A stretch of DNA of 64,000 nt from Streptomyces beigongshangae (GTDB taxonomy: Bacteria > Actinomycetota > Actinomycetes > Streptomycetales > Streptomycetaceae). Of the stretch, positions 1 through 64,000 are shown piece after piece. A program made the translations under genes and the position numbers. The notes under the pieces are model-generated. The model was given only the letters and a program-made list of their open reading frames with translations, did not search any database and had not been told where the DNA came from. The stretch is taken from positions 76,006 through 140,005 of the forward strand of contig NZ_JAHKJW010000002.1 of assembly GCF_019710745.1 (NCBI RefSeq), read 5' to 3'. The stretch's first letter is position 1, and each line of letters starts with the position of its first letter.

Positions 1-79
1 TGGATGCGAGGAAGAGGCATCAGGGGGCACAGTCCAGCCCGAGGCTGCACGCTCTTCGACGAACTGGCAGGCGGGAATC

Positions 80-1087
80 GTGAGGATCTTCGGCAAGGGA
101 CGGCACCGGCCCTCCGCCTCATGGCGGCAGGCCACCGACCGTGCGTTCACACTGATCGGCGACGGCCGGTACGAGGACGCGGGTGCGCTGCTGACACGTG
201 CGGCGGACCTGGAGCCCTGGTTGTCCGAGTCCTGGTTCAACCTCGCGCTGCTGCACAAGTTCCGGCACGACTGGGAGCAGGCGCGGGCGGCCGGTCTGCG
301 GGCCGTGGCGCTGCTCGACCGGGAGGCCGGGGCCCCCGACTGGTGGAACGTGGGAATCGCGGCGACCGCGCTGCAGGACTGGCCGCTGGCCCGGCGGGCC
401 TGGCAGGCGTATGGCCTGCGGGTGCCCGGGGGGCCTTCCTGGCCCAAGGCCGACGCGGGTCCCACCGCCTCCGGTGAGCCGGTGGGCATGGACCTAGGCA
501 GCGCGGCCGTACGGCTGTCGCCCGAGGGGGAGGCCGAGGTCGTGTGGGGGCGGCGGCTCGATCCCGCCCGTATGGAGGTCCTCTCCATCCCGCTGCCGTC
601 CTCCGGGCGGCGCTGGGGCGAGGTCGTGCTGCACGACGGGGTGCCGCACGGCGAGCGGACCACGGCGGCCGGGCACACGTATCCCGTCTTCGACGAGATC
701 GAGCTGTGGGCGCCGTCCCCCGTGCCCACCTGGGTCGTGCTGCTGGAGGCGGAGACCGAGGACGACCGGGACGCGCTGGAGCGGCTCGCGGCCGACGCGG
801 GGTTCGCGGCGGAGGACTGGTCGTCCTCCGTACGGCTGCTGTGCCGGTTGTGTTCCGAGTCGCGGATGCCGTCCGACGAGGGCGACGGGGAGCATCTCGA
901 TCCGCACGATCACAGTGAGCCGGGGCACCCCGGGCCGCTGGGGCACCGGACGGACGGGCAGCTGTGGGTGCCGGAGCGGGAGTGCGGCCTCGCGGCCCCC
1001 GCCTCGCTGGTGCGGGGGCTGCTGGACGGGTGGGTCGCGGACAGTCCCGACTCCCGGGACTGGCGGGACCTCGAAGAGGTCTGTTAG
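80..1087 (+). CDS. Tetratricopeptide-repeat protein (conserved in Streptomyces)
   Basis: This 335-residue soluble protein has a TPR-like N-terminal third: helical pairs around residues 15-110 with the pattern ALLTRAADLEP, SWFNLALLHK and WNVGIAATAL. The C-terminal two thirds are acidic and carry no motif I recognise. They include two cysteine-containing stretches (LCRLC near 255 and a later CGL). The start is GTG at 80, behind a weak GGCGGG. The stop is 150 nt before the def start. The family is usually annotated only as a tetratricopeptide-repeat protein, presumably a protein-interaction scaffold. No enzyme motif is visible, so I assign no specific function. Confidence 0.82.
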   Translation: MRIFGKGRHRPSASWRQATDRAFTLIGDGRYEDAGALLTRAADLEPWLSESWFNLALLHKFRHDWEQARAAGLRAVALLDREAGAPDWWNVGIAATALQDWPLARRAWQAYGLRVPGGPSWPKADAGPTASGEPVGMDLGSAAVRLSPEGEAEVVWGRRLDPARMEVLSIPLPSSGRRWGEVVLHDGVPHGERTTAAGHTYPVFDEIELWAPSPVPTWVVLLEAETEDDRDALERLAADAGFAAEDWSSSVRLLCRLCSESRMPSDEGDGEHLDPHDHSEPGHPGPLGHRTDGQLWVPERECGLAAPASLVRGLLDGWVADSPDSRDWRDLEEVC

Positions 1088-1237
1088 GGGCCGGTACCCA
1101 GCGGGAGCTGCGGAGGTCGTCCGTCGGGCACGGGCCGTACCCTGTATGCGTAATCAGCACCCCCGTCCCCCCACACCTCCGTTTTCAGTACCTCTGTTTT
1201 CAGCACCCTGTTTTTCCGAGGAAGGCATACGTCGGTC

Positions 1238-1888
1238 ATGGCGCAGCAGGACACCGATCAGCAGCACGTGGGCGTGCTCCCCGTGGACGACGAGGGCTTC
1301 GTCATCGACACCGAGGACGCGGAGGGGCGTGAGGCCGCCCACCGCGAGCGCGGGACCTCCCGGCCCATCACGGTCGTCGGGAACCCGGTGCTCCACAAGG
1401 AGTGCAAGGACGTCACGGAGTTCGGCGACGACCTCGGCAAGCTGGTCGACGACATGTTCGCCAGCCAGCGCACCGCCGAGGGCGTGGGCCTGGCCGCCAA
1501 CCAGGTCGGCGTCGACCTCAAGGTCTTCGTCTACGACTGCCCGGACGACGAGGGCAAGCGGCACGTGGGCGTGGTCTGCAACCCCGTGCTCGTCGAGCTG
1601 CCCACCGACCGGCGCCAGCTGGACGAGAGCAACGAGGGCTGCCTCTCGGTGCCCACCGCGTACGCCCCGCTGGCCCGCCCCGACTACGCCGAGGTCACCG
1701 GCCAGGACGAGAAGGGCAACCCGATCAGGGTGCGCGGCACCGGTTACTTCGCGCGCTGCCTCCAGCACGAGACGGACCACCTGTACGGATACCTCTACAT
1801 CGACCGGCTGTCCAAGCGCGAGCGCAAGGACGCGCTGCGGCAGATGGCCGAGAACGAACCGCGGTACCCCGTCGTCGCGAACGACTGA
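1238..1888 (+). CDS. def: Peptide deformylase
   Basis: This metalloenzyme removes the formyl group from the initiator methionine of nascent proteins. All three family motifs are present: [10 protein letters not shown] near residue 88, EGCLSVP near 134 (metal-ligand Cys) and QHETDHL near 176 (the two metal-ligand His plus catalytic Glu). At 216 residues it is longer than E. coli Def, because of an acidic N-terminal extension of about 40 residues that is usual in Streptomyces paralogs. ATG 1238 follows a purine-rich GAGGAAGG. The gene stands alone and ends at two tandem hairpins. Confidence 0.95.
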
Positions 1889-1937
1889 GGATCCACCCTC
1901 CTGACCGGTCGCGAACGGCCGGGACGGAGAACGACAG

Positions 1938-1998
1938 GCGGGACATGAGCGTCCCGCACCCACGGCGCCCGGTCGGATCCCTCTCCGACCGGGCGCCG
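1938..1998 (+). terminator. Two tandem hairpins after def
   Basis: A 7-bp stem (1938-1944 with 1951-1957, 6-nt loop) is followed by a perfect 15-bp stem (1963-1977 with 1984-1998, loop tccctc). They lie 50 nt after the def stop and have no T-tract. A GC-rich terminator is the natural reading, and it separates def from the eizA promoter. Confidence 0.75.
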
Positions 1999-2220
1999 CT
2001 CGTCCGTGCGTCCCGAGTTCGATCCTTTGTACGCCTTCGGCGACCTCTATTCAGTCACACATAGGGAGATTCTCGGCGCCGCGAGGTGGCGGGCCAAGCA
2101 AATCCGTTCCCAGAACGGTCAGTTGTAGTGCTGAATGGGAAGTGCGGGGATACGCAACGGCGCACGCCCGGCACAGCGGGAGGGGCGTGTCGTCAACAGG
2201 CGGCTGAGAGGGGTTTGTTC
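1999..2220 (+). promoter_or_regulatory. eizA upstream region
   Basis: This spacer is more AT-rich than its surroundings (for example around 2095-2150). It presumably holds the promoter of the eizA-cyp170A operon. I cannot assign -35/-10 hexamers with confidence. The open frame continues upstream to 2086, but the homologous N-terminus only begins at GTG 2221, so I treat 2086-2220 as non-coding. Confidence 0.45.
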
Positions 2221-3318
2221 GTGCCTGCTTTCTCACGGAGCACCACAACGACGTGCACCTCGGTCCTCGTTCCACCGGCGCTCTCTCTCCCGGTGATCGA
2301 GGCCGAGTTTCCCCGTCAACTCCATCCGTATTGGCCGAAGCTCCAGGAGAACACCAGGGCCTGGCTCCTGGAAATGCGGCTCATGTCGGCGACCAAGGTC
2401 GCGGCATATGCCGACGGGCTTTGCTACACCGACCTCATGGCGGGCTACTACATAGGCGCGCCCGATGAGGTCCTCCAGGCGATAGCGGACTACAGCGCGT
2501 GGTTCTTCGTGTGGGACGACCGACACGACCGCGATATCGTCCACGGGAGGCCGGCGGCCTGGCAGCGCCTCAGGGGCCGGTTGCACGAGGCCCTCGACTC
2601 CCCGGAGGAGCACCTGTACCACCAGGATCCCCTGACCGCGGGACTCGCGGACAGCGTGGTGCGGCTGTACTCGTTCCTGGGCGAGGGGTGGAACGCGCGG
2701 TTCGCCGATCACTTCCACGACGTCATCGAGGCGTACGACCAGGAATTCCGCAATCGTATGTCGGGCACTGTCCCGACCGTCGAGGAATACCTCGAACTGC
2801 GTCGGCTGACTTTCGCGCACTGGATCTGGCTCGACCTCCTCGAACCGAGTGCAGAATGTGAACTCCCGGCTGTCGTGCGTTGCAATCCGGCGTACCGGCG
2901 GGCCGCTCTGCTGTGCCAGGACTTCGCCGCCTGGTACAACGATCTGTGCTCTCTCCCCAAGGAAATAGCGGGCGACGAGGTGCACAATCTCGGTATCAGT
3001 CTCATCCATCACGAAGGGATGCGGCTGGAAGAATCCGTAGCCGAAGTGAGGCGTCGGGTCGAGGAGTGCGTCACCGAATTCCTCGATGCCGAACAGGAGG
3101 TACTGAGGTACACGGAAAGGATGGATGACGGGTCCGTGTGGGGCGCTCGCTCAGCGACTGCCGTGCGGGCGTGTCTGTTCAATATGCGGAACTGGTTCAG
3201 CTCCGTGTACTGGTTCCACCACGAATCGGGACGGTACACGGTCGACAGCTGGGACGACCGCTCCACACCCCCGTACGTCGACAACGAAGCGGCAAACGAA
3301 GCGGCAGGTGAGAAATGA
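2221..3318 (+). CDS. eizA: epi-Isozizaene synthase (sesquiterpene cyclase)
   Basis: This class I terpene cyclase converts farnesyl diphosphate to epi-isozizaene, the first step of albaflavenone synthesis. The Mg-binding aspartate motif DDRHD is at residues 99-103 and the NSE motif NDLCSLPKE near 240, followed by the conserved C-terminal segment ending in a [10 protein letters not shown] block. By recall the sequence matches S. coelicolor EizA (SCO5222) along its whole length. GTG 2221 is chosen because the residues after it align with the known N-terminus and a GAGAGGGG lies upstream. Length is 365 residues. It overlaps cyp170A by an ATGA, so the two are translationally coupled. Confidence 0.95.
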
Positions 3319-4685
3319 CCGTCGAGTCCGTGCGGTCCGCTGTGCACCGAGCGGCAGAACTGTCCGTCCCGCCCTTGGCCGGAGGCGGTGTCCCCGGCCT
3401 CGGGCACGGCCTGAAACTGGCCCGCGACCCGCTGGCGTTCCTCGCCCGGCTGCGCGACGAGGGCGATGTCGTCCGGCTGAGGCTGGGCCCCAAGACGGTG
3501 TACGCCGTCACCACGCCGGAGCTCACCGGAGAGCTGGCGCTGAGCCCCGACTTCAAGATCGCCGGCCCTCTGTGGGAATCCCTCGAAGCCCTGCTCGGCA
3601 AGGAGGGGGTGGCGACCGCCAACGGGTCGCGGCACCGGCGTCAGCGGCGGACCATCCAGCCCGCGTTCCGGCTGGACGCGATCCCCGGGTACGGGCCGAT
3701 CATGGAGGAGGAGGCGCACTCCCTCGCCGCGCGCTGGCGGCCCGGCGAGACGATCGACGGCACCGCCGAGTCGTTCCGGGTGGCCGTCCGCATCGCCGCC
3801 CGCTGTCTGCTGCGCGGCGACTTCATGGACGAGCGGGCCGAGCGGCTGAGCGTCGCGCTCGCCACCGTGTTCCGGGGCATGTACCGCCGTATGGTGATCC
3901 CGGCCGGACCGTTCTACCGGCTTCCGCTCCCGGCCCATCGCGCATTCGACCGCGCGCTGGCCGATCTGCACCTCCTCGTCGACGAGATCGTGGCCGAACG
4001 CCGCACATCAGGTCAAAATCCGGACGATTTGCTGACGGCATTGCTGGCGGCGAAGGACGGGAATGGCGAGCCCATCGGGGAACAGGAGATCCACGACCAG
4101 GTGGTCGCGATACTCACCCCCGGCAGCGAAACCGTCGCTTCCACGATCATGTGGATCCTCCAGGTCCTCACGGAGCACCCGGAACACGCGGACCGCATAC
4201 GCGAAGAGGTCGGATCGGTCACGGGCGACCGCCCCGTCGCATTCGAGGACGTGCGAAAGCTGTCCCACACGAACAATGTCGTCGTCGAAGCCATGCGGTT
4301 GCGGCCCGCCGTATGGATATTGACGCGCCGGGCCGTGACCGGAACCGCACTCGGCGGGTATCGCATTCCGGCCGGGGCCGACCTCGTCTACAGTCCGTAC
4401 GCGATACAGCGCGATGCGCGTTCCTACGGCGGGCATCTGGAGTTCGACCCCGACCGCTGGCTTCCGGAACGGGTAAAGGACGTGCCGAAGTACGCGATGA
4501 GTCCGTTCAGCGTGGGCAACCGGAAGTGCCCCAGTGACCACTTCTCGATGGCGCAGCTCGGCCTCGTCACGGCGGCGGTGGCCTCGCGCTGGCACCTGGA
4601 GCAGGTGTCCGGGTCGGACGACACGACGCGGGTCGGCATCACACTGCGTCCCCACCGGCTGCTGCTGAGGGCCGTGCCCCGGTGA
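3315..4685 (+). CDS. cyp170A1: Albaflavenone synthase, cytochrome P450 CYP170A family
   Basis: This P450 oxidises epi-isozizaene through albaflavenols to albaflavenone. The 456-residue protein has the heme loop [11 protein letters not shown] with the proximal Cys at 405. The residue two after Cys is Ser rather than the usual Gly, as in the S. coelicolor enzyme as I recall it. The I-helix segment reads TPGSET and the ExxR motif is in EAMRLRP. Near residue 237 a DDLLTA stretch matches the site described in S. coelicolor CYP170A1 as a second, moonlighting terpene synthase centre. The gene overlaps eizA by 4 nt and is convergent with nrdS, 15 nt away. Confidence 0.93.
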
Positions 4686-4700
4686 CCGCGCGGCGCGCGT

Positions 4701-5666
4701 TCAGGCGGCCCGCGCGCCCCTGAACGTGCGCCGGTACGCGTGCGGAGTCGTCCCCAGCACGCGGACGAACTGGTGGCGCAGCGCGGCCGCCGTCCCGAAC
4801 CCGGTGCGGTCCGCGACGAAGTCCATCGTCTCGTCCGTGCCCTCCAGCAACTCCTGCGCCAGCAGCACCCGCTGACGCAGTATCCAGCGGTAGGGGGTGG
4901 TCCCCGTCTCCTGCTGGAAGCGGCGGGCGAAGGTGCGCGGGGACATGTGCGCGCGGGCGGCGAGCTGTTCGACGGTCACCTCCTGGTCGAGGTGGCGCTC
5001 CATCCAGACGAGCACCTCGCCGACCGTGTCGCACTGGGAGCGCGGCAGCGGACGCTCGACGTACTGGGCCTGGCCGCCGTCGCGGTGCGGGGGCACGATC
5101 ATGCGGCGCGCGATGCTGTTGGCGACCTCCGGGCCCTGCTCCTTGCGGACGATGTGGAGGCAGGCGTCGATGCCGGAGGCGGTGCCCGCCGAGGTGATCA
5201 CCGGGTCCTCGTCCACGTACAGCACGTCCGGTTCGACCTTCGCGCGCGGATGGCGCCGGGCCAGCTCCCCGGCCTGCTGCCAGTGGACCGCGCAGCGCCG
5301 CCCGTCGAGCAGACCGGCCGCGCCGAGCACGAAGACCCCGGAGCAGACGCTGAGCACCTTGGCGCCGCGGCCGGCGGCCCGGACCAGGGAGTCGAGCAGC
5401 TCGGGCGGGTAGCCGCGGCCGACGTAGTCGCTCCCGGCGGGCACGACGATCAGGTCGGCCTCCTCCAGCCGGTCGAGCCCGTACGGGGTGGAGACGGTGA
5501 ACCCCGGGACATGCGTGTCGAGGTGGGGACCCTCGGCCGAGGCGACCGCGAAGTCGTACACCGGCAGCCCTTCGTCGCTGCGGTCGAGACCGAACACCTC
5601 GCACACGACGCCGAGTTCGAAGGGGTGCACACCGTGCAGCAGGACCGCGGCCACGTTTTGCAACAT
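4701..5666 (-). CDS. nrdS: GlxA/AraC-family regulator linked to nrdAB
   Basis: This 321-residue protein has an N-terminal DJ-1/PfpI-like domain (residues 1-170, with CSGVFVLGAAGLLDGRR around the nucleophile-elbow position) and a C-terminal AraC double helix-turn-helix (residues about 210-315). ATG 5666 is chosen over the longer frame because MLQNVAAVLLHG is the usual family start. In S. coelicolor the equivalent gene is the third gene of the B12-controlled nrdABS operon. Here a strong hairpin and a possible opposite-strand small gene lie between nrdB and nrdS, so nrdS may be only partly co-transcribed. Its ligand is unknown. Confidence 0.85.
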   Translation of the reverse strand: MLQNVAAVLLHGVHPFELGVVCEVFGLDRSDEGLPVYDFAVASAEGPHLDTHVPGFTVSTPYGLDRLEEADLIVVPAGSDYVGRGYPPELLDSLVRAAGRGAKVLSVCSGVFVLGAAGLLDGRRCAVHWQQAGELARRHPRAKVEPDVLYVDEDPVITSAGTASGIDACLHIVRKEQGPEVANSIARRMIVPPHRDGGQAQYVERPLPRSQCDTVGEVLVWMERHLDQEVTVEQLAARAHMSPRTFARRFQQETGTTPYRWILRQRVLLAQELLEGTDETMDFVADRTGFGTAAALRHQFVRVLGTTPHAYRRTFRGARAA

Positions 5667-5744
5667 GCGGCCAGTGTGCACCCTGGCTGGCAGGAAATCG
5701 AGGGTGTGTGGCAGTCCTGCCACTCACGGTAAGGAGCGTTCGGC

Positions 5745-6050
5745 GTGACAGTGGTGTCCATGAACGCGACACAGCTGGAAGGCCTGATCGGAATGCTCAC
5801 CGTCCTCGGAATCCTGGTCCTGCTCGTCCTCCCCCCGGCGGTCGGCGTCGTGCGCGACCGGCGCATCGACCGTCAGCTCAGGGAGGCCGAGCAGGATCCC
5901 CTGCGGGTCCCTCGGGTCCCGCGGGGCCTGCGGGGCCTGCGGGACCCGAGGGACCCGCAGGGTCAGAAGTCCTCGTCGAGGTCGACCGTCCCCTCCACCG
6001 CCACCTGGTACGCCGAGGGCCGGCGCTCGAAGAAGTTGGTCAGTTCCTGA
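5745..6050 (+). CDS. Small single-pass membrane protein (hypothetical)
   Basis: GTG 5745 sits 8 nt after a near-perfect AAGGAG, in the space between nrdS and nrdB and on the opposite strand. The N-terminus has one hydrophobic segment (residues about 12-36) followed by a basic RDRRIDRQ stretch, as in a signal-anchor membrane peptide. The last half reads through the inverted repeat at 5899-5962 and 88 nt of antisense nrdB, giving a low-complexity tail of Arg, Pro, Gly and Asp. The reading frame may be real only for its first 45 residues. I know no function. Confidence 0.5.
   Translation: MTVVSMNATQLEGLIGMLTVLGILVLLVLPPAVGVVRDRRIDRQLREAEQDPLRVPRVPRGLRGLRDPRDPQGQKSSSRSTVPSTATWYAEGRRSKKLVSS
5899..5962. 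terminator. Perfect 24-bp inverted repeat directly after nrdB
   Basis: Positions 5899-5922 are the exact reverse complement of 5939-5962, with a 16-nt loop. The right arm touches the nrdB stop codon. There is no T-tract. It should end or process nrdB transcripts and may also act on transcripts of the small + strand ORF, which reads through it. Confidence 0.8.
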
Positions 6051-7018
6051 ACCCCCTGGAGCTCCATGAAGGAGAAGGGGTTCTCGGAGCCGTACACCGG
6101 TGCGAAACCGAGGCGCTGCAGGCGCTGGTCGGCGACGCACTCCAGGTACTGCCTCATCGAATCGGTGTTCATGCCCGGGAGGCCGTCACCGCACAGGTCG
6201 CGCGCGAACTGCAGCTCGGCCTCGACGGCCTCCCGCAGCATGTCCGTGACCTGCTCCCGGAGCAGGTCGTCGAAGAGGTCCGGCTCCTCCTTGCGGACGG
6301 TGTCGACCACCTCGAAGGCGAAGGACATGTGCATCGTCTCGTCGCGGAACACCCAGTTGGTACCGGTCGCCAGGCCGTGCAGCAGGCCCCGGCTGCGGAA
6401 CCAGTAGACGTACGCGAAGGCCCCGTAGAAGAACAGCCCCTCGATGCACGCGGCGAAGCAGATGAGGTTGAGCAGGAAACGGCGCCGGTCGGCCTTCGTC
6501 TCCAGCCGGTCCAGCTTCTCCACCGAGTCCATCCACCTGAAGCAGAACTCGGCCTTCTCGCGGATGGACGGGATGCTCTCGACGGCGTCGAAGGCCGCCG
6601 CCCGGTCCGCCGGATCGGGCAGGTAGGTGTCGAGCAGCGTCAGATAGAACTGGACGTGCACGGCCTCCTCGAAGAGCTGGCGGCTCAGGTAGAGCCGCGC
6701 CTCGGGGGAGTTGATGTGCTTGTAGAGCGTCAGCACCAGGTTGTTCGCCACGATCGAGTCGCCCGTCGCGAAGAACGCGACCAGCCGGCCGATCATGTGC
6801 TGCTCGCCCGCCGACAGCTTCGCCAGGTCGGCGACGTCCGAGTGGAGGTCGACCTCCTCGACGGTCCAGGTGTTCTTGATCGCGTCCCGGTAGCGCTCGT
6901 AGAAGTCCGGGTAGCGCATGGGGCGCAGGGTCAGCTCGAAGCCGGGGTCGAGAAGGTTCTTCCCGGTCTTCCCGGTCTTCTCGGCTTTCCCGGTTTTCTC
7001 GGGGACGGTGGTCATCAC
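5963..7018 (-). CDS. nrdB: Class Ia ribonucleotide reductase, beta (radical) subunit
   Basis: This subunit houses the di-iron/tyrosyl radical cofactor used by NrdA to make deoxyribonucleotides under aerobic conditions. Iron-ligand motifs of the R2 family are visible: a Glu in IVANNLVL-EQHM context, EAVHVQFYL (ExxH), CIEGLFFY and RDETMHMSF (DExxH). Length is 351 residues. The N-terminus is a low-complexity KTGKxxKTGK stretch. The GTG start at 7018 overlaps the nrdA stop as GTGA, indicating coupling; an in-frame ATG follows immediately. Confidence 0.95.
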   Translation of the reverse strand: MMTTVPEKTGKAEKTGKTGKNLLDPGFELTLRPMRYPDFYERYRDAIKNTWTVEEVDLHSDVADLAKLSAGEQHMIGRLVAFFATGDSIVANNLVLTLYKHINSPEARLYLSRQLFEEAVHVQFYLTLLDTYLPDPADRAAAFDAVESIPSIREKAEFCFRWMDSVEKLDRLETKADRRRFLLNLICFAACIEGLFFYGAFAYVYWFRSRGLLHGLATGTNWVFRDETMHMSFAFEVVDTVRKEEPDLFDDLLREQVTDMLREAVEAELQFARDLCGDGLPGMNTDSMRQYLECVADQRLQRLGFAPVYGSENPFSFMELQGVQELTNFFERRPSAYQVAVEGTVDLDEDF

Positions 7019-9462
7019 TGGCAGGCCTCGCAGGACTCGGGGTTCTCAAGGGAGCAGGCGACCGCGTCGGGGTCGGCGGCCTGCTGGACGGGGACGGACT
7101 TCCCGGACGATGGCTGTGGCTGTGGCTGTGGCTGTGGCTGTGGCTGCGGCTGCTGGGCCCGGGCGGCACGGGCGATGCGGGTGGCCGGGCGCGAGCGCAG
7201 GTAGTACGTCGTCTTCAGCCCCGACCTCCAGGCGTACGCGTACATCGAGGAGAGCTTGCCGATGGTCGGCGTCTCCAGGAACAGGTTCAGCGACTGGGCC
7301 TGGTCCAGGAACGGGGTCCGGGCGGCGGCCATGTCGATCAGGCCGCGCTGCGGGATCTCCCACGCCGTGCGGTACAGGTCGCGTACGTCCTGCGGGACCC
7401 AGGTGAATCCCTGCACCGAGCCGCCCGACTCGCGCAGCGCCTCCCGGGTCTGCGCGTCCCACACGCCGAGCTGCTTCAGCTCGGCCACCAGGTAGGAGTT
7501 GACCTGGAGGAACTCACCGGACAGCGTCTCGCGCTTGAACAGGTTGGAGACCTGCGGCTCGATGCACTCGTACACCCCCGCGATGGACGCGATGGTGGCG
7601 GTGGGCGCGATGGCGAGCAGCAGCGAGTTGCGCATGCCGACGGCGGCGATCCGCTCCCGCAGGGCCGCCCAGCGCTCCGGCCAGTTCAGCTCGACGTCGT
7701 AGTGGTCCGGGTGCAGCACGCCCCGGGCCGTACGGGTCTTCTCCCAGGCGGGCAGCGGGCCGTCGCGCTCGGCGAGGTCGGCGGACGCCCCGTACGCGGC
7801 CAGCATGATCCGCTCGGCGATCCGGGTGGAGAGGGCCTGCGCCCGCGCGGAGTCGAACGGCAGCCGCAGCTTGAAGAAGACGTCCTGCAGGCCCATCACG
7901 CCCAGGCCCACCGGCCGCCACCGGCTGTTGGAGCGGCCCGCCTGCTCGGTCGGGTAGAAGTTGATGTCGACGACCCGGTCGAGGAAGGTGACGGCGGTAC
8001 GGACGGTCGCGTCCAGGCGCTCCCAGTCGATGTCACCGGCGTCGGTGTCCACGAAGGCACCCAGGTTGACCGAGCCGAGGTTGCAGACCGCGGTCTCGCC
8101 GTCGTCCGTGACCTCAAGGATCTCGGTGCACAGGTTCGAGGAGTGGACCGTGTGGCCGGGCAGCGCCGTCTGGTTGGCGGTGCGGTTGGCGGCGTCCTTG
8201 AAGGTCATCCAGCCGTTGCCGGTCTGCGCGAGGGTGCGCATCATGCGGCCGTACAGCTCCCGGGCCGGGATGGTCCTCCTCGCGAGTCCCCGCTCCTCCG
8301 CCCCGCGGTACGCGGCGTCGAACTCCCCGCCCCACAGGTCGACCAGCTCGGGCACGTCCGAGGGCGAGAACAGCGACCAGTCGCGGTTCTCGTCCACCCG
8401 GCGCATGAACTCGTCCGGGACCCAGTGCGCGAGGTTCAGGTTGTGGGTGCGCCGGGCGTCCTCGCCGGTGTTGTCGCGCAGCTCCAGGAACTCCTCGACG
8501 TCGGAGTGCCAGGTCTCCAGGTAGACCGCGGCGGCGCCCTTGCGCCGACCGCCCTGGTTCACCGCGGCGACCGAGGCGTCGAGGGTCTTCAGGAACGGGA
8601 CGATGCCGTTCGAGTGCCCGTTCGTGCCGCGGATCAGCGAACCGCGGGAGCGGATCCGGGAGAACGGCAGGCCGATGCCGCCCGCGTGCTTGGAGAGGCG
8701 GGCCACCTGGTGGTAACGGTCGTAGAGGGAGTCCAGCTCGTCCAGCGGCGAGTCGAGGAGGTAGCAGGACGACATCTGGGGGTGCCGCGTACCGGAGTTG
8801 AAGAGAGTGGGGGAGGAGGGCAGGTAGTCGAGGCGGCTCATCAGCCGGTACAGGGAGGCCACCTCGTCGACGGAGCGGTCCGTGTCGTCCTGGGCGAGAC
8901 CGCTCGCCACCCGCAGCATGAAGTACTGGGGCGTCTCGACGACGGACCGGGTGACCGGGTGCCGCAGCAGGTACCGGCTGTGCAGGGTGCGCAGGCCGAA
9001 GTAGCCGAAGCGGTCGTCGGCGCCCTCGGCCAGGGAGGCGTCGGCCAGCGCGTCGAGACGGGCCGCGTGGACGCGTACGAACTCGGCCGTGCGGTCGGCG
9101 ATCAGGCCCTCGCGGTGGCCGGTGGCGACCGACCCGGAGAAGGAGCGCACGCCCTGCGAGGCGGCCTCCGCGGCGATGGCCACCGTCAGCAGGCGGGCGG
9201 CCAGCTTCGAGTACACCGGGTCCTCGGAGATGAGGCCCGCGGCCGCCTCCGTGGCGAGTTCGCGCAGCTCCGGCTCGTCCGCGGCGGCGGACCGGCCGCG
9301 CAGGGCCGCGGCGGCGACCCGGCCGGGGTCGGCACCGGGGAGGTCGGCGGTGAAGTCGGTCAGCATCCGCAGCAACGCGGTTCCCGGTCCGTCGGCCTCG
9401 GCCCTGTCCTGCTGGTCCCGGCCCGCTGTCGCGGAGACCGGATCGGCTGGCGCGATGGTCAC
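7015..9462 (-). CDS. nrdA: Class Ia ribonucleotide reductase, alpha (catalytic) subunit
   Basis: NrdA reduces ribonucleoside diphosphates. It has SSNLCTEI (the active-site N-x-C-x-E), CNLGSVNLG, the PTATIASIAGV phosphate-binding loop and a C-terminal CEACQ redox pair that regenerates the active site. Length is 815 residues. GTG 9462 is chosen because GAGGGAG lies 8-9 nt upstream and because the frame further upstream runs through the riboswitch. The tail before CEACQ carries a glutamine-proline hexanucleotide repeat (7112-7153). It forms an operon with nrdB. Confidence 0.95.
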   Translation of the reverse strand: MTIAPADPVSATAGRDQQDRAEADGPGTALLRMLTDFTADLPGADPGRVAAAALRGRSAAADEPELRELATEAAAGLISEDPVYSKLAARLLTVAIAAEAASQGVRSFSGSVATGHREGLIADRTAEFVRVHAARLDALADASLAEGADDRFGYFGLRTLHSRYLLRHPVTRSVVETPQYFMLRVASGLAQDDTDRSVDEVASLYRLMSRLDYLPSSPTLFNSGTRHPQMSSCYLLDSPLDELDSLYDRYHQVARLSKHAGGIGLPFSRIRSRGSLIRGTNGHSNGIVPFLKTLDASVAAVNQGGRRKGAAAVYLETWHSDVEEFLELRDNTGEDARRTHNLNLAHWVPDEFMRRVDENRDWSLFSPSDVPELVDLWGGEFDAAYRGAEERGLARRTIPARELYGRMMRTLAQTGNGWMTFKDAANRTANQTALPGHTVHSSNLCTEILEVTDDGETAVCNLGSVNLGAFVDTDAGDIDWERLDATVRTAVTFLDRVVDINFYPTEQAGRSNSRWRPVGLGVMGLQDVFFKLRLPFDSARAQALSTRIAERIMLAAYGASADLAERDGPLPAWEKTRTARGVLHPDHYDVELNWPERWAALRERIAAVGMRNSLLLAIAPTATIASIAGVYECIEPQVSNLFKRETLSGEFLQVNSYLVAELKQLGVWDAQTREALRESGGSVQGFTWVPQDVRDLYRTAWEIPQRGLIDMAAARTPFLDQAQSLNLFLETPTIGKLSSMYAYAWRSGLKTTYYLRSRPATRIARAARAQQPQPQPQPQPQPQPSSGKSVPVQQAADPDAVACSLENPESCEACQ
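7112..7153 (-). repeat. Hexanucleotide repeat encoding (Gln-Pro)n in NrdA tail
   Basis: Seven consecutive 6-bp units (five ggctgt, then two ggctgc on the + strand) encode alternating Gln and Pro in the flexible linker just before the C-terminal cysteine pair of NrdA. The unit preserves frame, so copy number can change by slippage without disrupting the gene. Confidence 0.9.
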
Positions 9463-9582
9463 GTGGGGCACTCCCTCGCTCGGCACGGAACCTGCGGGGA
9501 GGGGTCGGGGCACACGGGGGTACACGCGCTGCGCCGCGGTACTCCGCGTCCACCGGCCCACTCCACGAGGCCCGGACGTCCT

Positions 9583-9608
9583 GCACCCGGGCCGGACGGT
9601 CCGGGTGC
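9583..9608 (-). terminator. Candidate riboswitch expression-platform hairpin
   Basis: An 8-bp perfect stem (gcacccgg 9583-9590 with 9601-9608) encloses a 10-nt loop immediately after the aptamer. An alternative pairing of 9571-9580 with 9591-9606 uses the same bases, so two mutually exclusive folds are available. Which fold terminates transcription cannot be decided by eye. Confidence 0.5.
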
Positions 9609-9745
9609 GCTGCCGGCAGGTCCTCGGACTGACTCCGTACGACGGCGGGCGGGCATGCGGAAAGAAAGACATGCGGGCATACGCGTACGAGTACACCGTT
9701 GCGGGACAGTTCCGGATTCGCACCGGATTCCCCTGCGGCGACAGC
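9608..9745 (-). ncRNA. Cobalamin (AdoCbl) riboswitch in the nrdA leader
   Basis: Read on the minus strand, the conserved core at 9733-9694 matches the aptamer pattern GGGAA-n-GGTG-n-AATCC-n-CCCGC-n-AC-n-GT. It is followed at 9634-9614 by the terminal element AGTCAG-n-ACCTGCCG. The variable arms between them are short. The position, upstream of nrdA, is that of the B12 riboswitch reported for the Streptomyces nrdABS operon. Aptamer ends are estimated. A GC-rich hairpin (9583-9590 with 9601-9608) follows and is a candidate expression platform. Confidence 0.9.
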
Positions 9746-9752
9746 GAGCATG

Positions 9753-9799
9753 AGCATACATCTTGTGCCGGGCTCCGGAACCGCCCCCACATGTTGTGT
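9753..9799 (-). promoter_or_regulatory. Two NrdR-box-like repeats, 31 bp apart, upstream of nrdA
   Basis: Sixteen-bp elements at 9753-9768 and 9784-9799 share the core ACATSTTGTG (9 of 10 identical) and start 31 bp apart, about three helical turns. They resemble the NrdR consensus ACACWATATATWGTGT at about 10 of 16 positions. Tandem 16-bp boxes with 31-32 bp spacing are the known NrdR arrangement upstream of RNR genes. They lie just upstream of the aptamer, where the promoter should be. Confidence 0.7.
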
Positions 9800-10004
9800 C
9801 GTTGTCGGCTTCGGGCGCTGTGGCGGTGGTGGGCCGGAAGGTGTCGGAACCGCAGTCGGTGGGTGCGGGGCATGATGTCGTCCAGGTCCGGGAGGGGGTT
9901 CCGGTCCCGGTCCGGATCACGGGTGGAGCCGGGGCGCCCGTGGACGCGGTGGGCGTTCCGAAGGACGGCGGCGGCCGCCGGGTCTGCGGCGCGGCGGGCG
10001 GAGT
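9800..10004. other. Spacer between nucleoside hydrolase stop and nrdA promoter
   Basis: About 200 nt lie between the 3' end of the nucleoside hydrolase gene and the NrdR boxes, both genes being read leftward. I see no coding potential of typical Streptomyces quality and no strong hairpin here. Confidence 0.5.
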
Positions 10005-10994
10005 TCAGCCGTCGGCGGGCCACCGCGGCAGGGTCGCGGCGAAGTCGTCCGTGAAGTCGCGCGGGCCCGGACCCAGGGCGACGCGGCCGGTGAGACGGAC
10101 CCGCGCGGTCAGGGCCGGCGACTCGGGGTAGTGGACCCGCCCGGCGGCCGAGGGCACGAACACGGTCTGGCCACGCGTGAGTTCGGTGGCGGACTCGACG
10201 ACGACCGCGCCCTCCGCGAGCGTCACGAACGACTCGTCCGCGCACACGCCGACGGCGAGCGGATCGTGCAGCGGGCAGGTGCCGTCCCCGCCGCCGCGCC
10301 GGTACGCGTCCATGTAGAACCGCAGCAGCCGCGCGGCGAGCGCGGTACCGGGGCCAGCCGCCTCCAGGGCCGCGAGGCCGGCGGGCCCGAACAGCCAGCC
10401 GTGCGAGGCGTCCAGGTCGACCATGGTGAACGGGATGCCGGAGGACAGGACCAGCTCGGCGGCGTCCGGGTCGGCCCACATGTTGAACTCGGCGACCGGG
10501 GTGACGTTCCCGGGCACCCGGGCGGCGCCGCCCATGAACACGAACCGGCGCACGCGCAGGGCGAAGGCGGGGTCCTCCAGGAGCGCGACCGCCACGTTCG
10601 TGAGGGGGCCCGTGGCGCATACGGTCAGTTCGCCCTCGTACTCCCGGGACAGCCGCAGCAGCGCCTGCGCGGAGGACTCGGGCGGATGCGCGGCGGTCGA
10701 GTCCGGCAGCGTCTCGTGGGCGAGGCCCGCGGGGCCGTGGAAGTCGTCGGCGACGCGGTACGGGAGACGGGTCAGCGGGCGGCCCGCGCCGCGGTGGACG
10801 GGGACGTCGGCGTCGATGCGCAGGGCCCGGGCCAGCCCGCGGGCGTTGCGGTAGGTCTGCTCGGCGGGCAGGTTGCCGCCGACCGAGGTGTACGCCTTGA
10901 GGTCCCACAGTCCCGTCCCGAGCAGGTACTGGAGGGCGACGGCGTCGTCGATACCGGGGTCGCTGTCGAGGACGATGGGGGCGCGAGGGGTCAC
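10005..10994 (-). CDS. Inosine-uridine-type nucleoside hydrolase
   Basis: This enzyme is predicted to hydrolyse the N-glycosidic bond of purine or pyrimidine ribonucleosides for salvage. The Ca-binding family signature DSDPGIDDAVAL is at residues 9-20, with the conserved CATGPLTNVAVAL near 130 and the FMGG-N-FN (AEFNMWADPDAA) block near 170. Length is 329 residues, normal for the family. GTG 10994 is the start. It lies downstream of the mctP operon on the same strand but is separated from it by a 29-bp hairpin. Specificity cannot be read from the sequence. Confidence 0.9.
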   Translation of the reverse strand: MTPRAPIVLDSDPGIDDAVALQYLLGTGLWDLKAYTSVGGNLPAEQTYRNARGLARALRIDADVPVHRGAGRPLTRLPYRVADDFHGPAGLAHETLPDSTAAHPPESSAQALLRLSREYEGELTVCATGPLTNVAVALLEDPAFALRVRRFVFMGGAARVPGNVTPVAEFNMWADPDAAELVLSSGIPFTMVDLDASHGWLFGPAGLAALEAAGPGTALAARLLRFYMDAYRRGGGDGTCPLHDPLAVGVCADESFVTLAEGAVVVESATELTRGQTVFVPSAAGRVHYPESPALTARVRLTGRVALGPGPRDFTDDFAATLPRWPADG

Positions 10995-11017
10995 ACGGCC
11001 AGCGTAGGCCGGGTGTT

Positions 11018-11091
11018 CCGCCCCCGCTGCTTCTCCCCTTCCCCGGGGTTTCCCGGGGTTTCCCGGGGAAGGGGAGAAGCAGCGGGGGCGG
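11018..11091. terminator. Perfect 29-bp inverted repeat after mctP
   Basis: Positions 11018-11046 are the exact reverse complement of 11063-11091, with a 16-nt loop containing gtttcccggggtttc. It begins 6 nt after the mctP stop codon and ends 24 nt before the nucleoside hydrolase start, so it is the mctP terminator. There is no T-tract. Confidence 0.85.
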
Positions 11092-11096
11092 GAACC

Positions 11097-12725
11097 CTAG
11101 TGCCCGGCCCCCGCCGTGGCCGGCGGCAGCTCCACCCGGACACCCTTGTCGCCGGCGTCCGCCGTGTAGTCCCCGGCGGAGGTCTCGTCGACCCCGTCGG
11201 GAGCCTTCACGGCCCGCAGGACGAACGTCAGCGCCACGGTCACCAGCACGTTCAGCACGAACGCCGTCAGCCCGATGTACCCGATCTCCCCGATCCCGGG
11301 GATCTCCTTCGACGAGCCACCGAAGTGCTTCTGGGTCGGCGAGGCCACCCCGTAGGCGGCGACCGTGCCGTACACCATGCCGACCGCCCAGCCCGCGAGC
11401 AGCGCCCACCGGTGGAACCAGCGGGTGAACAGACCGCCGACCAGGGCCGGGAAGGTCTGCAGGATCCAGATGCCGCCGAGCAGCTGGAAGTTGATCGCGA
11501 CCGTCTTGTCCATGGTCAGCACGAAGGCCAGCGCACCCACCTTCACCAGGAGCGAGACCAGCTTGGAGACCTTGGTCTCCTGGGCGGGCGTCGCGTCGGG
11601 CCTGATGAAGTCCTTGTAGATGTTGCGGGTGAACAGGTTCGCCGCCGCGATGGACATGATGGCCGCCGGCACGAGCGCGCCGATGCCGATCGCCGCGAAG
11701 GCCACACCCGCGAACCAGTCGGGGAACATGGTCTCGAAGAGCTGCGGGATCGCCAGCTGCCCGTTGTCCACCTTGATGCCGGCCGCGATCGCCATGAAGC
11801 CGAGCAGCGCGAGCAGGCCCAGCATCAGCGAGTACAGCGGCAGGATCGTGGTGTTGCGCCGGATCACCTCACGGCTGCGGCTGGAGAGCGTCGCCGTGAT
11901 CGAGTGCGGGTACATGAAGAGGGCCAGCGCCGAGCCGAGGGCGAGGGTCGCGTACGTCCACTGACCCGCCTCGTTCGGTGCCAGGGAGCCACGGGGCGCG
12001 CCGGTCGCCGGGTTGGTCTGGCTGTACGCCTCACCCGCCTTGGCGAAGATCTCGTCGAAGCCGCCCAGCTTGATCGGGATGTAGATGATCGCGACGGCGA
12101 TGACGATGTAGATCAGCGTGTCCTTGACGAACGCGATCAGGGCGGGCGCGCGCAGCCCGGACGAGTACGTGTACGCGGCCAGCACACCGAAGGCGATGAG
12201 CAGCGGCAGGTCCTTGACGAACCAGTTGGTGTCCTCGCCGCCGCCGACGCCCATCACGTCGAGGACGGCCTGGATGCCCACCAGTTGCAGCGCGATGTAC
12301 GGCATCGTCGCGAGGATGCCGGTGACGGCGACCGCGAGCGACAGCCCCTTCGAGCCGAAGCGCCCCCGCACGAAGTCCGATGTCGTCACGTACCCGTGCT
12401 TGTGCGACACCGACCACAGGCGGGGGAGGAAGGTGAAGATCAAGGGGTAGACCAGGATCGTGTACGGGACGGCGAAGAAGCCCGCCGCGCCCGCCGCGTA
12501 GATGGCCGCCGGGACCGCCACGAACGTATACGCCGTGTAGAGGTCGCCGCCCAGCAGGAACCAGGTCACCCAGGTGCCGAAGGACCGTCCGCCCAGCCCC
12601 CACTCGTCGAGGCTGTGCTCGTCGGCGGCCCGGCGCCAGCGCGAAGCCAGGAAGCCCATGACCGTGACGGCCAGGAAGAAGAAGATGAAGACGGCGAGCG
12701 CGACGCCGTTCACGCCGTCCTTCAT
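11097..12725 (-). CDS. mctP: Monocarboxylate uptake permease, sodium:solute symporter family
   Basis: This 542-residue membrane protein has about 13 hydrophobic segments. It carries SSS-family features: WGLGGRSFGTWVTWFLLGGDLYTAYTF near residues 42-70 and the GIGALVPAAIMSIAAANLFTRNIYKDF segment near 350. It resembles MctP/MctC carriers for pyruvate, lactate, acetate or propionate. The start overlaps the stop of the preceding DUF3311 gene (ATGA), the usual two-gene arrangement for these symporters. The C-terminal 30 residues are polar and cytosolic. Confidence 0.88.
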   Translation of the reverse strand: MKDGVNGVALAVFIFFFLAVTVMGFLASRWRRAADEHSLDEWGLGGRSFGTWVTWFLLGGDLYTAYTFVAVPAAIYAAGAAGFFAVPYTILVYPLIFTFLPRLWSVSHKHGYVTTSDFVRGRFGSKGLSLAVAVTGILATMPYIALQLVGIQAVLDVMGVGGGEDTNWFVKDLPLLIAFGVLAAYTYSSGLRAPALIAFVKDTLIYIVIAVAIIYIPIKLGGFDEIFAKAGEAYSQTNPATGAPRGSLAPNEAGQWTYATLALGSALALFMYPHSITATLSSRSREVIRRNTTILPLYSLMLGLLALLGFMAIAAGIKVDNGQLAIPQLFETMFPDWFAGVAFAAIGIGALVPAAIMSIAAANLFTRNIYKDFIRPDATPAQETKVSKLVSLLVKVGALAFVLTMDKTVAINFQLLGGIWILQTFPALVGGLFTRWFHRWALLAGWAVGMVYGTVAAYGVASPTQKHFGGSSKEIPGIGEIGYIGLTAFVLNVLVTVALTFVLRAVKAPDGVDETSAGDYTADAGDKGVRVELPPATAGAGH

Positions 12726-13003
12726 GCGGACGCGCCCCCGTCCTGCGCCTTGCGGACGCGCTGGTCACGGTTCCACAGCACGTACGCGGTCATCGTGAGC
12801 GCGGTCGAGACGAGCACCCACAGCATCTGGTACCAGTAGAAGAAGGGGATGCCGATGAAGGTCGGGTCGACCTTCGCGTACGAGCCCACCCAGAGCATGG
12901 CCACGAACGGCGCGACCAGACAGAGGGCGATCACCACGCGGACCGGCGTCACCACCGGCGGTTTCCCTTCGGGCGCTCTCGGCGCATCCGGCGTTTTCGA
13001 CAT
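12722..13003 (-). CDS. DUF3311 small membrane protein, symporter partner
   Basis: This 93-residue protein has two hydrophobic segments (residues about 22-42 and 55-80) separated by a short VGSYAKVDPTFIGIPFFYWYQ stretch typical of DUF3311. Such genes usually precede an SSS-family symporter, and here the stop overlaps the mctP start. It may act as a small accessory subunit. No enzymatic motif is present. Confidence 0.85.
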   Translation of the reverse strand: MSKTPDAPRAPEGKPPVVTPVRVVIALCLVAPFVAMLWVGSYAKVDPTFIGIPFFYWYQMLWVLVSTALTMTAYVLWNRDQRVRKAQDGGASA

Positions 13004-13060
13004 ACGGCGGCTCCGTCCCCTTACTGATCACCTGTGCAACGCGCAGGAAATCTAAGGGAC

Positions 13061-13079
13061 GGTTTCGCTTTATGGAACC
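13061..13079. promoter_or_regulatory. 19-bp imperfect palindrome upstream of DUF3311-mctP
   Basis: The element has half-sites GGTTTC and GGAACC around a 7-bp AT-richer centre. It lies 58 nt before the DUF3311 start on the leftward promoter side. The form resembles IclR- or GntR-type operators. No regulator gene lies next to it, so the binding protein is unknown. Confidence 0.4.
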
Positions 13080-13171
13080 CCTGTCCGCATAACGGATGTG
13101 CTGGGGCGTCCCCCGTCCGCCGGTGGCGTCCACCTGCCGCCGCCGATGACGCCCACCTGCCGCCGCCGGTG

Positions 13172-13372
13172 TCAGCAGCAGCGGAAACCCTGCCGCGGAT
13201 CAGCCTCCTGACGGTCCGTGCGCATCCGCTCGAACTCCCGCCGCGAGGGCACCTCCGCGCCGGGCCGGTTCTCGCGCAGGTACGCGGCGTAGCGGTCGTA
13301 CGCGGACTCGTCGGTGAGCTCCCGCACGTACCAGCGCACGCCCCTAACCGCGCGGTTCAGCGCCGACCGCAT
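13172..13372 (-). CDS. YbdD/YjiX-family CstA-associated protein
   Basis: This 66-residue protein shows the family pattern: W-x-x-R near the N-terminus, YDRYAAYLRENRPGAEVPSRREF in the middle and a Cys-rich end (FRCC). YbdD-type proteins accompany CstA-type transporters and are needed for pyruvate uptake by the E. coli paralogs. The reading frame overlaps the cstA 3' end by 29 nt, indicating coupled expression. Confidence 0.88.
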   Translation of the reverse strand: MRSALNRAVRGVRWYVRELTDESAYDRYAAYLRENRPGAEVPSRREFERMRTDRQEADPRQGFRCC

Positions 13373-15497
13373 CGCGTGCCTCCTTCTTCTCCTGCCCGGT
13401 CGGGATCAGCCCGGCCGGAGCGACGATCCGCGACTCGACGTACGGCGCCTCGCTGAGCGAGGAGAGCGCGGGACGGCGTACGTGCCGGACGCACACCCTC
13501 GTCGCGTCCGCGATCACGATGACGATGAGCAGGGCCAGGACCGCCGTCAGGACACCGTCGACCGTGGAGTTCGTGACGATCGTGTGCATGTCGTCCATGT
13601 TCTTCGCAGGTGCGATGACCTCGCCCCGGTCGATGCCGTCCTGGTAGACCGAGCGCTGCTCGAAGAAGCCGACGCGCGGATCGCTGGAGAAGACCTTCTG
13701 CCAGCTCGCGGTCAGGGTGACCGTGGCGTCCCAGAGAAGGGGGATCCCGGTGACCCAGGCCCACCTGAGGCGGCCGGACTTCACCAGCAGGGTCGTGCAG
13801 ACCGCCAGGGCGACCGCGGCGAGGAGCTGGTTGGAGATGCCGAAGACCGGGAACAGCTGGTTGATCCCGCCGAGCGGTTCATGGACGCCCACCCACAGGA
13901 AGTAACCCCACAGACCGCAGACGATGCCGCTCGTGATGACGAGCCCGGGCTTCCAGCTCACGTCCCTGAAGGGTTTGTAGAGGTTGCCCAGCGTGTCCTG
14001 GAGCATGAAGCGGCCCACCCGGGTGCCCGCGTCGAGCGCGGTCAGGATGAACAGCGCCTCGAACATGATCGCGAAGTGGTACCAGAAAGCGCGCAGACCA
14101 CCCCCGGTGACCTGGGAGAAGATCTCCGAGACGCCGACCGCGAGGGTGGGTGCGCCGCCGGTCCGCGACAGCAGGGACGACTCCTCGACGTTCTTCGCCG
14201 CGGCGGCCAGGTCCTCGGGCGAGATCCGGTAGCCCCAGCCGCCCACCACCTGGGAGGCGTTCTGGACCGTGTCGCCGATGACCCCGGCGGGCGCGTTCAT
14301 CGCGAAGTACAGGCCCGGGTCGATGACGGACGCCGCGATCAGCGCCATGACCGCCACGGACGACTCCATGAGCATGGAGCCGTACCCGATCACGCGGACC
14401 TGCGTCTCCTTCTGGATCATCTTCGGCGTGGTGCCGGAGGAGATCAGGGAGTGGAAGCCGGAGAGCGCCCCACAGGCGATGGTGATGAAGACGAACGGGA
14501 AGAGCGAGCCCGCGAAGACCGGGCCGTCGCCCTGCGAGGCGAAGTCCGTCACCCCGTCCATCCTCAGCGTCGGCAGCGCGATGACGACCCCGAGCGCGAG
14601 CAGCACGATCGTGCCGATCTTCATGAACGTGGAGAGGTAGTCACGGGGCGCCAGCAGCATCCACACCGGCAGGATCGACGCGATGAAGCCGTACGCCACC
14701 AGCCAGACGACCAGGGTCGAGGGCGCCAGCGTGAAGGTGCCGGCCCAGGACGACTCGGCGACCCAGCGTCCGGCGATCAGCGCGAACAGCAGGAGGGCCA
14801 CGCCGATCAGTGAGACCTCGGCGACCCGGCCGGGCCGCAGGACCCGCAGGTAGAAGCCCATCAGCAGGGCGATGGGGACCGTCATCGCGATGGAGAAGGT
14901 GCCCCATGGCGACTGGGCGAGCGCGTTGACGACGACCAGCGCGAGCACCCCGAGCAGGACGATCATGATGGCGAAGGCGGCGAGCAGGGCGGCCGCGCCG
15001 CCGAACGGGCCGATCTCCTCGCGCGCCATCTGCCCCAGCGACCTGCCGTCCCGGCGGGTGGAGAAGAAGAGGACGACCATGTCCTGGACCGCGCCCGCGA
15101 AGATCACGCCGACGATGATCCAGATGGTGCCGGGCAGGTACCCCATCTGCGCGGCCAGTACGGGCCCCACCAGGGGGCCCGCGCCGGCGATCGCCGCGAA
15201 GTGGTGGCCGAGCAGTACGCGCCGGTCGGTGGGGTGGAAGTCGATGCCGTTGTTGAGCCGCTCGGCCGGGGTGGCCCGGGTCCCGTCGACCTTCAGCACC
15301 TTGTGGGCGATGAACTTCGCGTAGAAACGGTAGGCGATGGCGTACGAGCCGAGGGCGGCCGCCACCATCCAGGCGGCCGACACCTCCTCGCCCCGCGAGA
15401 GCGCGAGCACGGACCAGCCGGCCGCGCTCACCAGCGCGACGAGGGTCCAGATGACGATGGTGCGGGGGCTTGCCTTGAGAGGGCTGTCGGTGCGCAC
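13344..15497 (-). CDS. cstA: Carbon starvation protein A, pyruvate/peptide transporter
   Basis: This 717-residue protein has about 16-18 membrane segments. CstA-family features include GPLVGPVLAAQMGYLPGTIWIIVGVIFAG (residues about 110-138), AGTRVGRFMLQD near 530 and FPVFGISNQLLAAVAL near 590. GTG 15497 is chosen over the upstream ATG because GGGAGGA lies 6 nt before it. Homologs carry pyruvate and are induced on carbon starvation. Proximity to mctP and the das locus places three nutrient-uptake systems in one 12-kb stretch. Confidence 0.92.
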   Translation of the reverse strand: MRTDSPLKASPRTIVIWTLVALVSAAGWSVLALSRGEEVSAAWMVAAALGSYAIAYRFYAKFIAHKVLKVDGTRATPAERLNNGIDFHPTDRRVLLGHHFAAIAGAGPLVGPVLAAQMGYLPGTIWIIVGVIFAGAVQDMVVLFFSTRRDGRSLGQMAREEIGPFGGAAALLAAFAIMIVLLGVLALVVVNALAQSPWGTFSIAMTVPIALLMGFYLRVLRPGRVAEVSLIGVALLLFALIAGRWVAESSWAGTFTLAPSTLVVWLVAYGFIASILPVWMLLAPRDYLSTFMKIGTIVLLALGVVIALPTLRMDGVTDFASQGDGPVFAGSLFPFVFITIACGALSGFHSLISSGTTPKMIQKETQVRVIGYGSMLMESSVAVMALIAASVIDPGLYFAMNAPAGVIGDTVQNASQVVGGWGYRISPEDLAAAAKNVEESSLLSRTGGAPTLAVGVSEIFSQVTGGGLRAFWYHFAIMFEALFILTALDAGTRVGRFMLQDTLGNLYKPFRDVSWKPGLVITSGIVCGLWGYFLWVGVHEPLGGINQLFPVFGISNQLLAAVALAVCTTLLVKSGRLRWAWVTGIPLLWDATVTLTASWQKVFSSDPRVGFFEQRSVYQDGIDRGEVIAPAKNMDDMHTIVTNSTVDGVLTAVLALLIVIVIADATRVCVRHVRRPALSSLSEAPYVESRIVAPAGLIPTGQEKKEARDAVGAEPRG

Positions 15498-15664
15498 GGG
15501 CCGTCCTCCCGTCCATGGATGACGGAAGGACGGTAGAACAGGACGGTGACCGGCGCCACACCGCAAACACCGTCATCCGTACACCCGTCGGACTTCCGTC
15601 CGCCGGGTGGTGCCGGGGCACGGTCGACTGTCCGTCGTGGGGCACGTGCGACCGCCGCTTTTCA

Positions 15665-15686
15665 GGGGCGCGGGGGAACTGCGCGA
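15665..15686 (+). repeat. Dispersed GC-rich repeat, copy A
   Basis: A ggggcgcggg-gaactgcgcga element lies between the end of dasR and the start of cstA. Closely related copies occur at 21917-21937, 28154-28172 and twice, head to head, at 46778-46825. Here it is a single arm without a perfect partner. Confidence 0.7.
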
Positions 15687-15796
15687 CCGGCCACAGCGGA
15701 CCCGCACCCGGCAGCGCACCTCGCCGCCCGGGCCCGCGGATTGCTCCGGTCCGCGGACCTCTTCAGTGCGCTGACCGCTCCAGTGCGCGGATCCCC

Positions 15797-16618
<822 letters not shown>

Positions 16619-16698
16619 TCACATCGTGGCACGCCCCACCGTGCGGGTGTCCCCCCGCACGCTGCGTGATCCCCTCTATATACCGTCGGGGTCCCTTT

Positions 16699-16710
16699 TG
16701 GTCTAGTCCA
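16699..16710. promoter_or_regulatory. DasR operator (dre) in dasR-dasA intergenic region, proximal to dasR
   Basis: The core TGGTCTAGTCCA matches the DasR consensus TGGTCTAGACCA at 11 of 12 positions. It lies 138 nt from the dasR start and is a candidate for autoregulation. Confidence 0.75.
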
Positions 16711-16891
16711 CAGAGTGAGCGGAACGGGCCGCGGGAGACCCCTGCGCCACCGCCCCGACCTGCACGCGAACACACCCGTCCCACCGCCCGTTCTGTCGCC
16801 TTTCCCGCCGCCCCCGCACTGAAAGGTCCCTGCATATATAGGTCCCGTAACGGACCGTCGAGAGCGGCTGCATCGCCCTTGACACCCCTCT

Positions 16892-16903
16892 AGGTCTAGT
16901 CCA
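16892..16903. promoter_or_regulatory. DasR operator (dre) upstream of dasA, first
   Basis: The core AGGTCTAGTCCA matches the consensus at 10 of 12 positions. A TTGACA candidate -35 hexamer lies at 16879-16884 just upstream, so DasR here would block the dasA promoter. Confidence 0.75.
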
Positions 16904-16913
16904 AGCTCCCCGT

Positions 16914-16929
16914 ACTGGTCTAAACCATT
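16914..16929. promoter_or_regulatory. DasR operator (dre) upstream of dasA, second
   Basis: The sequence ACTGGTCTAAACCATT is close to the 16-bp palindromic DasR consensus. It is 22 bp from the first site (start to start), about two helical turns, so two dimers could bind on one face of the DNA. Confidence 0.85.
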
Positions 16930-17016
16930 GAGGACCAGGTCCCAGCCCCACGGGCAGTACTCGTCGTAAGTCACGCGGTGGGCAGGGGGGTTGCTGGCAT
17001 CCCTGAGGAGGATGAC

Positions 17017-18294
17017 GTGAATCGCAAGCTCATCGCGGCCGTCGGTGTCGCGGGCATGTTGATGTCGGTCGCTGCCTGCGGCGGCGACGACGGTGACGGT
17101 GGCGGCAAGGCGGGCGCCGACGGTTACAAGGGCCAGACCCTGACCGTCTGGGCGATGGACGGCTCCACGCCGCCCGGCTGGACCAAGGACGTCAAGGCCG
17201 CCTTCGAGAAGAAGACCAAGGCCAAGCTGAAGTTCGAGACCCAGCAGTGGAACGGCATCCAGCAGAAGATCACCACCTCGCTCTCCGAGGAGAACCCGCC
17301 GGACGTCATCGAGGTCGGCAACACCCAGACCCCCGCCTACGCTGCCACCGGGGGCCTCGCCGATCTGACGGACCTCAAGGAGGAGATCGGCGCCGACTGG
17401 ACCAAGACCCTCAACGAGTCCTCGGTCTTCGACGGCAAGCAGTACGCGGCCCCGTGGTACTTCGCCAACCGCGTCGTGGTCTACAACAAGAAGGTCTGGG
17501 CCGACGCCGGCATCGAGGACACCCCGAAGACGCGGGCCGAGTTCCTCGACGCCCTGAAGACCATCGACAAGAAGACCGACGCCGAGCCGCTCTACCTGCC
17601 CGGCCAGAACTGGTACTTCTTCGGCGGCCTGACCATCGGCCAGGGCGCCGACCTGGTGAAGAAGGAAGGCGACAAGTACGTCTCCAACCTCGCGGACCCG
17701 AAGGTCGGCAAGGCCATGGAGCTCTACAAGCAGTACCAGTCCTACTCCAAGGCCCCCAAGGACAAGGACGAGGCGACCCCGCAGCAGGCCGAGGTCTTCG
17801 CCAAGGGCGACGTCGGCGCCTTCATCGGCATGGGCTGGGAGGCCGGTACGGCCATCGCGGCCAACAAGAAGATCGAGAAGGACATCGGCTACTTCACCAT
17901 CCCCGGTGAGACGGCCGACGAGCCCGAGGGCGTCTTCCTCGGCGGCTCCAACTTCGCGGTCGCCGCGGGCAGCAAGAAGCAGGAGCTCGCCAAGGAGTTC
18001 CTGAAGATCGCCCTGTCCGACAAGTTCGAGGGCGCGCTCGCCAAGGAGAACGGCGTCATCCCCAACAAGGAGTCGCTGCAGATCAACCTCGCGGGCAACG
18101 CCGCGGCCGAGGCCGCTGCCCCCGCCGCGTCCGGCGGCGGCACCACCCCGCTGATCCCCGAGTGGGCCGCCGTGGAGAACGAGCCGAACCCGATCAAGGC
18201 ATACATGACCGCGGTCCTGAAGGGGAAGTCGCCCGCGGCCGCCGCCAAGCAGGTCGAGGCGGAGATCAACAAGCGGCTCGCGCAGAGCAGCTGA
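17017..18294 (+). CDS. dasA: Chitobiose-binding lipoprotein of the Das ABC transporter
   Basis: This is the extracellular solute-binding component for (GlcNAc)2 uptake. The 425-residue precursor has a lipoprotein signal peptide with lipobox VAAC, Cys near residue 22, then a Gly/Asp-rich linker and a family 1 binding-protein body. GTG 17017 is preferred over the longer frame because GAGGAGG precedes it and the signal peptide then begins correctly (VNRKLIAAV). It heads dasABC-dasD, downstream of two dre sites. The ATPase is not encoded here; in Streptomyces the shared MsiK serves this role. Confidence 0.95.
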   Translation: MNRKLIAAVGVAGMLMSVAACGGDDGDGGGKAGADGYKGQTLTVWAMDGSTPPGWTKDVKAAFEKKTKAKLKFETQQWNGIQQKITTSLSEENPPDVIEVGNTQTPAYAATGGLADLTDLKEEIGADWTKTLNESSVFDGKQYAAPWYFANRVVVYNKKVWADAGIEDTPKTRAEFLDALKTIDKKTDAEPLYLPGQNWYFFGGLTIGQGADLVKKEGDKYVSNLADPKVGKAMELYKQYQSYSKAPKDKDEATPQQAEVFAKGDVGAFIGMGWEAGTAIAANKKIEKDIGYFTIPGETADEPEGVFLGGSNFAVAAGSKKQELAKEFLKIALSDKFEGALAKENGVIPNKESLQINLAGNAAAEAAAPAASGGGTTPLIPEWAAVENEPNPIKAYMTAVLKGKSPAAAAKQVEAEINKRLAQSS

Positions 18295-18302
18295 TCACCT
18301 CC

Positions 18303-18351
18303 GTGCCGGGGACGGCCCCTTCCCCGTGACGGTTTCCCCCGTCCCCGGCAC
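18303..18351 (+). terminator. Hairpin between dasA and dasB
   Basis: A perfect 13-bp stem (18303-18315 with 18339-18351) encloses a 23-nt loop in the 83-nt dasA-dasB spacer. It could be a partial terminator or a 3'-end stabiliser that makes binding-protein mRNA more abundant than permease mRNA. Confidence 0.65.
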
Positions 18352-18377
18352 GCCGGCGCATCCGACTGCGAATCCCG

Positions 18378-19400
18378 ATGGTGGAAGAGATGGCGAGCAT
18401 GTCAGTGCAGACCGAACGCACGGACACGGGCAAGGCCGCGGGGCCCGGCGTCCGCAAGACCGACGTACCCCCGCCCGCCGACGGCACGGGGACGGGCCCG
18501 GCCGGCCGGCGCGGCGGCGCCTCCGCCCCGTACCTGCTCCTGCTGCCCGCCCTGCTCGCCACGGTGATCCTGCTCGGCTGGCCGCTCGTCAAGAACGGCA
18601 TCCTGTCGTTCCAGAACCTCAACCCGCGCCAGCTGATCCTCCACCTCACCGAGTGGCGGGGGATCGACAACTACACGGATGTCCTGAGCAGCGCGGACTT
18701 CTGGAAGGTCGTCCAGCGCACGGTCGTCTTCACCGCGGTGAACGTCGTCCTCGTCATGCTGCTCGGCACGCTCGTCGGCCTGCTCCTCGCCCGGCTCGGC
18801 AAGCGCATGCGGCTGGTGCTGATGCTCGGTCTGGTACTGGCCTGGGCCATGCCGGTGATCGCCGCGACCACGGTCTACCAGTGGCTGTTCGCCCAGCGCT
18901 TCGGCGTCGTCAACTGGCTGCTCGCCAAGGCGGGCTGGTCGTCGATGGCCGACTACAACTGGTTCGGCAGCCAGCTCTCCACCTTCTCCGTGATCACCCT
19001 GCTGATCGTCTGGCAGTCCATCCCGTTCGTGGCGATCAACCTGTACGCCGCCACGACCACCATCCCCAAGGAGCTCTACGAGGCCGCCTCCATCGACGGG
19101 GCCGGCACCTGGAAGAGCTTCACCTCCGTGACCTTCCCCTTCCTGCGGCCGTTCCTGTGGGCGACGACCTTCCTCGAGGTCATCTGGGTGTTCAAGGCGT
19201 TCCCGCAGATCTTCGCCATCAACAAGGGCGGCCCCGACCGGCTCACCGAGACCCTGCCGATCTACGCGTTCGTCGAGGGCCCCGGCAACCAGCACTACGG
19301 CATGGGCGCGGCGATCTCGTTCCTGACGATCCTCATCCTGCTCGCCCTGACCGCCTACTACCTGCGTACCGTTCTCAAGCAAGAGGAGGACGAGCTGTGA
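18378..19400 (+). CDS. dasB: Das ABC transporter permease, MalF type
   Basis: This 340-residue inner-membrane protein has six hydrophobic segments after a polar, Pro/Gly-rich N-terminus of about 45 residues. The EAA loop that contacts the ATPase reads EAASIDGAGTWKSFTSV near residue 235. ATG 18378 has a GATGG-rich upstream context; a second ATG three codons on and a third shortly after are alternatives. The stop overlaps the dasC start. Confidence 0.93.
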   Translation: MVEEMASMSVQTERTDTGKAAGPGVRKTDVPPPADGTGTGPAGRRGGASAPYLLLLPALLATVILLGWPLVKNGILSFQNLNPRQLILHLTEWRGIDNYTDVLSSADFWKVVQRTVVFTAVNVVLVMLLGTLVGLLLARLGKRMRLVLMLGLVLAWAMPVIAATTVYQWLFAQRFGVVNWLLAKAGWSSMADYNWFGSQLSTFSVITLLIVWQSIPFVAINLYAATTTIPKELYEAASIDGAGTWKSFTSVTFPFLRPFLWATTFLEVIWVFKAFPQIFAINKGGPDRLTETLPIYAFVEGPGNQHYGMGAAISFLTILILLALTAYYLRTVLKQEEDEL

Positions 19401-20236
19401 AGCGCTCCGTCTCTTCCACGGTGTCCCGGCTGTGGCCCAACGCGACGGCCCTCGTCCTCTTCGTGGTCTTCGCGTTCCCCGTCTACTGGATGTTCGCGAC
19501 CTCGCTGAAGCCGAGCGGCGACATCATCTCGGACACCCCGGTCTTCGTACCGACCGACATCACCTTCGACCACTTCCGGAAGGCGCTCGACGCCGACAAC
19601 TTCTGGACGCTCGTCGGCAACTCCCTGACGGTGACCGTCCTCGCGGTGGTCTTCTCCCTCGTCATCGCACTGCTCGCGTCCTTCGCGCTGGCCCGTATGC
19701 GCTTCAAGGGCCGCCGCGGATTCCTCCTGACGTTCATGATCGCGCAGATGGCCCCCTGGGAGGTCATGGTCATCGCGATCTACATGATCGTGCGCGACGC
19801 CGACCTCCTGAACAGCCTCGTCCCGCTGACCGTCTTCTACATGATCATGGTGCTGCCCTTCACCGTCCTGACGCTGCGCGGGTACGTCGCCGCCGTGCCG
19901 AAGGAGCTGGAGGAATCGGCGATGGTGGACGGCTGCACCCGCAAGCAGGCATTCGTGAAGGTCATCTTCCCGCTGCTCGCCCCCGGGCTCATGGCGACCT
20001 CGCTCTTCGGCTTCATCACGGCGTGGAACGAGTTCCCGCTGGTCCTGATCCTCAACAAGGACGTCGAGAAGCAGACGCTCCCGCTGTGGCTCTCCAGCTT
20101 CCAGACCACGTTCGGCGACGACTGGGGCGCCACCATGGCCGCCGCCTCGCTCTTCGCCATCCCGATCCTGGTCCTCTTCGTCTTCCTCCAGCGCAAGGCC
20201 GTCAGCGGACTGACCTCCGGCGCCGTGAAGGGATAA
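19397..20236 (+). CDS. dasC: Das ABC transporter permease, MalG type
   Basis: This 279-residue six-segment permease has an EAA loop EESAMVDGCTRKQAFVKV near residue 175. GTG 19397 overlaps the dasB stop (GTGA) and follows AAGAGGAGGA. A longer open frame continues upstream through antisense-like sequence inside dasB but has no family similarity. It forms the heterodimeric channel with DasB. Confidence 0.94.
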   Translation: MKRSVSSTVSRLWPNATALVLFVVFAFPVYWMFATSLKPSGDIISDTPVFVPTDITFDHFRKALDADNFWTLVGNSLTVTVLAVVFSLVIALLASFALARMRFKGRRGFLLTFMIAQMAPWEVMVIAIYMIVRDADLLNSLVPLTVFYMIMVLPFTVLTLRGYVAAVPKELEESAMVDGCTRKQAFVKVIFPLLAPGLMATSLFGFITAWNEFPLVLILNKDVEKQTLPLWLSSFQTTFGDDWGATMAAASLFAIPILVLFVFLQRKAVSGLTSGAVKG

Positions 20237-20245
20237 CGCCACCCG

Positions 20246-21772
20246 ATGACCACCCTCGCCCCCGGCACGGACACGCTGACCCGTGATGCCCTCGCCGTCC
20301 TGCAGCCCGGCTTCACCGGGACCTCCGCTCCTTCCTGGCTGCTGCGGCGGCTCGGCGAAGGACTCACCTCCGTCGGTCTCTTCGGCCGCAACATCGCCTC
20401 GCCCGACCAGCTCGCCGCCCTCACGGCCCAGTTGCGCGCCGAACGCGACGACGTCCTGGTCGCCATCGACGAGGAGGGCGGTGACGTCACGCGCCTGGAG
20501 GTGCGTACGGGGTCCTCGTTCCCCGGCAACCACGCGCTCGGCGCGGTCGACGACGTGGCCCTGACCGAGTCCGTGGCCCGCGAACTGGGCCGCCGGCTCG
20601 CCGCCTGCGGTGTGAACCTCAACTGGGCGCCGTCCGCCGACATCAACTCCGACCCCGGCAACCCCGTCATCGGCGTACGGTCCTTCGGCGCCGACACCGA
20701 CCTCGTCGCCCGGCACACCGCCGCGTACGTCCGGGGGCTCCAGTCCGCCGGAGTCGCCGCCTGCACCAAGCACTTCCCGGGGCACGGCGACACGGCGGTC
20801 GACTCCCACCACGCGCTGCCGCGCATCGACGCCGGACTGCCGCTCCTGGACTCCCGTGAACTGGCTCCGTTCCGCGCCGCCGTCGCGGCCGGCACGCGGG
20901 CCGTGATGAGCGCGCACATCCTGGTGCCGGCCCTCGACCCGGACCGTCCCGCGACCCTCTCCCGCCGCGTGCTCACCGGGCTGCTGCGCGAGGAGCTCGG
21001 CTTCGACGGACTGATCGTCACCGACGGCATGGAGATGCAGGCCATCTCGGCGACCTACGGCATCGAACGCGGCAGCGTCCTCGCGATCGCCGCCGGCGCC
21101 GACGCCATCTGTGTGGGCGGCGGACTGGCCGACGAGGCGACGGTCCTGCGCCTGCGGGACGCGCTGGTCACGGCCGTCCGCACGGGCGAACTCCCCGAGG
21201 AACGGCTGGCGGACGCGGCGGCCCGGGTACGCTCCCTCGCCTCTTGGACGGCCACCACCCCGACCGGCCCAGGCGCACCGGACGGGTCCTCGGCACCGGT
21301 GCCCGCATCGGCGTCCGCCGCCGACGGTCCCGAGATCGGCCTGGTGGCGGCCCGGCGGGCGCTGACCGTCACCCGCGGAGAGCACTACGCACCGCTCACC
21401 GAGGCGCCGTACGTCGCCGCCCTCACCCCCGTCGCCAACATCGCCGTCGGGGACGAGACCCCCTGGGGTGTCGCCGCCGAACTGCGCCGCGCCCTGCCGG
21501 GCACGGAAACCGGCAGTTTCACGGGGGAGGGAGCGGGGGCCGAGGTGCTCGCGGCCGCCGGGTCGCGCCGCGTGGTCGCCGTCGTCCGCGACGCCCACCG
21601 GCACGCCTGGATGGCCGAGGCGCTCGACACGCTGGTCACCGCCCGCCCCGACACGGTCGTGGTCGAGATGGGCGTACCTCAGGCACCCCCGCGCGGCGCC
21701 CTCCACGTCGCCACCCACGGCGCGGCGCGTGTGTGCGGTCTCGCGGCGGCGGAGGCGATCACCGGGGCGTGA
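20246..21772 (+). CDS. dasD: Beta-N-acetylglucosaminidase, GH3 family
   Basis: This enzyme is predicted to split chitobiose to GlcNAc after import, since no signal peptide is visible. The 508-residue protein has the GH3 signature KHFPGHGDTAVDSHHALP near residue 175, with the NagZ-type catalytic His/Asp loop, and the nucleophile motif VTDGMEM near 260. A second domain of about 160 residues follows a Pro/Ala-rich linker near 350. It begins 9 nt after dasC and ends at a 16-bp hairpin, completing the operon. Confidence 0.92.
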   Translation: MTTLAPGTDTLTRDALAVLQPGFTGTSAPSWLLRRLGEGLTSVGLFGRNIASPDQLAALTAQLRAERDDVLVAIDEEGGDVTRLEVRTGSSFPGNHALGAVDDVALTESVARELGRRLAACGVNLNWAPSADINSDPGNPVIGVRSFGADTDLVARHTAAYVRGLQSAGVAACTKHFPGHGDTAVDSHHALPRIDAGLPLLDSRELAPFRAAVAAGTRAVMSAHILVPALDPDRPATLSRRVLTGLLREELGFDGLIVTDGMEMQAISATYGIERGSVLAIAAGADAICVGGGLADEATVLRLRDALVTAVRTGELPEERLADAAARVRSLASWTATTPTGPGAPDGSSAPVPASASAADGPEIGLVAARRALTVTRGEHYAPLTEAPYVAALTPVANIAVGDETPWGVAAELRRALPGTETGSFTGEGAGAEVLAAAGSRRVVAVVRDAHRHAWMAEALDTLVTARPDTVVVEMGVPQAPPRGALHVATHGAARVCGLAAAEAITGA

Positions 21773-21822
21773 TCCTGCCGACTGCCGCGTGCCGACTGCC
21801 GGCACGCGGACCGAAAAGGGCT

Positions 21823-21864
21823 GCGACGGGGCCGGGTTCTCCGCGGGGAACCCGGCCCCGTCGC
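21823..21864 (+). terminator. Terminator of the das operon
   Basis: A perfect 16-bp stem (21823-21838 with 21849-21864) with a 10-nt loop lies 50 nt after dasD. There is no T-tract. Confidence 0.8.
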
Positions 21865-21916
21865 ATACCGCGGCGGTGTCGGCGCCGGTGTCGGCTCCGG
21901 GTTCGTCGAGGGCCGG

Positions 21917-21937
21917 TCGCGCAGTTCCCCGCGCCCC
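21917..21937 (-). repeat. Dispersed GC-rich repeat, copy B
   Basis: A tcgcgcagttccccgcgcccc element lies between the convergent ends of dasD and nagB. It is an inverted copy of the element at 15665-15686. Confidence 0.7.
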
Positions 21938-22027
21938 GAGGCACCCGGTGAGCTGCGGTTGCGCAGCCCGCCGTGCCTTCGGAACTCCGGAAAGCCTGCG
22001 GCAGGGTCCGTCGGTCCCGGGCCGTGC

Positions 22028-22813
22028 CTAGATGCCCTGCCAGGCCGGCTTGTTGGCGTAGGTGTGGCGGAAGTAGTCCGCCAGCTTCAGCTTGGACGCG
22101 GCCGCCTCGTCGACCACGACCGTGGCATGCGGGTGCAGCTGGAGCGCGGAGGCCGGGCACACCGCGGCGACCGGCCCCTCGACGGTCGCCGCCACCGCAT
22201 CCGCCTTGCCCTCACCCGTGGCGAGCAGCACCAGGTGCCGTGCCTCCAGGATCGTCCCGATGCCCTGGGTGATCACGTGGTGCGGCACCTGCTCCATGTC
22301 GCCCTCGAAGAACCGCGCGTTGTCGATCCGCGTCTGCTCGGTCAGCGTCTTGATCCGCGTCCGGGAGGCCAGCGAGGAGCACGGCTCGTTGAACCCGATG
22401 TGCCCGTCGGTCCCGATGCCCAGCAACTGCAGGTCGACCCCACCCGCCTCCGCCAGCGCTCTGTCGTACGCCTCGCACGCCGCCCGCACGTCCCCGGCGG
22501 TCCCGTCCGGCCCCATGAAGGCGGCCGGGTCGAGCTCCAGCGGCTCCAGCACCTCGCGCCGCAGCACCGACCGGTACGACTCGGGGTGCTCGGCCGGCAG
22601 CCCCACGTACTCGTCGAGCTGGGCGACCCGCGCCCGTGAGGCGTCCACGGCTCCCGCCCGCACCTTTGCCGCCAGCGCCTCGTAGATGGGCAGCGGTGAC
22701 GAACCGGTGGCCACCCCGAGCAGGGCGTCGGGTTTGTGCCGGAGCAACTCCGCCATGGCCCCGGCAATGAGCTCGCCACCCGCCTTGGCGTCCGAAACGA
22801 TGACAACTTCCAC
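22028..22813 (-). CDS. nagB: Glucosamine-6-phosphate deaminase
   Basis: NagB converts GlcN-6-P to fructose-6-P and ammonia, feeding aminosugars into glycolysis. The 261-residue protein has VATGSSPLPIYEAL near residue 35 (phosphate binding), the AQLDEYVGLP block (catalytic Asp) near 70 and GIGTDGHIGFNEP (catalytic His) near 135. A DasR operator lies 41 nt before the ATG. It is convergent with dasD. Confidence 0.95.
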   Translation of the reverse strand: MEVVIVSDAKAGGELIAGAMAELLRHKPDALLGVATGSSPLPIYEALAAKVRAGAVDASRARVAQLDEYVGLPAEHPESYRSVLRREVLEPLELDPAAFMGPDGTAGDVRAACEAYDRALAEAGGVDLQLLGIGTDGHIGFNEPCSSLASRTRIKTLTEQTRIDNARFFEGDMEQVPHHVITQGIGTILEARHLVLLATGEGKADAVAATVEGPVAAVCPASALQLHPHATVVVDEAAASKLKLADYFRHTYANKPAWQGI

Positions 22814-22853
22814 GCTGGGCCTGCCGTTCTGAAGGGGAACTCACCTGCGTATG

Positions 22854-22865
22854 TGGTATAGACCA
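22854..22865. promoter_or_regulatory. DasR operator (dre) upstream of nagB
   Basis: The core TGGTATAGACCA, with flanks giving ATTGGTCTATACCAC on the minus strand, matches the DasR palindrome at 11 of 12 core positions. Its location at the nagB promoter is the same as in S. coelicolor. Confidence 0.88.
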
Positions 22866-23006
22866 ATCTAGCAGAACGCGTCTCACGCGGTCCTGTCCGC
22901 GAGCGCGTCCATGTCCGCCCCCTTCGCGTTTCCCTAACGGTCGCTACAGAAAAAACCGTACGACATCGCACGGCTTTTCTCTAGTGCCCGCTATAAAATC
23001 CACTCC

Positions 23007-23702
23007 ATGGTGAACAGTCAGACGGCCGGGGTGAACAGTCAGGCGGCCGACCGGCAGCCCGTACCTCCCTCCGGAGCCGGCCCGGGGCCCGGAGCCGGGC
23101 CGGGCGGCCGCGGGCGGGGCCGTGGCCGCCCCCGCTCCTTCGACCGCGAGACCGCGCTGGAAAAGGCGGTCCTCGCCTTCTGGGAGCACGGCTACGAGGC
23201 GACCTCCGTCTCCGGCCTCACCGAGGTCATGGGCATCGGCGCCCCCAGCCTCTACGCGGCCTTCGGGGACAAGCGCTCCCTCTTCGAAGAGGTCGTGAAC
23301 GCGTACGGCACGCGGTACGGCTCCTTCTGCGGCCGCGCGCTCGCCGAGGAGCCGACGGCCCGCGCCGCGGTGGAGCGGCTGCTGCGCGAGGCCGCCGCGG
23401 AGTACACCGAGCCCGGCCGGCCGCACGGCTGTCTGATCATCCACGCCGCCACCAACTGCACCACCCCCGAGGTGGAGGCATCCCTGCGGGCGCGGCGCAA
23501 CGCCGACATCGCCGCCGTCGAGGACCGGATAAGAGCAGGTGTCGCAGCCGGGGAACTCCCCGCGGACACGGACACGGCAGCTCTGGCCCGGCACACCGGC
23601 GCCATGCTCCAGGGAATGTCCCAGCAGGCACGGGACGGAGCCGCCAGGCAAGAGCTGGAAGCACTCGCGGAACTCGCCACGCGCATCTGGCCCCGCCCCT
23701 GA
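23007..23702 (+). CDS. TetR/AcrR-family transcriptional regulator
   Basis: This 231-residue protein has a disordered N-terminus rich in Gly, Pro and Arg (residues 20-45). A TetR helix-turn-helix follows (VSGLTEVMGIGAPSLYAAFG, residues about 68-90), then an all-helical ligand domain with CLIIHAATNC near 145. The class resembles QacR/YezE-type regulators with a TetR_C domain. It is divergent from nagB, 193 nt apart. No adjacent enzyme or exporter reveals its ligand. Confidence 0.88.
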   Translation: MVNSQTAGVNSQAADRQPVPPSGAGPGPGAGPGGRGRGRGRPRSFDRETALEKAVLAFWEHGYEATSVSGLTEVMGIGAPSLYAAFGDKRSLFEEVVNAYGTRYGSFCGRALAEEPTARAAVERLLREAAAEYTEPGRPHGCLIIHAATNCTTPEVEASLRARRNADIAAVEDRIRAGVAAGELPADTDTAALARHTGAMLQGMSQQARDGAARQELEALAELATRIWPRP

Positions 23703-23795
23703 ACCGTCCGGGGCCGGGCTCCGTGGTGGATGACGGGCACGAGTTGTCAAATCAAAAGACAACAACAAACACCCGGCGACGCATGGACAGTCAGA

Positions 23796-23807
23796 GTGGT
23801 CTAGTCC
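23796..23807. promoter_or_regulatory. Orphan DasR operator-like site
   Basis: The core TGGTCTAGTCCA is identical to the site at 16699 and matches the DasR consensus at 11 of 12. It lies in the 386-nt spacer between a tetR gene and a sensor kinase gene, 282 nt before the kinase start. No das gene is adjacent. Confidence 0.7.
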
Positions 23808-24088
23808 AGAATCGAAGGCAAAGCTCCAGAAGGCAACTGAATGACCGAGTCTCCGCCCTCCCCGCACAGGAAGGCGGATCGAGGAGCCGGCGCTCTCTGC
23901 CCTGACTGCACCGGATCCTCGTCCTTCGGCCGATCGGGACCGCACACCCCGCGGCCGTTGTTGCTCCGGGCTGCGGTGCCGGGAGGGTTGAGGGTCCCTC
24001 TCAGGCGCCGCGGCCCGCGGGTGCCCCAGGGGCCTCCGCGAGCAGCTGATCTCGGGCTTTGCCGCACGGGTCGCGTACGCTCGCACAC
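23808..24088 (+). other. Spacer upstream of the sensor kinase
   Basis: A short frame begins at ATG 23841 (86 codons, Arg/Pro-rich). It has weak codon bias and no recognisable domain. I treat it as non-coding, but it could be the gene addressed by the orphan dre site. Confidence 0.35.
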
Positions 24089-25564
24089 GTGCCCTCCATG
24101 AACGACCTCGTACGCCAGCACACCGCCCTCGGTGACTCCGACCTCGAGTGGCTGCATCTGCTGGTCTCGGAGTGGCAGCTGCTCTCCGACCTCTCCTTCG
24201 CCGACCTCGTCCTGTGGGTTCCCACCCGCGACGGCACCCGCTATGTCTCGGTCGCCCAGATGCGGCCGAACACCGGCCCCACCTCGTACCAGGACGACAT
24301 GGTCGGCCATCTCGTCCCGCGCGGCCGCCGCCCCATGCTGGACGCCGCCCTGGACGAGGGCCGGATCGTGCGGGAGGGCGACCCGGAGTGGCGCGAGGAG
24401 GTCCCCGTACGGGTCGAGTCCATCCCCGTGCGCAGGGAGAGCCGCGTCCTGGGTGTCATCGCCCGCAACACCAACCTGCTCACGGTGCGCACGCCCTCGC
24501 GCCTTGAGCTCACCTATCTGCAGAGCGCGTCCGACCTGGCCCAGATGATCGCGGCCGGCTCCTTCCCGTTCCCCAACCAGCAGGTCGACATGGATGCCTC
24601 ACCGCGCGTGGGGGACGGCCTGATCAGGGTGGACGCGGACGGCGTCGTCCAGTACGCGTCGCCGAACGCGCTGTCGGCGTACCACCGGCTGGGGCTCGCC
24701 GCCGACCTGGTCGGCCATCACCTCGGCAGGACCACCGCCGAACTCGCCCCCTCGCGCGGCCCCGTGGACGAGGCGCTGGCCAAGGTCGCCAGCGGCTGGG
24801 CGCCCCGCGAGTTCGAGATCGAGAGCAACGACGGCGTGATCCAGCTGCGCGCGATCCCGCTCAAGCCGAAGGGCACGCGCGTCGGTTCCCTGGTCCTCCT
24901 GCGCGACGTGACCGAACTGCGTCGCCGCGAGCGCGAGTTGATCACCAAGGACGCGACCATCCGGGAGATCCACCACCGGGTGAAGAACAACCTCCAGACG
25001 GTCGCGGCCCTGCTGCGCCTCCAAGCCCGCCGCATCGAGTCCGACCGGGGCCGCGAGGCCCTGGAGGAGGCGGTGCGCAGGGTCGGCTCGATCGCCATCG
25101 TGCACGAGACGCTCTCGCAGAACCTCGACGAGCGCGTGGAGTTCGACGAGATCGCCGACCGGGTGCTCGCGATGGTCGCCGAGATCTCGCCGGGCAAGGT
25201 CACCGGGCGGCGCACGGGCCGCTTCGGCATACTCGACGCCGAGGTCGCGACCCCGCTCTCCATGGTCCTCACCGAGATCCTGCAGAACGCGCTGGAGCAC
25301 GGCTTCCGCGAGGGCGAGCGGGGCACGGTCGAGGTGTCCGCGGTCCGCGGCGGCACGTCGAAGGAGAACCGCCTCCTGGTCACGGTCCAGGACGACGGGG
25401 TGGGACTGCCGGAGGGATTCGACCCGCACCGCTCCGGCAACCTCGGTCTGCAGATCGTACGAACGCTCGTGGAAGGTGAGCTGGGCGGCACCTTCGACAT
25501 GGTCCCGGGCCCGGAGCGCGGCACCCAGGTCGTACTGGACATCCCGGTACGGACCGCCAAGTAG
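24089..25564 (+). CDS. Sensor histidine kinase, PdtaS-like (HisKA_2 class)
   Basis: This soluble 491-residue kinase has no membrane segment. It has a GAF-like N-terminal domain (residues about 1-155, with VSVAQMRPNTGPTSYQDD), a PAS domain (about 170-280), a HisKA_2 phosphoacceptor helix (REIHHRVKNNLQTVAALL near 300, His after IH) and a C-terminal ATPase domain with N-box ILQNALEHG and G-box DDGVGLP. It resembles mycobacterial PdtaS, which signals to an ANTAR response regulator. No partner regulator adjoins it. GTG 24089 is used; ATG 24098 is the alternative. Confidence 0.9.
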   Translation: MPSMNDLVRQHTALGDSDLEWLHLLVSEWQLLSDLSFADLVLWVPTRDGTRYVSVAQMRPNTGPTSYQDDMVGHLVPRGRRPMLDAALDEGRIVREGDPEWREEVPVRVESIPVRRESRVLGVIARNTNLLTVRTPSRLELTYLQSASDLAQMIAAGSFPFPNQQVDMDASPRVGDGLIRVDADGVVQYASPNALSAYHRLGLAADLVGHHLGRTTAELAPSRGPVDEALAKVASGWAPREFEIESNDGVIQLRAIPLKPKGTRVGSLVLLRDVTELRRRERELITKDATIREIHHRVKNNLQTVAALLRLQARRIESDRGREALEEAVRRVGSIAIVHETLSQNLDERVEFDEIADRVLAMVAEISPGKVTGRRTGRFGILDAEVATPLSMVLTEILQNALEHGFREGERGTVEVSAVRGGTSKENRLLVTVQDDGVGLPEGFDPHRSGNLGLQIVRTLVEGELGGTFDMVPGPERGTQVVLDIPVRTAK

Positions 25565-25635
25565 CCGAAGTGGCCGAAGCAGCCGAAGCAGCCGAAGTGA
25601 CCGAAGCAGCTGGAGCAGCTGGAGCAGCTGGAGCA
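25564..25635 (+). repeat. 9-bp tandem repeat abutting the kinase stop codon
   Basis: Eight consecutive 9-bp units run from the end of the kinase gene: five of the type gccgaagca/gccgaagtg (one starting with a), then three gctggagca. The period is exactly 9, so a read-through product would be a regular Ala/Glu-rich peptide. Confidence 0.9.
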
Positions 25636-25772
25636 GTCAAGCGGTCCAGGTGGCCCGGAACCCCACCGGGCCCACCGGCCCCGCCCACCCGTCTCGTCTC
25701 ATTACTTTCACGAACACTCTGCGTAATCTCCACCGTCGGACCCACCGTTGGACCCGGCGTCGAACGCAACAA

Positions 25773-25805
25773 TGAGCCCCGGACCATGGAACGGTCCGGG
25801 GCTCA
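25773..25805. terminator. Bidirectional terminator between kinase and wblE
   Basis: A perfect 13-bp stem (25773-25785 with 25793-25805, loop atggaac) lies in the 351-nt convergent spacer. It can serve both genes. Confidence 0.85.
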
Positions 25806-25915
25806 CAGTGTCATTCGGTTCTGCGCATCGGGGGTACTGCGCGCTGCGGCTCGGGGGCGGGAGATGCGTACTCGCTGTACGCGCCGCCAAGCTCAGGCTG
25901 TTGTGGGGCGGGTTG

Positions 25916-26173
25916 TCAGGCGGAGGCCTGACGGGCCCTGTTGCGGGCGGCGCGGCGCTTCATCGCGCGGCGCTCGTCCTCGCTGAGACCACCCCAGACG
26001 CCGGAGTCCTGGCCGGACTCGAGCGCCCACTGCAGGCACTGCTCCATGACGGGGCAGCGACGGCAGACGGCCTTGGCTTCCTCGATCTGCAGCAGCGCAG
26101 GACCGGTGTTGCCGATGGGGAAGAAGAGCTCCGGGTCTTCCTCGCGGCAAACGGCGTTGTGACGCCAGTCCAT
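25916..26173 (-). CDS. wblE: WhiB-like iron-sulfur regulator WblE
   Basis: This 85-residue protein has the four cluster-ligating cysteines at 9, 37, 40 and 46 (C-x27-C-x2-C-x5-C). The GVWGGLSEDERR turn follows, then a basic C-terminal RRAARNRARQ tail for DNA contact. The sequence around MDWRHNAVCREEDPELFF is that of the WblE/WhiB1 group, essential in mycobacteria. Upstream is a GTGAA-n4-TTCAC palindrome. It is convergent with the kinase gene. Confidence 0.94.
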   Translation of the reverse strand: MDWRHNAVCREEDPELFFPIGNTGPALLQIEEAKAVCRRCPVMEQCLQWALESGQDSGVWGGLSEDERRAMKRRAARNRARQASA

Positions 26174-26491
26174 GGCTGCTACCTCTCCTTGGTATTACAT
26201 GCACTTTGCTTGTGAATGTGAACGCTTTCACGAATCCCTCAACAAGTGAAGGGCCGACTACCAGACGGACTGGCGTGGTCCTTTGAAGTGAGGAGGGGTT
26301 CCGGCGCTCTGTGGGGGCGATGTTGCGGCCCGTCCCGAGCGCCACGTAGAGACTCGCAAACCTCAGCGGCGGATACAACCCCTACCGGAAAGTTTTTTTT
26401 GATTCCTCGGTGTCGACTAGGTCACAGCCGTACTTCCATGGGGTGGATCCTGGCCTAAACGTTCGAGTGGAAGGACTTTAGCCCGTTCCGC
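26174..26491 (-). promoter_or_regulatory. wblE upstream region
   Basis: This 318-nt spacer lies between the wblE start and the 3' end of the lipid-kinase gene. It holds the palindrome GTGAA-CGCT-TTCAC at 26218-26231, about 45 nt before the wblE ATG, and an 8-nt T-run at 26393-26400 that is rare in this genome. The wblE promoter must lie here, but I cannot fix hexamers. Confidence 0.45.
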
Positions 26492-27460
26492 TCACACAAT
26501 CACACGCAGTGCACGGCGAACGCCTGTGAACGCGACACTCGTACGCAGTCCGAGGTGGTCGCCGTCCATCTGCAGGGGGAGCGGGACCTTCGAATGCAAG
26601 GTGAAGTCGGTCAGATCGTGCAGGGACACCGCGTGCCTGCCGTGGGGTCCGCGTTCAGGGGACGAAGTGAGCAACTGGGTGCCATACCGGGCAACCGCAC
26701 CCGTCGACATGCGGCTGAGACCGAGTACGTCGAGGCCGGTATCGAACGAGGCCTTAGGCGACGCGTACACCGGGCGATTGCCCAGATACGTCCATGGAGA
26801 GGTGTTGCAGACTATGGACAGCACCAAATCGGTCACCGGCTCGCAGTCGGACCGCTCCAGGGTGATGGTGCCGCGGCGCCGGTGGGTCTCCCCGAAGAAC
26901 TGGCGCATCGCCTGACGCAGATAGAGCGAGTGCGTGGAGCGTTTGCCGCGCTCGCGGTGCTGTTCGACGCGGCCGACCACGCCCGCGTCGAAACCGAGGC
27001 CCGCGTTGAAGGTGAACCAGCGGGCGGGGACGGCCTCGTCCTCGCTGCCTGGGGTGCCGGCCGCGAGACCCAGGCCCACCGTGCGCTGCCGGCCCTCGCG
27101 CAGGGCGTCCAGGAGGGCGCCCGTCGCCTCGACGGCGTGGTTGGGGAGGCCCAGGGCGCGGGCGAAGACGTTGGTGGAGCCGCCGGGGACGACGGCGAGG
27201 CCGGGCAGCCGGTCGGGGTCGGGGCCCTCGTGCAGCAGACCGTTCACGACCTCGTTGACCGTGCCGTCGCCGCCGAGGGCCACGACCAGTTCTATGTCCT
27301 TGCTCTCCGCGGCCTGCCGGCCGAGGTCCCTGGCGTGACCGCGGTACTCGGTGGTGACCGCCTCGAGTTTCATCTCGCTCGCCAGCGCGTGGATCAGAAC
27401 GTCACGCGTGCGTGCGCTGGTGGTGGTTGCCGCCGGATTGACCACGAGAAGTGCACGCAT
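26492..27460 (-). CDS. Diacylglycerol kinase / lipid kinase-like protein (DAGKc)
   Basis: This 322-residue soluble protein begins MRALLVVNPAATT and has the DAGKc ATP-binding loop ALGGDGTVNEV (residues about 57-67) and a PGGSTNVFARALG segment near 95. ATG 27460 is chosen because it starts exactly at the domain's first strand; the longer frame adds 48 residues without similarity. The family phosphorylates diacylglycerol or sphingosine-like lipids. The true lipid here is unknown. Confidence 0.9.
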   Translation of the reverse strand: MRALLVVNPAATTTSARTRDVLIHALASEMKLEAVTTEYRGHARDLGRQAAESKDIELVVALGGDGTVNEVVNGLLHEGPDPDRLPGLAVVPGGSTNVFARALGLPNHAVEATGALLDALREGRQRTVGLGLAAGTPGSEDEAVPARWFTFNAGLGFDAGVVGRVEQHRERGKRSTHSLYLRQAMRQFFGETHRRRGTITLERSDCEPVTDLVLSIVCNTSPWTYLGNRPVYASPKASFDTGLDVLGLSRMSTGAVARYGTQLLTSSPERGPHGRHAVSLHDLTDFTLHSKVPLPLQMDGDHLGLRTSVAFTGVRRALRVIV

Positions 27461-27606
27461 GCGATGCAGCGTACCTACCGCGTGGTACCCGTCCCATACC
27501 GAGGTGGGACAGGGCGGGGGAAGGGACGGCGCGGTGAATGCCCGCCGAACACCCGGAGAGCGCACCGGGGCCGTGGCCGGACGGGGGCGAGGGCTACCCT
27601 TCAAGA

Positions 27607-28056
27607 GTGAGCCCTGAGCAGAATCCCACCCCGCAGACCCTGGACGCCGAGCCCCGCCCCGGACGGCTGACCGCGGCGGCCGCGCTGGCCGCGCTGGAGG
27701 GGATCGCCCTCGTCACCGGGGGCGTCTACCTGCTCGTGATGGGTCTCTCCGGCCATCCGGACGACCGGAGCCAGGCGGTCACCGGCGGGGTGACGCTGAT
27801 CGTGCTCGCCCTGCTGCCGCTGCTCGCCGCACGGGGTCTGCTGCTGCGGCGCGGCTGGAGCCGGGGGCCCGCGATCATCACCCAGATCATGGCCCTGCCC
27901 GTCGCGTACAACCTGCTCCAGGCCGACAGTCTCGCCATTCCCGGGGGAATCGTCCTGGCGGTGGTGGCGGTCGCGGCGCTGGTGCTGATCCTGAACCCCG
28001 AGACGACACGGGCGCTGGGAATCACCGGACCGGACGGAGTGCGCGAACGCCGGTAG
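27607..28056 (+). CDS. Small four-segment membrane protein
   Basis: This 149-residue protein has four hydrophobic segments (residues about 20-42, 55-76, 88-108 and 112-132) and the loop LLRRGWSRGPAIITQ. GTG 27607 is used because the longer frame upstream is Pro/Gly-rich and lacks similarity. It is divergent from the lipid-kinase gene with 146 nt between starts. I know no function. Confidence 0.82.
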   Translation: MSPEQNPTPQTLDAEPRPGRLTAAAALAALEGIALVTGGVYLLVMGLSGHPDDRSQAVTGGVTLIVLALLPLLAARGLLLRRGWSRGPAIITQIMALPVAYNLLQADSLAIPGGIVLAVVAVAALVLILNPETTRALGITGPDGVRERR

Positions 28057-28153
28057 CGGGCGACGCGCCGAGGGCGGAGGACGTACGCGTCCGCAGCCGC
28101 CCGGAGACCTCCGCGGCCGTCCCGCGGACGGCGCGGCCGGGCGCCCTCGTGCC

Positions 28154-28185
28154 GCGCGGTTCCCCGCGCCCCTTCACGGGGCGCG
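28154..28185. terminator. Dispersed repeat copy C with stem-loop, between convergent genes
   Basis: A gcgcggttccccgcgcccc element (28154-28172) is followed by its partial complement, giving an 8-bp stem (28165-28172 with 28178-28185, 5-nt loop). It lies between the membrane protein gene and sigH, which converge. Confidence 0.7.
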
Positions 28186-28199
28186 AGTCGTGGGACGTG

Positions 28200-29345
28200 C
28201 TACTCCTCCACCAGGAGCTTCTCGCGGAGCTGAGCCAGCGTCCGGGCCAGCAGCCGGGAGACGTGCATCTGGGAGATGCCCACCTCCTGGGCGATCTGTG
28301 ACTGGGTCATGTTCGCGAAGAAGCGCAGCAGGAGGATGCGCTTCTCGCGCGGGGGGAGGTCCTCCAGGAGCGGCTTGAGGGACTCGCGGTACTCCACGCC
28401 CTCCAGCGCCTCGTCCTCGGAGCCCAGGGTGTCCGCGACGGCCGGGGACTCGTCGTCCGTGTCGGGGACGTCCAGGGACAGCGTGGAGTAGGCGTTGGCC
28501 GACTCCAGGCCCTCCAGGACCTCCTCCTCCGAGATGGCCAGCTTCTCGGCCAGCTCGTGCACCGTGGGGGAGCGGCCGTGCTGCTGCGAGAGCTCCGCGG
28601 TCGCCGTGGTCAGCGCGAGCCGCAGTTCCTGCAGCCGGCGCGGCACGCGTACGGCCCAGCCCTTGTCCCGGAAGTGCCGCTTGATCTCGCCGACGACCGT
28701 CGGGGTCGCGTACGTCGAGAACTCGACGCCGCGCTCCGGGTCGAAGCGGTCGACCGACTTGATCAGGCCGATGGTGGCGACCTGCGTGAGGTCGTCCAGC
28801 GGCTCGCCGCGGTTGCGGAAGCGGCGCGCGAGGTGCTCCACGAGCGGCAGGTGCATACGGACCAGCTGGTTGCGCAGCTCCGCGTACTCCGGGCTGCTGC
28901 CGTCCAGCTCGCGCAGCCTGATGAACTTGGCCCGCGCCCCGCTCCGGTTGTGGGGGTCGTGCTGTGCTCCCGCCGCGCCGTCGTCGGCGTTTCGTTCGTG
29001 CTCGTGCTGCTCGCTCATGATCCCGCCCGTCACCCGCCGCCGCCCTTCCAAGGACGTCCCCCCAGACTCCGTCCGGGGGGACCCCCACTGCGCGGCAACG
29101 TCTGGATCGTGTCGCCCGTCACTGCCGGAGAGCGCCTCGCGCCCGTCCTCGCCGATCGGCTCTCCCGGAGCCGTCCCGGCCGCCGGCGGACCGCTGTCCT
29201 CCGGGTGCGGCCGGGCCTGCTGCTCGGGAATGCCGTCGATGCCCTCCGCCAGGCGCCGGGGCCCGCCCGGACCGTCCTCGCCCCCGGCGGAGAGTTTTCG
29301 TGTGCCGCGCTCTTCATCCCGCACCGGCCCGTCCCCGTTCCTCAC
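28200..29345 (-). CDS. sigH: Stress/sporulation sigma factor SigH (SigB family), with N-terminal extension
   Basis: The 272-residue core from ATG 29018 has sigma regions 2 (HLARRFRNRGEPLDDLTQVATIGL), 3 and 4 (QSQIAQEVGISQMHVSRLL). The same frame continues upstream without a stop to GTG 29345, which overlaps the ushX stop codon as GTGA. That start gives a 381-residue form with a 109-residue Gly/Pro/Glu-rich extension. In S. coelicolor, SigH is reported in more than one translation product, so I annotate the long form and note the internal start. SigH-type factors direct osmotic-stress and sporulation genes. Confidence 0.85.
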   Translation of the reverse strand: MRNGDGPVRDEERGTRKLSAGGEDGPGGPRRLAEGIDGIPEQQARPHPEDSGPPAAGTAPGEPIGEDGREALSGSDGRHDPDVAAQWGSPRTESGGTSLEGRRRVTGGIMSEQHEHERNADDGAAGAQHDPHNRSGARAKFIRLRELDGSSPEYAELRNQLVRMHLPLVEHLARRFRNRGEPLDDLTQVATIGLIKSVDRFDPERGVEFSTYATPTVVGEIKRHFRDKGWAVRVPRRLQELRLALTTATAELSQQHGRSPTVHELAEKLAISEEEVLEGLESANAYSTLSLDVPDTDDESPAVADTLGSEDEALEGVEYRESLKPLLEDLPPREKRILLLRFFANMTQSQIAQEVGISQMHVSRLLARTLAQLREKLLVEE

Positions 29346-29755
29346 GCCGGCCCGGGTCCCGCGCCGCGCTGTTTGTAGAGGCTGATCGAAACGGTTCTGT
29401 CGTCGGCCACCGAGGAGGAGACCTTGCCCGCGAGTGCCGACAGCACGGTCCAGGCGAAGGTGTCCCGTGCGGGGGCGTGGCCGTCGGTCGTCGGGGCCGA
29501 GACGGTCACCTCGAGCGAGTCGTCGATCAGGCGGAAGACACAGCTGAGCACGGAGCCCGGCACCGCCTGTTGCAACAGGATCGCGCACGCCTCGTCCACG
29601 GCGATGCGCAAGTCCTCGATCTCGTCGAGGGTGAAGTCCAAACGCGCCGCGAGGCCGGCCGTGGCCGTGCGCAGCACCGACAGGTAGGCACCCGCAGCCG
29701 GCAGCCTGACTTCGACGAAGTCCTGGGTCGCGGGCTCGCCTGCGAACTGGGACAC
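29342..29755 (-). CDS. ushX: Anti-sigma factor of SigH (UshX/PrsH)
   Basis: This 137-residue serine-kinase-like anti-sigma factor has the RsbW-type GHKL fold: DLRIAVDEACAILLQQA (N-box) near residue 60 and a degenerate end. It should bind SigH and release it on stress. GTG 29755 follows GGAGG; GTG 29761 is an alternative. The stop codon overlaps the first codon of the long SigH frame, so stoichiometric coupled translation is likely. Confidence 0.88.
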   Translation of the reverse strand: MSQFAGEPATQDFVEVRLPAAGAYLSVLRTATAGLAARLDFTLDEIEDLRIAVDEACAILLQQAVPGSVLSCVFRLIDDSLEVTVSAPTTDGHAPARDTFAWTVLSALAGKVSSSVADDRTVSISLYKQRGAGPGPA

Positions 29756-30006
29756 CCTCACCTCCAAGGTGGTACAAGCTTTTTCGGGGGCCGAGGGTCG
29801 ACCCCCGGTATGACGCGCATCATGGTTCAGCGGTGACGCTATCGCGCTCTCAGGTGTCCTGTCCCCGGGACCCCGACCCCTTGCTGTCACTCATAGTAAA
29901 CCTATGGATACGGACAGTGGCTAGGGGTCTGCGGGCCCAATTAGGAAGAGCGCGCGCCGGATTGACGTACCCAGACGCCAGACGGTCGAACCGTCCGGAC
30001 CCCACG

Positions 30007-30267
30007 TCACACCAGTACGTGGTCGACGAAGCACCAGCGCCAGCTCTCACCGGGCTCGAAGGTCCGCATGATCGGGTGCTGCGTCTCCTTGAAGTGTTCC
30101 GTGGCGTGTCGCATCGGCGACGAGTCGCAGCAGCCCACGTGACCGCAGCCGAGGCACAGCCGCAGCTGTACCGGATGGGTACCCGCCGCCAGGCACTCGA
30201 GGCAGGTCTCGCTCTGTGGCGCGGGTTCCGGATGCGGCAGCGCGTCGGCGTGCGTGCACTGTTTCAT
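30007..30267 (-). CDS. UBP-type zinc-finger protein
   Basis: This 86-residue protein is essentially one zf-UBP domain: CTHAD, then ETCLECLAAG, LCLGCGHVGCCD and HATEHFKETQHP, giving the Cys/His pattern of the ubiquitin-binding zinc finger. Actinobacteria lack classical ubiquitin, so the ligand is unknown. It is divergent from a Na+/H+ antiporter gene, 61 nt between starts, an arrangement I recall in other Streptomyces. ATG 30267 is used. Confidence 0.9.
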   Translation of the reverse strand: MKQCTHADALPHPEPAPQSETCLECLAAGTHPVQLRLCLGCGHVGCCDSSPMRHATEHFKETQHPIMRTFEPGESWRWCFVDHVLV

Positions 30268-30328
30268 GATTGCCAGATTACGTCGGACGTGCGGAAATCC
30301 GCGCAGAAACGAAAGCGGTCCCATAGCG

Positions 30329-31924
30329 ATGCATGTGATGCCCCTGCTCCTGCTCGTCGCGGGCAGCGCCGCCGTCGCGGGCGCCGCGCGCCGCACCCCG
30401 GTGCCCGCGCCCCTGCTTCTCGTCGCCGCGGGACTGGCCGTCTCGTACGTCCCCGGGGTGCCCGAGTACACCCTCGACCCGCACGTGGTCCTGCCGCTGC
30501 TGCTGCCCCCGCTGCTCTACACGGCCGCCACGGACAGCTCGTACCTCGATCTGCGGGCGCAGCTCCGCCCCGTGGCGCTGCTCTCGGTCGGGTACGTACT
30601 GTTCGCGACGTTCGTCGTGGGCTGGGCCGCGTACGTGCTCGTGCCGGACCTGTCGCTCACCGCGGCACTGGTGCTCGGCGCGGTCGTGGCACCGCCGGAC
30701 GCGGTGGCGGCCACGGCGGTGGCGCGACGGGTCGGGCTGCCGTCACGGGTCACCACGATCCTGCAGGGCGAGTCGCTGGTGAACGACGCGACCGCGATCA
30801 CCGCCTACAAGGTGGCCCTCGCGGCCGCGGTCGGCGAGGGCGCGACCTGGGCGGGCGGCATCGGCGAGTTCCTGCTCGCGGCGCTGGGGGGCATCGGTGT
30901 CGGGCTCGTCCTGATGGTGCCGATCCACTGGATGCGCACGCACCTGAAGGAGGCGCTGCTGCAGAACTCGCTGTCGCTGCTGACCCCCTTCTTCGCGTAC
31001 GCGGTCGCCGAGGAGGTGCACGCCTCCGGGGTGCTCGCCGTGGTCGTCGTCGCGCTCTACCTCGGCCACCGCAACTGGGAGGTCGACTTCGCGACACGGC
31101 TCCAGGAGGAGGCGGTCTGGAAGATGGTCGCGTTCATCCTGGAGTCGGCGGTCTTCGCCCTCATCGGCCTCCAGCTCCCGGTGATCCTGAAGGGCCTCGG
31201 CGAGTACGAGGGGGTCAGCGCGGCCTGGTACGCGGTGGCCCTCTTCGTGATCGTCGTCGTGACCCGCTTCGCCTGGGTGTACCCCGCGACCTTCCTGCCG
31301 CGCCTGCTGTCCGCGCGGATCCGGGAACGGGAGGAGAACCCCACTTGGAAGGGGTCCTTCGTCATCGGCTGGGCCGGCATGAGGGGCGTGGTCTCGCTCG
31401 CCATCGCCTTCTCGATCCCGCTCACCGTGCACGACGGCGAGGAATTCGCCGGCCGCAACATGATCCTCTTCCTGACCTTCACGACGGTGATCGGGACGCT
31501 CGTCGTCCAGGGACTGACGCTGCCGCCGCTGATCCGCGTGCTGAAACTACCGGGACGGGACCAGCAGGCCGAGACGCTCGCGGAGGCGAACGCCCAGGCG
31601 CAGGCATCCCGCGCCGCCGAGAACCGCCTGGAAGCACTCCTGTCCGACGAGCGCAACGCTCTCCCGCAACCCCTGGCCGACCGTCTGCGCGCGGTGCTGG
31701 AGCGTCGTCGCAACGCTGTCTGGGAACGCCTCGGCCAGGTCGACGCCGTCACCGGCGAGACGGCGGACGACACCTACCGGCGGCTGTCCCGGGAGATGAT
31801 CGGCACCGAACGCGAGGTGTTCGTGAAGCTGCGTGACGGCCGCCACATCGACGACGAGATGCTGCGGACCCTGCTGCGGCGCCTGGACCTGGAGGAGGCC
31901 GCCGCGTTCCGGGAGACGGCCTAG
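30329..31924 (+). CDS. Na+/H+ antiporter, CPA1 (NhaP/NHE) family
   Basis: This 531-residue protein has 12 or so membrane segments. The ion-binding region reads LGAVVAPPDAVAATAV near residue 115 and QGESLVNDATAI (the ND motif) near 155. A cytosolic helical tail of about 130 residues ends the protein (ENRLEALLSDERNAL onward). ATG 30329 is chosen for its hydrophobic start. The stop overlaps the stop of the convergent PLP-enzyme gene by four bases. Confidence 0.93.
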   Translation: MHVMPLLLLVAGSAAVAGAARRTPVPAPLLLVAAGLAVSYVPGVPEYTLDPHVVLPLLLPPLLYTAATDSSYLDLRAQLRPVALLSVGYVLFATFVVGWAAYVLVPDLSLTAALVLGAVVAPPDAVAATAVARRVGLPSRVTTILQGESLVNDATAITAYKVALAAAVGEGATWAGGIGEFLLAALGGIGVGLVLMVPIHWMRTHLKEALLQNSLSLLTPFFAYAVAEEVHASGVLAVVVVALYLGHRNWEVDFATRLQEEAVWKMVAFILESAVFALIGLQLPVILKGLGEYEGVSAAWYAVALFVIVVVTRFAWVYPATFLPRLLSARIREREENPTWKGSFVIGWAGMRGVVSLAIAFSIPLTVHDGEEFAGRNMILFLTFTTVIGTLVVQGLTLPPLIRVLKLPGRDQQAETLAEANAQAQASRAAENRLEALLSDERNALPQPLADRLRAVLERRRNAVWERLGQVDAVTGETADDTYRRLSREMIGTEREVFVKLRDGRHIDDEMLRTLLRRLDLEEAAAFRETA

Positions 31925-32850
31925 GAGACGTCGGGCCTGCCCGTGACCACGGCCGCGACCGTCGTCCCGCGCGGGAACGCGCCCTCCTCGACGAGGGACA
32001 CGAGTCCGTACAGCGACTTGGCGACATAGAGACGTTCGACGGGCAGGCCGTGGCGTCGCCCGAAGTCCGCCGCGAACGCGTCGAGTCCAGGCGGCGTACG
32101 GGCGTAGCCGCCGAAGTGGAAGCGCTCGTCCAGGGACCACTCGCCGCGCGGCCCGCCGAACGCCGCGTCCTGGAGGGCACGTATCTCCGCGCCGAGGAAA
32201 CCGCCCCTGAGCACCGGGACGCCCAGCGCGCGCTGACCGGGGGAGAGTCCCGCGGCCAGGCCCGCCAGCGTGCCGCCCGTACCGCAGGCCAGCGCGACGA
32301 CGTCGGCGTGGCCGCGCAGTTCCTCGCCGAGGGCCGTGCAGCCGCGCACGGCGAGGGCGTTGCTGCCGCCCTCCGGAACCACGTACGCCTCCTCGCAGGC
32401 GGTCGCCCGCAGCAGCGCGGCCCGTGTCTCCGGCTCGTCCTTGCGGCGGTAGGCCGATCTGTCGACGAAGTGGAGCCGCATGCCGTCGGCCGCGCACCGT
32501 GCGAGGGACGGGTTGAGGGGGCGGTCGGCGAGCTCATGGCCCCGGACCACACCGACGGTGGGCAGTCCCAGGAGGCGGCCGGCCGCCGCGGTGGCCCGCA
32601 GGTGGTTCGAGTACGCGCCGCCGAAGGTGAGGACCGTACGACCGCCCGCCGCCGCGAGGTTCGGGACCAGCTTGCGCCACTTGTTGCCGATCAGCTCCGG
32701 GTGGATCAGATCGTCCCGTTTGAGCAGCAGCCGCACGCCGTGCCGCGCGAAGCGCTCGTCCGCGACCTCCTGCAGCGGCGACGGAAGGCGCGGCCGCAGG
32801 ACGTCGGGGTCGATGGCTCGGGGAAGGTCGGCGCCGCTCACACCGACCAT
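31921..32850 (-). CDS. PLP-dependent D-cysteine desulfhydrase / ACC-deaminase-like enzyme
   Basis: This 309-residue fold-type II PLP enzyme has KRDDLIHPELIGNKWRKL near residues 44-61 (catalytic Lys in GNKWRKL), FGGAYSNHL near 75 and a PEGGSNALA phosphate-binding loop near 160, with CGTGGTLAG near 188. Such proteins act on D-cysteine or 1-aminocyclopropane-1-carboxylate. The residues needed to tell them apart are not decisive by eye. Confidence 0.88.
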   Translation of the reverse strand: MVGVSGADLPRAIDPDVLRPRLPSPLQEVADERFARHGVRLLLKRDDLIHPELIGNKWRKLVPNLAAAGGRTVLTFGGAYSNHLRATAAAGRLLGLPTVGVVRGHELADRPLNPSLARCAADGMRLHFVDRSAYRRKDEPETRAALLRATACEEAYVVPEGGSNALAVRGCTALGEELRGHADVVALACGTGGTLAGLAAGLSPGQRALGVPVLRGGFLGAEIRALQDAAFGGPRGEWSLDERFHFGGYARTPPGLDAFAADFGRRHGLPVERLYVAKSLYGLVSLVEEGAFPRGTTVAAVVTGRPDVS

Positions 32851-32899
32851 TGTCGGACACGTATCCGAGCGGCACGCGAACTGTTCCGCGCCCCGGGCG

Positions 32900-32958
32900 G
32901 AAGACGGAGTTCCGCCGAAGACGCAGTTCCGCCGAAGACGGACTTCCGCCGAAGGCGG
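32900..32958 (+). repeat. 17-bp tandem repeat, about 3.5 copies
   Basis: Three near-identical 17-bp units (gaagacggagttccgcc type) at 32900-32916, 32917-32933 and 32934-32950 are followed by a half unit. They lie just upstream of the PLP-enzyme start, in a non-coding spacer between two leftward genes. Confidence 0.88.
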
Positions 32959-33049
32959 GCAGGCAGGAGCCGGGCAGGCCCGGAGACGGCCGCGGTACCC
33001 GCGGCCGACGGTCCGGAAGGCCCGCCCGCTGCTTCCGGGAGGCCGTCCG

Positions 33050-33640
33050 CTACTTCAGGCGCTCGGCGATGCGGGCCCGCATCGAGGCCATGGTGAAGCC
33101 CCGCGGATCGATCTTGCCCGGCTGCCATTCGAGATGGCCGATCACCGAGCGCTCCGTCCAGCCGTGGTGGCGGCAGACCGCCGCCGCGGCCCGCTCGACG
33201 GCGTCCAGCTGGGCCTCGGGCCAGGGGTCCTCGCCGTCGCCGAGGTTCTCGCACTCGAAGCCGTAGAAGTGGCGGTTGCCGTCGGTGTTCGCCTCGTTGT
33301 CCGACGGCAGTGCCTTCTCCGCGATGACCGCGCGCAGGACCTCGTCGTCGCCGAGGCCCGCGTGGTTGGAGCGGCCGTAGCCGACGAGGTGGACGCGGCC
33401 GTCCTTGGTGATGACTCCATGACACAACGGGCCCGGCAACCCGCTGTACCCGTCACGGCATATCTCGACCGTCCGCGCGCTGCCCGACGTCACCGTGTGG
33501 TGGATCATCACGCCGTGGACCGGGCCCCAGGGGCCCTTGTGGTTGCGGTTGTGCTGCTCCCAGTCGCCGACCTCGACGACGGTGACGCCCTCCGCCTTCA
33601 GCCGGCTCAGAAAACTGCTCGCGGACATGGGTGGGGCCAT
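33050..33640 (-). CDS. N-acetylmuramoyl-L-alanine amidase, type 2
   Basis: This 196-residue protein has the amidase_2 (T7-lysozyme-like) zinc fold: IHHTVTSG (first zinc His) near residue 45, GRSNHAGLG near 90 and a KIDPRG C-terminal motif. The enzyme cleaves between muramic acid and L-alanine. ATG 33640 follows GAGGAGG. No signal peptide is visible, so export by another route or a cytosolic recycling role is possible. No phage genes surround it. Confidence 0.88.
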   Translation of the reverse strand: MAPPMSASSFLSRLKAEGVTVVEVGDWEQHNRNHKGPWGPVHGVMIHHTVTSGSARTVEICRDGYSGLPGPLCHGVITKDGRVHLVGYGRSNHAGLGDDEVLRAVIAEKALPSDNEANTDGNRHFYGFECENLGDGEDPWPEAQLDAVERAAAAVCRHHGWTERSVIGHLEWQPGKIDPRGFTMASMRARIAERLK

Positions 33641-33777
33641 GGCCGCCTCCTCACAGGGCGCGGCGGCCACCCGCCGTGGCCGCCTCGTACCGCTGTTTGT
33701 ACCCGCAACTCGCTTGAACGGACCACTTCTTCGCGCGGCGGGCGAGCCGGCCCGGCCGGTGGCACGGGCGCATCGCC

Positions 33778-34011
33778 TCAGGCGCGCAGGAAGCCGTCCC
33801 CGTGCGTCGCGATGTGGGTCTCCACGGCCTGGAGGGCCTGCTGGGTGGCCTGCGGGGAGCCGCTGCCGCGCCGCTCCGCGAGGTAGGCCGCGCCGAGGTT
33901 CTTCAGCAGATCACCGCCGGCCCGCTGTGCCTGCACCTCGTCGATCTTCTGCTTGCCCTGGGTGAGGCCGCGCTGCGCCTGCTCTTTCGCGCGGTCCAGA
34001 AAACCCGCCAT
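33778..34011 (-). CDS. Small conserved hypothetical protein
   Basis: This 77-residue polar protein begins MAGFLDRAKEQAQRGL and is predicted helical and amphipathic, with lysine/glutamine-rich heptads. It is widely seen in Streptomyces without a known role. It is divergent from the encapsulin gene with 266 nt between starts, so it might share regulation with it. Confidence 0.75.
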   Translation of the reverse strand: MAGFLDRAKEQAQRGLTQGKQKIDEVQAQRAGGDLLKNLGAAYLAERRGSGSPQATQQALQAVETHIATHGDGFLRA

Positions 34012-34201
34012 GACCGTCTCCTCCGTAGTCGTCCGTGTTGCCGGTTGAACGGGCGGCCCGATCTTGGAGTTCCCGGGAGGAAGGAGGGTCCTTGACCCCG
34101 CGGTGCCTGCCGTACCCGTGGTACTCGCCGTACCCGGATCGGCCGGTTCCGCACGCGGGCCCGCACGGTGCCCGTTTACCGAAGATCCATTCCCCCTCTT
34201 T

Positions 34202-34215
34202 CGTGTAATGGCACG
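34202..34215. promoter_or_regulatory. Palindrome upstream of the encapsulin gene
   Basis: CGTG-n6-CACG (14 bp) lies 63 nt before the encapsulin start in the divergent spacer. It has the general form of a Crp/Fnr half-site pair, but the spacing does not match the Streptomyces Crp motif I know. A taatgg inside it could be part of a -10. Confidence 0.3.
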
Positions 34216-34277
34216 GGTACGCTCGGTGATGGAAGTGTTGTCCCCGCAGCTCGACGGACGATGGGGAGGACATTTTC

Positions 34278-35681
34278 ATGTCGGTAGGCGAAGAGATCCG
34301 CGCGGACCAGGACCAGCCGCAGAAGAGTCTGGGCACCTCCGCGGCGCGGAACCTGGCCACCACCACCAAGTCCGCGCCGCAGATGCAGGAGATCAGCTCC
34401 CGGTGGCTGCTGCGCATGCTTCCGTGGGTGAACGTGCAGGGCGGCACGTACCGCGTGAACCGCAGGCTCAGCTACTCCGTGGGGGACGGCCGCGTCACAT
34501 TCGTGAAGACCGGCGACCGCGTCCAGGTCATCCCGGCGGAGCTCGGCGAGCTGCCGGCCCTGCGCACCTACGCGGACCAGGACGTGCTGGGCGAACTGGC
34601 CCAGCGCTGCGAGCAGCGCGAGTTCGAGCCGGGCGACGTGCTCGCCTCCTTCGGCAGCCCGATCGACGAGGTGCTCCTGCTCGCGCACGGCAGGGTCGAG
34701 AAGGTCGGCACCGGACCGTACGGGGACGACGCGGTCCTCGGAGTCCTCGCCGACGGCGCCTACTTCGGCGACCAGGCGATCACCGATCCGGACGCCATCT
34801 GGGAGTACACGGCCCGCGCGGCGACCGCGTGCACGGTGCTCGCACTGCCCCGCGCGGACTTCGACCAGATCGGGGAGCGCTCGACCTCCCTGCGCGAGCA
34901 CCTGACGCAGTTGCGCAGCATTCCCAAGCAGCGCACCAACAAGTACGGCGAGAAGGCGATCGACCTGTCGGCCGGTCACACCGGAGAGCCGGCCATCCCG
35001 GGGACGTACGTCGACTACGAGGCCGCGCCACGGGAGTACGAACTCAGCGTCGCCCAGACCGTGCTGCGTATCCACACGCGCGTGGCCGACCTCTACAACC
35101 AGCCGATGAACCAGACCGAGCAGCAGTTGCGGCTCACGGTGGAGGCGCTGAAGGAGCGCCAGGAGCACGAGCTCGTCAACAACCCCGAGTTCGGACTGCT
35201 CAGCAACTGCGAGTACGACCAGCGGATCCAGCCGCACGACGGCGTACCCGGCCCGGACGACCTGGACGAACTGCTCGCCAGGCGGCGCGGCACCAAACTG
35301 CTGCTGGCCCACCCCCGGGCGATCTCCGCGTTCGGCCGTGAGCTCAACAGGCGGGGGCTCGTTCCGGAGACCCTCGACGTGGCCGGCAACCGCATTCCCA
35401 CCTGGCGCGGCGTGCCCCTCTTCCCGTGCAACAAGATCCCGGTCACGGAGGCCAGGACCACCTCGATCATCGCCATGCGCACGGGCGAGGCCGAGCAGGG
35501 GGTCGTCGGGCTGCACCAGACAGGCATCCCGGACGAGATCGAGCCGAGCCTGTCCGTGCGGTTCATGGGCATCAGCGAGCAGGCGATCATGTCGTACCTG
35601 GTGACGACGTACTACTCGGCCGCGGTCCTGGTGCCGGACGCACTCGGTGTCCTGGAGAACGTCGAGATCGGTCGCTGGTGA
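34278..35681 (+). CDS. Family 2B encapsulin shell protein with inserted cyclic-nucleotide-binding domain
   Basis: This is the subunit of a virus-capsid-like (HK97 fold) protein nanocompartment. The 467-residue protein has an N-terminal arm (residues 1-45, ending [10 protein letters not shown]). A Crp-type cyclic-nucleotide-binding insertion follows (about 95-210, with [24 protein letters not shown] and [10 protein letters not shown]). The HK97 body comes next (about 230-467), with the end region [18 protein letters not shown] and an axial [15 protein letters not shown]. The insertion defines family 2B. ATG 34278 follows GGGGAGGA. A polyprenyl synthase gene follows by 61 nt and is the expected cargo. 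Confidence 0.92.
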
Positions 35682-35742
35682 TGACGCCCGGTACGGGGCG
35701 CGCCGTGTTCCCACCGGGCGGGACGGACCTCCGGGTGGGCTC

Positions 35743-36849
35743 ATGACGGAGACGCGGCAGAGCCCGCTCCCGGCGGTCGAAGGGCCCGGACCGGAGCCGG
35801 GACCGGCCCCCGCCGAAAGGGACGATCCGCCCGACGCGCCGGAGGCGGCCGTGATCCTGGAGCGGGCCCGGACCTCGGTCGATCCCGGACTGCGCCGGGC
35901 CGTCGCATCGCTGCCCGCTTCGATACGCCGGGTCGCGCGCTACCACTTCGGATGGGAGCACGCGGACGGCACCCCGGCGGTGGGGAACGCCGGCAAGGCC
36001 ATCCGGCCCGCGCTCGTGCTCGCCGCGGCCGCGGCGCTCGGCGGGCCCCGGACGTCGGCCGTGCGGGCCGCCGCCGCCGTGGAGCTGGTGCACAACTTCA
36101 CGCTGCTGCACGACGACGTGATGGACCGGGACACCACGCGAAGACACCGGCCCACCGCGTGGGCGGTGTTCGGGGACGCCGACGCGATTCTTGCGGGGGA
36201 CTCCCTGCAGGCACTGGCCCACCGGCTGCTCGCCGGCGATCCGCATCCGGCGTCGTCGGCGGCGGCGGTGAGGCTGGCGGACTGCGTCGTCGAACTCTGC
36301 GCGGGACAGCAGGCGGACACCGCGATGGAGCACCGGAGTCCCGACGACATCACGCTCGACGAGGTGCTCGCCACGGCCGAGGCCAAGACGGGCGCACTGC
36401 TGGGGTGCGCGTGCGCGCTGGGGGCGCTGTACGCGGGTGCGGACGACACGGACGTGGAGGCGCTCGACGCGTTCGGGCGGGAGGCCGGGCTGGCGTTCCA
36501 GTTCATCGACGACGTGATCGGTATCTGGGGGGACCCGAGGCGCACCGGCAAGCCGGCCGGGGCGGATCTGATCACCCGCAAGAAGTCCCTGCCGGTGGTC
36601 GCCGCGCTCACCTCCGGTACGCCGGCCGCGGCCGAACTCGCCGAGCTGTACCGGGGCCCCTACCAGGACGGCGATCTGGAACGCACGGTCCTCGCCGTCG
36701 AGCGGGCGGGCGGACGGGACTGGGCCCAGCAGCAGGCTGCCGACCGGATGGCACAGGCTCTGAGCCATCTGTTCCGCGCGGTCCCGGACCCGGAGGCGGC
36801 GGAGGGGCTGCTGTCGCTGGCGGAGTTCGTGACGCGCCGGAACATGTGA
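35743..36849 (+). CDS. Polyprenyl diphosphate synthase, predicted encapsulin cargo
   Basis: This trans-isoprenyl diphosphate synthase (368 residues) has the first aspartate-rich motif HDDVMDRDTTRR near residue 126 and the second as QFIDDVIGIWGD near 255. It also has GKAIRPALVL and the GAD-KKSLP loop. Residues 1-40 are Pro/Glu/Ala-rich, predicted disordered and precede the catalytic fold. Family 2B encapsulin cargo enzymes carry such N-terminal targeting segments. Chain length of the product is not readable. It is in tandem with the shell gene. Confidence 0.92.
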   Translation: MTETRQSPLPAVEGPGPEPGPAPAERDDPPDAPEAAVILERARTSVDPGLRRAVASLPASIRRVARYHFGWEHADGTPAVGNAGKAIRPALVLAAAAALGGPRTSAVRAAAAVELVHNFTLLHDDVMDRDTTRRHRPTAWAVFGDADAILAGDSLQALAHRLLAGDPHPASSAAAVRLADCVVELCAGQQADTAMEHRSPDDITLDEVLATAEAKTGALLGCACALGALYAGADDTDVEALDAFGREAGLAFQFIDDVIGIWGDPRRTGKPAGADLITRKKSLPVVAALTSGTPAAAELAELYRGPYQDGDLERTVLAVERAGGRDWAQQQAADRMAQALSHLFRAVPDPEAAEGLLSLAEFVTRRNM

Positions 36850-37101
36850 GAGCCGGAACGTGTGGGGGAGGAGGCCGCGGTACGGGAGCGGGCGGGGTGG
36901 GGCGGGCGGGCGGAGCGACACGGTGGCGGAGTGCGGGCGCGGACGGAGGGGACCGGTCGCGCGGTCCTGCGCCCGGGGAGGGCTTTCGACAAGCTGTTCG
37001 GAGCGGCCGGGCCGTGCGGTCCCGCTGTGATCGAGACGCCGGAGGTCTCCGGTTCGCGCGGCACCTGACGACGCGGCGAGGCGGAGGGTTCCGGTCACGG
37101 A
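36850..37101 (+). other. Spacer after polyprenyl synthase
   Basis: About 250 nt separate the synthase stop from the terminator hairpin. Two short GC-rich frames occur but have no similarity or bias I trust. I see no gene here. Confidence 0.45.
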
Positions 37102-37134
37102 GGGCCCCGCACACCCCCACGGTGTGCGGGGCCC
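37102..37134. terminator. Bidirectional terminator between synthase and tetR
   Basis: A perfect 14-bp stem (37102-37115 with 37121-37134, loop cccac) lies 18 nt beyond the tetR stop. It can close both the encapsulin operon and the convergent tetR gene. Confidence 0.85.
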
Positions 37135-37152
37135 GATCGGGCCCGGTGCCGG

Positions 37153-37749
37153 TCAGGTGTCCTCGGGCGGGACGATCGTGGCGACGATTCGTTCGATCAG
37201 ACCGTGCGGCACGCTCACGCCCGGCAGCACGCCGTCCAGTACGTCCGGCAGGGTCAGGTGTTCGAGGATCAGGCCCAGCATGGCGACGTAGAGGACCGTC
37301 ACCGTCTCGTCGCCGCCGGGCAGGCCCGCGCCGCGGTGGAACTCCATGCCCTGTTCCAGGTCGGCGCGGACGGTCTTGGTGTACGAGGCCCGCAGTTCGG
37401 GGCGGCGGGTGGCCTCCAGGCGCATTTCGAGAAGGGCGAGGTAGCCCGTACGGTCCCGCTGGGCGCGGGCCATGAGGTCGTGCATGAAAGCCGTGATCAG
37501 ACGGCGGTCCCTCGGCGTCTCCAGGAGCCCGGCCGTGACCTCCGGGTCCGGGGCGAGCCGCTCGTGCAGACGGGCGTCGATCTGCCGGAGCAGGTCGTCA
37601 CGACCGGTGAAGTAGTTCGAGGCGGTGCCCACCGGTACCCCGGCCGCACCGTCCACCGCACGGAAGGTCAGCCCGCGGGCCCCTTCGCGGGCCAGCACCT
37701 CCACTCCGGCGTCGACCAGGGCGGCCCGGCGCTGCGGATTGCTCGCCAT
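37153..37749 (-). CDS. TetR-family transcriptional regulator
   Basis: This 198-residue regulator has a typical helix-turn-helix (LTFRAVDGAAGVPVGTASNYF, residues about 28-48) and an all-helical ligand domain. ATG 37749 is preferred because it follows GAGAGAGG; an earlier in-frame ATG at 37770 is possible. It is divergent from the DHFR-like gene, 119 nt apart, so it probably controls that gene. Confidence 0.87.
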   Translation of the reverse strand: MASNPQRRAALVDAGVEVLAREGARGLTFRAVDGAAGVPVGTASNYFTGRDDLLRQIDARLHERLAPDPEVTAGLLETPRDRRLITAFMHDLMARAQRDRTGYLALLEMRLEATRRPELRASYTKTVRADLEQGMEFHRGAGLPGGDETVTVLYVAMLGLILEHLTLPDVLDGVLPGVSVPHGLIERIVATIVPPEDT

Positions 37750-37868
37750 CCGGAAACCTCTCTCCCCCATGGAGCCCGTACCGGAGATCTCCAGGAATCG
37801 CCTTGCGACCACTACAACTGAAGCACTATGAATGGAGTGGTTGGTCCAGCCTACGGAAAGAGTCCGGC

Positions 37869-38453
37869 TTGCGAAAGCTCACGTATTTCATCGCCTGCTC
37901 GATCGACGGCTTCATCGGGGGGCCGGACGGCGACGCGGCATCGATGGTCCGGTTCATGGACGAGGAGTTCCTCGAATTCCTCAAGACCGAGTACCCGGAG
38001 ACGATGCCGACCCATGGCCGCAGCGCGATGGGTTTCGACGACCTGGAGAACCAGAAGTACGACACGATCGTCCAGGGCCGTGCCAGCTACGACCTGGCGC
38101 TGGAGGCGGGCGTCACCAGCCCCTACGCGCACCTGCGGGAGTACGTCGCCTCGCGCACGCTCGAGGAGTCGCCGGACCCGAACGTCGAGATCGTCGCCGA
38201 CGACCTGGTGGGCAGGGTCCGCGAGCTCAAGGCGGAGGACGGCGACTTCGGCATCTACCTGTGCGGCGGCTCGCAGATCGCGGGCGAGCTGATCGACGAG
38301 ATCGACGAACTCGTCATCAAGACGTATCCCATCGTGCTGGGCAGCGGTATGCCGATGTTCGGCTCCGGATTCGCGGTCACCGAGTTCTCCCTCGGTGAGG
38401 TGCGTACGTTCGGGAACGGGGTGGTCGTGCGCACGTACGGCAGAAAGCGCTGA
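37869..38453 (+). CDS. Dihydrofolate reductase-family protein (RibD C-terminal-like)
   Basis: This 194-residue protein begins at TTG 37869 with RKLTYFIACSIDGFIGGPDGD, the RibD_C/DHFR first strand. It ends with YLCGGSQIAGELIDEIDE and IVLGSGMPMFG, the NADPH-binding region. Homologs are annotated as DHFR-like or pyrimidine reductases without known substrate. The start is TTG because no ATG/GTG fits the fold start. It is controlled probably by the divergent TetR. Confidence 0.85.
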   Translation: MRKLTYFIACSIDGFIGGPDGDAASMVRFMDEEFLEFLKTEYPETMPTHGRSAMGFDDLENQKYDTIVQGRASYDLALEAGVTSPYAHLREYVASRTLEESPDPNVEIVADDLVGRVRELKAEDGDFGIYLCGGSQIAGELIDEIDELVIKTYPIVLGSGMPMFGSGFAVTEFSLGEVRTFGNGVVVRTYGRKR

Positions 38454-38508
38454 GCGCGGCGCCGCCGCTCGCCTGTCGGCCCGGCCCGTCCCGCAATATC
38501 GTGGAGTC

Positions 38509-38775
38509 ATGGCCAGTGATGAGTCCCTCTGTCCGGTCTGCGAGCAGTCCGTGGACACGGTCGTCCGTCGGCACAAGACCTTCGGTGTCTTCGTGCCCGT
38601 GTGGGGCCCCGGCCCCTGCCGCAACCCCCGGTGCGCGAGTTACGAGGCGGGGGCGGAGACCGGGAGGCCCGACGAGGCCGAGCCCGTGCTCACGGCCTCC
38701 GAGGCGGAGCCCGTGCTGTTGGCCGAGCCCCGGCCGCCCGAGGAACCGCGGGCGAACACGGAGCGGGGTCTCTGA
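38509..38775 (+). CDS. Small cysteine-containing hypothetical protein
   Basis: This 88-residue protein starts MASDESLCPVCEQS and has a second CRNPRC pair near residue 43, so it has a CxxC...CxxxC pattern suggesting a zinc ribbon. The second half is a low-complexity acidic run with repeated E-x-x-P-V-L. It lies between the DHFR-like gene and the DGPF/sigma pair. I do not know its function. Confidence 0.65.
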   Translation: MASDESLCPVCEQSVDTVVRRHKTFGVFVPVWGPGPCRNPRCASYEAGAETGRPDEAEPVLTASEAEPVLLAEPRPPEEPRANTERGL

Positions 38776-39022
38776 GCACGACCCGCCCGGCTCCTTCGAA
38801 GAGACACCGTTATGCTGCTTCCGCCTGAGGGGGAGCTGGCGGAAGCCCCGTCGGTGTGCCCGTGACAGCGTGCCCGTACAGGGCTCCGTCGAGCGCGCCG
38901 GGGAGTCGCCGGGGTTCGTGCGGAAAAAACTTTTCGCCTGTGTGTAGAGAACCGCGGACCTGTTCCGACGTCCCCTGTGAAAGCCGCCCACCACGGGCGG
39001 CCCGAACCGAAGGAGCGGTCCC

Positions 39023-39436
39023 GTGAAGTACCTCGTGATGATCCAGGGCAGCCAGGCGGACTACGAGGCGCAGGCAGGCAAGGGCTCCGCCGGCGCGCCC
39101 GCCTGGACCGAGCAGGACATCCAGGCCATGTACGCGCACATGAGCGCGATCAACGACGACCTCGCCGAGACCGGCGAGATGGTCGAGGGCAACGGTCTGA
39201 CCGACCCGGCCCGGTCGCGACACGTGGAGCTGGGCCCGGACGGGAAGCCCGTGATCACCGACGGGCCGTACGGCGAGACCAAGGAGGTGCTCGCCGGTTA
39301 CTGGGTGCTGGACTGCGACAGCCTGGAGCGGGTCACGGAGATCGCCGCGCGGGTCCTGCAGTGCCCCGCCCCCGAGGGCACGAAGCAGTATCCGGTGATC
39401 ATCCGGCCGATCCTCGACCGCAGCGGCGAGGTGTGA
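39023..39436 (+). CDS. DGPF (YCII-related) domain protein, ECF42 partner
   Basis: This 137-residue protein has the signature TDGPYGETKEVLAGYW (residues about 78-93), which names the DGPF/YCII family. Such genes sit next to ECF42 sigma factors in actinobacteria. GTG 39023 follows AAGGAG. The stop overlaps the sigma-factor start candidate at 39433 (GTGA). A 7-bp hairpin lies just upstream (38983-39001). Function is unproven; the family may bind a small ligand. Confidence 0.88.
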   Translation: MKYLVMIQGSQADYEAQAGKGSAGAPAWTEQDIQAMYAHMSAINDDLAETGEMVEGNGLTDPARSRHVELGPDGKPVITDGPYGETKEVLAGYWVLDCDSLERVTEIAARVLQCPAPEGTKQYPVIIRPILDRSGEV

Positions 39437-40701
39437 GCCGTCCTCCGGGACGCTCTTCGGACCGCGTGAACGAGATCGAGGGCCTGCTGCGCCGGCACGC
39501 GCCGCAGGTCCTCGGCGCGCTCGTGCGGCGGTACGGGCACTTCGACTCCGCCGAGGACGCCGTACAGGAGGCGCTGCTCGCGGCGGCCGGACAGTGGCCC
39601 GCGAGCGGGGTGCCGGACAACCCGCGCGGCTGGTTGATCAAGGTCGCCTCGCGGCGGCTCACGGACGTGCTGCGCAGTGAGGAGGCCCGGCGGACGAGGG
39701 AGGAGCGGGTGATGGCGCTCACCCCGCGTGACGCGTTCACGGCGCCGCCACCGGGACTCGACCGGGCCCCGTCCGAGGACGACACGCTCACCCTGCTCTT
39801 CCTCTGCTGCCACCCCGACCTCACCCCGCCCGCGCGGATCGCACTCACGCTCCGCGCGGTGGGCGGTCTGACGACCGCCGAGATCGCCCGCGCGCACCTC
39901 GTGCCCGAGGCGACGATGGCCCAGCGGATCAGCCGGGCCAAGCAGAAGGTCACGGGCGTGCGCTTCGGGCGTCCCGAGAACTGGGAGGCACGGCTGCCCG
40001 CGGTCCTGCACGTCCTGTACCTGATCTTCAACGAGGGGTACACGGCCACGTCCGGGACGGCGCTCCAGCGGGCCGAACTGGCGGGTGAGGCCATCCGGCT
40101 GACCCGCAGGGCACATCGGCTGCTGCCCGGCACGCACGAGGTGACCGGTCTGCTGGCGCTGATGCTGCTCACCGACGCCCGGCGGGCCGCGCGGACCGGG
40201 CCGCACGGCGAGCTGGTACCGCTGGACGAGCAGGACCGGACGCTGTGGGACAAGGCGGCGATCGAGGAGGGTGTGGCGCTGGTGACGTACGCCCTGACCC
40301 GACGGCGGCCGGGCCCTCACCAGGGGCCGGGCCCGTACCAGCTGAGAGCCGCGATCGCCGCCGTCCACGACGAGGCCGCCTCGTCCGCCGACACCGACTG
40401 GCCGCAGATCCTCGGCCTCTACGACCTCCTGGTGCGGCTCGTGCCCGGCCCCGTGGAACGTCTCAACCGCGCGGTGGCCGTCGCGATGGTCCACGGGCCG
40501 AAAGCGGGCCTCGACGAACTCGTCCCCCTGGAAGACGAGTTGGCGACGGGCCACCGTCTCGACGCGGTCCGCGGCCACCTCCTGGAACGCGCCGGTGACA
40601 CCGGAGGGGCCCGCGCCGCCTACGAGTCGGCGGCCGGCAAGACCCTCAGCCTCCCGGAACAGCACTACCTACGGACCCGTGCCGCCCGACTGAGGTCCTA
40701 G
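39433..40701 (+). CDS. ECF42-group sigma factor with long C-terminal helical extension
   Basis: This 422-residue protein has sigma2 (residues about 15-80, ALVRRYGHFDSAEDAVQEAL) and sigma4 (about 125-185, LTTAEIARAHLVPEATMAQRISRAKQ) regions. A C-terminal extension of about 230 residues is TPR-like and includes the conserved FNEGY segment. That size and the upstream DGPF gene identify ECF42, which lacks an anti-sigma factor; the extension is thought to regulate it. GTG 39466 is an alternative start without the GTGA overlap. Confidence 0.88.
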   Translation: MSRPPGRSSDRVNEIEGLLRRHAPQVLGALVRRYGHFDSAEDAVQEALLAAAGQWPASGVPDNPRGWLIKVASRRLTDVLRSEEARRTREERVMALTPRDAFTAPPPGLDRAPSEDDTLTLLFLCCHPDLTPPARIALTLRAVGGLTTAEIARAHLVPEATMAQRISRAKQKVTGVRFGRPENWEARLPAVLHVLYLIFNEGYTATSGTALQRAELAGEAIRLTRRAHRLLPGTHEVTGLLALMLLTDARRAARTGPHGELVPLDEQDRTLWDKAAIEEGVALVTYALTRRRPGPHQGPGPYQLRAAIAAVHDEAASSADTDWPQILGLYDLLVRLVPGPVERLNRAVAVAMVHGPKAGLDELVPLEDELATGHRLDAVRGHLLERAGDTGGARAAYESAAGKTLSLPEQHYLRTRAARLRS

Positions 40702-40728
40702 AGGGGGGCCACCCCGGAAGCTCTGCCC

Positions 40729-41142
40729 CTATGCCTTGCGCTGGGTGAAGCGCAGCAGGTTGCCCGCGGGGTCGCGGACCGCGCAGTCGCGGACTCCGTA
40801 CGGCTGGTCCATCGGTTCCTGGAGGATGTCGGCGTCCGCGGCGAGCAGTCGCTCGTACGTCGCGTCGCAGTCCTCCGTGGTGAAGATGACACCGCGGAGC
40901 AGCCCTTTGGCCAGCAGTTCGGCCACGGCCTGCCGGTCCGTCTCCGCGGCGTTCGGATCGGCCAGCGGCGGCTCCAGGACGATCTCCACGTCCGGTTGCA
41001 GCGGAGGACCGACGCTGACCCAGCGCATGCCCTCGAAACCGACGTCGTTGCGGACCTCCAGGCCCAGCACGTCGCGGTAGAAGGCGAGTGCCCGGTCGTG
41101 GTCGTCGACCGAGATGAAGCACTGCGAGATTTTGAGGTCCAT
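40729..41142 (-). CDS. VOC-family (glyoxalase-like) protein
   Basis: This 137-residue protein shows the paired beta-alpha-beta-beta-beta VOC fold: ISVDDHDRALAFYRDVLGLEV at the start and RDCAVRDPAGNLLRF at the end. Metal ligands are not certain. It lies 4 nt after the AraC-type gene and is probably co-transcribed with it. Its convergent neighbour is the ECF42 gene, 27 nt away. Confidence 0.85.
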   Translation of the reverse strand: MDLKISQCFISVDDHDRALAFYRDVLGLEVRNDVGFEGMRWVSVGPPLQPDVEIVLEPPLADPNAAETDRQAVAELLAKGLLRGVIFTTEDCDATYERLLAADADILQEPMDQPYGVRDCAVRDPAGNLLRFTQRKA

Positions 41143-41146
41143 GACC

Positions 41147-41560
41147 TCACGCTAGAGGCTTCGCCGCGGGGCGGCGCACCGGTCGCGTGTACATCCTCGC
41201 CACGCACGCCGGGATCGCCGCACCCGGCTCGTGCGACCGGGCCCGGTACGCGCTCGGCGTCTCCCCGACCAGCTCCGTGAAGCGCGAACTGAACGAACCG
41301 AGCGATGCGCAACCCACCGCGAAGCAGACCTCCGTGACGCTCAGGTCGCCGCGTCTCAGCAGCGCCTTCGCGCGCTCGATGCGGCGTGTCATGAGATACC
41401 CGTACGGTGTCTCGCCGAAGGCGGCCCGGAAGCTGCGCTGGAAGTGACCCGGCGACATCAGCGCCGTGCGCGCGAGCATGGGCACGTCCAGCGGCTCGGC
41501 GTACTCGCGGTCCATGCGGTCGCGGGCCTTGCGCAGCCGGACCAGGTCCTCCGTGGTCAT
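41147..41560 (-). CDS. AraC-family regulator (DNA-binding domain only)
   Basis: This 137-residue protein is a bare AraC double helix-turn-helix (residues about 10-110, with SPGHFQRSFRAAFGETPYGYL and CFAVGCASLGSFSSRF). It has no ligand domain. ATG 41560 is used. It is followed by the VOC gene, which may supply ligand handling. Short AraC/VOC pairs of this type are common in Streptomyces. Confidence 0.85.
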   Translation of the reverse strand: MTTEDLVRLRKARDRMDREYAEPLDVPMLARTALMSPGHFQRSFRAAFGETPYGYLMTRRIERAKALLRRGDLSVTEVCFAVGCASLGSFSSRFTELVGETPSAYRARSHEPGAAIPACVARMYTRPVRRPAAKPLA

Positions 41561-41645
41561 GCCGTCAGCATCCCACGGCCCACCGACAGAGCCCTGGGCC
41601 ACGGCAAGGGGACGCCGGCGGTCGTTCAGCCGTCATCCGCCGGCG

Positions 41646-42422
41646 TCAGGCGTCGTCGTTGGCGTCGGCGATCGGGCGCTGACGCGGGAAAGGCGGACAG
41701 CCGGACGGGTTCTCGACGATCAGGGCGGCCAGGTCGGCCAGTTTCATGCGGTGCGAGCGGGCGTGGCCGCGCAGCCGGTCGAACGCCTCCTGGAGCTCGC
41801 AGTCGAAACGTTCGGCCAGGATGCCCTTGGCCTGCTCGATGACGATCCGGGTGTTCAGGGCGTTCTGCAGTTGATCGGCCCGGACCAGCGCGTCGCGCAG
41901 CACGTCGCGATGGGACAGGCCGACGGCCGTGGCGTCGGCCAGGAGCTGGGCCCAGCGGATGCCCGACAGTTCCAGCTGCCCGTGCCGGTGGTACAGCGCG
42001 AGCGCGCCCAGGGTGCGGTCCTGGCCGGCCAGGGGCAGAGCCGTGACGGCGGTGAACCCCTCGCTCACGGCGCGCCCCGTGAAGCGGGGCCAGCGGGTCC
42101 GGCCGCGCGGGTCGCCCAGCGGAACGTCCGCCAGGAGCCGCATGTCGCGCGAGACGTCCAGGGAGGGTCCCTCCCGTAACTCGGCCTGCAGACGCCCCAG
42201 CCGACGGGCCCGGTCGTCGGAACCGGCCGAGTGCCCGGGCAGTCCCGACGGACCGAGGAGATTGCAGGAGGCCGCCGCCACACCGGGCACGAGGGCGGTG
42301 ACGTGTGCGAGTCGTCGCAGCAGACGCTCCTCGTCCTCACCCCGGGCCGGTGCGGCGACGAGGACGAGCAGGTTCGCGGCCACTTCTTGCGCCCAGGCGG
42401 AATCAAGCGGTTCGGTGTTCAT
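41646..42422 (-). CDS. GAF-ANTAR regulator
   Basis: This 258-residue protein has a GAF domain (residues about 25-165, with FTAVTALPLAGQ) and a C-terminal ANTAR RNA-binding domain (about 180-240, NALNTRIVIEQAKGILAERF). ANTAR domains bind twin hairpins in mRNAs and act as antiterminators. ATG 42422 fits the domain start. It is divergent from a second GAF-ANTAR gene with 569 nt between starts. No obvious kinase partner is adjacent; the PdtaS-like kinase at 24-25.5 kb is a candidate. Confidence 0.87.
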   Translation of the reverse strand: MNTEPLDSAWAQEVAANLLVLVAAPARGEDEERLLRRLAHVTALVPGVAAASCNLLGPSGLPGHSAGSDDRARRLGRLQAELREGPSLDVSRDMRLLADVPLGDPRGRTRWPRFTGRAVSEGFTAVTALPLAGQDRTLGALALYHRHGQLELSGIRWAQLLADATAVGLSHRDVLRDALVRADQLQNALNTRIVIEQAKGILAERFDCELQEAFDRLRGHARSHRMKLADLAALIVENPSGCPPFPRQRPIADANDDA

Positions 42423-42991
42423 CACGTGTGTCCTGACGGCTGGGTGGAGAGGCCGGGACGGAACGAACGGCCCCGGACGCCCGGGTGTCGCTCCCGGGTG
42501 GAAGGGCCGTCGCTGTCCGTTGTCCGTTCCGCCCCAGCCAAGCACAAGGCGCCATGACGCGACTACCGTGAGTCGATACCGGTGATGTCTTCCGGCCGAG
42601 TCCCTCGTGCACCCCGTGTACGCGTCCGTCGCTCACGCGGGTCGCGCACCGGTCGCCGCCGGGCGCTCCGCAGCGGGCCGGCACGGACGGATGCCGCGTC
42701 GGCCGCGGCAGTTGGGGCAGCCGTGGCGACTGTGACAGCCGTGGTGACCGCGGCGGACGAGCGGACACCCGGCACGAGGTGCAACCGAATGCGGCCGGTG
42801 GCCGGAAGAGTCAGCACGGCCGAAACCAGTACGGCCGTAACCGTACGGTCGGTATCGAACACACGCCGGACTCAGCACGCGCCGGCTCCGGCACGCGCGT
42901 GTGGGCGGGTGACGGCACTCCCCGGGGGCGCGCGGTGGGCGATACTGGCGGGATCAGGCCGCTGGCTCAGCGGCGGGCGGAGGTGGAGCCG
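42423..42991. other. Spacer between two divergent GAF-ANTAR genes
   Basis: This 569-nt region has no ORF with reliable codon usage. It contains imperfect repeats of a cagcacggccgaaacc / cagtacggccgtaacc type near 42810-42845. It must hold both promoters, but I cannot place them. Confidence 0.45.
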
Positions 42992-43837
42992 ATGTGGCCC
43001 GATGACCACGACGGCGAGAACGAACTGCCCGGCCGCCCGCAACCGCCCGCCGAGGAGGACCACCGCCGGGCCGCCGAGGCATTCTCGTCCCTGATCGCGT
43101 CCGTCCAGGTGCAGCGGGCACCCGAACTGCTCTGCCGGGCCTGCGTGGACCTGCTCCCGATCAGCGGCGCCTCGGTCTCGATCAGCGGGAGCAGAACGGC
43201 CCGGGCGCTGTGGTGCGCCAGCGACGACACGGCGGCACGCCTCGCCGAAGCCCAGTACACGCTGGGCCACGGCCCTTGCCAGAGCGCCCTCGACCTGGCC
43301 GTCCCGGCGCTCGCCCCGGACCTCACCGGCGGGCCGGACGCCCGCCGCTGGCCCGTCTTCGCCCTCCAGGCCGTGGACCTGGGGGCCCGGGCGGTCTTCG
43401 CGCTGCCGCTCGGCACCGGAGCCTCGACACTCGGCACCCTCGACCTCTACCGCGACAGTCCCGGGCCGCTGTCCGCGGGGGAGCTGCGGATCGCGCTGTC
43501 GGCACGGGACGCGGTCACCTTCGCCGTACTGAGCATCGAAGCGGCGTTCGACAGGGCCGATCCGACGGGCAGGGCGGAGGTGGAGTCGTGGGTCGACGCG
43601 GCCCAGGCCGACCGCGTCGAGGTCCATCAGGCCATCGGCATGGTCATGGTCCAACTCGGCGTCCATCCGGAACACGCGCTGGACCGGCTGCGGGCGCGCG
43701 CCTTCACGCAGGGGCGCACGGTCACCGAGGTGGCGCGGGAGGTCCTGGCCCGGACGCTGTGCTTCCGGCAGACGGACGACGACCAGGCGAGGGACCGGAG
43801 CAGGCCCGGGGACGAGGGCGGCGGCGACCGGTCATGA
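42992..43837 (+). CDS. GAF-ANTAR regulator, second copy
   Basis: This 281-residue protein has a GAF domain (residues about 40-190, with ISGASVSISGSRTARALWCAS) and an ANTAR domain (about 205-255, VEVHQAIGMVMVQLGVHPEHALDRLRAR). ATG 42992 follows GGAGGTGGAG; GTG 42983 is an alternative. The two ANTAR neighbours are not close paralogs in sequence. The C-terminal tail is charged and disordered. Confidence 0.87.
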   Translation: MWPDDHDGENELPGRPQPPAEEDHRRAAEAFSSLIASVQVQRAPELLCRACVDLLPISGASVSISGSRTARALWCASDDTAARLAEAQYTLGHGPCQSALDLAVPALAPDLTGGPDARRWPVFALQAVDLGARAVFALPLGTGASTLGTLDLYRDSPGPLSAGELRIALSARDAVTFAVLSIEAAFDRADPTGRAEVESWVDAAQADRVEVHQAIGMVMVQLGVHPEHALDRLRARAFTQGRTVTEVAREVLARTLCFRQTDDDQARDRSRPGDEGGGDRS

Positions 43838-44291
43838 CCGGGACGAGCGGCACGCCGGAACCGGCGACACCGCCGTCACGGCGGCCACCGTCCCCGGCGG
43901 CCGCCGTCGGGACGACGAGAGGCACGCCCGCCGAGCGCGGCGTCACGGGCCGCACGGCGGCGGCACACGGGCCGTACGCGGCACACGGGCCGTACGCCGG
44001 TACACGGCGACGGCGCACGGGCCGTACGGCCGACCCGACCCCGTACGTGCCGCGGAGACCCTGCCCGCCCACGGCCGTCGCGACGGCGACCGGCTCACCA
44101 CGACCGGTCGGGCGCCGGTCCACCGCGCCGGCCCCGCCGCTCGCGGTCCTGCTCGCCGCGCTGTCGCGGGCGCGACCCGTCCGAACCGTTCCGTCCTCCC
44201 CGGAGCCGCGCAGCGGAACGGCCGCACCCGGACCGCTCGGGACGCCGTGTTCGGCGGCCTGCGGGCCGGATGCGGCCGGGGTGACGCTGCG
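43838..44291. other. Low-complexity spacer between ANTAR gene and sodN
   Basis: About 450 nt of extreme GC content. It holds two exact 18-bp repeats (43962-43979 and 43980-43997) and a degenerate third at 44012-44029, of the ggcacacgggccgtacgc type. A frame starting at ATG 43835 overlaps the previous stop but encodes only Pro/Ala/Arg low complexity. I do not call a gene. Confidence 0.5.
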
Positions 44292-44309
44292 ACCGGTACG
44301 GGTACCGGT
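44292..44309 (-). terminator. Hairpin after sodN
   Basis: A perfect 7-bp stem with 4-nt loop (ACCGGTA-cggg-TACCGGT) lies 19 nt after the sodN stop. It is a candidate sodN terminator. In S. coelicolor the sodN 3' UTR yields the small RNA s-SodF; the equivalent sequence here would end at or near this element. Confidence 0.65.
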
Positions 44310-44328
44310 GAACGCAGGCGACGCGGGA

Positions 44329-44724
44329 TCAGGCCTTCTTCGTCTCCCAGAAGATCTTGTCGATCTGGGCGATGTAGTCCAGGGCCTTCTGACCCGTGGC
44401 CGGGTCGGACGAGGCCTTCGCGGCCGAGAGGGCCTTGAGGGTGTCGTTGACCAGCTGGTGCAGTTCCGGGTACTTCTCGAAGTGCGGCGGCTTGAAGTAG
44501 TCGCTCCACAGCACCGAGACGTGGTGCTTGGCGAGTTCGGCGCGCTGCTCCTTGATGATGGTGGCGCGGGTCTGGAAGTGCGCGTCGTCGTTGGCGGCCA
44601 TCTTCTCCTGGACGGCCTTCACCGACTCCGCCTCGATGCGGGCCTGGGCAGGGTCGTACACACCGCAGGGCAGGTCGCAGTGGGCGCTGACCTTGACCTT
44701 GGGGGCAAACAGGCGGGAAAGCAT
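44329..44724 (-). CDS. sodN: Nickel superoxide dismutase
   Basis: SodN destroys superoxide using nickel. The 131-residue precursor has the N-terminal leader (MLSRLFAPKVKVSA) followed by the nickel hook HCDLPCGVYDP, whose His becomes residue 1 of the mature enzyme after cleavage. The helical remainder is typical, ending IFWETKKA. It is divergent from sodX (146 nt), which encodes the cleaving protease. SodN is expressed when Ni is sufficient. Confidence 0.97.
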   Translation of the reverse strand: MLSRLFAPKVKVSAHCDLPCGVYDPAQARIEAESVKAVQEKMAANDDAHFQTRATIIKEQRAELAKHHVSVLWSDYFKPPHFEKYPELHQLVNDTLKALSAAKASSDPATGQKALDYIAQIDKIFWETKKA

Positions 44725-44869
44725 GGAGCTGTCCTTCCTCGTGATCGTCTTCTCAGGTGGGACATTACTCCGTGAGGGACGGGTTTTCGCGAGTGCCCCC
44801 ATGGGCTTAGGACAAAAGTCCGGGGTGGGACCGGGACTCGTGGAGGATAGGACCGGGGAGGTGCCGGTG

Positions 44870-45304
44870 ATGCCGGAGCTGTCGCAGGGGACCGAGCGCG
44901 AGAGGGGCGTCCTGCCCTTCGGGACCGCCGAGGTGACGGGACCGTCCATGGTGCCCACACTGCGGCACGGGGATCTGCTCCTCGTGCAGTACGGGGCCAG
45001 GGTCGGGCCCGGTGACGTCGTCGTCCTGCGCCATCCGTTCCAGCAGGACCTGCTGGTCGTCAAGCGCGCGGCCGAGCGGCGCGAGGGCGGCTGGTGGGTG
45101 CTCGGCGACAACGCGTACGCCGGCGGGGACAGCACCGACTACGGAACCGTTCCCGAGGAACTCGTCCTCGGGAAGGTGCGGTTCCGCTACCGGCCTCCGG
45201 CGAAGGGTCAGCGCTCGCCGTTCGCGCTCGCGCGCTGGGCGCTGTCGGCCGCCCGGCCGGTGCTCCGCGACCGGTCCGCCTCCAGGCGCTTGCGGGCACG
45301 GTAG
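44870..45304 (+). CDS. sodX: Ni-SOD maturation protease SodX (signal-peptidase-like)
   Basis: This 144-residue protein resembles the S26 peptidase core: GPSMVPTLRHGDLLLV has the catalytic Ser near residue 27, and DLLVVKRA has the general-base Lys near 66. It lacks an N-terminal membrane anchor. It should remove the SodN leader. GTG starts at 44861 and 44867 are alternatives. The 3' end overlaps the convergent CGNR gene by 97 nt. Confidence 0.93.
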   Translation: MPELSQGTERERGVLPFGTAEVTGPSMVPTLRHGDLLLVQYGARVGPGDVVVLRHPFQQDLLVVKRAAERREGGWWVLGDNAYAGGDSTDYGTVPEELVLGKVRFRYRPPAKGQRSPFALARWALSAARPVLRDRSASRRLRAR

Positions 45305-45837
45305 GCGGCGACGTTCGCCCGGGTCGCGCAGCGGTCCGAGCAGTAGCGCCGGGAGCGGTTCGTCGAGGTGTCGAGATAGGCGTTGCGGCACGGCGCGGCC
45401 TCGCACAGGCCGAGGCGGTCCACCCCGTACTCGGTGAGGTGGAAGGCGAGGCCCATCGCGGCGATCGCCGCGTACCCCGCGGTCGCGTTCGACGGGTGGT
45501 CCGCCAGGTGCATGTGCCACAGCGGGCGGCCGTCGTCGTCCCGGAAGTCGTGGCCCGAGATCTGCGGGCTGACCGGGAACTCCAGCAGCAGGGAGTTCAG
45601 CAGGTCCACGGCGAGCGTCTCGTCGCCGCCGTCCGCCGCGTCGAAGACCGCGCGCAGCCGGGCCCGCACCCCGCGGAAGCGGGTCACGTCCGAGTCCGTG
45701 GCGCGGCGGGCCGCCGACGAGTTGCCCCCGAAGAGGTCACGGATGGCCTCGACCGAGGTGAGCGCGTCCTTGCCCCGGGCCGGTTCCTCGCTGTTGACGA
45801 GACGGACGGCATAATCCGAGTAATAGGCCAGTTCCAC
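45208..45837 (-). CDS. CGNR zinc-finger / ABATE domain regulator
   Basis: This 209-residue protein has an N-terminal ABATE stress-response domain (residues about 1-125) and a C-terminal CGNR zinc finger (CEAAPCRNAYLDTSTNRSRRYCSDRCATR, residues about 145-175). The first Cys pair reads C-x4-C. CGNR proteins are putative DNA-binding regulators. It starts at ATG 45837, divergent from the methyltransferase gene, and its 3' end is antisense to the sodX 3' end. Confidence 0.88.
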   Translation of the reverse strand: MELAYYSDYAVRLVNSEEPARGKDALTSVEAIRDLFGGNSSAARRATDSDVTRFRGVRARLRAVFDAADGGDETLAVDLLNSLLLEFPVSPQISGHDFRDDDGRPLWHMHLADHPSNATAGYAAIAAMGLAFHLTEYGVDRLGLCEAAPCRNAYLDTSTNRSRRYCSDRCATRANVAAYRARKRLEADRSRSTGRAADSAQRASANGER

Positions 45838-45948
45838 TTGTAGTCCTTACGAGGGCGCTCTATGGTCTTGGTGCGGACACGTAATGGCTAATGGTGCCTC
45901 CAGGGTATTACATGCTGGCTGGTGCACGGTGGAGGAAGAGGAGTTCTC

Positions 45949-46707
45949 ATGACGACCGCTCTCGGGTCCGACTGGCACGCGTGGCAGGAGAGCTGGGACC
46001 GGCAGCAGGAGTGGTACATGCCGGACCGCGAGGAGCGCTTCCGGATCATGCTCGACATGGTCGAGGCCCTGGTGGGCCCCGAACCCCGCGTCCTGGACCT
46101 CGCGTGCGGTACGGGAAGTATCACGGCCAGGCTCCTCGAAAGGTTCCCGAAGGCGGTCAGTACCGGTGTCGACCTCGACCCGGCGCTCCTGACCATCGCG
46201 GAGGGCACTTTCGCGGGCGACGACCGGGTCGCGTTCGTCACGGCGGACCTCACGGATCCCGGCTGGCCCGCCCTGCTGCCGTACGGCTCCTACGACGCCG
46301 TCCTCACGGCGACCGCCCTCCACTGGCTGCACCGCGAACCCCTCGAGGTCCTCTACGGCCAGGTCGCCGGACTCGTCCGCGACGGCGGGGTGTTCCTGAA
46401 CGCGGACCACATGGTCGACGAGACGACTCCCCGGATCAACGCGGCCGACCGGGTCCAGCGGCACGCGCGCATGGACGGGGCGAAGAGCGCGGGTGCGCTG
46501 GACTGGGCCGAGTGGTGGCGGCTCGCCGCGGCGGATCCGGTGCTCGCCGGACCGACGGCCCGGCGCTTCGAGATCTACGGGGAGCACGCGGAGGGGGACA
46601 CCCCGTCCGCCGAGTGGCACGCCCGTACCCTGCGCGCGGCCGGCTTCGCCGAGGCCCGCGAGGTCTGGCGCTCCCCGTCGGACGCCCTGGTCCTGGCCCT
46701 GAGATAA
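45949..46707 (+). CDS. SAM-dependent methyltransferase, class I
   Basis: This 252-residue protein has the SAM-binding motif I LDLACGTGSITARLL near residue 43, followed by an acidic strand end GVDLDPALL and AVLTATALHWLH, which is the motif I to III pattern. ATG 45949 follows GAAGAGGAG. The substrate is unknown. It is near CGNR and the ABC importer but not in operon with either. Confidence 0.85.
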   Translation: MTTALGSDWHAWQESWDRQQEWYMPDREERFRIMLDMVEALVGPEPRVLDLACGTGSITARLLERFPKAVSTGVDLDPALLTIAEGTFAGDDRVAFVTADLTDPGWPALLPYGSYDAVLTATALHWLHREPLEVLYGQVAGLVRDGGVFLNADHMVDETTPRINAADRVQRHARMDGAKSAGALDWAEWWRLAAADPVLAGPTARRFEIYGEHAEGDTPSAEWHARTLRAAGFAEAREVWRSPSDALVLALR

Positions 46708-46777
46708 CGGCCTGTTGCTCGCCCCCCGCCGCCCCTTCCCGTCCCGACCCCAGGGGCTGCGCCCCCGGACCCCCGTT

Positions 46778-46825
46778 GCGCGGTTCCCCGCGCCCCTGGC
46801 TACCCAGGGGCGCGGGGAACCGCGC
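46778..46825. terminator. Perfect 22-bp inverted repeat (dispersed repeat copy D, head to head)
   Basis: Positions 46778-46799 are the exact reverse complement of 46804-46825, with a 4-nt loop ctac. Each arm is a copy of the gcgcggttccccgcgcccc element seen at three other gene ends. It lies between the methyltransferase stop and the convergent ATPase gene. Confidence 0.85.
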
Positions 46826-46887
46826 GATCAGCCCCCACCGGGCCCGCGGGCGAGCGACGACCCGGTGCCGGTCGGAGGCTCCGGAAG

Positions 46888-47679
46888 CTAGAGCACCTTC
46901 GACAGGAACGACTGCGTCCGCTCGTGCTGCGGATTCGTCAGCACGTCCCGCGGGTGACCGGACTCGACCACCACACCCTCGTCCATGAAGACCAGCGAAT
47001 CGCCGACCTCCCGGGCGAAGCCCATCTCGTGCGTGACGACGACCATCGTCATGCCCGACTCGGCGAGGTCGCGCATGACGTCCAGGACGTCACCGACCAG
47101 CTCCGGGTCGAGCGCGGAGGTCGGCTCGTCGAACAGCATCAGCTTCGGTTCCATCGCCAGCGCCCGTGCGATGGCGACCCGCTGCTGCTGTCCGCCGGAG
47201 AGCTGCGACGGGTAGTTGCCCGCCTTGTCGGCGAGGCCGACCCGCTCCAGGAGCTGCGCCGCCCGCTCCCGCGCCTGGGTCCTGCCGATGCCCTTGACCT
47301 GGACCGGCGCCTCCATGACGTTCTCGAGCGCCGTCATGTGCGGGAACAGGTTGAAGCGCTGGAACACCATGCCGATGTCCCGCCGCTTCAGCGCGACCTC
47401 GCTGTCCTTGAGCTCGTACAGCTTGTCGCCCTTCTGGCGGTAGCCGACCAGCTCCCCGTCCACGTACAGCCGCCCGGCGCTGACCTTCTCCAGGTGGTTG
47501 ATGCACCGAAGGAACGTCGACTTGCCGGAACCGGACGGGCCGATCAGGCAGAAGACCTCGCTGGGCCTCACTTCCAGGTCGATGCCCTTGAGGACCTCGA
47601 CCGGGCCGAAGGACTTGTGGACGCCCTCGGCCTTCACCATCGGCGCACCGGAGTCCACCCTGGTCACGTTGGCGGTCAT
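46888..47679 (-). CDS. Polar amino-acid ABC transporter ATPase
   Basis: This 263-residue ATPase has Walker [11 protein letters not shown]-loop [10 protein letters not shown], signature LSGGQQQRV and Walker [14 protein letters not shown]. The [18 protein letters not shown] loop marks the GlnQ/HisP-type subfamily. ATG 47679 overlaps the permease stop codon by four bases. It energises the permease and binding protein upstream. Confidence 0.92.
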
Positions 47680-48620
47680 GCGTTTGCTCCTGTGCCCGAG
47701 CGGTTGGACAGTGACAGCATGTTCGCCCTGATCCTCTGGAACGGGGTGTCCGGCAGCGAACGGCTCGAACCACGGGCGTAGTACCGCTCGATGTAGTACT
47801 GCCCGACGCTGAGCACGGAGGTCAGGACCAGGTACCAGGCGGCGGCCAGGAAGTACATCTCCACCGGTGCGCCCGACGACTGCCCGATGTCCTGGGCGTA
47901 CCGGAACAGTTCGGCGAACTGGACCACCGACACCAGCGAGGTCGTCTTCAGCATGTTGATGACCTCGTTGCCCGTGGGGGGCACGATCACGCGCATCGCC
48001 TGCGGGATCACGATCCGCCGCAGGGTCTTGCCGTGGCTCATGCCCAGGGCGTGCGAGGCCTCGGTCTGGCCCTCGTCGACCGACAGCAGACCCGCGCGGC
48101 AGATCTCCGCCATGTACGCGGCCTCGTTCAGGCCGAGCCCGAGGAGCGCCGTCAGCAGCGGCGTCATGAAGCTCGACCAGTAGTCCTTGTAGATCGGGCC
48201 GAGGTTGATGTACTCGAAGACCAGGCCCAGGTTGAACCAGACGACGAGCTGCACCAGGACCGGGGTGCCGCGGAAGAACCAGATGTAGAACCACGCGATC
48301 GACGAGGTCACCGGGTTCTTCGACAGGCGCATCACCGCGAGGAGGATGCCGCCCACGATGCCGATCACCATCGACAGGACGGTCAGGAGCATCGTCTGGC
48401 CGACGCCCTTGAGGATCCGGTCGTCGAAGAAGTAGTCCGGTACGGCACCCCAGTTGATCTTGCCCTGGGCGAACGCGTAGATGATCGACACGAAGAGTGC
48501 GATCGCGACGACGGCCGAGACGTACCGCCCGTAGTGGCGGACCGGGATGGCCTTGATGGCCTCCGGTCCGCCCGGGGGAACGCGCTCGGGGCCGGCCGTC
48601 TTGTCGATGTCAGCAGTCAC
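47676..48620 (-). CDS. Polar amino-acid ABC transporter permease
   Basis: This 314-residue permease has four to five membrane segments after a polar N-terminus of about 30 residues. The conserved loop reads [26 protein letters not shown] near residue 170, with the amino-acid-type EAA pattern. The GTG start is at 48620. A single permease gene implies a homodimeric channel. It is downstream of the binding-protein gene by 33 nt. Confidence 0.92.
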
Positions 48621-48653
48621 GGATGTTGCCTTTCGGTGCCGCAGGCCGCGCGG

Positions 48654-49619
48654 TCACTTGCCGCCGTTGATGGTGGCTTCCTTGACGGCGCCGGCCTCGA
48701 CGCCCCACTTCGCGATGATCTTGTCGTACTCGCCGTTCTCGATGATCGCGTCGAGCGCGGCCTTCAGGGCGTCCCGCAGCTCGGTGTTCGACTTGGCGAC
48801 CGCGATGCCGTACGGAGCGGCCTCGACCTGCTCACCGACGATCTCGAAGTCCTTGCCGCCCCCGGAGGTCTTCGCCGCGTACGCCGCGACCGGGAAGTCG
48901 GAGGAGCCGGCGTCGGCGCCGCCGGCCCGCAGGCGGGTCTGGGCCTGCTGGTCGTTGTCGAACGCCTCGATGGAGAGCTTCTCGCCCGCCGGACACTTCT
49001 TGGCCTGGGCCTTGGCCAGGTCGTTGGAGACGGTGTTGCGCTGCACCACGACCTTCTTGCCGCACAGGTCGTCCCAGGTCTTGATCCCCTGGTCGTCGCC
49101 CTGCTTGGTGTAGATCGAGACACCGGCGGTGAAGTAGTCGATGAAGTCGACGCCCTCGCCGACCTTCTTGCCCGTGTCGGCGTCGACGCCCTCCTGGCGG
49201 TCCTTGGTGTCCGTCATCGCCGACATCGCGATGTCGTACCGCTTGGAGCGCAGGCCGGTGAGCAGGGTGTCGAACGTGCCGTTCTCGAACTCGAACTTCA
49301 CACCGAGCTGCTTGCCCATCGCGTCGGCGAGGTCGGGGTCGATGCCGACCGTCTTGCCGGAGTCGTCCTTGAACTCGACCGGCGCGTACGCGATGTCCGA
49401 GCCGACCTTGACGACGCCCTTGTCGCGGACCGCCGCGGGCAGCTTGTCGGCCAGCGGCGCCGCGCCGCCGTCCGCGGTGCCCGAGCTGCTGCTGTTGTCC
49501 TTGTCCTTGGTCTGGTCACCGCAGCCGGTGAGCAGCAGGGCGCCTGCGACCGCGACCGCACCGACCGCGGCTATCCGGGACTGCGCGGTGGTCGTGCGAC
49601 GGGTGGAGCGTGCGGTCAT
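48654..49619 (-). CDS. Amino-acid-binding lipoprotein of the ABC importer
   Basis: This 321-residue precursor has a signal peptide with lipobox LLTGC (Cys near 33). The family 3 binding-protein body begins VVKVGSDIAYAPVEFKDDSGKTVGIDPDL and has RYDIAMSAMTDTKDRQ near 130. Bound substrate could be glutamate, glutamine or another polar amino acid; the pocket is not assignable by eye. ATG 49619 gives a clean signal peptide (MTARSTRRTTTAQ). Confidence 0.92.
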   Translation of the reverse strand: MTARSTRRTTTAQSRIAAVGAVAVAGALLLTGCGDQTKDKDNSSSSGTADGGAAPLADKLPAAVRDKGVVKVGSDIAYAPVEFKDDSGKTVGIDPDLADAMGKQLGVKFEFENGTFDTLLTGLRSKRYDIAMSAMTDTKDRQEGVDADTGKKVGEGVDFIDYFTAGVSIYTKQGDDQGIKTWDDLCGKKVVVQRNTVSNDLAKAQAKKCPAGEKLSIEAFDNDQQAQTRLRAGGADAGSSDFPVAAYAAKTSGGGKDFEIVGEQVEAAPYGIAVAKSNTELRDALKAALDAIIENGEYDKIIAKWGVEAGAVKEATINGGK

Positions 49620-50257
49620 GGTGGGTTCCTCCGGCGGGTGGGTGGAGTTGCCGATGGGCCGGCAGTAGCCGATGGGTCGACGAGAACACACACCTTCGGG
49701 TGTCGCGACCTCGTGTGATTAGGGCATCTTGCCATTCGGACTCACGCCTTCAGGGTGCCCGCCATGTCAAAATCGGATAACGGGTGACCTCTGAACCGGA
49801 CCGGTCCGATCCGGCCCGGCCGGACCTTGTGCGGAAAACCTCCGAAGGTGCCGGAAGATCTCCGGTGCGGGCCGTGGTGCGGACGATCAGTTCCCGACAC
49901 TTCGGACAGTATGCACCTTATGTGTTATTTATGGCGAAAAGTAATTCCTGAACCCATTCGGTCATGAGTCATGTCACCGGTATGTGACCTTCGCTATCCG
50001 GTATACGAGCCCGGTTCCCGCATCGCGCGGCCCGCGGCCGATGATGTGTGACCTTCGCGCCATCGACTCGTCCGCGGTGCGGTCCGTCCGGTAAGAAGGT
50101 TCCTCACACCCCTCATCCGGGGCTCAGGGCGCGTGTGCGGCGTGCCCGTCGCGCACGTCCCGTACGCCACAGTCATCAGGGACGCGCGCGGTGCCCGCCC
50201 GCTCCTCACCCGGAGCGGCGACCCTCAATCGTGCAAAGACCTAAGGGGTACAACAAA
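49620..50257. promoter_or_regulatory. Long divergent spacer between importer and malic enzyme
   Basis: This 638-nt region is less GC-rich than the genome average around 49900-49990. It contains a GTCAC-cggtat-GTGAC palindrome (49973-49988). An exact 12-bp direct repeat, tgtgaccttcgc, occurs at 49983-49994 and 50047-50058, 64 nt apart. Both promoters should be here. No ORF of gene quality is seen. Confidence 0.5.
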
Positions 50258-51481
50258 GTGGCAGCGGAGATCGTCAATCCTCGCAGCGACAGCAGTACGG
50301 AGCGGGACGGCGGGGCCGAGCCCCTCCATTCCTTCGATCCGGCGTTCGCGCTGCACCGTGGCGGCAAGATGGCCGTGCAGGCCACCGTGCCCGTCCGCGA
50401 CAAGGACGACCTGTCCCTGGCGTACACGCCCGGCGTCGCGAAGGTCTGCACGGCCATCGCGGAGCAGCCGGAACTCGTCCACGACTACACATGGAAGTCG
50501 TCCGTGGTCGCCGTCGTGACGGACGGGACCGCCGTCCTCGGACTCGGCGACATCGGACCCGAGGCATCGCTCCCCGTCATGGAGGGCAAGGCGATCCTGT
50601 TCAAGCAGTTCGGCGGGGTCGATGCCGTGCCGATCGCGCTGGACTGCACCGGCGTCGACGAGATCGTCGAGACCGTCGCGCGGCTCGCACCGTCCTTCGG
50701 CGGCGTGAACCTGGAGGACATCTCGGCGCCCCGGTGCTTCGAGATCGAGCGCCGGCTGCAGGAGCGGCTGGACATCCCCGTCTTCCACGACGACCAGCAC
50801 GGGACGGCCGTCGTCACGCTGGCGGCCCTGCGGAACGCCGCGCGGCTGACCGGGCGCTCGCTCGGGCAGCTGCGGGCCGTGATCTCGGGCGCGGGCGCGG
50901 CCGGGGTGGCCATCGCCAAGTTCCTGCTGGAGGCCGGGCTCGGGGACGTCGCCGTCGCGGACCGCAAGGGCATCGTGTCGGCCGACCGGGACGACCTGAC
51001 CCCGGTCAAGCGGGAACTCGCCGTCATGACCAACAAGGCCGGGCTGTCCGGCTCGCTGGAGACCGCGCTCGCCGGTGCCGACGTCTTCATCGGCGTGTCC
51101 GGCGGTACGGTGCCGGAGCCGGCCGTGGCCTCCATGGCCGAGGGTGCGTTCGTGTTCGCCATGGCCAACCCGAACCCCGAAGTGCACCCGGACGTCGCGC
51201 ACAAGTACGCGGCGGTCGTCGCCACGGGGCGGTCGGACTACCCGAACCAGATCAACAACGTGCTGGCCTTCCCCGGGATCTTCGCGGGGGCGTTGCAGGT
51301 GCGGGCCTCGCGGATCACCGAGGGGATGAAGATCGCGGCGGCCGAGGCGCTGGCCGCGGTCGTCGGGGACGACCTCGCGGCGGACTATGTGATTCCGTCG
51401 CCGTTCGACGAGCGGGTCGCCCCGGCGGTCACGGCGGCGGTCGCCGCGGCGGCCCGCGCCGAGGGCGTGGCCCGGCGTTAG
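50258..51481 (+). CDS. Malic enzyme (malate to pyruvate, decarboxylating)
   Basis: This 407-residue enzyme has the malic motif DGTAVLGLGDIGPEASLPVMEGKAILFKQFGG (residues about 80-110). The active-site FHDDQHGTAVV is near 170 and the dinucleotide-binding SGAGAAGVAIAKFLL near 210, with PNPEVHPD near 300. It corresponds by position to S. coelicolor SCO5261, reported as NADP-dependent; I cannot confirm cofactor choice here. GTG 50258 follows AAGGGG. It supplies NADPH or pyruvate. Confidence 0.93.
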   Translation: MAAEIVNPRSDSSTERDGGAEPLHSFDPAFALHRGGKMAVQATVPVRDKDDLSLAYTPGVAKVCTAIAEQPELVHDYTWKSSVVAVVTDGTAVLGLGDIGPEASLPVMEGKAILFKQFGGVDAVPIALDCTGVDEIVETVARLAPSFGGVNLEDISAPRCFEIERRLQERLDIPVFHDDQHGTAVVTLAALRNAARLTGRSLGQLRAVISGAGAAGVAIAKFLLEAGLGDVAVADRKGIVSADRDDLTPVKRELAVMTNKAGLSGSLETALAGADVFIGVSGGTVPEPAVASMAEGAFVFAMANPNPEVHPDVAHKYAAVVATGRSDYPNQINNVLAFPGIFAGALQVRASRITEGMKIAAAEALAAVVGDDLAADYVIPSPFDERVAPAVTAAVAAAARAEGVARR

Positions 51482-51482
51482 C

Positions 51483-51514
51483 CTGCACGGCTGCACGGCT
51501 GCACGGCTGCACGG
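51483..51514 (+). repeat. 8-bp tandem repeat after malic enzyme
   Basis: Four exact copies of ctgcacgg follow the stop codon of the malic enzyme gene. The rest of the 295-nt spacer to 51776 holds no reliable ORF. It includes a partial inverted repeat around 51554-51610, which could serve as a terminator. Confidence 0.85.
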
Positions 51515-51776
51515 CCGTGGGCTGTGTGGCTGCGGGTGCGTTGTGGTCCCCGGTCCCCGGCCTTCGGCCGGGAGGTGCCTCGGGCTCGGGGGTTCCCCGC
51601 CTCTGGAAGAGGGGCGGGGGAAGCGCGCGAGCAGTCCGAGGTGCCTCCGGGGCCGTCCCGGCCCACCCCGTACGCGGCCGGCCGCACCCTCCTCCCCCAG
51701 GGGCGCGTGTCACAGAGTCGTCCGTCACAGAGCCGTCCGGTTCCGTCGGGGGCGGGTGCCCCCCTAGGGTCGGGGC

Positions 51777-52742
51777 ATGTTCGCTGCCTACGCCGCCCGT
51801 ATCGACCGTGACCGGCCCCTGCGTGGACTCGAGTTGGGCGAGCGCCCCGCTCCCGGGCCCCGCCCCGGCTGGACGACCGTGAACGTCAGGGCCGCCTCCC
51901 TGAACCACCACGACCTCTGGTCGCTGCGCGGAGTCGGCCTCGCCGAGGACAAACTGCCGATGATCCTCGGCTGCGACGCCGCCGGTGTCGACGAGGACGG
52001 CAACGAGGTCGTCCTGCACTCCGTCATCGGCCAGACGGGTCACGGTGTCGGCCCGGAGGAGCCACGCTCCATCCTCACCGAGCGCTACCAGGGGACCTTC
52101 GCCGAACAGGTCTCCGTGCCCACGTGGAACGTCCTGCCCAAGCCCGCGGAGCTCTCCTTCGAGGAGGCCGCCTGTCTGCCCACCGCCTGGCTGACCGCGT
52201 ACCGGATGCTCTTCACCAACGCCGGCGTACGACCCGGTGACTCGGTTCTCGTGCAGGGCGCCGGAGGGGGTGTCGCCACGGCCGCGATCGTGCTGGGCAA
52301 GGCCGCGGGACTACGGGTCTTCGCCAGCAGCCGGAACGAGGCGAAGCGCAAGCGGGCCCTCGAACTGGGTGCCGTCGAGGCCGTCGAGCCGGGCGCCCGA
52401 CTGCCGCAGCGCGTGGACACGGTCATCGAGACGGTCGGCGCCGCCACCTGGTCCCACTCGGTCAAGTCCCTCAAGCCGGGCGGCACCCTGGTCATCTCGG
52501 GTGCCACGAGCGGCGACAACCCTTCGCACGCCGAGCTGACCCGCATCTTCTTCCTCGAACTCAAGGTCGTCGGCTCCACGATGGGCTCCAAGGACGAACT
52601 CGAGGACCTGCTCTCCTTCTGCGCGACGACCGGTGTCCGGCCCGTCATCGACGAAGTGCTCCCGCTGGACCGGGCCCGCGAGGGCTTCGCGCGCATGGAA
52701 TCCGGCGAACTCTTCGGCAAGGTCGTCCTGACCGCCTCCTGA
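51777..52742 (+). CDS. Zinc-type alcohol dehydrogenase-like / quinone oxidoreductase family protein
   Basis: This 321-residue medium-chain dehydrogenase has an N-terminal GroES-like domain (residues about 25-130, SLNHHDLWSLRG and GCDAAGVDEDGNEV) and a nucleotide-binding domain (about 145-280) with VQGAGGGVATAAIVLG. Typical zinc-cysteine ligands are absent, so it fits the quinone-oxidoreductase (non-zinc) branch. Substrate is unknown. It matches SCO5262 by position. Confidence 0.88.
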   Translation: MFAAYAARIDRDRPLRGLELGERPAPGPRPGWTTVNVRAASLNHHDLWSLRGVGLAEDKLPMILGCDAAGVDEDGNEVVLHSVIGQTGHGVGPEEPRSILTERYQGTFAEQVSVPTWNVLPKPAELSFEEAACLPTAWLTAYRMLFTNAGVRPGDSVLVQGAGGGVATAAIVLGKAAGLRVFASSRNEAKRKRALELGAVEAVEPGARLPQRVDTVIETVGAATWSHSVKSLKPGGTLVISGATSGDNPSHAELTRIFFLELKVVGSTMGSKDELEDLLSFCATTGVRPVIDEVLPLDRAREGFARMESGELFGKVVLTAS

Positions 52743-52829
52743 TCACACCTCCCCTCCGTCCGTCTCCCCTTCGTCCGTCTTCCCTCCGATCGTCCCTCCT
52801 CCGCCCGTCTCTTCCACTCACCTCCCCGC
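52743..52829 (+). other. 87-nt polypyrimidine tract
   Basis: From the dehydrogenase stop to 52829 the + strand is mostly C and T, in runs of cctccgtccgtctcccc type. Purine interruptions are few. It ends directly before the palindromic operators of the next gene. It may favour non-B DNA or Rho-type termination. Confidence 0.8.
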
Positions 52830-52873
52830 GTCAACCTGAGTTGACATGTCGTGGTGTGTCAATCTAAGTTGAC
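52830..52873 (+). promoter_or_regulatory. Promoter with twin palindromes; predicted leaderless start
   Basis: Two 16-bp palindromes, GTCAACCTGAGTTGAC (52830-52845) and GTCAATCTAAGTTGAC (52858-52873), lie 28 bp apart. The first overlaps TTGACA (52841-52846), a perfect -35. The second overlaps TAAGTT (52865-52870), a plausible -10 with 18-bp spacing. The predicted transcription start is at or beside ATG 52877, and no ribosome-binding site is present. The arrangement predicts autoregulated, leaderless transcription. Confidence 0.75.
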
Positions 52874-52876
52874 GTC

Positions 52877-53086
52877 ATGACCGAAGCAACGGATCTCGCC
52901 GAGCGTGCGGGCGACCGCGATCCGCGGATCGGGCTGCGTGCCGTCTCCGCGTTGCGGCGGCTGCTGGAACAGCTCGAAGCGGTGCAGGTGCGCAGCGCAC
53001 GGAATCAGGGCTGGTCGTGGCAGGAGATCGCCGCGGAACTGGGTGTCAGCAGGCAGGCCGTGCACAAGAAGTACGGGAGGCAGTGA
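52877..53086 (+). CDS. Small helix-turn-helix DNA-binding protein
   Basis: This 69-residue protein has a C-terminal helix-turn-helix (WSWQEIAAELGVSRQAVHKKYG, residues about 44-66) after a helical N-terminus. It lacks any ligand domain, so partner proteins or dimerisation must control it. The twin palindromes at its own promoter are probable operators. Its stop shares one base with the next start (TGATG), so the two are co-translated. Confidence 0.9.
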   Translation: MTEATDLAERAGDRDPRIGLRAVSALRRLLEQLEAVQVRSARNQGWSWQEIAAELGVSRQAVHKKYGRQ

Positions 53087-53706
53087 TGTTCGAACGGTTC
53101 ACCAGGGACGCCCGCGCGGTGGTTCTCGGCGCGGTCGACCACGCCGAGAGGCTGGACGCGGAGACGGTTGAGGAGCAGCACATGCTGCTGGCGCTCCTCG
53201 ACCGCGAGGCCAGCCGTGCGTCGTTCGCCCTGACGTCGCTGGGGCTCGGCGGGCGCCGGGAGTCCGTCGAGCGGGCGCTGGCCGAGGCACGCCGCCGTGG
53301 TGGTCTCTCCCGGGCCGACACGGATGCTCTCTCGGGGCTGGGCATCGACGTCGCGGCGATCGTCTCGCGTGTCGAGGAGGCCCATGGAGAGGGGGCACTG
53401 GAGACCCCCGGAGGAGACGGAAAGAGTGAGGGGAGGGGCGGCGGCAAAGGCGGCGGACGGAGCCGGGGGTGGTGGTCCGGGTTCCTCGGCGGACGCCCTT
53501 CCTTCGCCCAGGGAGCCAAGGACCTCCTCACGGAGTCCCTGCGTATCGCCCTCGCCCAGCAGGACCGGCACATCGGCGACGAGCACCTCCTCCTCGCCCT
53601 CACCGCGCGTCCTGGCGTCCCCGCGGAGGTCCTGGCCGACCACGGAGTCACCTACGCGTCACTGCGACGCGTGCTGTACGGCGGGGGAGAGGCGAAGGCC
53701 GGCTGA
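53086..53706 (+). CDS. Clp N-terminal-domain protein without ATPase
   Basis: This 206-residue protein has two Clp_N repeats. The first (residues 1-70) reads MFERFTRDARAVVLGAVDHAERL with EEQHMLLAL; the second (about 150-200) reads RIALAQQDRHIGDEHLLLALT. A Gly/Ser-rich linker separates them. There is no Walker motif, so it is not a ClpC ATPase. It resembles ClpX-type adaptors or Clp-repeat proteins and may bind substrates for Clp protease. Its HTH partner is upstream. Confidence 0.88.
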   Translation: MFERFTRDARAVVLGAVDHAERLDAETVEEQHMLLALLDREASRASFALTSLGLGGRRESVERALAEARRRGGLSRADTDALSGLGIDVAAIVSRVEEAHGEGALETPGGDGKSEGRGGGKGGGRSRGWWSGFLGGRPSFAQGAKDLLTESLRIALAQQDRHIGDEHLLLALTARPGVPAEVLADHGVTYASLRRVLYGGGEAKAG

Positions 53707-53845
53707 GGGGTGAGGGTCGGCTGAGGGCGGGGGTCGGTTCCTTTCCGGCGGCCGGGGCCACCTCGGCCGCGCAGCGGCAGAGGTGGCAGAAGCGGTAGGA
53801 GTGGTAAGAGCGGCAAGGGCTGCGGGGCGGACGTGCGGACGCCGC

Positions 53846-54931
53846 TCAGCCCCTGGGCGCCCGCAGCGCCGCTCCTATGTGCGCCGCTGCCGACGACAGA
53901 TGGCGGCGAGCGTCGCGCAGTTGTTCCTCCGTCACCCCGTGATCGCGGGCCGCGTCGCGGATGTCGTCGCGGAAGCGGTCCAGCAGGCGGTCCAGGTCCC
54001 GGGCGGGATCGCCCGTGGAGTCCTCGTGGGCCCAGGAGGGCTCGTAGCCGGCGGGGAAGTCCTCGGGGGTGTCCGTGTAGTCGGGGCGGTCCGCCTTCTT
54101 CGGCCCGTGCCCGGTCCTGCTCTCCGCCGCGGACCGGCCGAAACCGAAGTCCTTCCCGAACTCCTTGCCGAAGTTCTTCCCGAAATCGCCGAACTCCTTG
54201 GTCAGTTCGGCGAGTCCCTCCCTGACGCCCGTCGGCCAGTCACCCCGGGTGAAGTGGTCCTGCACCTGGTCCTGGACACGCTTGGCGATGCGCTGGAGCT
54301 CTTCCTGCGCCTCGACCCGGACCCGCTCCTGGGCCTCCTTGGCCTGATGGCGGACCCGCTGGGCCTCCTCACGGGCGCGTCGGCTCTCGTCCTTGGCGCG
54401 CCGGGCCTGCTCCTTCCACTCCTGCTTCACACGGCGCATCTCCTCCTTGGCGACGCGCCATGCCTCGCTGTCCCCCAGGTCCGTGAAGTCCCCGTGGACG
54501 CCTTCGTGGCCACCGCTCCCGGTGCCGGCTCCCGCAGCACCCCGCCGGGCCTCGTTAGCGGCTGCCCGCATCTCGCGGCGCAGATCCCCTGCGGCGCCGC
54601 GCACATCGGCACGGATCTCCGCGGCGAGCTCGGCGACCGACTCACGGATCTCCAGCTCCAGATCGGCCAGTTCACCGCTGCGGTCGGCCAGCTCGGCACG
54701 GCCGGCATCCGTGATCGCGTACACCTTCCGGCCGCCCTCGGTGGTGTGGGTGACCAGGCCCTCCGCCTCCAGCTTGGCCAGCCGGGGGTAGACGGTGCCG
54801 GCCGACGGCGCGTACAGCCCCTGGAAGCGCTCCTCCAGGAGGCGTATCACCTCGTAACCGTGGCGCGGTGCCTCGTCGAGCAGCTTCAGCAGGTAGAGCC
54901 GCAGGCGGCCATGGGCAAAGACGGGAGCCAT
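53846..54931 (-). CDS. PadR-family regulator with long coiled-coil tail
   Basis: This 361-residue protein starts with a PadR winged helix (residues 1-85: HGYEVIRLLEERFQGLYAPSAGTVYPRLAKLEAEGLV). It is followed by an unusually long charged region (residues about 95-300) rich in Glu, Arg, Lys and Ala with coiled-coil character, then an acidic end. Classical PadR proteins are 110-190 residues. The gene is 1 nt from the DUF4097 gene and co-transcribed with it. Confidence 0.87.
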   Translation of the reverse strand: MAPVFAHGRLRLYLLKLLDEAPRHGYEVIRLLEERFQGLYAPSAGTVYPRLAKLEAEGLVTHTTEGGRKVYAITDAGRAELADRSGELADLELEIRESVAELAAEIRADVRGAAGDLRREMRAAANEARRGAAGAGTGSGGHEGVHGDFTDLGDSEAWRVAKEEMRRVKQEWKEQARRAKDESRRAREEAQRVRHQAKEAQERVRVEAQEELQRIAKRVQDQVQDHFTRGDWPTGVREGLAELTKEFGDFGKNFGKEFGKDFGFGRSAAESRTGHGPKKADRPDYTDTPEDFPAGYEPSWAHEDSTGDPARDLDRLLDRFRDDIRDAARDHGVTEEQLRDARRHLSSAAAHIGAALRAPRG

Positions 54932-54932
54932 G

Positions 54933-56009
54933 TCAGAGCCCCTTCTGGTGGGTCGGGTCGTCGGGTGCTGTGTTCTGCGGCGCCACGCCGGGTCCGTCGG
55001 TGGGGTCGGGCATGGGGTCAGGCGTGGAGTCGGACGCCGGTGGCGCGGAGGCCGGTCCGTGCCGGGGGCCCGTTCCGGTCCCGGATGCGGGACCGGGTTC
55101 GGACCTGCCGGAAACCGTGTTCCGCGGCCCGTCCTGCCCGACGTCCGCCTCCTTCCCGAAATTCACTTCCTCGTTCCGTGGCTCGTCCCACGGCTCGTCC
55201 TCCGAGGGAGGCCTCCGCAGCAGTGCGATCGAACCGGAGACGGTGGTCGCCTTCAGGCGGCCGTTTCCCGCGCCGAGCCTGCCGGTTATCTTCTTGGCGC
55301 CCCACTGGCCACTGACCCGGAGGTCCTCGAAAGCACTGGAGACCGCGCCGCTCGCCGAATCGACCTCGATCTCCGCGTCGGCAGGATGCGGCAGGCGGAC
55401 GGCGATCTCTCCCGAGATGCTGGTCAGGCTGACATCACTGGCCCGGCCGGTCGGGTCGAGGTCGACGATCACGGAGCCGCTGACCGACTCGACCCGCACG
55501 GAAGGGCTGGAGCCCTCGATGACGGTCATGTCGCCGGAGACGGAGTTGAGCCGGAGGTCGCCCGTCAGGGCCTGGGCCTCCACGTTCCCCGACACGGTGT
55601 CCGCGCGGACCGGGCCGGAGAGGCCCACGAGCGTGGTGTCGCCGAAGACGCCCTTCACCACGGCCCGCCCGTCGATCCCGGAGACCATGGCGGTGGCGCC
55701 GACCACACCCACCTCGACGCGCGTGCGTGCCGGGACGGCCAGGGAGACCACCGCGCTGCGGTGCCAGCCCTTGCGGTCGAGCCACTTGAGGAAGCCCTTC
55801 CAGGGCAGGTCCTCATAGGCGACCGTGAGCGTCCCGCTCTCCTGGGTGACCACCAGGGGTGGTCCTTCTATCGAGGACACCTCCAGGTGGGCGGAACCCT
55901 CGTCGACCCCCACGACGTTCACCGTTCCATGGGCGATGCGCACGTGGAGAGCCGTCACCGGTTCGTCGAACGTGAGCTTCCTCGGCTCTGCGACGGACCA
56001 CTCGGACAT
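54933..56009 (-). CDS. DUF4097 beta-strand repeat protein (PadR operon partner)
   Basis: This 358-residue protein is a series of short beta strands: repeated SVSGxVxV, SISGEIAV, DSASGAVSS and TVSGSIAL units (residues about 90-290). A disordered Pro/Gly-rich tail follows. DUF4097 proteins often form adhesin-like solenoids. The start ATG 56009 is the first of the operon. No signal peptide is seen, so it may be cytosolic or use another route. It is the first gene of the PadR operon. Confidence 0.87.
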   Translation of the reverse strand: MSEWSVAEPRKLTFDEPVTALHVRIAHGTVNVVGVDEGSAHLEVSSIEGPPLVVTQESGTLTVAYEDLPWKGFLKWLDRKGWHRSAVVSLAVPARTRVEVGVVGATAMVSGIDGRAVVKGVFGDTTLVGLSGPVRADTVSGNVEAQALTGDLRLNSVSGDMTVIEGSSPSVRVESVSGSVIVDLDPTGRASDVSLTSISGEIAVRLPHPADAEIEVDSASGAVSSAFEDLRVSGQWGAKKITGRLGAGNGRLKATTVSGSIALLRRPPSEDEPWDEPRNEEVNFGKEADVGQDGPRNTVSGRSEPGPASGTGTGPRHGPASAPPASDSTPDPMPDPTDGPGVAPQNTAPDDPTHQKGL

Positions 56010-56069
56010 GGTGCTGACCTCCTCGGCAGGGCGGGACGCGACACGCCATATCGCGTCTTCCAATAGACA

Positions 56070-56079
56070 CGATATATCG
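56070..56079. promoter_or_regulatory. Palindromic operator candidate upstream of DUF4097-padR
   Basis: CGATATATCG is a perfect 10-bp palindrome 61 nt before the DUF4097 start. A related catatcgcg half-site lies at 56047-56055. AT-rich palindromes are rare in this genome, and PadR regulators often bind their own promoter, so autoregulation is likely. Confidence 0.6.
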
Positions 56080-56156
56080 CGGGTCCGGGAAGTCAAGGCA
56101 CTCGTTCTGGTGACCTGCACGGTATGAAGAGGGACAAAAGCAAATATTATTGGCTC

Positions 56157-57062
56157 ATGTCGTTCTGTGCGCCTCAGGGACCGAGCCCGTCCCCCGACCG
56201 GACGGCCGGCGCGCTGCTGCTCTGCCGGGCGGAAGCCGACGCGGTCGAACCCGTCGTGCGGTTGCTGCGTGACCGCGTGCTGCTCGTCCCGGCCGGGCGG
56301 GAGTGGTGCGTACTGGTTCCGGAGGGGAGGCCCTGGCTGCGGGACGACGAACCGGTGGACCGCGTTCTCGCCGGCTGGGCCACCGCGCTCGCGGTCGCGG
56401 CACCCTGGACCGTGCTCGCCCTGTGGTGGGACGCGGACCACAGCGGGTGCACGCTCGCCACGGGTTTCCGGCGGACGGTCGGCTACGAATGGCTCGCGAA
56501 CGGCACGGCGGTGGGGGAGGACGAGGCGATGCGGACCTTCGCCGCCCGCCTCGGCCTCGACCCGGTCCTGGACGCGCGGTCGCTCGCCTGTCTCACGGAG
56601 CCCGACCCCCGGGCCGACGCACGGGGACGTCTGCGTGCTCTGCTCGCTGTTCTGGCCCGGGTGGGGGTCGCACTGCCCGACGGGCTCGAACCCGGCGATC
56701 CGGCCGACCGCCTCCACGCGGTGGTCCGTGACCGGCCCGGGGATGTCCGGACGGTCGAGCGGCCCGGTGACGTCCGGACGGCCGAGCGGCCCGGACGGGA
56801 GCATGCCGTTCGTGAGGGGCCCGACGCCGTCCGGAGCGGCCGGCCGGGGTCCTGGCCGCCCTGGGCCGGCCCGACCGGTGCCTCCGGAGTCCGGGCTCTC
56901 GCGCTCGCGCAGCTGGGGACGGGGGCGGTGCTGGTCGTCCGGGGCTTACGAGGGCGGAGAGGAGCGGGCTGGAGCGCGGCCGGGGCGGTGCTGATGGCCT
57001 ACGGCGGCCTCGGAGCGGTGTACGGCTTCCTGCAGCCGCGCGACTGCCCGCCCCACGCCTGA
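56157..57062 (+). CDS. Hypothetical protein with C-terminal membrane segments; has a TTA codon
   Basis: This 301-residue protein has no recognised domain. Hydrophobic stretches occur near residues 75-95 and 245-295. A tandem GDVRTVERP / GDVRTAERP repeat lies near 200-215. The gene contains TTA at 56946-56948 (in frame), the codon read only by the bldA tRNA, so expression is probably developmental. An in-frame ATG at 56124 (KRDKSKYYWL, AT-rich) may be the true start. Neither start has a good ribosome-binding site. Confidence 0.7.
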   Translation: MSFCAPQGPSPSPDRTAGALLLCRAEADAVEPVVRLLRDRVLLVPAGREWCVLVPEGRPWLRDDEPVDRVLAGWATALAVAAPWTVLALWWDADHSGCTLATGFRRTVGYEWLANGTAVGEDEAMRTFAARLGLDPVLDARSLACLTEPDPRADARGRLRALLAVLARVGVALPDGLEPGDPADRLHAVVRDRPGDVRTVERPGDVRTAERPGREHAVREGPDAVRSGRPGSWPPWAGPTGASGVRALALAQLGTGAVLVVRGLRGRRGAGWSAAGAVLMAYGGLGAVYGFLQPRDCPPHA

Positions 57063-57167
57063 CGTCCCACACCCCGCGCCCCACGCCTGGGGCCCTGCGC
57101 CTGACGCCCTGCGCCTGACGCTCCTCCGCTCCCTGGCCGTCCCCGGACCCCGGGACAGCCGTCCCGC

Positions 57168-57353
57168 CTACTCCTCGTCCTCGTCCTCGTCGTCCAGGCG
57201 GGCCAGCCAGGTCGCCAGGCGCTCCACCGGTACCTCGAAGTCCGGGTTGAGGTCGACGAACGTGCGCAGCTGCTCGGCGAGCCACTCGAAAGTGACCTCC
57301 TCCTCGCCGCGCCGCTTCTCCAGCTCTTCGATACCGCGGTCGGTGAAGTACAT
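57168..57353 (-). CDS. DUF6104-family small protein
   Basis: This 61-residue acidic protein begins MYFTDRGIEELEKRRGEEEV and contains FEWLAEQLRTFVDLNPDFEVPVERLATWLARLDDED, the usual signature of DUF6104. It is conserved next to kgd in Streptomyces. It has no catalytic motif. It lies downstream of kgd on the same strand, separated by a hairpin. Confidence 0.85.
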   Translation of the reverse strand: MYFTDRGIEELEKRRGEEEVTFEWLAEQLRTFVDLNPDFEVPVERLATWLARLDDEDEDEE

Positions 57354-57434
57354 GCGAAGTGCTCCGTCGTTCTCGCTGAAAGGCTGTACAGCAGGATAGG
57401 CGGAACGTATCCGCGGTTTCGCTCCGCACCGGAA

Positions 57435-57513
57435 GGCCGAAGGGCCGAAGGGCCGAAAGGCCGAAAGATCGAAGGGCCCGCCCCCGAGCCGAAGCTCGGG
57501 ACCGGGCCCTTCG
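57435..57513 (-). terminator. Bulged hairpin after kgd, with 8-bp tandem repeats
   Basis: An 11-bp stem (57470-57480 with 57503-57513) contains an inner 7-bp stem (CCCGAGC-CGAA-GCTCGGG, 57483-57500). Five 8-bp repeats of the ggccgaag type (57435-57474) run into the left arm. It lies about 35 nt after the kgd stop. Confidence 0.82.
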
Positions 57514-57548
57514 GCCGTGCGGGCGCTCAGCGCACGCGCGTCCGACGC

Positions 57549-60500
57549 CTACGCGTCGAACACCTCGCGCACCAGCTGCTCCTGCTCCGCCTGGTGGCGC
57601 TTGGCGGAGCCCACCGCCGGGGACGAGCTCGCCGGGCGCGAGATGCGCCGCAGCCGCTCGCCGTGCGGGACGTCCGCGCCGACCGCCAGGTCCAGGTGGT
57701 CGATGAGGTTCAGGGCGATGAACGGCCACGCGCCCTGGTTCGCCGGCTCCTCCTGGGCCCACAGGTACTTCTCGGCGTTCGGGTACTTGGCGATCTCCGC
57801 CTGGAGCTCGGCACCCGGCAGGGGGTACAGGCGCTCGATGCGGATGACGGCCGTGTCCGTGATGCCGCGCTTCTTCCGCTCGCCGTCGAGGTCGTAGTAG
57901 ACCTTGCCCGCCGTGAAGACGACCTTCTTGACGGCTGCCGGGTCGACCGAGTCGTCGCCGATGACCGGGCGGAAGCCGCCCGTCGTGAACTCCTCCGCCT
58001 TCGACGCGGCCGCCTTGAGGCGGAGCATCGACTTCGGGGTGAAGACCACCAGCGGCTTGTGGTGCGGGTTGTGCACCTGCCACCGCAGGAGGTGGAAGTA
58101 GTTCGACGGGAGCGTCGGCATGGCGACCGTCATGTTGTTCTGCGCGCACAGCTGGAGGAACCGCTCCGGACGCGCGGACGAGTGGTCCGGGCCCTGGCCC
58201 TCGTAGCCGTGCGGGAGGAGCAGCGTGACGCCCGACGTCTGGCCCCACTTCTGCTCCGCCGACGAGATGAACTCGTCCACCACCGTCTGGGCGCCGTTGA
58301 CGAAGTCGCCGAACTGCGCCTCCCACATCACGAGGGACTCGGGGCGCGCCAGCGAGTAGCCGTACTCGAAGCCCATCGCCGCGTACTCGGACAGGAGCGA
58401 GTCGTAGCAGTTGTAGCGGGCCTGCTCCTCGGAGAGGTACTGCAGCGGGGTGAAGTCCTCGCCGGTCTCCCGGTCGATGAGCACCGCGTGGCGCTGACCG
58501 AACGTGCCCCGGCGCGAGTCCTGGCCCGAGAGGCGCACCGGGGTGCCCTCCAGGAGCAGGGAGCCGATCGCGAGCGTCTCGCCCATGCCCCAGTCGATCG
58601 TGCCGTCCTCGACCATCGCCGCGCGGCGCTGCAGCTGGGGCAGCAGACGCGGGTGGACGGTGACCCGGTCGGGGATGTTGACCTGGGACTCGGCGATCCG
58701 CTTGACGACCTCCTGGGAGACGGCCGTGGTGACCGCCACCGGGAACTCGGGCTTCACGTCCGGGGCGTGCGCCTCGCCGGGCGCGGACGCCGCCTCGCGG
58801 ACCTCCGTGAAGACCTTCTCCAGCTGGCCCTGGTAGTCCTGCAGGGCCTGCTCGGCCTCCTCCAGGGTGATGTCGCCCCGGCCGATCAGGGACTCGGTGT
58901 AGAGCTTGCGCACCGAGCGCTTCTTGTCGATCAGGTCGTACATCAGCGGCTGGGTGAACGCCGGGTTGTCGGACTCGTTGTGACCGCGGCGGCGGTAGCA
59001 GATGAGGTCGATCACCACGTCCTTGTTGAACGCCTGGCGGAACTCGAAGGCCAGCCGGGCGACGCGGACGACGGCCTCGGGGTCGTCGCCGTTCACGTGG
59101 AAGATCGGCGCCTCGATCATGCGGGCCACGTCGGTGGCGTACATGGAGGAGCGCGAGGACTCGGGAGCCGCGGTGAAGCCGACCTGGTTGTTGATGACCA
59201 CGTGGACCGTGCCGCCGGTGCGGTAGCCGCGCAGCTGCGACATGTTCAGGGTCTCGGCCACCACGCCCTGGCCCGCGAAGGCCGCGTCGCCGTGCAGGGC
59301 GACCGGCAGGACGGTGAAGTCCGTGCCGCCCTTGTTGATGATGTCCTGCTTGGCGCGGGCGATGCCCTCCAGGATCGGGTCGACCGCCTCCAGGTGCGAG
59401 GGGTTCGCGGCCAGCGAGACCTTGATCTGCTCGCCGTCCAGGCCCGTGAAGACGCCCTCGGCGCCCAGGTGGTACTTGACGTCGCCGGAGCCGTGCATCG
59501 ACTTCGGGTCGAGGTTGCCCTCGAACTCGCGGAAGATCTGCGCGTACGACTTGCCGACGATGTTCGCGAGGACGTTCAGGCGGCCGCGGTGGGCCATGCC
59601 GACGACGACCTCGTCGAGACGCGACTCGGCGGCGGAGTCGAGCACCGCGTCGAGCAGCGGGATGACGGACTCGCCGCCCTCCAGGGAGAAGCGCTTCTGG
59701 CCGACGTACTTCGTCTGCAGGAAGGTCTCGAACGCCTCCGCGGCGTTCAGCCGGCGCAGGATGCGCAGCTGCTCCTCGCGCTCGGGCTTGCTGTGCGGGC
59801 GCTCGATGCGGTCCTGGATCCACCTGCGCTGCTTCGGGTCCTGGATGTGCATGAACTCGACGCCGGTGGTGCGGCAGTACGAGTCGCGCAGCACACCGAG
59901 GATGTCGCGCAGCTTCATCAGGGACTTGCCCGCGAAACCGCCGACCGCGAACTCGCGCTCCAGGTCCCACAGGGTGAGCCCGTGCTCGGTGATGTCCAGG
60001 TCGGGGTGCTTGCGCTGCTTGTACTCCAGCGGGTCGGTGTCGGCCATGACGTGGCCGCGCACCCGGTAGGAGTGGATCAGCTCGAAGACCCGGGCGGCCT
60101 TGGTGACGTCGTCGTCGTGCGAGACGTCGATGTCCTTGAGCCAGCGGACCGGCTCGTACGGGATGCGCAGGGCCTCGAAGATCTCGTCGTAGAAGCCGTT
60201 CTCGCCCAGCAGGTAGTTCGCGACGACGCGCAGGAACTCGCCGGACGCGGCGCCCTGGATGACCCGGTGGTCGTAGGTCGACGTGAGCGTCATGACCTTC
60301 GAGATGCCGAGCTTGTTCAGGGTGTCCTGGGACGTGCCCTGGAACTCCGCCGGGTAGTCCATCGAGCCGACGCCCATGATGACCGACTGACCGGGCATCA
60401 GACGCGGGACCGAGTGGACGGTGCCGAGGCCGCCGGGGTTGGTCAGCGAGACCGTGACGCCGGAGAAGTCGGCCATCGTCAGCTTGCCGTCACGGGCCCG

Positions 60501-61424
60501 GCGGACGATGTCCTCGTAGGCCTGCCAGAACTCGAAGAAGTTCAGCGTCTCGGCCTTCTTGATGCCCGCGACGACCAGCTGGCGGTCGCCGTTGGGCTTC
60601 ACCAGGTCGATGGCGAGGCCGAAGTTGACGTGCGCCGGCTTGACCAGGGTCGGCTTGCCGTCCTTCTCCGTGAAGGAGTAGTTCATCGACGGCATGGCCT
60701 TGATGGCCTGCACCATCGCGTAGCCGATGAGGTGGGTGAAGGAGATCTTCCCGCCCCGGGCGCGCTTCAGGTGGTTGTTGATGACGATGCGGTTGTCGAA
60801 GAGCAGCTTCACCGGGACCGCGCGCACGGACGTGGCCGTGGGGACCTCGACGGAGGCGTTCATGTTCTTCGCGACCGCGGCGCCCGGGCCGCGCAGCGTC
60901 ACGTACTCGGGGCCGTCCGAGGACGCACCGGCCTCCGGCGCGGGCGCGGTCTTGGCCGCCGCGGCGGCCGGCCTGGCCGCGGCGGGCTTCGCCGGGGCGG
61001 CGGCCGGAGCCTGGGCCTCGGCCGGGGCGGCAGCGGCGGGCTTCGCGGCCTGGGCCGGAGCGGTCCGGGCAGGAGCCGTCTGGGCAGGAGCCGTCTGGGC
61101 AGGAGCGGCCGGAGCCTTGGCCGGTGCGGCCTGCGCCGGAGCCTTGGCCTGCGCCGGGGGTGCGGTCGGGGCGGCCTGCGCCGGGGCGGTGGTTCCCGCG
61201 GCCCCCGCGGCCGCGGTACCCGTCGGAGCCGGGGCGGCCGCGCCGCCCGGCTTGTAGTCGGCGAAGAAGTCCCACCAGGCTCGGTCTACCGAATTCGGAT
61301 CCTGGAGGTACTGCTGATAGATCTCGTCGACGAGCCACTCGTTCGGACCGAACGCCGCGGCGGGGTTCTTCCCGGCTTGGTCGTCGGTGGAGATGCTCGA
61401 GTTACTGGGGGACTGTGGCGACAC
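57549..61424 (-). CDS. kgd: Multifunctional 2-oxoglutarate dehydrogenase/decarboxylase (E2-E1 fusion)
   Basis: This 1291-residue protein runs the 2-oxoglutarate step of the TCA cycle. Domains in order: N-terminal 40-residue docking helix ([15 protein letters not shown]), Ala/Pro-rich linker (residues about 60-150), acyltransferase (E2) domain (about 170-400, [19 protein letters not shown], catalytic His) and ThDP E1 domain (about 480-1290, with [13 protein letters not shown] near 610). The lipoyl domain is absent, as in the actinobacterial fused enzyme. GTG 61424 matches known N-termini; a weak AGAGGG precedes it. Confidence 0.95.
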
Positions 61425-61709
61425 GGCGGCAACCGCCCTCTTCCGCTTCACAAGGTGATGGACAGCGGGAATCAAGGCTACGCCCCCCGGACCGCGTAGG
61501 TCAGTCCGGGCCTGGCCATCGTCGCGTAAGTCACATCGGAAAGCGTGTTTCGGCGGCCGAAATGGCGGGAAACAAGCGAGGTTCCGATGCCTGACGCACG
61601 CGTCGGCACAGGACCGCGGCCCCGAAAGGCCGAGTTCCCGTGCGACGAACGCACGATGACACGTGTCCTGCTGCCCTATCACGTGGATCTTGGGCTCTCG
61701 GTTCGAACC
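61425..61709 (-). promoter_or_regulatory. kgd upstream region
   Basis: This 285-nt spacer separates the kinase stop from the kgd start; both genes read leftward. It holds the kgd promoter and perhaps the two-component terminator. I see no clear palindrome. The open frame of kgd continues to 61682 without similarity. Confidence 0.45.
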
Positions 61710-63065
61710 CTACGTCAACCTGTCCGACGGGGTCACTCCCGGAAGAGTGACCCGGATGCGGCAGCCGCGCTCGGATTCGGCCACACCGATCCGGCCGCCG
61801 TGCAGATCGACCGCCCAGCGGGCGATCGCCAGCCCCAGCCCCGTACCGCCGTCGCTGCCCGGACCGTGCGGCGCCACGACTCCGCCGCGGTTGAACCGCT
61901 CGAACACGCGGTGCCACTCCGAGCGCGGAATGCCGGGACCCTCGTCCAGGACTTCGAGGTCCAGGGACTCGGGACCGTCGCCGCGCCGGGCCCTGACGGT
62001 GACACGGCCGTGCGGCGGGCTGTGCTTGACCGCGTTGTCGATGAGGTTGGCGACGACCTGGTGGATCCGCTCCGGGTCCACGTGCGCGGTCAGTTCGGGC
62101 GGCGACACGTCGAGGTGCAGATGGACGTCGGTGCGCGTGTGGCTGCCGGAGCCGGAGGCGATGCCCGCGCGCGCGGAGGCCACCATGTTGGCCTCCTTCA
62201 GTACGCCGGACAGGTACGGCCACACCTCGAAGCGGCGCTTGCGCAGCGGTACGACGCCGTTGTCCAGGCGCGAGAGGTCGAGCAGCGTCTCCACCAGGCG
62301 CCCCAGCCGCTCGGTCTGCTTCAGGGCCGTGCGCATCGTCTCGGGGTCGGCGGCGGAGACCCCGTCCACCACGTTCTCCAGGACCGCGCGCAGGCCCGCG
62401 ATGGGGGTGCGCAGTTCGTGCGAGACGTTCGCGACGAGTTCCTTGCGCTGCCGCTCCTGGGCCTCCAGGTCGTCGGCCATGCGGTTGATCGTCTGGGCCA
62501 GGTCGCCCAGTTCGTCACGGCGGTCGGCGCCCCGGACGCGGCGCGTGTAGTCGCCGTGCGAGATGCCCCGCGCCACCGTGCTCATCTCGTCCAGCGGGGC
62601 GGTGATCGAGTGCGCCACGAACTGGGTGATCAGCAGGGTCGCGATCATCGAGAAGACCGTGATGAAGCGCAGTTCCGTCTCGGTGCGCACCGCGATCATC
62701 AGCAGACCGGTGGTGATGAAGACCGAGACGACGACCAGGGTGCCGAGTTTCGTCTTGATCGAGAAGGGGCGCATGTCGCCCCAGGTCCCGGTCCCGGAGC
62801 CGGGACGTGTGCCGGATGTCGTACCTGTGACCGGAGCCGGAGCCGGAGCCGACGCTGGAGGCGTGATCGGAGCCGGGGCCGGGGCCGCTCCGGAAGAGGT
62901 GACCGGGTCGGCGGACGGCCCCGTACCGGCGGACGTCCTCGTACCGGTGGCCGACTTCGCCCCTGCCCCTGCTCCTGCCCCCGCCCCCGGATCCGGTCGT
63001 GTCGTCCCGCCGGCCGGCCCCGTGCCCGTCCTGACGCCCTTGCGCAGTGCGCCGAGACCCCTCAT
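61710..63065 (-). CDS. Membrane sensor histidine kinase
   Basis: This protein has two membrane segments (starting near KTKLGTLVVVSVFITTGLLMI), a HAMP domain, a HisKA helix (VANVSHELRTPIAGL) and an ATPase domain (N-box NLIDNAVKH, G1 DEGPGIP, G2 GGTGLGLAI). The longest plausible start, ATG 63065, gives 451 residues and a 95-residue Ala/Pro/Gly/Thr-rich leader before the first segment. ATG 62774 (MRPFSIKTKLG) gives 354 residues without that leader and is the more usual kinase length. The upstream regulator gene is its partner. Confidence 0.9.
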   Translation of the reverse strand: MRGLGALRKGVRTGTGPAGGTTRPDPGAGAGAGAGAKSATGTRTSAGTGPSADPVTSSGAAPAPAPITPPASAPAPAPVTGTTSGTRPGSGTGTWGDMRPFSIKTKLGTLVVVSVFITTGLLMIAVRTETELRFITVFSMIATLLITQFVAHSITAPLDEMSTVARGISHGDYTRRVRGADRRDELGDLAQTINRMADDLEAQERQRKELVANVSHELRTPIAGLRAVLENVVDGVSAADPETMRTALKQTERLGRLVETLLDLSRLDNGVVPLRKRRFEVWPYLSGVLKEANMVASARAGIASGSGSHTRTDVHLHLDVSPPELTAHVDPERIHQVVANLIDNAVKHSPPHGRVTVRARRGDGPESLDLEVLDEGPGIPRSEWHRVFERFNRGGVVAPHGPGSDGGTGLGLAIARWAVDLHGGRIGVAESERGCRIRVTLPGVTPSDRLT

Positions 63066-63097
63066 GACATCAGCCCCTCGAATCAGGGTGCCCGACT

Positions 63098-63835
63098 CTA
63101 GGGTGTCGGGGTCTCCAGCGCGTAGCCCACGCCGTGCACCGTACGGATCCGCTCGGCGCCGATCTTCCGGCGCAGCGCCTTGATGTGGCTGTCCACGGTC
63201 CGGGTGCCGGACGCGTCCGCCCAGTCCCACACCTCGGCCAGCAACTGCTCGCGCGAGAGCACCGCGCGCGGGGTGTTCGCCAGGCAGACCAGCAGGTCGA
63301 ACTCGGTCGGGGTGAGGTGCACGTCCTCGGAGCGCACCCGCACCCGGCGCTGTGCGTGGTCGATCTCCAGTTCGCCGAGGCGCAGGATGCCTGAGCGCGG
63401 CGTGGACGCGGCCAGCGCGGCCCGCTCCACCCGGCGTAGCAGCACGTGCACGCGCGCGGCCAGCTCACGCATCGAGAACGGCTTCGTCATGTAGTCGTCG
63501 GCGCCCACGCCGAGCCCGACCAGCATGTCCGTCTCGTCGTCACGGGCGGTGAGCATCATGACCGGCACGGGGCGGGCCGCCTGCACCCGGCGGCAGACCT
63601 CCAGGCCGTCGAAGCCCGGCAGCATGATGTCGAGGATCAGCAGATCGGGCTGCCATGCCTCGGCCGTGTCCACGGCGGCCGGACCGTCACCCGCTGTTTG
63701 CACGAGGAATCCTTCGGCGCGCAGCCGGGCGGCGATGGCGTCCACGATCGTCGGATCGTCCTCGACCACCAGCACCCGGCGCTGAGCGCCCGGCGTGGCC
63801 GCCGTGCCGTTGTGCGAGGTGTGTGTCTGCTCCAT
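63098..63835 (-). CDS. OmpR/PhoB-family response regulator
   Basis: This 245-residue protein has a receiver domain (residues about 18-132; phosphoacceptor in LLILDIMLPGFDG near 65, conserved Lys in MTKPFSMREL) and a winged-helix DNA-binding domain (about 150-240; LTPTEFDLLVCLAN and TVDSHIKALRRKIG). It starts at ATG 63835. It is 32 nt upstream of its sensor kinase in one operon. The signal sensed is unknown. Confidence 0.93.
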   Translation of the reverse strand: MEQTHTSHNGTAATPGAQRRVLVVEDDPTIVDAIAARLRAEGFLVQTAGDGPAAVDTAEAWQPDLLILDIMLPGFDGLEVCRRVQAARPVPVMMLTARDDETDMLVGLGVGADDYMTKPFSMRELAARVHVLLRRVERAALAASTPRSGILRLGELEIDHAQRRVRVRSEDVHLTPTEFDLLVCLANTPRAVLSREQLLAEVWDWADASGTRTVDSHIKALRRKIGAERIRTVHGVGYALETPTP

Positions 63836-63932
63836 CGCCCGCCCCTACGTGTGCTTTCCGGAACCAGTGGGGTGATTCCATGACTGCGCTTGACGCTTGA
63901 ATGATCGGCGCCAGAGCAGCAGGGTACGGGCA

Positions 63933-64000
63933 GTGACCACCGCTCGGCTATCCAGGTCTTACCGCGAGATGCACTGCGTCCGGAACGCCTCGGGCAACCG
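63933..64000 (+). CDS. Possible partial gene running off the window
   Basis: GTG 63933 lies about 9 nt after an AGCAGGG and opens a frame to the last base. The 22 residues visible (VTTARLSRSYREMHCVRN onward) are not recognised. It is divergent from the response regulator. The start and reality of the gene cannot be decided from 68 bases. Confidence 0.35.
   Translation, partial: MTTARLSRSYREMHCVRNASGN

Follow-up and report, generated by a model that had tools for sequence, protein, structure and literature searches.

The window analysed here is a stretch of 64,000 nucleotides from Streptomyces beigongshangae. On its forward strand, a Family 2B encapsulin shell gene of 467 amino acids, probably eshB (34278..35681), is followed after 61 bases by a gene for a trans-polyprenyl diphosphate synthase of encapsulin cargo family 4, of 368 amino acids (35743..36849). 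The shell protein matched the NCBIfam profile NF041163 (encap_f2b) over its full length, at 771.9 bits against a cut-off of 400, and was homologous throughout to the solved Family 2B shells 9bhu (652 bits), 9bje and 9bix. It opens with 16 residues followed by an N-arm peptide (residues 17-31; 34326..34370, + strand), ahead of the shell domain. A segment matching PF00027 (residues 114-200; 58.9 bits, cut-off 27.5) precedes the SrpI-like HK97 part, which matched PF19307 (residues 216-466; 34923..35675, + strand; 453.7 bits). This order, with NF041163 matched from end to end, places a cNMP-binding fold in the E-loop, as an insertion that spans residues 92-210 (34551..34907, + strand) according to PF00027 and alignments. 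The synthase scored 487.5 bits with NF041169 (f2_encap_cargo4; cut-off 450) and 195.5 bits with PF00348; its NF041169 score and its position next to the shell gene place it in cargo family 4. The original prediction of a Family 2B shell with a prenyl synthase, and of a Crp-like insertion within an HK97-type shell protein, was thus borne out, with both open reading frames at exactly these coordinates and the curated profiles above their cut-offs.

The pair is a prenyl-synthase-type Family 2B encapsulin, an example of a kind that has already been published. In Andreas and Giessen 2021 (PMC8346489), 900 Family 2B prenyl-transferase (PT) operons are reported, 888 of them in Actinobacteria, with the same make-up as in the window: a Family 2B shell gene and a polyprenyl synthase. 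The description of the system as underexplored was overstated: by synteny the locus is probably eshB, for which expression data are published. Beyond the PT operons, the present analysis shows that the synthase tail is unconserved and assigns the shell to a fixed locus.

A shell gene lay directly upstream of the synthase in all 20 loci above the NF041169 cut-off in a phylum-wide sample (the window's own counted). Of 80 named loci, 77 showed this arrangement, and three are interrupted by a contig end. The pairing is therefore not due to chance. Among 150 Streptomyces genomes, 113 contained a synthase above the cut-off, with one match each at E <= 1e-130. Two of the 37 others carry an altered synthase, with an insertion in G045 and split by a frameshift in G082. 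Five genomes keep a shell without an intact adjoining synthase: three have the shell only (G006, G010, G141), G101 has a synthase with a large internal deletion, and G051 has a geosmin-type synthase in its stead. This indicates that the shell is either useful without that synthase or decaying. The chromosomal place, near a sigma-factor gene, is fixed in most relatives: across 95 loci, the upstream neighbours included the sigma factor in 91, a Na/H exchanger in 94, PALP in 94 and an amidase in 77. Synteny and locus numbers, rather than sequence, identify the pair as probably the eshB (SCO5249) locus of Streptomyces coelicolor. PMC7494193 counts SCO5250, the next locus tag, among the genes of the isoprenoid pathway. 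When 122 distinct upstream regions, among them that of the window, were aligned, a conserved block, CATTCCCCCTCTTTCGTGTAATGGC, appeared ahead of the shell gene (34188..34212, + strand). With up to 3 mismatches allowed, no second copy was found in the genome, and the block is possibly a promoter or operator.

Two characterized systems are close to the window shell. The 2-methylisoborneol (2-MIB) synthase compartment Sg Enc / EshA, which we take to be PDB entries 9bhu, 9bhv and 9bi0, is homologous over 454 residues and shares the domain plan and the N-arm. It encloses a terpene cyclase, whereas the gene next to the shell in the window encodes a prenyl synthase that lacks a tag of this kind. The two-component shells of Streptomyces lydicus are presumably entries 9bix and 9bje. 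These shells (PMC12407261) share the fold and the Crp-like insertion with the window shell, but the window genome has a single Family 2B shell gene, and a two-component shell was therefore rejected. An AlphaFold2 model of the window shell reached a mean pLDDT of 41, from too shallow an alignment. Homology to the solved shells suggests that the protein would assemble into a small icosahedral cage.

In cyclic-nucleotide-binding domains, an arginine of the phosphate-binding cassette holds the phosphate. In two domain alignments this position corresponded to Trp175 of the window shell (34800-34802), and tryptophan was found there in 157 of 157 shells (127/127 and 30/30), so that the canonical arginine was absent from the whole set. 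PMC12407261 also states that, in previous work, the Crp-like domain of Family 2B bound no cyclic nucleotide. Binding by the insertion, originally read as a cNMP-binding domain, is hence unlikely, and cyclic nucleotides are disfavoured as its ligand. The Crp-fold domains may lie outside the cage and respond to something other than cAMP or cGMP.

The synthase contains both aspartate-rich motifs of a trans-prenyl diphosphate synthase, DDVMD (D124-D128; 36112..36126, + strand) and DDVIG (D256-G260; 36508..36522, + strand). D124, D125 and D128, as well as D256, D257 and G260, were invariant in 136 of 136 relatives. F119, at position -5 from the first motif, was equally conserved (136/136), which suggests a C20 product. 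IdsB-type geranylgeranyl diphosphate synthases have the same fold and motifs, but the window synthase scored 366 bits with NF045549, below the cut-off of 475, and the encapsulin-linked enzymes have conserved residues of their own, at 43 sites. These sites owe as much to orthology as to contact with the shell, and were set aside.

The N-terminus of the synthase had been proposed to be disordered over 40 residues and to serve as a loading tag. In the AlphaFold2 model (mean pLDDT 86) the disorder was confirmed but not its length, pLDDT being below 50 over about 31 residues (1-31; 35743..35835, + strand). Across 138 distinct loci this tail, although present in the window, varied in both length and sequence, so that no conserved disordered extension was found. 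The window synthase has 66 residues before the conserved YHFGW. At most 50 residues precede YHFGW at any in-frame start in 17 of the 138 loci, and in 40 when the start is chosen by ribosome site, the remaining 98 being longer. Tails were short in four of five loci from other genera. In 20 paralogue loci the fetched stretch contained no shell; after exclusion of L118 and L124, which have no such anchor, 15 of 18 had at least 58 residues before YHFGW. Since the tail is short in 17 to 40 of the 138 orthologues and about as long in paralogues with no shell nearby, we rejected it as a general loading mechanism. PMC8346489 likewise found no motif in the disordered cargo extension.

Among five shell segments, conservation was highest in residues 14-38, which hold the N-arm peptide. 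Their mean identity was 94.7% within the prenyl-synthase type and 87.4% towards the terpene-cyclase type (87.4% and 73.0%, respectively, for the C-terminal HK97 part), in a set of shells selected by the pattern AAR.LA..TK, itself inside this stretch. The pattern is absent in 15 of the 146 pair loci, which include copies of the window locus (L001, L033, L086) and two loci from other genera (L087, L097); 14 of the 15 start inside the shell, and in L097 the frame begins differently. The shell tree took in 35 of 127 shells of the prenyl-synthase type. Within the N-arm, SLGTSAAR is nearly identical to GLGTSAAR, a peptide carried as a tag by geosmin-type cyclases. The new observation is that the most conserved shell segment holds this peptide, which the cyclases carry even when no shell gene lies nearby.

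The tag was counted, at 6 or more of 8 identical residues, in 91 geosmin synthases, which leaves out five of the 96 matches (G575, G754, G866 and, in G783 and G810, the second copy). It was found in 80 linkers or tails, in one catalytic domain and in none of the shuffled linkers and tails; domain borders were set by simple patterns, and the catalytic-domain match (L312) may reflect a misplaced border. For 60 geosmin synthases the fetched flank, about 1.5-2.5 kb, contained no shell, and 51 of these had the tag; in L315, L319 and L276 a shell lies just beyond. It occurs at two sites, the linker and the C-terminus. In many Streptomyces it is changed to GPGTSAAD and the C-terminal copy is lost. 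This is the case for the unlinked geosmin synthase of the window genome, which has GPTGPGTSAAD between its two domains (6/8 to GLGTSAAR) and no C-terminal copy. Five of the six other terpene cyclase loci of this genome reached only 4/8, and the sixth, L265, gave no match to the tag patterns. With a scoring matrix built on the N-arm, two geosmin-type cyclases scored 4.6 and 16.5, and seven 2-MIB-type cyclases, which share GP[ST]GLGT with the tag but not the whole peptide, scored from -0.5 to 0.4. In prenyl synthases, the same matrix gave no cyclase-tag-like peptide above chance: the median was -3.2 against -5.4 for shuffled sequences, and the highest scores (four loci above 3, the best at 7.2) were taken as chance, since one shuffled sequence reached 11.2.

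The distribution of geosmin synthase was also compared with that of the shells. Geosmin synthase was found in 94 of 393 genomes (44 of them among the sampled Streptomyces), and 93 of the 94 gave a Family 2B match at E <= 1e-90, three of which (G550, G648, G745) are partial or weak. In the 94th genome a shell is present but interrupted by a contig end. Among the 299 other genomes, 25 had a Family 2B match. Ten genomes gave a strong Family 2B match and no geosmin synthase at E <= 1e-200. Shell matches were found in all 20 genera holding geosmin synthase. In thirteen Streptomyces genomes the prenyl-synthase-type shell was the only type found, with geosmin synthase on another contig or at least 0.89 Mb away; many genomes were scored on their best four candidates, so that another, weak shell may have escaped detection, six of the thirteen (G436, G456, G791, G812, G853, G867) were scored in full, and contigs counted as separate in drafts may adjoin in the cell. 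The tag was weak in three of the thirteen (5, 5 and 4 of 8). Genus g269 has four loci, and g333 one, that combine shell, prenyl synthase and geosmin synthase. Finally, the geosmin-type synthase of G051 directly adjoins a shell of the prenyl-synthase-type clade, and its tag, GPGTSGLD, matches at 4/8 by hand count.

These results can be read in several ways. Geosmin synthase may be the main tagged cargo of the shell in Streptomyces, loaded in trans, with the adjoining prenyl synthase co-packaged or docked outside. This is possible but less likely than not: it would account for the tag in synthases with no shell in their fetched flank, the 93 of 94 genomes against 25 of 299, the single-shell Streptomyces genomes, the five g269 and g333 loci and the G051 arrangement. 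Against it stand the weak tags (three of the thirteen genomes, GPGTSAAD in the window genome, and only 4/8 in G051, right beside a shell), the three partial or weak shell matches, the ten genomes with a strong shell match and no geosmin synthase, and the confounding of co-occurrence by common ancestry and genome size. Moreover, geosmin synthase uses a C15 substrate, whereas the predicted product of the prenyl synthase is C20. Somewhat less likely, the tag would be a structural linker of the enzyme, unrelated to shells, its likeness to the N-arm being a relic of an encapsulated ancestor. The GPGTSAAD form with loss of the C-terminal copy agrees with a linker, as do the near-zero matrix scores of the distant 2-MIB-type cyclases, which share GLGT alone; but the peptide recurs at two sites, the other terpene cyclases of the window genome reach only 4/8 or match no tag pattern, and shell matches accompany geosmin synthase in 20 of 20 genera.

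The two remaining readings concern the prenyl synthase itself. Loading by its Pro/Glu/Ala-rich N-terminal tail, as originally proposed, fits the modelled disorder, the 98 loci with longer tails and the proposal of PMC8346489 that disordered cargo termini are loading elements. It nevertheless appears unlikely in view of the short tails in 17 to 40 loci and in four of the five loci of other genera, the paralogues with tails about as long and the lack of a cyclase-tag-like peptide. Alternatively, regulation or storage could be the main role of the shell particle (EshA/EshB, ppGpp, development), with the prenyl synthase linked for expression only. EshA was tied to ppGpp and development (PMC6627660), eshB is up-regulated during development (PMC3878966), and five genomes keep the shell without an intact synthase. 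We regard this as improbable, given the curated family assignment of both genes and their tight linkage in other genera as well.

Altogether, the explanation that we consider probable is a synthase-type Family 2B cage in which the synthase is held without a conserved N-terminal tag, and in which such geosmin-type cyclases as enter do so by copying the N-arm. The neighbouring synthase would be retained in or on the cage by something other than a conserved N-terminal tag, and its product would be a linear isoprenoid of short chain, with geranylgeranyl diphosphate as the likeliest candidate. Those geosmin-type cyclases that enter Family 2B shells would do so by a peptide that copies the N-arm, perhaps docking at the N-arm position, and 2-MIB-type cyclases would share just the GLGT part with it. 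Several points count against this explanation: the five genomes that keep a shell without an intact adjoining synthase, the 37 of 150 Streptomyces genomes with no synthase above the cut-off, the matrix median of the prenyl synthases, slightly higher than that of shuffled sequences, and the report in PMC6428758 that eshA, the paralogous shell, is not required for 2-MIB synthesis. The narrower proposal that the EshB-type shell of Streptomyces packages a distantly encoded geosmin synthase by this peptide, with the prenyl synthase as a second, untagged cargo, is likewise possible but less likely than not.

The invariant tryptophan in the Crp-like pocket offers a handle on the ligand of this domain, and the comparison of N-arm and tag makes it a more concrete question how Family 2B shells are loaded. 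If the tag does load geosmin synthase in trans, searches of neighbouring genes would have overlooked a principal cargo. The geosmin pathway would then be compartmentalised, with the enzyme responsible for the smell of soil at work inside a protein cage.

Both genes of the originally predicted shell and synthase pair were recovered as open reading frames on the forward strand, at 34278-35681 and 35743-36849, respectively. The shell was a full-length match to the curated Family 2B model and aligned with the solved shell 9bhu over 454 residues, while the synthase matched the curated model for Family 2 prenyl-transferase cargo, confirming both identities. The AlphaFold2 model of the shell was unusable and was set aside. 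The genome (9.13 Mb, 212 contigs, with the window on contig C112) contains one Family 2B shell gene and five prenyl-synthase genes. Named relatives of the locus were from Streptomyces in 79 of 80 cases, the other being an 'Actinobacteria bacterium'. The two genes belong to a class already published, of which they are an ordinary example.

The genes upstream of the pair were matched in most of 95 loci with long flanks (sigma factor, 91; Na/H exchanger, 94; PLP enzyme, 94; amidase, 77), the two downstream genes less often (TetR, 31; RibD-like, 40). The sigma-70-family gene, at 28203-29819, encodes regions 2, 3 and 4 and is probably sigH. In S. coelicolor, sigH is SCO5243 (PMC8346170) and eshB is SCO5249 (PMC3878966). 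Judged by position and locus numbers, therefore, EshB is the most likely identity of the shell. The eshB promoter is reported to be more active in development (PMC3878966), with log2 ratios of second over first mycelium of 2.9, 3.2 and 2.4 for eshB (PMC3610822) and possible direct repression by AtrA (PMC13170358). SCO5250 has been named as an isoprenoid-pathway gene and was 4.4-fold higher on glucose (PMC7494193). The block CATTCCC[GC]CTC[AT]TTCG[TG]GTAAT[AG]GC, which precedes the shell gene at 34188-34212, was conserved across 122 aligned upstream regions and occurred once in the genome, allowing up to 3 mismatches. In two-component systems, a palindrome-like CACTC[TG]TT[TC]GAGTGA, partly resembling this block, was observed upstream of the first shell gene (loci L208, L212, L214, L215 and L218; in looser form L209, L213, L217 and L220).

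Across 396 genomes sampled from the phylum, the synthase exceeded its cut-off in 20, of which 19 belong to the same genus and one to another family; the shell lay directly upstream in all 20. Within the genus, 113 of 150 genomes had a synthase over the cut-off, with one match each at E <= 1e-130, and 147 had some Family 2B shell over its cut-off. Among the 37 genomes lacking an over-cut-off synthase, 34 had a shell of some type (E <= 1e-100); seven carried a window-type shell (72-85% identity). Two of these seven have an altered synthase, through an insertion (G045) or a frameshift that splits the gene (G082, loci L063 / L233). The other five lack an intact synthase: only the shell is present in G006, G010 and G141, pieces of the synthase around residues 1-54 and 316-364 survive in G101, and in G051 a geosmin-synthase-type gene occupies the synthase position. 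The usual chromosomal neighbours were present in G006, G101 and G141; none were found beside the shell in G010 and G051.

The synthase gave a good AlphaFold2 fold (mean pLDDT 86). Its Asp-rich motifs are intact, and they did not vary among 136 relatives. By the chain-length rule for prenyl synthases, F119, five residues before the first of these motifs, which has no insertion, points to a C20 product. The original prediction held that a disordered tail of 40 residues loads the synthase into the shell. Disorder was indeed modelled, but over residues 1-31 only, and the loading role proved the weak point, as tail length varies widely over 138 distinct loci. The maximum possible length before the conserved YHFGW ranged from 43 to 308 residues, with no more than 50 possible in 17 loci; when starts were chosen by ribosome site, 40 tails had at most 50 residues, 31 had 51-70, 48 had 71-100 and 19 were longer. 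Of 18 paralogues that have this YHFGW anchor but lack a shell in the stretch fetched (the genome's own included), 15 had at least 58 residues before the anchor. A peptide around VPTVP (often TRGETVPTVPP) was shared by paralogue tails in 11 of 20 loci (L107, L110, L111, L113, L115-L117 and L119-L122), and the L056 synthase carries a very long tail of repeats like GSEARAE..LHG.

Earlier work is reported to have found no binding of cyclic nucleotides by the Crp-like domain of Family 2B (PMC12407261). When this domain was aligned with two domains from a protein that carries the usual cassette, the cassette Arg fell on shell Trp175, and Trp occupies this position in 127/127 window-type shells and 30/30 shells of other types. 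This invariance suggests a ligand other than the usual one, or a structural role.

The conserved N-terminal arm was the most conserved of five shell segments, with 94.7% identity within the type and 87.4% to terpene-cyclase-type shells, in a comparison of shells chosen by a pattern inside the arm itself (this excluded 15 loci, 14 of them truncated). The corresponding values were 87.4% and 73.0% for the C-terminal HK97 part, and 73.0% and 47.9% for the Crp-like domain. Of 161 arms, 140 had SLGTSAAR or SLGTAAAR as their core. SLGTSAAR is nearly the same as the tag GPTGLGTSAAR described in geosmin-type cyclase cargos (PMC8346489), whereas 2-MIB-type cyclases share only GPTGLGT with this tag and scored near zero against an arm matrix. 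No mention of the likeness was found in the sections consulted of PMC8346489 and PMC12407261, although the 2024 report on the 2-MIB compartment may treat it; the word 'geosmin' occurs twice in the former and is absent from the main text of the latter. In the literature searched, PMC8346489 was the only hit for LGTSAAR combined with encapsulin.

The genome encodes a two-domain cyclase on another contig (C160, 10791-12896), whose first domain scored 690 bits to the solved germacradienol/geosmin synthase 5dw7 and which carries GPTGPGTSAAD between its domains. It fell below the cut-off of NF041168 (1136 vs 1200 bits), as did most geosmin-synthase matches (23 of 393 genomes were over). Of the genome's six other terpene cyclase loci, five reached only 4/8 matches to GLGTSAAR and the sixth had no tag-pattern match. 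The cyclase gene at 2284-3267 in the window (67 bits to NF041168) has no arm-like tag (best 4/8). Of 96 geosmin-synthase matches, 91 were surveyed. The linker or tail reached at least 6/8 in 80 of them, the catalytic domains in one, and shuffled linkers and tails in none. Even among the 60 synthases whose fetched flank lacked a shell, 51 had such a tag, 33 of these with at least 7/8.

Of 393 genomes from the class, 94 had geosmin synthase at E <= 1e-200, and 44 of these belong to the same genus. None from that genus appears among the listed genomes without a match (279 genomes without one lie outside the list). A Family 2B match at E <= 1e-90 was present in 93 of the 94, partial or weak in G550, G648 and G745. 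In the remaining genome, G602, a shell cut by the contig end is followed by a prenyl synthase over the NF041169 cut-off and a geosmin synthase. Of the 299 genomes lacking geosmin synthase, 25 had a Family 2B match. Ten of these matches were strong; the 15 weak ones, at about 1e-100 to 1e-112, are possibly Family 2A. All 20 genera with geosmin synthase had a shell match, against 27 of 122 genera overall (hypergeometric 2e-17, uncorrected for ancestry).

It is plausible that the EshB-type shell of Streptomyces holds geosmin synthase, supplied in trans. In 13 Streptomyces genomes (G000, the window's own, G056, G087, G095, G133, G416, G436, G456, G480, G791, G812, G853 and G867) the one Family 2B shell found is window-type, with geosmin synthase on another contig or at least 0.89 Mb away; tags scored 7/8 in three, 6/8 in seven, 5/8 in two and 4/8 in one. 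One further genome, G731, also has a single shell, but of another type and adjacent to its geosmin synthase. In G051 (locus L258, 9233-13300), a shell inside the window's clade (clade support 0.74 in a tree that included 35 of the 127 window-type shells) directly precedes the two-domain geosmin-synthase-type cyclase, whose tag is weak (GPGTSGLD, 4/8 by hand count). In two other genera, prenyl synthase and geosmin synthase share a locus in five cases, with a shell inside the stretch or just past it; four of these prenyl synthases start just before the conserved part, and none of the five prenyl synthases carries the tag (best 4/8). Against a trans cargo, however, the tag of many geosmin synthases in Streptomyces is no more than the weaker form GPGTSAAD, and co-occurrence of shell and geosmin synthase tracks lineages. 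Geosmin formation uses a C15 precursor, a mismatch with the neighbouring synthase, which looks C20. Moreover, the sister shell gene eshA is reportedly dispensable for 2-MIB synthesis (PMC6428758).

Altogether, these sequence comparisons argue that Family 2B shells take in geosmin-type cyclases via a copy of the shells' own N-terminal arm, and they make geosmin synthase, supplied in trans, a plausible cargo for the EshB-type shell of Streptomyces.
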